Virus record (IMG/VR): IMGVR_UViG_3300035698_010194
Location: 1 to 20,083 of that record
Length of the DNA stretch: 20,083 nucleotides
Source: a virus
Strand: one strand, 5' to 3'
Shown: positions 1-20,083 of the stretch, piece by piece
Layout: every line of letters begins with the position of its first letter
Numbering within the stretch: position 1 is the first letter of the stretch
Translations under genes and position numbers: made by a program
Notes under the pieces: model-generated
The model's database searches: none
The model's input: the letters and a program-made list of their open reading frames with translations, nothing else
Told to the model about the DNA's origin: nothing

Positions 1-126
1 CAACACTGGTAACCAAACCGCTCAAGGTTCCCTCAGCCGTATCCAGATCATTCGAAACCGTTCCAACACTGGTAACCAAACCGCTCAAGGTTCCCTCAGC
101 CGTATCCAGATCATTCGAAACCGTTC
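1..126 (-). repeat. 63-bp exact tandem repeat, two copies visible
   Basis: Positions 1-63 and 64-126 are identical. The unit is 63 bp (21 codons), so the frame is preserved, and it encodes a repeat around V-S-N-D-L-D-T-A-E-G-T-L-S-G-L. A more degenerate related unit precedes it in the protein (about 127-200). The array touches the window edge, so its copy number is unknown. In-frame tandem repeats like this usually set the length of a coiled-coil fibre shaft. Confidence 0.9.
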
Positions 127-778
127 CGATACTCGCAGTGTGCAGCGCCTGCGTCGTCACCAGATTCCCCGTCAACGTATCCAGAGCATTGGTCGCGCTC
201 TCAAGCGCAACAATATCATTTGTTGCCGCAGCCAGAACCGTCCAAAAATAATTTGTAATCTCCGAATCATTGAATTCAATTGAATAGGTCAAAGGACCCA
301 CAGTAGGGTAGAACCTAGAATCAGGACTCCATTCCACCAAAACATCCTGATACGCCAGAACCGCCACATGCTCAAGGTTCGTTCCCGCTTGGCGCATCGA
401 TCGCACATACCCCGTATACGTTTTATTCGTAAGGTTCGCATCCTCCGGATCAATCGAAAAGTTAACCAATCCTGCTGTTGAATAAACCGTCCCCGTGGAA
501 ACCAGATACGCATTCGTAGAATCAGCCGTACCGGCCTCACCCATAACCTCCCAGACAATAACCTGATCGGAATTCGTTAAGATCACAGGCGTCGTGCCAT
601 TCCATGCGCGGTGATCATAATCGATCGATTCTCCCTGAAACCACTGCAGACTCATCTTCTCATTCGGACCTCTCTGCATATTCCACTGCTCATTAAACTC
701 CCGGTCTGCTCCGGAAGCACAGGCGGTAAGGCTAAAAATAGAAAGCGCAATCAAGAATCCCCTCATTACAGATTTCAT
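1..778 (-). CDS. Lipoprotein-signal, baseplate/tail-fibre-like protein (3' end outside window)
   Basis: An open frame starts at an ATG at 778 and runs without a stop to the left edge, giving 259 visible codons; the gene is truncated by the window. A Shine-Dalgarno AGGGA sits 7 bases before the ATG, and the upstream gene stops at 780-782. The N-terminus looks like a type II signal peptide: basic start, hydrophobic stretch and lipobox L-T-A-C with Cys at about residue 20. Residues of about 40-150 are beta-rich, with a Trp/Gly pattern that reminds me of the BppU-type N-terminal domain of baseplate or fibre proteins. After that come coiled-coil-like Asn/Asp/Leu/Thr repeats, including two exact 21-residue copies at the visible end. 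I infer a fibre, stalk or baseplate component. A lipoprotein signal on such a protein is odd. A phage-encoded surface lipoprotein is the alternative. Confidence 0.7.
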   Translation of the reverse strand, partial: MKSVMRGFLIALSIFSLTACASGADREFNEQWNMQRGPNEKMSLQWFQGESIDYDHRAWNGTTPVILTNSDQVIVWEVMGEAGTADSTNAYLVSTGTVYSTAGLVNFSIDPEDANLTNKTYTGYVRSMRQAGTNLEHVAVLAYQDVLVEWSPDSRFYPTVGPLTYSIEFNDSEITNYFWTVLAAATNDIVALESATNALDTLTGNLVTTQALHTASIGTVSNDLDTAEGTLSGLVTSVGTVSNDLDTAEGTLSGLVTSV

Positions 779-779
779 T

Positions 780-1457
780 TTACAGTCCCTTTGATATTTT
801 CAGGTTAAACAGCACAGTACGCGCATCCGTTTTATTGGATCCGGCCTGATCAAATTGACGCTCAAACTTGTAATGCCCGGCAGAGGCCTGCAGCTCTACA
901 TACGGAGCAAACTCTTCAGGAAACAAAACCTCTTCCCAGTTGGATCCACCATCAGCGTTCGGCTCATTGGCCAGGTTCGCAGCAACCAGGCTTCTAAAGC
1001 ACTTTCCAGAAACAGCCGTATAACAGCGCTCATTCACACCATAGGTTGTGGCTTCAAGCCATTCCGTACGGCTGAACACAGGTGGGTACGGCCGGATCCG
1101 CGCCCAAACCGGTCCCGCCGCATCAAACACACGGAAACCGACCGGACACTGCTCAAAAAACAAATGACCTTTCCGCCCGATCGCATCCGCTTCCGTCAGA
1201 AACAAACCCTCAATCGCATCAATATCCGTCAAATCGGTTGCGCTCCAGGTCACAACATTGTCAGCATTGACCGTCCGCTCCTCGATCTCCATAATCTCCG
1301 ACCAAAACGCATAATGCCACCCCTCAACCATTGCGCGGTTCACATAACCAAGCATCCGGTTCCCATCAAGAGATCCAGGCAGAAAATTAAGCGGATTCTT
1401 CCCGATACTTGGAAGAAACCTCTCCTCAAAGAACGTCTTGAAATTTACTTCTCTCAT
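780..1457 (-). CDS. Putative virion protein, head-tail adaptor or connector candidate
   Basis: This 225-aa protein starts at ATG 1457 behind a strong GGAGG seven bases upstream. Its start overlaps the stop of the upstream gene as ATGA, so translation is probably coupled. I cannot assign a family with certainty. Residues of about 135-190 have a pattern resembling short carbohydrate-binding or virion modules: a Trp-Leu-x-x-x-x-Tyr stretch, a Y-T-A-V segment, then N-W-E-E-V-L-F-P. A 'FAPYVEL' segment and a polar C-terminus follow. Its place directly after the putative portal and before a fibre-like gene suggests a head-tail connector or other small structural protein. That role is inferred from position. 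Confidence 0.65.
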   Translation of the reverse strand: MREVNFKTFFEERFLPSIGKNPLNFLPGSLDGNRMLGYVNRAMVEGWHYAFWSEIMEIEERTVNADNVVTWSATDLTDIDAIEGLFLTEADAIGRKGHLFFEQCPVGFRVFDAAGPVWARIRPYPPVFSRTEWLEATTYGVNERCYTAVSGKCFRSLVAANLANEPNADGGSNWEEVLFPEEFAPYVELQASAGHYKFERQFDQAGSNKTDARTVLFNLKISKGL

Positions 1458-3658
1458 TGGGGAACCTCCACAGGCTTACCAACTTCAGCCAGATCAGACT
1501 CCTGGAACCCCAGGCGACCCGTCTGCGCGTTTTCACGCTGCTGGGTTTGGAATCCAAGATATTCAAGCTGCTCTTGAATAATCGCCGCAGCTGCTGGGGA
1601 AATCGGCGGGAACGCAGCCGGGTTCTGCTGGCGTAGCTCAAGCTCCTGCCGCAGCGTCTGCAAGCGAGCCGGGAAGTTCTGCGCACGATTATCATCCGGC
1701 CGCATCGGCCGCACACCATTCAGCATCAAAGCAAAATTCTTCTTCTCATCATCACTCTCGGCAGCATTCGCCGTCTCCATGCTTCGAACAGACTCAGACG
1801 CCCAGTTTGGATCCAGGCTTTCAAGAATACGGACCGCGATCGCAGATCCATCAATCCGCTTGCCGTCATCCATCGGCCGCAGATACTTCAGCGCAATCTC
1901 TGCCTTCTTCGTGATGTACTCCATATTCAGATCACGAACATCGAACGTCAGAGAAATATTAAAACGACCCTGAATCTGCGCACGGCCACCCGCGGTAATA
2001 TCTTCAACCGGTCGGCCCGTAATCTCAGCGATCAGCGCCGGATCCATAAACTCCTCAATCAGCTGCAGATCCAGCATAAACATTTCAGCCAGCGACCCCA
2101 GGAACTTATTCACACGCTTCTGGCCAAACAAGACGACAAACGCCTCTGACACATCGGCGTAGGGAAGGCCCCAATACTCACCAATCTTCTGGCGGGTACG
2201 GTTATAATGATCCTTATTGGTCGCCGGATATGTTGGCGGATCGATATACCCAAGCGCATTTCCTTCACGCGGACCCACCTCAACATAACCCATCGGGGTA
2301 AACTTATACGCACCCTGCGGCGCACCCTTCGGAATCTTCCGAACCGGATTCGTAGCAATCTGCGTATGATCCTCAAACGAATCATCCAGCAGCTTAATAG
2401 AATTCTGATCCGTCGCAAGAATCTCACTCACGCTGCGACCGTCAGCAATCGCCGCTGTCAGCGACTCTCGCTGGATATGTATAAACGGATATTTCCCGTG
2501 CTTACGGTCAAACAGGTTTCGATCCGTAGCCGGCTCATCAACAAAATAAGAAAGCGTCTGCCAGTAGATACCCGGAATACCATCATCATTCACAGCCCGC
2601 GCATAAACATGCAGCACCTCAAACAGCTCATCCTCACCAAACAAACCGGAATCTGCACCGTCAGAAACCACAGAAAGCGCAGTCAAATCATCCGTCAGCG
2701 CCGTTTTGCCCTGGCCAACCTCCAGCAACTCATTAACAAACGTCTTGCTCCATCCATACTTTGCGGCATCTTCACGCACTTGCGCGGCCGTAAACCGATC
2801 CCGTTTAATAATCCAGGGGCTCCGCTGCAGATTCGTCACATAGCGAGGATAAATCACATCCTCAAACTGACGTAATGCAGCCATTTGAGGCATAGACGTT
2901 TTCGGAACAGCCAGCGGAAACTCTGCCGTTTCATTCGCATAAAGGCTCTTCACAATCTTATTCACTCGCTGAGCGCTCAAACTCGGGAAGCGAGCCTTCA
3001 GCAGCAACCGCAAATCAATCGCCCGAGCCGGGTTCCGCACAATATCGGTCAACTCCGCACCCTCAGCCTTCGAAGGCTCTTCCTCCATCACAGAAACAAT
3101 CTGCGCCAGAAGCCCGTCCCAGGTCAGCTCCTGAAGCACAACCTCCAACTCCTCAACCCAGTCCGTCCAAATAATCGCGCCAGCGGGTGAGTCGCCATAG
3201 CAGTATTGCGCCAATAGCTCAACCTGACGCTCAAAATCAGTACTCCACTGGTTTCTCACCAGCCACTTAATCAGCGTCGAATTATATCCGCCCGCTTTTC
3301 CATCCGTGCTCTCCATCCCCATATCCCGGGGAGTGGCCCGCATTGCAGCCGTCTCCAGCTCAGCAACAATATAATTGATTACACCGTCAGCGGTAAACGG
3401 TCGGGTATCAGATGCTCCCTCAAACGGCTTCGCTGGCGCGCCTATGCTCGCCTCACGTTTCCGCCCGTCAGCACTTTGACCCGTCCACCGGCACAAGCGG
3501 GTATTATTACTGTCGGCACGAACACTTTGAACATGATCCGCAATATCAGACCTCACAGAATCAACCGCGGCACGAACTGCCAGCACATGATCCGCCGTCG
3601 CCTTTTCACGGCCGCCATCGCCTTTCACAAAATCGAGTCTGGGTTTTTCGTCAATCAT
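1454..3658 (-). CDS. Putative portal protein
   Basis: The 734-aa product starts at ATG 3658, one base after the previous stop (TAA at 3660-3662). The N-terminal part has a C-R-W-T-G-Q-S-A-D-G-R-K motif (about residues 56-67) followed by P-F-E-G-A-S-D-T-R (about 78-86). Large phage portals often have such a 'P-(W/F)-x-G-A-S-D' signature before their first conserved helical block. The middle region carries a Lys-Leu-Leu-Asp-Asp segment and a long helical region with Q-K-R-V-N-K-F-L (about residue 510). The C-terminus is Gln-rich and helical (L-R-Q-E-L-E-L-R-Q-Q), as expected for a barrel or crown. Length and the neighbouring capsid genes support a portal. It lies after the capsid gene rather than between terminase and scaffold, which is unusual and lowers confidence. 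Confidence 0.62.
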   Translation of the reverse strand: MIDEKPRLDFVKGDGGREKATADHVLAVRAAVDSVRSDIADHVQSVRADSNNTRLCRWTGQSADGRKREASIGAPAKPFEGASDTRPFTADGVINYIVAELETAAMRATPRDMGMESTDGKAGGYNSTLIKWLVRNQWSTDFERQVELLAQYCYGDSPAGAIIWTDWVEELEVVLQELTWDGLLAQIVSVMEEEPSKAEGAELTDIVRNPARAIDLRLLLKARFPSLSAQRVNKIVKSLYANETAEFPLAVPKTSMPQMAALRQFEDVIYPRYVTNLQRSPWIIKRDRFTAAQVREDAAKYGWSKTFVNELLEVGQGKTALTDDLTALSVVSDGADSGLFGEDELFEVLHVYARAVNDDGIPGIYWQTLSYFVDEPATDRNLFDRKHGKYPFIHIQRESLTAAIADGRSVSEILATDQNSIKLLDDSFEDHTQIATNPVRKIPKGAPQGAYKFTPMGYVEVGPREGNALGYIDPPTYPATNKDHYNRTRQKIGEYWGLPYADVSEAFVVLFGQKRVNKFLGSLAEMFMLDLQLIEEFMDPALIAEITGRPVEDITAGGRAQIQGRFNISLTFDVRDLNMEYITKKAEIALKYLRPMDDGKRIDGSAIAVRILESLDPNWASESVRSMETANAAESDDEKKNFALMLNGVRPMRPDDNRAQNFPARLQTLRQELELRQQNPAAFPPISPAAAAIIQEQLEYLGFQTQQRENAQTGRLGFQESDLAEVGKPVEVPQ

Positions 3659-3659
3659 A

Positions 3660-4028
3660 TTAACCGCCTACTAACTTTCTGGCCTTCTCAAGAAAACAAT
3701 CATGTGCAGATGAGGGCACAGGCTCGGGATCCTCAATCAAAGATGAACGTTTGGGATGATTCCCGATCGACTGAGAAAGCAATCCGCTGCGGCCGCTGCT
3801 CACAACAACCTCAGGGTGGACCTGCTTAATCTCTTCAACGGCATTCGGATCATTCCAAATATTATCAACACCATGCTGCCGGCCGTATCGCAATCCATTA
3901 GCAAACAGCGTGGGGTCAATCTGCATATCCCGAATACCGTTACCAACCTTCTTGCTCACAACCCGGTGATCCGCCGCCCGGTGCTGGCGTTTAATCGCTT
4001 TTGTTGTTTCAGGATCTGGGGTAGCCAT
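3660..4028 (-). CDS. Hypothetical protein in virion module
   Basis: I chose the ATG at 4028 (122 aa, M-A-T-P-D-P-E) because a perfect GGAGG lies six bases upstream. A longer reading from a TTG at 4043 would place that Shine-Dalgarno inside the gene. The protein is hydrophilic, basic in its first 40 residues (K-A-I-K-R-Q-H-R) and Pro/Ser-rich near the end, with no membrane segment and no motif I recognise. It sits directly upstream of the putative portal. Both position and size would suit a head completion or small structural protein, but that is only context. Confidence 0.75.
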   Translation of the reverse strand: MATPDPETTKAIKRQHRAADHRVVSKKVGNGIRDMQIDPTLFANGLRYGRQHGVDNIWNDPNAVEEIKQVHPEVVVSSGRSGLLSQSIGNHPKRSSLIEDPEPVPSSAHDCFLEKARKLVGG

Positions 4029-4064
4029 CAGGTGCCTCCGCAAGAAATAAAGCCATCAGCCCCG

Positions 4065-4083
4065 CCCGGATCCACGGTCCGGG
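4065..4083 (-). other. Short hairpin between two virion genes
   Basis: A 6-bp stem (CCCGGA/TCCGGG, 7-base loop) lies in the 73-bp gap between the signal-peptide gene and the 122-aa gene. No T-run follows it on the minus strand, so I do not call it a terminator. It may stabilise or process the transcript. Confidence 0.3.
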
Positions 4084-4101
4084 AAGGGTAGATGTGAAGG
4101 G

Positions 4102-4728
4102 TTAGAGTTTTGTTACACGGAAATAAAACTGGACACTGCCGGACGTATTCGCACTCACCGCCTCTTCAGTGTTTGGCGTAAAAGAAACGTCCAGCGTATC
4201 AGCAGCCGTATATACCTTTTGTCCAAGCGATCCGCCGGCATAAGTAGCCGAAATCGCAGTCACCAAAGTATTGGTCTGCAGATCTGTATTATCCCCCGCT
4301 GATCCCGTCTCACTTACTAGGTTCGTTGTCGTCGGCGTTACCGCGATCGTTGAACCGTATCCGGAACTGAACTTCAGAAACACCTCCGTCCCATCGCTGG
4401 CCAATTCCGTAGAAGTCAGAAACAGATCAGGGTCTGTACCATCTCCAACGGTCACCGCCAGGCTTCCGGTATAATTAGTGTTCGCCGTGTCAAACGCAGC
4501 AGGAAGCTTCATCGACACAAACTCAACCGCCACATTGGCCGGAATAGACACCGTAAGCGTCTGGGCCGTATTGGTTGTGGTTGTGGTCAAATCAGCATAA
4601 CCAACCGTGTAAACACGATTAGCTCCAGTTGCTGCAGCTTCAGCCGATCCCAGTACGCGCCATTCGGACGCCTGGGTAAACATTACCGCCATCAGCAGTA
4701 ATCCAACAATCATCATGAATTTTCTCAT
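4102..4728 (-). CDS. Signal-peptide, Thr/Ala/Ser-rich beta protein next to the capsid gene
   Basis: I place the start at ATG 4728 (208 aa), with GGAG nine bases upstream; the longer frame from 4788 has no such site and overlaps a hairpin. The first 20 residues form a Sec-type signal: M-R-K, then F-M-M-I-V-G-L-L-L-M-A-V-M-F, then T-Q-A as a likely cleavage site. The rest is rich in Thr, Ala, Ser and Gly with few charges, is probably all-beta, and ends in an aromatic F-Y-F-R-V-T-K-L strand. Position right after the capsid gene would suit a head decoration or head-fibre protein, yet virion proteins are not normally exported. A surface or superinfection-exclusion protein is the alternative. Confidence 0.72.
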   Translation of the reverse strand: MRKFMMIVGLLLMAVMFTQASEWRVLGSAEAAATGANRVYTVGYADLTTTTTNTAQTLTVSIPANVAVEFVSMKLPAAFDTANTNYTGSLAVTVGDGTDPDLFLTSTELASDGTEVFLKFSSGYGSTIAVTPTTTNLVSETGSAGDNTDLQTNTLVTAISATYAGGSLGQKVYTAADTLDVSFTPNTEEAVSANTSGSVQFYFRVTKL

Positions 4729-4773
4729 TTTTTCTTTCTCCAGAGAGGGCGGTACCATACCGCGCTCAAAACT

Positions 4774-4796
4774 CGCCCCGCTTACCAAGCGGGGCG
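4774..4796 (-). terminator. Strong hairpin after capsid gene, terminator-like
   Basis: A perfect 10-bp stem (CGCCCCGCTT/AAGCGGGGCG) with a 3-base loop begins seven bases after the capsid stop. On the minus strand it is followed by AGTTTTG, and an AAAC/GTTT extension pairs with one bulge. The U-tract is short, so partial termination or 3'-end protection of the abundant capsid message is likely. Downstream genes show no obvious new promoter. Confidence 0.6.
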
Positions 4797-4803
4797 TTTG
4801 CGG

Positions 4804-5823
4804 TTAGCTAGAAGGACGAACCATCAGCTGACCCTTCGGAATTCCGTAGAGCAGCGTTGCGATGTAGTCATACACACCCGTTTCACCAGAGCCGTCATTG
4901 TTCAGATCCATGTGCTGGATCTTCTGCAAGAAGGCAATCCGCTGACGTGCCATATCGAGGAAGTAACCCCCGCTTGTGCTCAGCACAGCCGTTTTCGCAC
5001 CATCAGAATCCCGGAACAGGCGATTGTTGATATGTGTACGAACCAAACCGACAGAGAACTTGAACACATCAATCATGCTCACGAACTCACCGTCACGACC
5101 GCTCTGCGCGAACTGACGAATCGGAACGTTGGTGCTGGTTGCGCTTGGGTCGCGCGCACCAAAGTTATCCATCTGACGTTTCAGCAGCGGAGCTACAAAT
5201 CCGTCAAGCGTCACACTGTTTTCAACTTCAGTCGAAGCAGCACTCAGCATGGCCTCAAACGCATCCTCGTCCAGGTCGGCCAGGGCGCCAGCGTGAATAC
5301 ATGCCGACGGAACACGGAACGCTTCCGGAACCGGGAAAGCTGCAGCGTGTCCGCTGTTTGCCAGAACCTTACCAATTCCACGACATTGGAACGGAACGGC
5401 TTCGCCAGCTTGAACCGCAGCATCCTGCTCAGAAAGGAAAAGCATTTCCATTCCGTTTTTCAGCCGGTTAAGAGCCGCAGATTTTTCTTCAATCTTCTGC
5501 TGCTTATAGGCGATTCCGCGGGTGTCGGTCAGTCCGGCACGTTTGGTCAGCTTCCAGACTTCTTCGTTCTGCTCAGTCGCATTACTCAGGAAGCCATAGT
5601 CCCGGTGCTCTGCAGTACCGGCAGGGGCGCCGTCCATTTTGCCGCCATAGCCGCCGCCATCCATATCGCGGGCAGGCCAGCTGTGAATAGACTGGGCAGG
5701 TTTCTTTGCTTCTTTAAGAAGCGCGAGGAACATATGTTTCTGTTCCCCTACGGTGTGAATAATATTATCCCACGAAGGGATTTTATTACTCTGATTAGCT
5801 TCGGTCAGTGGACCATTTTTCAT
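4804..5823 (-). CDS. Major capsid protein, probable SU10/DUF5309 type
   Basis: The 339-aa product starts at ATG 5823 with AGGAG nine bases upstream. The sequence resembles the SU10-type (DUF5309) HK97-fold capsid family. It has an N-terminal S-W-D-N-I-I stretch, a central 'TEQNEEVW...RGIAYKQQKIEEKSAALNR' helical block (about residues 82-118), and a C-terminal 'SMIDVFKFSVGLVRTHINNR' strand pattern with 'GIPKGQ' near the end. Its length fits the family. The upstream gene has scaffold-like composition, which supports the call. The gene contains no GGATCC palindrome although the window is otherwise full of them, which may reflect different codon use in a highly expressed gene. Family membership is recalled from pattern and not aligned. 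Confidence 0.75.
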   Translation of the reverse strand: MKNGPLTEANQSNKIPSWDNIIHTVGEQKHMFLALLKEAKKPAQSIHSWPARDMDGGGYGGKMDGAPAGTAEHRDYGFLSNATEQNEEVWKLTKRAGLTDTRGIAYKQQKIEEKSAALNRLKNGMEMLFLSEQDAAVQAGEAVPFQCRGIGKVLANSGHAAAFPVPEAFRVPSACIHAGALADLDEDAFEAMLSAASTEVENSVTLDGFVAPLLKRQMDNFGARDPSATSTNVPIRQFAQSGRDGEFVSMIDVFKFSVGLVRTHINNRLFRDSDGAKTAVLSTSGGYFLDMARQRIAFLQKIQHMDLNNDGSGETGVYDYIATLLYGIPKGQLMVRPSS

Positions 5824-5838
5824 TTCAAATTTCTCCTG

Positions 5839-6729
5839 TTAAAACATTTCAACAAGGGACTCAAGAGATCCGTCCGACTTGGCGAATTTCTTTTCATCGA
5901 ATCCCGGTTCATTCACAGGTTCACTTGTAGCGGGAGAAGCGTGTCGAGCGGATCCGGGGGCAGGGGCTGCGGGCTTTTTCTTCTTTTTAGGCGCCTTCTT
6001 CAAAGCGGCTTCCGCCTTTGCTTTGATTTCAAGAGCCTCAAAACCGGCATCAAGCACTTCCTGCTGACGCGCGGCTAGGCGCTCATTGATTGTTGACGCC
6101 TTTGCCAGCAACTTCTGATTCTCAGGTTTGTTGGTGCATGTCGTGTACTCAGCAACAATTTGCGTCTGAGCAAAAACAGTCCCATCATTGCCTTCAAAAC
6201 CGTCTGGATTCTTAGAAATCTTCTCCAGCCAGTTAATTCGGTTTGAAACCTTTGCGGCCTCAGCCAGTACCTCTGCATCAGCGGTTTCGATAAACCGGCT
6301 ATCAATACCGGTTGCAGTAGCAGCGCGCATATTCGGATCAGCATCCTTTTGGAGCTGTTCAATGGTTTCATTAGCCGTAGCCAACTCAGTTGCCACCTTC
6401 TCGCGCTTTGCCTTTTCCTTGCCAATACGTGATTTGAAGATTTTATATCCCTTTTCAGAGAACTCGCTTTTGTGCGTATCATCCTCTTCTTCGGACTCCT
6501 CTTCAGATTCCTCTTCAGACTCTTCCTGGGACTCTTCCTCAGATTCCTCCTCTTCGGATTCTTCTTCAGACTCTTCCTGGGACTCCTCTTCAGATTCCTC
6601 TTCCGGAGTATTCAACTCAGTAGCGGCGGCATCAAAACCCGCAATTACTTCTTCCTGTGTACCTGTTTCAACATTTTCAACCTCTTCGCCTGGTTGGGGC
6701 TGCTGATTATTATTTCCGGTGTCGGCCAT
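5839..6729 (-). CDS. Scaffold-like acidic, coiled-coil protein
   Basis: The 296-aa protein starts at ATG 6729 behind GGGAG. Four regions follow in order: a Gln/Asn/Glu-rich start; a run of Glu/Ser repeats at about residues 43-82; a charged helical region with a likely coiled coil (K-A-K-R-E-K-V-A-T-E-L-A-T-A-N-E-T-I, about 104-121); and a basic, Pro/Ala/Lys-rich stretch (K-K-A-P-K-K-K-K-K-P) near residue 250. This charge layout, the lack of hydrophobic core and the position immediately upstream of the capsid gene match phage scaffolding proteins, which guide procapsid assembly and are then removed. I see no protease motif. The Glu/Ser stretch is unusually long. Confidence 0.62.
   Translation of the reverse strand: MADTGNNNQQPQPGEEVENVETGTQEEVIAGFDAAATELNTPEEESEEESQEESEEESEEEESEEESQEESEEESEEESEEEDDTHKSEFSEKGYKIFKSRIGKEKAKREKVATELATANETIEQLQKDADPNMRAATATGIDSRFIETADAEVLAEAAKVSNRINWLEKISKNPDGFEGNDGTVFAQTQIVAEYTTCTNKPENQKLLAKASTINERLAARQQEVLDAGFEALEIKAKAEAALKKAPKKKKKPAAPAPGSARHASPATSEPVNEPGFDEKKFAKSDGSLESLVEMF
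6481..6603 (-). repeat. Degenerate Glu/Ser coding minisatellite
   Basis: Units of 9-18 bases built from TCTTCAGACTC/TCCTCTTCAGAT variants (plus strand) encode E-E-E-S-E-E-E-S repeats in the scaffold-like protein. A longer block containing 'CTTCCTGGGACTC' occurs twice about 54 bases apart, so the array grew by at least one internal duplication. Such arrays change length easily by replication slippage. Confidence 0.85.
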
Positions 6730-6814
6730 GATGTAACTCCCATCAAGTAGGGTTCAGTCCCATTAACGGCCGGAACAGTTCGCCGGCGAGGCATCCCGCC
6801 CCACGGCTACCTGT

Positions 6815-6850
6815 AAAAACCAAAAGGCGCGAGGTGTAAACCCCACGCCT
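6815..6850 (-). terminator. Rho-independent terminator upstream of the virion module
   Basis: On the minus strand a 10-11 bp stem (AGGCGTGGGG pairing with CCTCGCGCCT, two G-U pairs) is followed directly by TTTTGGTTTTT. It lies 42 bases after the stop of the 59-aa gene and 85 bases before the scaffold-like gene. It should end or weaken transcription from the replication/packaging genes, so the virion genes may need their own promoter or antitermination. I could not identify a clear promoter between 6730 and 6814. Confidence 0.75.
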
Positions 6851-6852
6851 TC

Positions 6853-6883
6853 GAAACGGTATCAAAATGTATGAAACGGTATC
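6853..6883. repeat. 11-bp direct repeat pair, possible operator
   Basis: GAAACGGTATC occurs at 6853-6863 and again at 6873-6883. The 20-base spacing puts both copies on the same face of the helix. They sit between the stop of the 59-aa gene and the terminator. This could be a regulator or antiterminator site for the virion module. No binding protein can be named. Confidence 0.5.
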
Positions 6884-6892
6884 TTTTTTGTA

Positions 6893-7072
6893 TTACTTAT
6901 CAGCTCTCCCGACACCCAGCCGCCACAAAACATCAACGGCATCTAATATCTCATCATGACGCTCAAGATCGGCATCCTCTATACTTCCGGCAAAACTCAC
7001 GATAGGCCCCAGGAGAGGGGTATTTAACAACACATTAATCGCCGGTACCGCCTCATTTGTTTTATCCGTCAT
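6893..7072 (-). CDS. Small hypothetical protein, 59 aa
   Basis: An ATG at 7072 opens 59 codons to a TAA at 6893-6895. A purine-rich GGAAGGGGCTGGGA precedes the start. The protein begins M-T-D-K-T-N-E-A and is mildly acidic. A hydrophobic centre (N-V-L-L-N-T-P-L-L-G-P-I-V) is followed by an acidic helix (E-D-A-D-L-E-R-H-D-E-I-L-D-A-V). I recognise no family. It fills most of the otherwise gene-poor 6730-7348 interval and is the last gene before a strong terminator. Confidence 0.6.
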   Translation of the reverse strand: MTDKTNEAVPAINVLLNTPLLGPIVSFAGSIEDADLERHDEILDAVDVLWRLGVGRADK

Positions 7073-7170
7073 ATCCCAGCCCCTTCCATATCAATTAAGC
7101 TCCAACTCCCGACTCACCGGACACGACTACGCGCCGGTGGGCTCCTTGTCGGTTTTGATAAATATAAGTT

Positions 7171-7296
7171 TCATAATTCAGTGACCTCTTGCATATCAAG
7201 CAGCATCCGCCAACCACTCCCCACCAACCGCTTACAAATCACTGGATCTATTCTGGCACTCATTCCCAACCCGCTAATTCCTGTTTTATTCATCAT
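7171..7296 (-). CDS. Possible 41-aa ORF in a gene-poor gap
   Basis: ATG codons at 7296 and 7293 open a frame ending at TGA 7171-7173, with AGGGA just upstream. A second, 15-codon ORF (M-K-L-I-F-I-K-T-D-K-E) starts at 7174 in an ATGA overlap behind GAGGT and ends at about 7127. The rest of 7073-7348 holds a CACCGG/CCGGTG hairpin (about 7115-7140) and nothing else I can support. Both ORFs are short and may be chance. Their ordered starts and overlap are the only evidence. Confidence 0.3.
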   Translation of the reverse strand: MMNKTGISGLGMSARIDPVICKRLVGSGWRMLLDMQEVTEL

Positions 7297-7348
7297 TCCC
7301 TAACGTTTACACCATTTCTCTGGTTCGGTTTTGGCACTACTTCAGGTT

Positions 7349-7705
7349 TCACCCTTCAGCCTTTCTCCTCTGGCCCTCAACATGCCAGCTATGCATCAGG
7401 CTCATCAGCTCACTCAGAGCAGAAATCCGATCCATAGCAGAAACCTTCTCATTCGGGGTCATCTCTGTGGGTCCGTCAGACCACTCAACCGTCAGACGCC
7501 TGCAGCACTCCTCGACACCTTTCCACACAAGAGACTCCGGCCCACCGCTCAACAGGCTCATCAGCTCTTCATTTTTCAGCGGACGCAGCTCAACCACCAC
7601 CTTCCGGATCCGCAGCCGCAGCCGCTCCCGGATCAACAGACAAATCACCACCAGCAATACAAAAACCAAACACTCCGGCACTCCAACATTCCAATATTCC
7701 AACAT
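7349..7705 (-). CDS. Small protein with one N-terminal membrane segment
   Basis: I choose ATG 7705 (118 aa) because AAGGAG lies six bases upstream, overlapping the end of the preceding gene. The longer in-frame starts at 7726 and 7768 lack proper spacing. Residues 12-25 (C-L-V-F-V-L-L-V-V-I-C-L-L-I) form a single membrane segment. It is followed by a basic stretch (R-E-R-L-R-L-R-I-R-K), which predicts the remaining 90 residues to be cytoplasmic. No family is recognised. A holin or spanin-like role is possible but unsupported. The first codons are part of a TCCAACATTCCAAT-type repeat that also occurs upstream of the neighbouring 72-aa gene. Confidence 0.6.
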   Translation of the reverse strand: MLEYWNVGVPECLVFVLLVVICLLIRERLRLRIRKVVVELRPLKNEELMSLLSGGPESLVWKGVEECCRRLTVEWSDGPTEMTPNEKVSAMDRISALSELMSLMHSWHVEGQRRKAEG

Positions 7706-7712
7706 TCCAATC
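7671..7712. repeat. TCCAACATTCCAAT-type short tandem repeat, copy 1
   Basis: The plus strand shows alternating 8-base units (ATTCCAAC, ATTCCAAT) over about 35 bases. They overlap the start of the 118-aa membrane-protein gene and encode its Tyr-Trp-Asn-Val N-terminus on the minus strand. A related copy lies on the other side of the 72-aa gene. Confidence 0.6.
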
Positions 7713-7715
7713 TCC

Positions 7716-7934
7716 TTATTTTTCATCCTTAAAAACAAAATGTTTCTCAACCAGAACCCCATTCTCAATCAGCTTCTTAACGTAGCGGGGAGTAAACCCG
7801 TACGCCTCGCGGATATGACGCTGACGAACATAAATTGTCTTAGGCAACTCCGCCTCACCCAGCGCTTCGATCACAGCCTCACGCACAAAATGCGCACGAT
7901 CCGCCGGCACCCGCTTTTGTTTCTTCTTAACCAT
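7716..7934 (-). CDS. Small winged-helix, excisionase-like DNA-binding protein
   Basis: This 72-aa protein starts at ATG 7934 and has a very basic N-terminus (M-V-K-K-K-Q-K-R). Residues of about 36-70 (R-Q-R-H-I-R-E-A-Y-G-F-T-P-R-Y-V-K-K-L-I) read as a MerR/Xis-type winged helix: helix, turn at G-F-T, recognition helix, then a G-V-L-V-E-K-H-F-V-F hairpin. Excisionases and AlpA-like regulators have this form. It follows the large terminase by 43 bases, where a small terminase subunit could also lie, but it is short for one. Its Shine-Dalgarno is weak. Similar TCCAAC repeats flank the gene on both sides. Confidence 0.65.
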   Translation of the reverse strand: MVKKKQKRVPADRAHFVREAVIEALGEAELPKTIYVRQRHIREAYGFTPRYVKKLIENGVLVEKHFVFKDEK

Positions 7935-7956
7935 TTATCTTTGTTTCCAAATTTCC

Positions 7957-7978
7957 ATCACTCCAACACTCCAATCCC
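7957..7978. repeat. TCCAACACTCCAAT-type repeat, copy 2
   Basis: The gap between the terminase stop and the 72-aa gene carries CACTCCAACACTCCAATC, nearly the same as part of copy 1 at 7671-7712. The two copies bracket the 72-aa gene in the same orientation. Confidence 0.55.
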
Positions 7979-9966
7979 TAATAAACCCCTCCACCCCCCT
8001 GGATGCCCCGCCGCGAATTATCCACAAAGGTACAATTCTTCAGGAACAGCATCCGGAGGCAGTCGATAAAATCCTTACAGGCTCCATGAAGCCCATCCAT
8101 ACCGGTGTAAACCTTCATCGCAAAAATCAGATTCACGCAATCCGTGCTGATCCGTAGGGTAGGGCGGTTCGTAAAATCAACCGGACGATCGCTATCGTAA
8201 TACAGCGCATCATTAATCAGAATGCACCCATCACTAATGCTGAACTTCGACCGGCTCTCCGACTCGTAATAAGTCAACCCGATCGCATCAAACTGATCAA
8301 AGAGGTTCAGCTGACCCCCCTCATCCATACCCTTCACATTTCCAAAGCGCGCATCCAACAGACGTTGCTCAATCTTATCCTTAGCGGGACCGTTCTCCTT
8401 CCACTCCTTAATCTCAGCATCCGTAGCATGCGCCTTATAACACTCCCAACCCTCAACCCGGGCTATCTCCTGTTTATGACGGCACAGCCCCCAGCCAAAA
8501 TTGCTTTGCGCCGGACCCTTCTTTCCATCCAGCTTCTTCGCATCATCACTCGGCAGCGCCCACGGCCCCACAAACCCCTGACCTGGCACTGCCTCAACCT
8601 GCGACGGCCACTCACGGTAAATATAAATTTCTTCCGCCGTATAACGCGCCCACAGCTGAGCCGTGTTCCTGTTCTTCGACGGATCCGAAACCATATAATT
8701 CGTTCCAGCGGCTGGAATCGCCTCCGGATTAATCGTATGCACATCCTCATCAAACGTCGGGAAAGCCCCCGCAATGCGCCGGTTAGTCCAACCGTAATAG
8801 CGCTCCAAAATTCTTTCTTCGGACTTATCACAAATCTTCTTCCAAACATCTGCCTGTTCAACAAACGGATTATCATCCGTGTAGAAACAAATCAGCCCAT
8901 CCGTCTTACTCGCACTCTGAAGGATCCGCGGCGTCGCAAGAAACTCCCGGTCATCATGCTTACACATTGGCTTCTTCTTATTCACCATCGCCGCCGGCAG
9001 GCTCTTCAAAGACTCCTTCTGCGTCAGCGCATCGAAATCAAACCAATCCAGACAGTCCTCATGAATAAACGACAAATCCAGATCCGGCGCCCCGCCATCC
9101 CGCGGGATAAGAAAAGCCTTCCCATAGCGCAGCACCGTCGCCCCCTCAACAAAACGGGCAACCGTAGGCGTATAACCATCCACCGGCGTAAACCCAATCA
9201 CACCGCACGAATTAAACTGAGCCAGGCGCAGATCCAGCGTATTAATCAAACTGATTGGCACCAACTCATCCGCCGCATACCCCACACAACGCTCACGCCC
9301 CGGATCCCCAGGCTCAGCACCCTCAATACTATCCAGATCCTGCATATAATTCATAAACAGGCACTCAGATCCATTCGGAAGGATGTATCCGGATCCGTCA
9401 GAGAAGCCCGTCTTCTTCTTGTACGAAATATAGGTCTTAGCCGATCGACTTGTCCCCCGGTCCGGCGGCTTCAAATATCCATACATCCGGCTCTGATGAA
9501 TCTTAATGCTCGTCTTTGATGTTTTGTGGAACATATACACCGACGCATCCTCGAACCGGTAAAGGCTTGCCTGCGACGAATAGCACTCAAACTCAGTCTT
9601 TCCACCGCGGTTCCCCCCCAGAATACAAACCGTATCCCAAGGCGCATCCATACCCAGCGACGCACGGACCGCCATCCCAAACGCCACACCCCCCTCAATC
9701 CTCGTACCATCCCGTTTAAACAGAGAAGGGGGGATCATCCAATCCAGACCCAGCACAGCACACGCGATATACCAGACACTTGGCCGGTATCCGCACATCA
9801 GCGGATTTTCCTTCTCACGGTGGATCTTCTCCTGGCGCGCCTTATGCAGCCAATTAAACTTATCCTGCAGCTCCTCCCTCGAAGGCTGCGCAACACCCTC
9901 CGCACTCAACAACGCAAGCGCATCATGAATCGTCACCTCAGGCCATATTGGATGTTTATTCGCCAT
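7978..9966 (-). CDS. Terminase large subunit (ATPase and nuclease)
   Basis: The 662-aa protein packages DNA into the procapsid using ATP and cuts the concatemer. A Walker A-type motif G-G-N-R-G-G-K-T is at residues 117-124. Walker B is C-V-G-Y-A-A-D-E-L (227-235), with the Asp-Glu pair at 233-234. The C-terminal RNase H-like nuclease is suggested by Y-M-V-S-D-P-S-K (Asp about 428) and by D-F-I-D near residue 632-635. Start ATG 9966 shares its A with the stop of the 57-aa gene (TAATG). No separate small terminase gene is evident nearby. The neighbouring 72-aa winged-helix protein or an unrecognised gene could fill that role. Confidence 0.93.
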   Translation of the reverse strand: MANKHPIWPEVTIHDALALLSAEGVAQPSREELQDKFNWLHKARQEKIHREKENPLMCGYRPSVWYIACAVLGLDWMIPPSLFKRDGTRIEGGVAFGMAVRASLGMDAPWDTVCILGGNRGGKTEFECYSSQASLYRFEDASVYMFHKTSKTSIKIHQSRMYGYLKPPDRGTSRSAKTYISYKKKTGFSDGSGYILPNGSECLFMNYMQDLDSIEGAEPGDPGRERCVGYAADELVPISLINTLDLRLAQFNSCGVIGFTPVDGYTPTVARFVEGATVLRYGKAFLIPRDGGAPDLDLSFIHEDCLDWFDFDALTQKESLKSLPAAMVNKKKPMCKHDDREFLATPRILQSASKTDGLICFYTDDNPFVEQADVWKKICDKSEERILERYYGWTNRRIAGAFPTFDEDVHTINPEAIPAAGTNYMVSDPSKNRNTAQLWARYTAEEIYIYREWPSQVEAVPGQGFVGPWALPSDDAKKLDGKKGPAQSNFGWGLCRHKQEIARVEGWECYKAHATDAEIKEWKENGPAKDKIEQRLLDARFGNVKGMDEGGQLNLFDQFDAIGLTYYESESRSKFSISDGCILINDALYYDSDRPVDFTNRPTLRISTDCVNLIFAMKVYTGMDGLHGACKDFIDCLRMLFLKNCTFVDNSRRGIQGGGGVY

Positions 9967-10139
9967 TAACTAACTCCATCCCGTACGGGCGCGGATGAAT
10001 CCCGCCCCTCCATCTCCCGAAATTTCGAACAGCTTTTCACCGCGCAAGGTTTAATCATCTTCCAAAGCCCGCAATCCTGAACACAATGCCAGCACAACCC
10101 AGGCTTAGAAAATTCATGTATAATTGGTTTCTCAGTCAT
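9966..10139 (-). CDS. Cys-rich 57-aa protein, likely metal-binding
   Basis: A frame from ATG 10139 to TAA 9966-9968 encodes 57 residues with five Cys and a His in the first 40: C-W-H-C-V-Q-D-C at 16-23 and C-A-V-K-S-C at 32-37. Such spacing suggests a small zinc knuckle or ribbon. It begins four bases after the DUF5131 gene stops and its own stop overlaps the terminase start (TAATG), so translation is probably coupled on both sides. I cannot name a family. Adjacent Cys-motif genes raise the possibility of shared function, which is inference. Confidence 0.65.
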   Translation of the reverse strand: MTEKPIIHEFSKPGLCWHCVQDCGLWKMIKPCAVKSCSKFREMEGRDSSAPVRDGVS

Positions 10140-10143
10140 CAGT

Positions 10144-11139
10144 CTAATTCGTCCAAAACTTCACTCCAGGCCAGTTGTGATGATGAACACCATCCAGCAT
10201 GTCTCCGCCCCGCGCCACACATCTACGCCCGGCGGAATTCTGGCGGGTTAATTTCGGATGAATCTTTCTTCGCGGAGATTGCAAATCCCCCCACTGCTTA
10301 AAGAAGAACGGGATTGTTGTTTCCCAAGACTCAGGCAGTCGAGCCGCCTGGCATTGGTCCCGCAGAAACCGAACCCACTCCGGGCTCATTGACCGAGCAC
10401 CGGATCCAGACTCCCCGCCACAGATCACCCAGTCCAGTGATGGCGCCGGATTATCACGCCGCTGCTTATACTCATCACAAGGCTCTGAGGTTTCATCCAC
10501 GCACCCGCCACACTCATGACTTTCGCAAACGGTATAAGCCGGTTTTCTTGGCCCCACGGTATAGTCATAAAGATCAACCTTCTCGATCATCGGCTCACAA
10601 CTCACAAACCGAACCACGGCCGGAGTACTCAGCAAATGCGGGATCCGCTCATCAGCCGTCGCCTGGTTCTCAGCTGTCACACCCAGCCACACATTCGGCA
10701 AAGGCCACTCGTAAGCATTTTGGCTTTTAAACCAATCAGCCATTCTCTCTGGGCGTTTTGTTAAAATTATAAAGATGTGTTGCGGACAACTCCCAATAAT
10801 TTCAAATACATTCTCTATCCAATAATCCGGAGTATTCTCATGAAACAGATCACCCATTGAATTAACAAAGATCATCCGCGCCGCTTTCCATTTCAGCGGC
10901 TTTTCAAGAGCCGACTCAACCAGAAGAGTTTCCCCGTTCCACTTTTCAACTGCCCCCTCAGAGTCATGCATTAAACTCAATCGGTAATCGATATTCCCCA
11001 TACACGACAAACGATAAGCCATCTTCTCCGCATAGCAGTTCCGACACCCATCAGAAACCTTCGAGCACCCCACAATAGGGTTCCACGTTTCAGGCTTCCG
11101 CCCCGGAAAATTCAACCATCCAATCTTATGCTTCTTCAT
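10144..11139 (-). CDS. DUF5131 / phage Gp37-Gp68 three-Cys-motif protein
   Basis: The 331-aa protein has the family hallmarks: T-W-N-P-I-V-G-C near residue 18-25, then the three-Cys motif C25, C32, C35 within G-C-R-N-C-Y-A-E. It also has S-M-G-D-L-F-H (about 93-99), a 'LTKRPERM' strand (about 126-133), 'WLGVTAEN', and the C-terminal 'CGGESGSGAR...FFFKQWG' block. These proteins are common in phages and have a radical-SAM-like fold; their reaction is unknown to me. An insertion around residues 200-230 adds a Cys cluster (C-E-S-H-E-C-G-G-C-V-D). Start ATG 11139 has GAGAGAGG upstream and overlaps the preceding stop (TAATG). Confidence 0.88.
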   Translation of the reverse strand: MKKHKIGWLNFPGRKPETWNPIVGCSKVSDGCRNCYAEKMAYRLSCMGNIDYRLSLMHDSEGAVEKWNGETLLVESALEKPLKWKAARMIFVNSMGDLFHENTPDYWIENVFEIIGSCPQHIFIILTKRPERMADWFKSQNAYEWPLPNVWLGVTAENQATADERIPHLLSTPAVVRFVSCEPMIEKVDLYDYTVGPRKPAYTVCESHECGGCVDETSEPCDEYKQRRDNPAPSLDWVICGGESGSGARSMSPEWVRFLRDQCQAARLPESWETTIPFFFKQWGDLQSPRRKIHPKLTRQNSAGRRCVARGGDMLDGVHHHNWPGVKFWTN

Positions 11140-11366
11140 TAAATACCTCTCTCAGCTCTGCTCAATTCAACCTTCTCAAAGTGATGCTCCGTCATCCGGT
11201 AATCATTATTATTCAAAAGCAGACAGATCGTGTTTGCATCATCCTCGGTAAAGCATTCACAAATTCCCGCCAGCTTTCCCTCACGATAGACCACGAATCG
11301 GCCATCAGGAACGCCATGATACGAGCGCTTTATTGAAATCCATTTTGGCCGTTTATCCTTCGTCAT
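11139..11366 (-). CDS. Hypothetical protein, 75 aa
   Basis: I start at ATG 11366 (M-T-K-D-K-R-P), preceded by AAGGGA nine bases upstream. A longer reading from 11456 would run through a palindromic element and overlap the previous gene. The protein has a basic N-terminus, two likely strands (R-F-V-V-Y-R-E, A-G-I-C-E-C-F) and an acidic helix (E-D-D-A-N-T-I-C-L-L-L-N). I recognise no family. Its stop overlaps the start of the DUF5131 gene. Confidence 0.6.
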   Translation of the reverse strand: MTKDKRPKWISIKRSYHGVPDGRFVVYREGKLAGICECFTEDDANTICLLLNNNDYRMTEHHFEKVELSRAERGI

Positions 11367-11391
11367 CAAATTTTCCCTTTCGTGTATTTCG

Positions 11392-11424
11392 CTTGTCCGC
11401 CATAGCTTTAGCGGCGGCGGATGG
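11392..11424. repeat. Extragenic palindromic element
   Basis: TCCGCC at 11396-11401 pairs with GGCGGA at 11416-11421. The centre holds GCTTTAGC, itself a small inverted repeat. It lies in the 58-bp gap just after the stop of the 62-aa gene. I have seen similar TCCGCC...GCTTTAGC...GGCGGA palindromes dispersed in bacterial genomes. Whether this is a mobile REP-like copy cannot be told from one instance. Confidence 0.5.
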
Positions 11425-11613
11425 TTAAACTTTCCCGACCCTTGACCCAACAGCATTTACCCGCTTCCGATGTTCGATAAACAGCTTCACCTGGGTTCTC
11501 GCCTCTTCGCCCTTAATGCGCCTCAGCGTTCCTTTTTCGTCCCGCTTATAGACGGCACCGCGCACCGATATTTCATGCCCGTTAAACTTATGAGTTCCGT
11601 AGACATAGCCCAT
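11425..11613 (-). CDS. Hypothetical basic protein, 62 aa
   Basis: The ATG at 11613 sits behind GGGGG at seven bases and overlaps the previous stop as TGATG; an in-frame GTG one codon earlier is less likely. The protein is strongly basic: H-K-F-N-G-H-E-I, then K-R-D-E-K-G-T-L-R-R-I-K-G, then an H-R-K-R-V end. It may bind nucleic acid. No family is recognised. It belongs to the tightly coupled run of accessory genes between the helicase and terminase. Confidence 0.6.
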   Translation of the reverse strand: MGYVYGTHKFNGHEISVRGAVYKRDEKGTLRRIKGEEARTQVKLFIEHRKRVNAVGSRVGKV

Positions 11614-12431
11614 CACTCAACCCCCGTTTCCTGCACCGCCTGCAGCCGATCGATCTCAGCAGCTATCAGCGCACCGGCCTTCACCAACTCGCGGACCCGA
11701 TCCTCTGGAGTCGGCTTCCACCAGTACCCGTTCCACTCAACCGGCCAAAGCACTGGATAACCGGAACAGAGACGCCGGCGCCTAAAAGGCAGCGCATAAC
11801 AAGCCGCTGCAACAGCCAGCTCATCGTTCACAGCCTTAGCATCATGCTCAGCATCCCAACCCTCACCCGTGATCTGGCGTAGGCGCTCGAACAGGATTAA
11901 TGAACATCCAAATTTTTCGGATTTACTGATTAAAAAGTCATAGGCAGCGCGATTCCACATAGCATCATCAAGAGCGTTATGCTCACCCTTCACTTGCACT
12001 GGAAGTGTAGGGTTTCCTAGAGAATCAGCCAGCTGCTTGAGGTCGCGGCAGTACATGGGCCAGCCGGCCGGAAGATCAATCATGCTACCCATTAACCAGC
12101 AAAAAGCTACCCAGTCATAATCTGCATAATATGCCCAAAACTCAGGCTTATCATTTCCAACAAAACGCCGGATTGCTGGCCCGATCTGGGACTTTCTCAT
12201 TAGTCCACCGAGTCCACCATCCCGAGTCCACGCATTAAACTCTTTTTTATCTTTCTGACGGGACCATAGTTTTTTTATTACGTTTTCTTTTACCCAGTCG
12301 CTGGCTTTGCTTTCATCAAAATCTGATGACTCTGCGTAAAACTCCCGACCATCTTCAGCAACAATTCCAATACTGATCAGATCGATCGTGCACGGATATT
12401 CGATAAACTCTGTATCAAACCAATACTTCAT
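11613..12431 (-). CDS. DEDD-type 3'-5' exonuclease fused to a C-terminal phage module
   Basis: Residues 1-170 look like the Rv2179c-like 3'-5' exoribonuclease family. W-F-D-T-E-F (Asp6, Glu8) is the first acidic motif, A-D-Y-D-W (about 103-107) the second, and H-N-A-L-D-D (151-156) a DEDDh-like third motif with His151 and Asp156. Residues of about 189-265 carry a different module (G-W-D-A-E-H-D, D-E-L-A-V-A-A-A-C-Y-A-L, W-W-K-P, V-K-A-G-A-L-I-A-A-E-I-D-R-L). I know this module from the C-termini of phage proteins annotated as dATP/dGTP pyrophosphohydrolases. It is found with various N-termini, so the fusion may be a mix-and-match architecture. Start ATG 12431 has GGGAG at six bases and overlaps the upstream gene by 17 bases. 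Confidence 0.78.
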   Translation of the reverse strand: MKYWFDTEFIEYPCTIDLISIGIVAEDGREFYAESSDFDESKASDWVKENVIKKLWSRQKDKKEFNAWTRDGGLGGLMRKSQIGPAIRRFVGNDKPEFWAYYADYDWVAFCWLMGSMIDLPAGWPMYCRDLKQLADSLGNPTLPVQVKGEHNALDDAMWNRAAYDFLISKSEKFGCSLILFERLRQITGEGWDAEHDAKAVNDELAVAAACYALPFRRRRLCSGYPVLWPVEWNGYWWKPTPEDRVRELVKAGALIAAEIDRLQAVQETGVE

Positions 12432-12813
12432 CTTTTTCTCCCTTTTTCTCAGTCATATCTATCCCATCAAACAACTCATCCGGAACATTCACCCAAATAA
12501 CGGCCCCTGGTTTATGCTCATAAGAAATCGGCGGATCCAGTCGATGCGCATTCTCCAAAACCCACGGATACCGCCAGCGTCTTAACAGAGAAAGATCCAT
12601 CACACGGTGCTCCGTAAAATATCCTCTGGCCTCATCTGGGTGCAGCGGATCCAGGCAATCCTTAAAATCTGCCACACCAACAACCAGACCGCTGCCTGCC
12701 TCAATCAACCCAATCTTTCCGCGAACATTCACCTTCCGCGTCCGCATCTCCCACTTCTTCAACCCAAGCAGAATTAAGTCCAGCCACTCCTTGCGAATAA
12801 TCAAGCACCTCAT
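12415..12813 (-). CDS. ASCH-domain protein
   Basis: The 132-aa protein has the ASCH/PUA-like layout. It opens with C-L-I-I-R-K-E-W, continues with L-L-G-L-K-K-W-E-M-R-T (15-25; the conserved G-x-K-x-W-E-x-R signature), then R-G-K-I-G-L-I-E-A (31-39) and G-V-A-D-F-K-D (46-52). Later W-V-L-E-N-A-H and P-G-A-V-I-W-V complete the barrel. ASCH proteins bind RNA or modified nucleosides, and some hydrolyse N4-acetylcytidine. The substrate here is unknown. ATG 12813 lies one base after the preceding stop, with GGGGGA upstream. Confidence 0.8.
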   Translation of the reverse strand: MRCLIIRKEWLDLILLGLKKWEMRTRKVNVRGKIGLIEAGSGLVVGVADFKDCLDPLHPDEARGYFTEHRVMDLSLLRRWRYPWVLENAHRLDPPISYEHKPGAVIWVNVPDELFDGIDMTEKKGEKDEVLV

Positions 12814-12814
12814 A

Positions 12815-13075
12815 TCAATCCCCCATCTCCGCTTTCACTCGCTTCTCAATCTCCACACCAGATCCCGTTGCATCCCCCGAAACCATCCAGTACTGGATAT
12901 GAGCTTTCTCCCCGCTAGCCGCATTAAAACCCGCCTTCATCTCCGCGCACTGCCAATCGTTCTCACACTGGCTCAAAGGTAGATCCTTTTCAGCCCGGCC
13001 CATCTCAGCCACACGGAACCCCGTGGCAAACTGACGGCTTACTCGATCGATTTTAGTTTCAGGTTTTTCGCTCAT
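12815..13075 (-). CDS. Hypothetical protein, 86 aa
   Basis: This small charged protein (M-S-E-K-P-E-T-K) has a G-F-R-V-A-E-M-G-R-A-E-K-D-L-P segment, then W-Q-C-A-E-M-K-A-G-F-N-A-A. The repeated Gly-aromatic/Ala/Gly spacing and second Gly-Phe recall RMF/CrpP-type small proteins, but the match is weak and I do not assign it. Its Shine-Dalgarno is poor. A strong hairpin separates it from the upstream Tad1/Acb2-like gene. Confidence 0.6.
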   Translation of the reverse strand: MSEKPETKIDRVSRQFATGFRVAEMGRAEKDLPLSQCENDWQCAEMKAGFNAASGEKAHIQYWMVSGDATGSGVEIEKRVKAEMGD

Positions 13076-13092
13076 TTGAAATATCCAGGGCA

Positions 13093-13112
13093 GGGGGCGG
13101 CGAACCGCCCCC
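13093..13112 (-). other. Perfect 8-bp GC hairpin with UUCG loop
   Basis: In the 46-bp gap after the Tad1/Acb2-like gene, GGGGGCGG-TTCG-CCGCCCCC (minus strand) forms a perfect stem with a UUCG tetraloop. No T-run follows, so it is not a standard terminator. It may protect the 3' end or lower read-through into the next gene. Confidence 0.6.
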
Positions 13113-13121
13113 GCCGGTTAA

Positions 13122-13823
13122 TTATTCTGCAGCTGGTTTTTCTTCTTCCGTGGTGGGGCCTTCTTCCGTGGTCTCACTACCATCCGGATCCGGCTGGCTG
13201 GTTCCCTCAACGCCGGCGCCAGCGCGAGCGCCTGTCCGGAAGTGCATTGCCGCCAATGCTCTTTCAACACCATCCAAAGCGATCGCATTTTCTTCACAGG
13301 CATAATCACCCGCCTGGAAGCCATCCAAACGATCCTTCACGATCGCCAGTAGCGCCTCACAGCTGATCCCATTCGGTCCGACCTCAGCAACCGGTCCTTC
13401 CTGGAAGTGGATATGGATTGGGGGCTGCGTTCCACTGCTTAGAATCGCGTAGAAATGGCTGGCATTCCCTGGGCCCGGCTTATCCAGAACCACCACACCA
13501 ATAGCCTCATCCATTCCGGCGCCGCACTGATGCGCAGTAAGTTCCCGCGGCTCTTCCAAACGGTTTTCTGGAAGCGGCTGCGGAATATTCCGGACCTCAT
13601 TGCCCGGATATTCAGTTTCAGGTTCATTTTCAACCGGCGCTGGCTTCTTCAGCACCTTCTCAAAATCACCATCTTCAAACACAACACGCTTCGCGTCATT
13701 AATCGCATGCGAGAAGACCAGCATATTTAATGCAACGTCTTCATTTTTCACGGCCTTATTGCCGGATGCGAGATTCTCCCGCGTAACAACTACGGTTCCT
13801 TCTTCAACTTTGTCTTCATCCAT
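13122..13823 (-). CDS. Tad1/Acb2-type cyclic-nucleotide sponge, extended
   Basis: Residues of about 100-208 match the Tad1 layout (Acb2/Tad1 hairpin family). A beta part comes first (A-I-G-V-V-V-L-D, H-F-Y-A-I-L, I-H-I-H-F-Q-E-G-P, N-G). A helical hairpin follows: C-E-A-L-L-A-I-V-K-D-R-L-D-G-F-Q-A-G-D-Y, E-E-N-A-I-A-L, F-R-T-G-A-R and G-V-E-G-T. Phe169, Asn179, Arg196 and Arg200 keep the 10, 17 and 4 residue spacing of the ligand-binding F82, N92, R109 and R113 that I recall for cbTad1. Tad1 sequesters the TIR signal gcADPR (Thoeris), and relatives bind CBASS cyclic nucleotides. The ligand here is unproven. At 233 aa it is longer than the roughly 125-145 usual, with a 95-residue N-terminal extension and an acidic tail. 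Start ATG 13823 has AGGAGA upstream. Confidence 0.82.
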   Translation of the reverse strand: MDEDKVEEGTVVVTRENLASGNKAVKNEDVALNMLVFSHAINDAKRVVFEDGDFEKVLKKPAPVENEPETEYPGNEVRNIPQPLPENRLEEPRELTAHQCGAGMDEAIGVVVLDKPGPGNASHFYAILSSGTQPPIHIHFQEGPVAEVGPNGISCEALLAIVKDRLDGFQAGDYACEENAIALDGVERALAAMHFRTGARAGAGVEGTSQPDPDGSETTEEGPTTEEEKPAAE

Positions 13824-13842
13824 TTTATCTTTCTCCTGTTTT

Positions 13843-13853
13843 GCCCTTCGGGC
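13843..13853 (-). other. Small hairpin before the Tad1/Acb2-like gene
   Basis: GCCC-GAA-GGGC (minus strand) lies in the 39-bp gap just before the ribosome-binding site of the Tad1/Acb2-like gene. Opening or forming it could affect translation. It is short and lacks a T-run. Confidence 0.35.
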
Positions 13854-13862
13854 GGTTAGATT

Positions 13863-14090
13863 TTATTTAGGCTCTCCGGTTCTTTCGGCATTGATCTGCC
13901 GTTTCATATCCCGGCCAATCCCCTGAGCCAGAGCCTGAGTGGCAGCCATCCCGATCGGTAGGGTCTCCATGCTCCCATCAACACACTTCGCGCGATTTCC
14001 AGAAAACAACTCATGCAGCTGAACTTGATGTACATTGCCCGCGCCGTCGCAGAAACAGATCCACCAGTCTTTAGTCACTTTTGCACTCAT
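13863..14090 (-). CDS. Hypothetical protein, 75 aa
   Basis: ATG 14090 overlaps the helicase stop (ATGA) and has a very good GAGGAGG eight bases upstream. The product begins M-S-A-K-V-T-K-D-W-W-I-C-F-C-D-G and ends in a charged helix (G-R-D-M-K-R-Q-I-N-A-E-R). The first half may form a small beta sheet with three Cys. I recognise no family. Its strong ribosome-binding site suggests it is well expressed. Confidence 0.7.
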   Translation of the reverse strand: MSAKVTKDWWICFCDGAGNVHQVQLHELFSGNRAKCVDGSMETLPIGMAATQALAQGIGRDMKRQINAERTGEPK

Positions 14091-15598
14091 ATAATTACCT
14101 CCTCGCTTGGAAGCTCATAATCACTGTCATCATTTATGTAAGCAGAAGGGGGATGTGCCGGTTGGCCGCGCGCAACGTTTTCGGCAGCAACTTCAAAAGC
14201 TTTTTCACCAGCCTCAACAAAAGTAAAGTAGTGGGCATAAAGCCACATCTCGAACCGCCCGATTGGGCCGTTTTTATTTTTCGCATTATCAAACCAAACC
14301 GGACGAATATGGTTTTCTTCGGGCGCGCCATGATGCGTAATCTTCCCGCTCATATCCTTCAAATCACGGTCACGGCTTAGCAACCAGATCCCGTGCGCAA
14401 CCTCTGCCAGCTCTCCGGATCCGCGCAAATCCTTCATCATCGCAAAACGGGACATTCCCTTGCCCTCATTATTAAATTGTGAGAGAGCCAAAACCGGACA
14501 CTTCAGCTCGCGCCCCAGGCGTTTATAGGCTTTCGCAATCGAAGCCAGAGCATAGTTACCCATCATATCAACCTTATGATCCCCGATCCGGCTCAGCTGG
14601 ATATAGTCGACAACAATCAGCTTAATTTTGCCCTTCATCGAAAGCATACGGGCCTTAGACTGCTGTTCCGCCAGGGTACTGCTGTCTTCATCAATCACGA
14701 TCGGTAACCGGCTCAATGGTTCCGCTGAATCAATAAACCGCTGGATCTGTGCATGCCCCCCAAAACCCTTCTGCAACTTAGGGAGACTCGCCCGGGATGC
14801 TGCCGTCATATCACGCGCCGCATGCTCCTCCGCATCCGCATCAAGGGAAAACACAACCACCTGTTCACTACCGCTACACCCGCGGGCAACATGCTTTAAA
14901 ATCTGCGCGGCCATCGTCGTCTTTCCGGAACTCTGCTCTCCACCCAGCAGATACAGATAATTCCGCATCCCGCCACCCATAGACTTATCTAATTCTTCAA
15001 TTCCCGTTTCTACGTAGGGCGGAGGACCAACTGGAATTCCCTTCCGGATTTTTTGCTGACGTTCGGTTACTGACCGGATCTCTTCGATCACATGGTCATA
15101 CGCATCACGACGGTTCACTTCATCGATAACATCATCAGCGATAGACAGAAACTTTTCCGGAATCTGTGATAAAAGTTTTTCCGCATCTTCTGTTTTATTC
15201 CTAAACGCCTCATCAATCACCTGTGTTGCAACCCATATAACGGATCTGGCAATCCACTTCTGACGAATAATCAGGATATAATATTCCGCATGCGCTGGCG
15301 TAGGTGTTGAATCCATCAACCCCTCAAGAAATTGATGTCCGCCGGCCACATCCAGCTTGCCAGCGTCCTCCAGCTTATGACCGATCGTAACCTGATCAAT
15401 CTCTTCACAGGCCGACAGCATACTGCACATAACTTCCCAGACATGCTTATGAGCAGGAACATAAAACGAATCCGAAACTATCTTATATTTATTAATCCCC
15501 AACGGAATCACCGTCACCGGATCCATCATCGCAGACCCCAAAACCGCCCGCTCCGCCTCTTCACTGTACGGGGGCAATCTGTTATATTCCTCACTCAT
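14087..15598 (-). CDS. dnaB: DnaB-type replicative DNA helicase
   Basis: The 503-aa protein has both DnaB domains. The N-terminal primase-interacting domain (P-P-Y-S-E-E-A-E-R-A-V-L-G-S-A-M at about 9-24) is followed by a RecA-like motor. Walker A is G-G-E-Q-S-S-G-K-T-T at 219-228 and Walker B is L-I-V-V-D-Y-I-Q-L at 327-335. Downstream, C-P-V-L-A-L-S-Q-F-N is the usual DnaB motif with the sensor Gln. It unwinds the phage fork as a hexamer. I start at ATG 15598 with GGAG nine bases upstream; the codon before it is TTG and could also serve. No loader gene is obvious. The initiator-like gene at 18548-19363 may recruit it. Confidence 0.95.
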   Translation of the reverse strand: MSEEYNRLPPYSEEAERAVLGSAMMDPVTVIPLGINKYKIVSDSFYVPAHKHVWEVMCSMLSACEEIDQVTIGHKLEDAGKLDVAGGHQFLEGLMDSTPTPAHAEYYILIIRQKWIARSVIWVATQVIDEAFRNKTEDAEKLLSQIPEKFLSIADDVIDEVNRRDAYDHVIEEIRSVTERQQKIRKGIPVGPPPYVETGIEELDKSMGGGMRNYLYLLGGEQSSGKTTMAAQILKHVARGCSGSEQVVVFSLDADAEEHAARDMTAASRASLPKLQKGFGGHAQIQRFIDSAEPLSRLPIVIDEDSSTLAEQQSKARMLSMKGKIKLIVVDYIQLSRIGDHKVDMMGNYALASIAKAYKRLGRELKCPVLALSQFNNEGKGMSRFAMMKDLRGSGELAEVAHGIWLLSRDRDLKDMSGKITHHGAPEENHIRPVWFDNAKNKNGPIGRFEMWLYAHYFTFVEAGEKAFEVAAENVARGQPAHPPSAYINDDSDYELPSEEVII

Positions 15599-15667
15599 CA
15601 ATTAATTCTCCAGTCCAGCCGACAGGTCACTGCAGAGCAGGGGCGCTGCCGATCGGATGGTTAAGGT

Positions 15668-16504
15668 TTATTTTCCTTCAAACTTGCCGTCGAATACTGG
15701 CAGCGCGGTTTCTTTTTTCACCTTGTCCATGGCGTCAAGAACCATGGCGTCAATAAGCTTATGCGGGCGAACCAGCTGATAAGACAGCGTGATGGATCCA
15801 GTACGCAGCCGGGTGCGGAATCTGGCCTCAATCGTGTTGTCATCAAGGCCGCGGAATACAGCCAGTTTTAATTTAAACAGCTCTGGGATTTTCATATTCC
15901 CTTCACTGCCTCCAACAACCTCCGCATCATCTTTAAACGAAAGGTTGATTGCACCGTTGTCTAGGCGAACCGCGCTCTTCCAGCTGACTTCGTTTTTAGA
16001 CTGCAGGGAAAGAGACATTTCCATGATGGTCGCTCCATCCGGATCAATAATATCCAGGGAGTTCTCTTCAACGAATTCAGCGAACTCGATTTGGTTAAAC
16101 GGTTTTTTATTACTTCCAATCCAGCGGTCCCATTCATCAGTCGTTTGCAAAACAAGCTCAACCAGATGAGTGATAAACTCCGGGTTCCCAGTCGAACTGG
16201 TCGCGTGATAATCGATTGCAGCCAACATTCGGTAAGGTGCTTCATGCAGATCCGCAAAAATGCGGGAATGTTCACTTTTATGCTCGTTGATATACTCAAC
16301 GAAGCTTTCGACACTGTAGACTGTAATCATAACCCGCTTACGGTCTGGACGAATCGGCCGGAACTCAGACAGGTCAATAACCTTCCCGTCAATAACCGCG
16401 ATCGGCGTATTAACACCGTCCTTTATTTCCTGAATGGACAAGGCTTGAGACTTCCGCCCAAGATCCACAATTTTTTCAATAGCTTCTACTGGTAATTTTT
16501 CCAT
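15668..16504 (-). CDS. DUF2303 (YfdQ-like) phage protein
   Basis: The 278-aa product resembles the DUF2303 family known from YfdQ in an E. coli prophage. Typical features are S-F-V-E-Y-I-N-E-H-K (about residue 67-76), R-I-F-A-D-L, M-L-A-A-I-D-Y-H-A (about 93-101) and W-D-R-W, then F-A-E-F-V-E-E-N. A beta-rich C-terminal half ends with I-T-L-S-Y-Q-L-V-R-P. The biochemical role of the family is not known to me. ATG 16504 has AAGGAA upstream. It follows a small conserved phage gene by 18 bases, a pairing I have seen in other phages, and precedes the helicase. Confidence 0.75.
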   Translation of the reverse strand: MEKLPVEAIEKIVDLGRKSQALSIQEIKDGVNTPIAVIDGKVIDLSEFRPIRPDRKRVMITVYSVESFVEYINEHKSEHSRIFADLHEAPYRMLAAIDYHATSSTGNPEFITHLVELVLQTTDEWDRWIGSNKKPFNQIEFAEFVEENSLDIIDPDGATIMEMSLSLQSKNEVSWKSAVRLDNGAINLSFKDDAEVVGGSEGNMKIPELFKLKLAVFRGLDDNTIEARFRTRLRTGSITLSYQLVRPHKLIDAMVLDAMDKVKKETALPVFDGKFEGK

Positions 16505-16522
16505 GATTCATGTTTCCTTATT

Positions 16523-16855
16523 TTATTTTTCTTCCAGATCGAAATCCATCTGACGCGGATCCGTCCGCTGCAGAGTGTTGTTCGGCGTTGAGAAGAAGAT
16601 AGATGCGTCACGTTTCGGCTTCGGAATCTTTATCGACACATCCCCATCCACATTCAGGGCGGTTGACCCTGGCTTGATCGGCGCAATGCTGAGTTTGAGT
16701 GTCAGCGATCCGCCTTTACCGGTTTCTCTAACCCCGCCGACGACCTTCTCAAGCTCTTCAGAAAACTCGAAAACTAATTCACCGCCGCGGACTTGCTTTA
16801 AGACATCCAGCACATCGCTATGCACGACATCTGCCTTTTCTTTTATTTTTTCCAT
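16523..16855 (-). CDS. Conserved phage hypothetical (small partner of DUF2303)
   Basis: This 110-aa protein contains V-V-G-G-V-R-E-T-G-K-G-G-S-L-T-L-K-L (about 38-55), then I-K-I-P-K-P-K-R-D-A-S-I-F-F and a closing T-D-P-R-Q-M-D-F. I recognise that combination (Gly-rich 'vreTGkkGsltlkl', 'aTIFF', 'DPRQ') from phage genomes, where it neighbours a DUF2303 gene. Function is unknown; it is mostly beta by appearance. ATG 16855 follows AGGAAC. A stem (GCCGGGCC/GGGCCGGC, one mismatch) in the 52-bp gap upstream has no T-run. Confidence 0.7.
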   Translation of the reverse strand: MEKIKEKADVVHSDVLDVLKQVRGGELVFEFSEELEKVVGGVRETGKGGSLTLKLSIAPIKPGSTALNVDGDVSIKIPKPKRDASIFFSTPNNTLQRTDPRQMDFDLEEK

Positions 16856-16907
16856 GTTCCTGTTTCCCTTCAGTTAAGCCGGCCCCCTTCACAGGCCCGG
16901 CACTTTT

Positions 16908-17084
16908 TCAACAAACCACCTTATAAAAATCAAAGAACTCCTCCCGCGGCGGTGACTCCAATCTGGATCCGCGGCGCAGCATCACTTTCTTCTCCCCAAA
17001 ATAGTCAACATGCCAGCACTCACCCGTAGGCTCACACCGCACAATCTCCGGATCCCCATGCTCAAAATTCCACTGCTCACTCAT
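16908..17084 (-). CDS. Small hypothetical protein, 58 aa
   Basis: The ATG at 17084 overlaps the methyltransferase stop (ATGA), and the frame runs 58 codons to TGA 16908-16910. It begins M-S-E-Q-W-N-F-E-H-G-D-P-E-I-V-R-C and ends F-F-D-F-Y-K-V-V-C. The sequence is acidic with several Trp/Phe/Tyr and three Cys. No family is recognised. The coupled start and lack of any other gene here argue that it is real. Confidence 0.6.
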   Translation of the reverse strand: MSEQWNFEHGDPEIVRCEPTGECWHVDYFGEKKVMLRRGSRLESPPREEFFDFYKVVC

Positions 17085-18502
17085 GCCGCTGCCGTCCAGT
17101 TTTCAACAACCTGCTCCGCCAGAGCGACTGACTGATTAACCTCAACAGCGTTCCCAATCTGCTTTTTCACATCGGTTTTTGTTCCGGCGAATTTGTAATC
17201 AGTGAACCCCATGCCGGCCGCCAACTCATGCGGCTCAAGCAGGCGATAACGGATGTCAAAAATCGCAGGCTGGATCAGCCCGAATCGATCCTTTGTCGTA
17301 ACTGTCGGCAAAGGCTGATTAGTTGAAACAGCATTCGCACCCGATCCAAAGTATTTCACCAGGAAGGGCTCACAGACGTTGAGATGCCCAGGGCCTGCGG
17401 TGACGGTTGGGAGCGGGGCATCCATTCGAACCGATTTGCTTTGCCCACGCATCACCGTCAGAAACGGCTCAATCAGACTAAACCGGTTCGACGTATCCAG
17501 CGTCATAAGAGGCTGGTCGACGCCATAACAGCGAGTATGTCCGCTCGACCCGCCGTGATACTTAGCAAAGAACGGCGACGGCTGGGCCAGGGCGATGTTT
17601 GTCCCGCTCGTTGTAACCGTCGGTAGCGGCCGGTTGATCGATCGCGCCTTGCCCGTTCCGTACAGCATCACCAGGAACGGCTCCGGATCGATCCCGCTAA
17701 TATGCTCAAGGCCCCAAAGGATCCAGTCGATCGTGTTCTTAACCAGCGGGTTTTTGCCGGCCAGTTTTCCCGCCTGGCGCATAAAGAGACTATCGCCCTT
17801 CAAGCCCCAATCGATCACATCGCGAGCAGAGTGCCAGTGTTTAACGAACGGCCGATCCGGACTCTTTACATGCGTAATTTCCGGCCAGCCCGCAAAAGGG
17901 ATCCCTTTATGAGCAATCATAAAGAACCGCTCCCGAGCAGTATAGGCGCCATAATTCGCAGAATTTAGCACCGCGTAATCGATGGAGTAACCTAGGGCCC
18001 GCAACCCATCACAAAACGCGCGGAAATCTCGACCGCGCTGATGCGGGATCGGAGTGCCGGCCTTGTACCGTTTCCCCTTATACGTTGTATTGCGGGAATA
18101 GGTCGGCCCCCACTGCATAAACTCCCGAACATTCTCCAGCACGATCGTCGGGATCTCAAGCGACGACACCCATCGCAAAACATCATTCGCACCGCTGCGG
18201 CTCTGCTCATCACACTCACCGCCCCCTCTAGCGTTCGAGTGATAGATGCACTCAGGCGACGCCGTTAGGCAGTCCATGTATCCATCCGGTGCCACATCGT
18301 GCGGATCCACCTCAAATACTGACTCACAAAAATGTCGCGCCTCCGGATGATTCAGAGAATGAGTTTCAACCGCTTTCTCCCAGTGATTGATCGCAGTAAG
18401 ATCAAACGGGATTCCCCGACTCTCACATACTCGCCGGAACCCCTCAGAGAACCCGCCGGCACCAGCAAACAAATCAACCATTCTGAATATTCGATCACTC
18501 AT
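17081..18502 (-). CDS. Cytosine-C5 DNA methyltransferase with P-E-C catalytic motif
   Basis: The 473-aa enzyme transfers a methyl group from SAM to cytosine C5 in DNA. Motif I is V-D-L-F-A-G-A-G-G at 9-17. The catalytic loop is A-S-P-E-C at 81-85 (Cys85), where most members have P-P-C. Motif VI is E-N-V at 123-125, R190/R192 form motif VIII, and motifs IX/X are near 421-455 (K-Q-I-G-N-A-V). The target-recognition region (about 274-410) has four repeats of 33-37 residues built on P-L-P-T-V-T-T and E-P-F-L. No restriction enzyme gene is adjacent, so it is an orphan, probably protective against host restriction. ATG 18502 has GAGGTG five bases upstream. Confidence 0.92.
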   Translation of the reverse strand: MSDRIFRMVDLFAGAGGFSEGFRRVCESRGIPFDLTAINHWEKAVETHSLNHPEARHFCESVFEVDPHDVAPDGYMDCLTASPECIYHSNARGGGECDEQSRSGANDVLRWVSSLEIPTIVLENVREFMQWGPTYSRNTTYKGKRYKAGTPIPHQRGRDFRAFCDGLRALGYSIDYAVLNSANYGAYTARERFFMIAHKGIPFAGWPEITHVKSPDRPFVKHWHSARDVIDWGLKGDSLFMRQAGKLAGKNPLVKNTIDWILWGLEHISGIDPEPFLVMLYGTGKARSINRPLPTVTTSGTNIALAQPSPFFAKYHGGSSGHTRCYGVDQPLMTLDTSNRFSLIEPFLTVMRGQSKSVRMDAPLPTVTAGPGHLNVCEPFLVKYFGSGANAVSTNQPLPTVTTKDRFGLIQPAIFDIRYRLLEPHELAAGMGFTDYKFAGTKTDVKKQIGNAVEVNQSVALAEQVVENWTAAA

Positions 18503-18547
18503 TTTACACCTCTTTTTTTGCGCGCTTTTTTTATTTTTTCACTCATA

Positions 18548-19363
18548 TCAAAAGTTAGATTTAAGACGCTTCCCTTTTCCATCACCGGAATCGGCGCGCT
18601 TTTTTTGAAAATCTTCAATTTCACGTTTGAGATAATTCTCAAACTTACCGATCGGAGGCTGATGCCCAAAAGTAACCAAACCGGCACACTGACGTTCAAA
18701 GGCGGATAGGGCGCCATCTATAATCTCAGGTGGAAGTTCGATCGCTCCAGTGGCCCTGAGCGCTGCCACAAATTGCATCTCGCTCACACCGGCGCATTCT
18801 TGTTGGACTTTCTTGAATTTTTTATGGGCTGTTGAAATTCTGTCTCGCAGAGACTTCGGAAGAGGCGGGGTATCACCATCTCTCCTCTCTATTCTTTTTT
18901 CAGATTCTCCCTCCTCACCACTCTCTCCTCTCTCTTCAGTAGGGCAGAGCTGAGAAAGTTCTTTCACAGTACTGATAAAGCAGGTTGGCAGAGGAATATC
19001 TGTTAAACTGTCGTTTTTCTCCCAACCCGTTAACCGTTGGTGCTTTAGGAAGTTTGGTATAAAGACATATTGCGCATCTTTGAAGTCAGTCACCGGAATG
19101 GTCTGCCCTTCTTTCGTAGTACTGTAAAAGCAAGTTAACAGTACTTCCGCAGTACTGCATAAGTCCTCTTGCAGTTCTGCGAAAGTAATATCATCAAACG
19201 GAAATATCTGAGCACGGATCTGTTTGATCGAGCATTTTAGGCAGCCGTACTTATTGGCAATCAGCCAGAGGCCGATAAATAGCAACCGTTGGCGCTCCGT
19301 TAATTCTGACACCTGTTCTGACAGGAAGAAGGCAGGTTTGATCGTTCGAATTCTCATGCTCAT
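18548..19363 (-). CDS. Phage replication-initiator-like protein
   Basis: I start at ATG 19363 (271 aa), with AGGA eight bases upstream; the longer frame to 19420 overlaps the previous gene. The N-terminus M-R-I-R-T-I-K-P-A-F-F, then L-L-F-I-G-L-W-L-I-A-N-K-Y-G-C and F-P-F-D-D, is typical of phage replication or replisome-organiser proteins with a winged-helix start. A Glu/Arg-rich linker (about 145-175) precedes a helical domain ending G-K-F-E-N-Y-L-K-R-E-I. It probably binds the origin and loads the DnaB helicase. AGTACT palindromes inside the gene may be that origin. A 15-codon ORF (18546-18499) follows and overlaps the methyltransferase start, but may be chance. Confidence 0.72.
   Translation of the reverse strand: MSMRIRTIKPAFFLSEQVSELTERQRLLFIGLWLIANKYGCLKCSIKQIRAQIFPFDDITFAELQEDLCSTAEVLLTCFYSTTKEGQTIPVTDFKDAQYVFIPNFLKHQRLTGWEKNDSLTDIPLPTCFISTVKELSQLCPTEERGESGEEGESEKRIERRDGDTPPLPKSLRDRISTAHKKFKKVQQECAGVSEMQFVAALRATGAIELPPEIIDGALSAFERQCAGLVTFGHQPPIGKFENYLKREIEDFQKKRADSGDGKGKRLKSNF
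18970..19156. repeat. Iteron-like AGTACT palindromes inside the initiator gene
   Basis: AGTACT occurs at 18970-18975, 19118-19123, 19140-19145 and 19151-19156. The first two are part of a 33-base imperfect direct repeat (TTCTTTC..AGTACTG..AAAGCA.GTT..CAG; about 26 of 33 identical). A pyrimidine-rich tract of about 60 bases lies nearby at 18880-18940. In lambda-like phages the origin lies inside the initiator gene in the same way, so this is a candidate origin. The repeats also encode S-T-V-K-E/S-T-T-K-E peptide repeats, which could explain them without any origin. Confidence 0.45.
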
Positions 19364-19373
19364 AATTTTTTTC

Positions 19374-19910
19374 CTATTTAAAATTTGGGATCCGGCCCCG
19401 CCGGCTGGGGTTCTTCGCATCCAGTAGCCAGGGGCCGGTTTTTTCCGATTTCACTGGAATGCGCTGGCCTTTCATAAACAGGCCAGAATCTCTCACTTTC
19501 ACTCTAATTTTTTCATTCGTACCCTCGATCGTTGCAAAGAGGATCCGTGTGTTGAGTGGAAGGTGGGACACGATACCCACGATCTTCCCGGACGGATCAG
19601 GGGAAGAGGGCGCGTCTTTTTTTGGGGTATAGGTAAGAAGCTTCTGGGTCAGACCGGTAGGCTTTCGAATTGGCGCTTTTTTCGCAACCACCAGAGGCGT
19701 CCTGATCGTTCGAACCACTGAGGCAGGCTTTGATACCTTCAATGCTGTGAGCACACGCAAGGCCGCTTCCTCGGTTAAACAAACCACATTTTTTATCCGT
19801 TTAAAATCAGTCTTTTTTTTCAGTAAATCGGCGCGCTGTTTTTTAAAATTTAATCGACTGATTCCTGTAATCTCAGTCAGTTTCGCTTCAGGGATAGGGT
19901 AGGTATTCAT
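19374..19910 (-). CDS. Putative DNA-binding protein, 178 aa
   Basis: ATG 19910 lies behind GGAGG. Residues 5-35 (I-P-E-A-K-L-T-E-I-T-G-I-S-R-L-N-F-K-K-Q-R) look like a helix-turn-helix, with G-I-S as the turn. The middle is very basic (K-K-A-P-I-R-K-P). The C-terminal part (I-L-F-A-T-I-E-G, I-R-V-K-V-R-D-S-G-L-F) could be a small beta barrel, and it ends R-R-G-R-I-P-N-F-K. I recognise no family. Its place ten bases before the replication initiator suggests a replication or regulatory role. Confidence 0.65.
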   Translation of the reverse strand: MNTYPIPEAKLTEITGISRLNFKKQRADLLKKKTDFKRIKNVVCLTEEAALRVLTALKVSKPASVVRTIRTPLVVAKKAPIRKPTGLTQKLLTYTPKKDAPSSPDPSGKIVGIVSHLPLNTRILFATIEGTNEKIRVKVRDSGLFMKGQRIPVKSEKTGPWLLDAKNPSRRGRIPNFK

Positions 19911-19927
19911 CGATTCCTCCAGTTTTT

Positions 19928-20083
19928 TTATAATCCCAAAATCTCGATTGCATAATTTACTATTTTTAGGCGGATCTCTTTCTTAGCATCGGCGGCATCG
20001 GCGGCGGCGGCATAGGCGGCATCGGCGGCGGCGGCATAGGCGGCATAGGCATAGGCGGCATAGGCATAGGCGGCATAGGCATC
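19928..20083 (-). CDS. Ala/Tyr/Asp-repeat protein, C-terminal end only
   Basis: The frame is open from the right edge to TAA 19928-19930, showing 51 residues; the 5' part is outside the window. Residues 1-33 of the visible piece are A-Y-A-A, A-A-Y-A and A-A-D-A repeats, followed by K-K-E-I-R-L-K-I-V-N-Y-A-I. Many phage and bacterial proteins end in such Ala/Tyr/Asp arrays, probably helical, but I cannot name the function. It ends 17 bases before the next start and is therefore in the same run of genes. Confidence 0.75.
   Translation of the reverse strand, partial: DAYAAYAYAAYAYAAYAAAADAAYAAAADAADAKKEIRLKIVNYAIEILGL
19986..20083. repeat. GGC-rich microsatellite (GGCATA/GGCATC units)
   Basis: The plus strand ends in about 98 bases of GGC, GGCATA and GGCATC units. 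It encodes the Ala/Tyr/Asp stretch of the minus-strand gene and continues past the edge. All units are multiples of three, so length changes would keep the frame. Confidence 0.85.

Follow-up and report, generated by a model that had tools for sequence, protein, structure and literature searches.

Tad1 proteins soak up the nucleotide alarm signals that bacteria raise against phages, and they form hexamers whose pockets are shared between protomers. The Acb2 sponge is built differently, each protomer consisting of a short N-terminal helix and two long helices with no beta-sheet, while Acb4 and Tad2 have folds and sequences of their own. Solved Tad1 structures include CbTad1 from a Clostridium botulinum prophage (PDB 7uav, 7uaw, 8smd, 8kbe and 8kbf) and CmTad1 (PDB 8kbb-8kbd). 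Another solved protein, gp184 of phage phiKZ (PHIKZ184, orf184; PDB 8y6v chain I), is the reported Tad1 of a CBASS-resistant phage (PMC12043709). It is reported to block both CBASS and Thoeris (PMC12043709, PMC13282480) and to enter the cell by injection (PMC10449902, PMC13282480).

Here, we analyze a 233-residue gene product encoded in a 20,083-nucleotide stretch of DNA from an uncultivated phage (hereafter the window), and conclude from its sequence that it is very probably a Tad1-family nucleotide sponge serving phage counter-defence. With it, a known family of counter-defence proteins gains a member in an uncultivated phage lineage, and the sponge gene is seen to be an insertion beside the replication module that is either present or absent. 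The protein is a somewhat divergent new Tad1 within an already known family; it is an ordinary member apart from an extra N-terminal stretch, and leaves the understanding of that family unchanged.

The open reading frame list, translation and codon usage place the gene at 13122-13823 on the minus strand, stop codon included, with an ATG start. The good ribosome-binding site claimed for it in the first-pass annotation is indeed present, an AGGAG at 13833-13837 (minus strand) lying 9 nt 5' of the ATG. Codon usage in the claimed frame resembles that of the other phage genes along the whole protein, with coding scores of 0.29, 0.20 and 0.25 nats per codon for residues 1-91, 92-210 and 211-233, compared with 0.04-0.34 for other genes; over the N-terminal segment, every alternative frame, sense and antisense, scores below zero on codon usage. 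Directly 3' of the stop codon lies a strong hairpin, GGGGGCGG-UUCG-CCGCCCCC (13089-13115, minus strand), with a folding energy of -25.6 kcal/mol for a 66-nt segment (z -2.4) and no clear T-run, which is possibly a transcript end or stabilizer.

The identity of the protein as a Tad1/Acb2-type sponge, proposed from the sequence in the first pass, is supported by three lines of evidence that agree on Tad1: sequence, predicted fold and ligand-pocket residues. Searching solved chains with phmmer returned only Tad1 proteins and phiKZ gp184, with gp184 as the best match (E 1.8e-15), followed by CmTad1 (E 1.1e-12) and CbTad1 (E 5.6e-10). In PHROGs the protein matched phrog_2428 (E 9.7e-25), phrog_22140 (9.9e-17) and phrog_23843 (3e-16), none of which has a named function. 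The scores against the two solved Tad1 chains and against phrog_2428 place the match with Tad1 well past chance. Among named phages, 131 records match the window protein, all at less than 60% identity, and include phages of Rhizobium, Lactococcus, Bacillus, Pseudomonas and Vibrio.

No Pfam, NCBIfam or PADLOC model matched the window protein, and the family model for the Acb2/Tad1 hairpin, PF24729, through which the annotation was to be checked, likewise misses the protein itself; taken alone, this outcome counts against the annotation. PF24729 serves to detect the family and does not define it, and we attribute its miss to the limited sensitivity of a short model (58 positions): it matches 56 of the 67 close relatives, and of nine sequences in a set with phiKZ gp184 among them it finds two and misses seven. 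In 10 control genomes PF24729 gave signals of which none exceeded the cut-off, indicating that they are noise.

Structural prediction with AlphaFold2, using a 67-row alignment as input, placed most of the Tad1 domain at block pLDDT values of about 92-98 and residues 1-87 at low ones. Tad1 architecture had been assigned to residues 100-208; the domain itself stands, but its limits shift to about residues 88-210 (13194-13562, minus strand), as delineated with AlphaFold2, Foldseek and phmmer. Within it, four predicted beta-strands (residues 88-95, 108-114, 124-129 and 136-140) are followed by two long helices (155-171 and 177-203). The first 20 Foldseek matches in the PDB, below 1e-3, are all Tad1 structures, and the best was CbTad1 with 1''-2' gcADPR (E 5.5e-9, TM 0.84 on the target, rmsd 2.3), in agreement with the proposed resemblance to Tad1. 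The best BFVD match is a phage protein of 251 aa named Acb2/Tad1 hairpin domain-containing, and the window phage is thus not alone in encoding a long Tad1 protein.

The model also separates Tad1 from other sponges. Acb2 shares the helical hairpin, and its function as a nucleotide sponge is the one predicted for the window protein, but it lacks the N-terminal beta-strands, and because four such strands precede the hairpin in the AlphaFold2 model, the protein is by its predicted fold a Tad1 specifically and not an Acb2. Neither Acb4 nor Tad2 appeared among the PDB fold or sequence results for the window protein.

Comparison with the solved proteins locates both the shared core and the differences. 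CbTad1 has the same predicted fold, the four pocket residues and the FQxG loop, at about 35% identity in the structural alignment, but lacks the 87-residue N-terminal extension and the acidic tail of the window protein. CmTad1 is homologous across window residues 133-210 and shares with it a G-x-N-G loop that is absent from CbTad1; it too lacks the N-terminal extension. In layout phiKZ gp184 is similar, with about 230 aa and a C-terminal Tad1 domain as in the window protein. It is reported as injected virion cargo of a jumbo phage, and its N-terminal region is not recognizably homologous to that of the window protein.

The four residues whose spacing had been noted in the first pass, Phe169, Asn179, Arg196 and Arg200, fall in the exact alignment columns of CbTad1 F82, N92, R109 and R113 (after a one-residue offset in the numbering of the CbTad1 chain), which we take to be ligand-pocket residues, and the same residues occur in CmTad1. 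Their codons lie on the minus strand at 13317-13319, 13287-13289, 13236-13238 and 13224-13226, respectively. Across 67 viral-contig sequences N179, R196 and R200 are invariant (67/67) and F169 is present in 66. Most of these sequences were retrieved with a pattern limited to positions 169-178, and N179, R196 and R200 were therefore not preselected. Further invariant positions include F140, Q141, G143, G152, E156, R165, Q170, G172, E206 and G207, and the loop residues F140-Q141-x-G143 and G149/N151/G152 are intact in the window protein. Given the exact column match and the superposition of the model on ligand-bound CbTad1, the four residues are predicted to face one pocket.

By homology, the window protein would bind gcADPR made by TIR proteins and probably also cyclic di- or trinucleotides. 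As in other members of the family, it is expected to form a hexamer, a trimer of dimers, and to hold the bound nucleotides uncleaved, such that Thoeris and/or CBASS effectors would stay inactive.

A different possibility is that the protein keeps the Tad1 fold but no longer binds nucleotides and now has another role, for example a structural or regulatory one. The window protein departs from the 67-sequence alignment at conserved positions, with W192 replaced by Ala (Trp in 61/67) and R203 replaced by Ala (Arg in 64/67), in addition to a change of L193 to Met; the two Ala residues stand where CbTad1 has W105 and R116. Both 192 and 203 are also changed in the sister protein from contig L002, the nearest Tad1 (59-60% identical), which pairs with the window protein in the tree with support of 100/97, and the window protein sits on a long branch. 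However, the four pocket residues and both loops are intact, and phiKZ gp184, a reported active Tad1, has neither the Trp nor the Arg at these positions in the alignment, which shows that W192 and R203 are not essential in every Tad1. A loss of binding is thus very unlikely, although the C-terminal changes W192A and R203A could alter affinity or ligand choice, and the divergent pair formed by the window and L002 proteins is useful for testing which residues a Tad1 needs.

The other departure from the solved sponges is the N-terminal extension (residues 1-87; 13563-13823, minus strand), which is acidic, becomes rich in Pro and Glu towards its end and is mostly of low confidence in the model. 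It is real coding sequence: we rejected an artefact of a start called too far upstream, since the ATG has a good ribosome-binding site and codon usage in the extension is that of a coding region. A search with the extension alone, using a tool sensitive to close relatives only, found no relatives. Together with the acidic C-terminal tail (residues 211-233; 13125-13193, minus strand), it is probably a flexible addition. Since gp184, a Tad1 of 230 aa, likewise has an N-terminal extension and is injected into cells (PMC10449902, PMC13282480), we considered whether the window protein might also travel in the virion, with the extension serving for packaging and a pre-made sponge present at the start of infection; if true, the phage would deliver a signal trap together with its DNA. 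Homologues of Tad1 in Lactococcus phage 1706 and in other phages carry annotations as structural proteins, and in two other tad1-carrying sequences, L003 and L004, tad1 directly follows a portal-like gene. In the window, by contrast, the gene has the replication module on one side and the terminase on the other, outside the head module, no prohead protease was recognized, and the extension has no substantial alignment to that of gp184. Carriage in the virion is accordingly quite unlikely. It is likewise improbable that the extension causes the sponge of this non-jumbo phage to be packaged in the virion or targeted in some other way, packaging of the gp184 kind being unsupported.

The Tad1-family sponge reading also fits the distribution of the gene. 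The DnaB-type replicative helicase (14087-15601, minus strand; Pfam DnaB_C and DnaB N) is followed by a 75-aa open reading frame (13863-14090, minus strand) that overlaps the helicase stop and is kept in L002, L112 and L113; the tad1-like gene is thus the second gene after the helicase rather than directly downstream of it, as had been claimed. An 86-aa reading frame (12815-13075, minus strand) lies in the same region of the window. L002 shares DnaB (58% identity), the 75-aa gene (63%) and tad1 with the window, whereas the two TerL proteins have just 29% identity. L112 and L113, with TerL at 58-59% and DnaB at 50%, have the 75-aa and 86-aa genes in common with the window and yet carry no tad1 at the matching site or elsewhere in their contigs (43 kb and 20 kb, possibly fragments). 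In L112 the 86-aa frame directly follows the 75-aa frame, and in L113 it lies slightly further down. As these two contigs share the neighbours but not tad1, the gene comes and goes at this site, and its lack in the closest packaging relatives is as expected for an accessory counter-defence gene.

Relatives in bacterial assemblies include contigs of Verrucomicrobiota, Spirochaetota, Pseudomonadota and Bacillota, which do not fix the host, and the phage lineage has almost no named relatives, with one distant terminase match. In L003 (5714-8360) and L004 (6025-8306), tad1 lies directly after a large portal-like frame, identified by reading only, and before scaffold-like and capsid-like frames; this order suggests that some Tad1 proteins are expressed late or associate with the virion. 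In L002 (7252-7944), a region resembling ribosome modulation factor (RMF) precedes the Tad1 domain in frame; it would be left out if translation began at an internal GTG, which has a ribosome-binding site. We rejected the RMF-like reading of this N-terminal half, as the PF04957 match is below the cut-off (E 0.066), and it has no bearing on the window protein.

Other genes on the minus strand of the window include one for a DUF5131 (radical SAM-like) protein (10144-11139), also matched by the PADLOC candidate models PDC-M41B and PDC-M30B, and one for an RNase AS / Rv2179c-like exoribonuclease (11613-12431), whose C-terminal part matches several phage families of unnamed function. A cytosine-5 DNA methyltransferase (17081-18502) is possibly a second counter-defence gene. 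Low-complexity repeats occupy both ends of the window, at 1-280 (SNDLDTAEGTLSGLVTSVGT units) and at 19928-20083 (Ala/Tyr/Asp-rich), and probably stopped the assembly.
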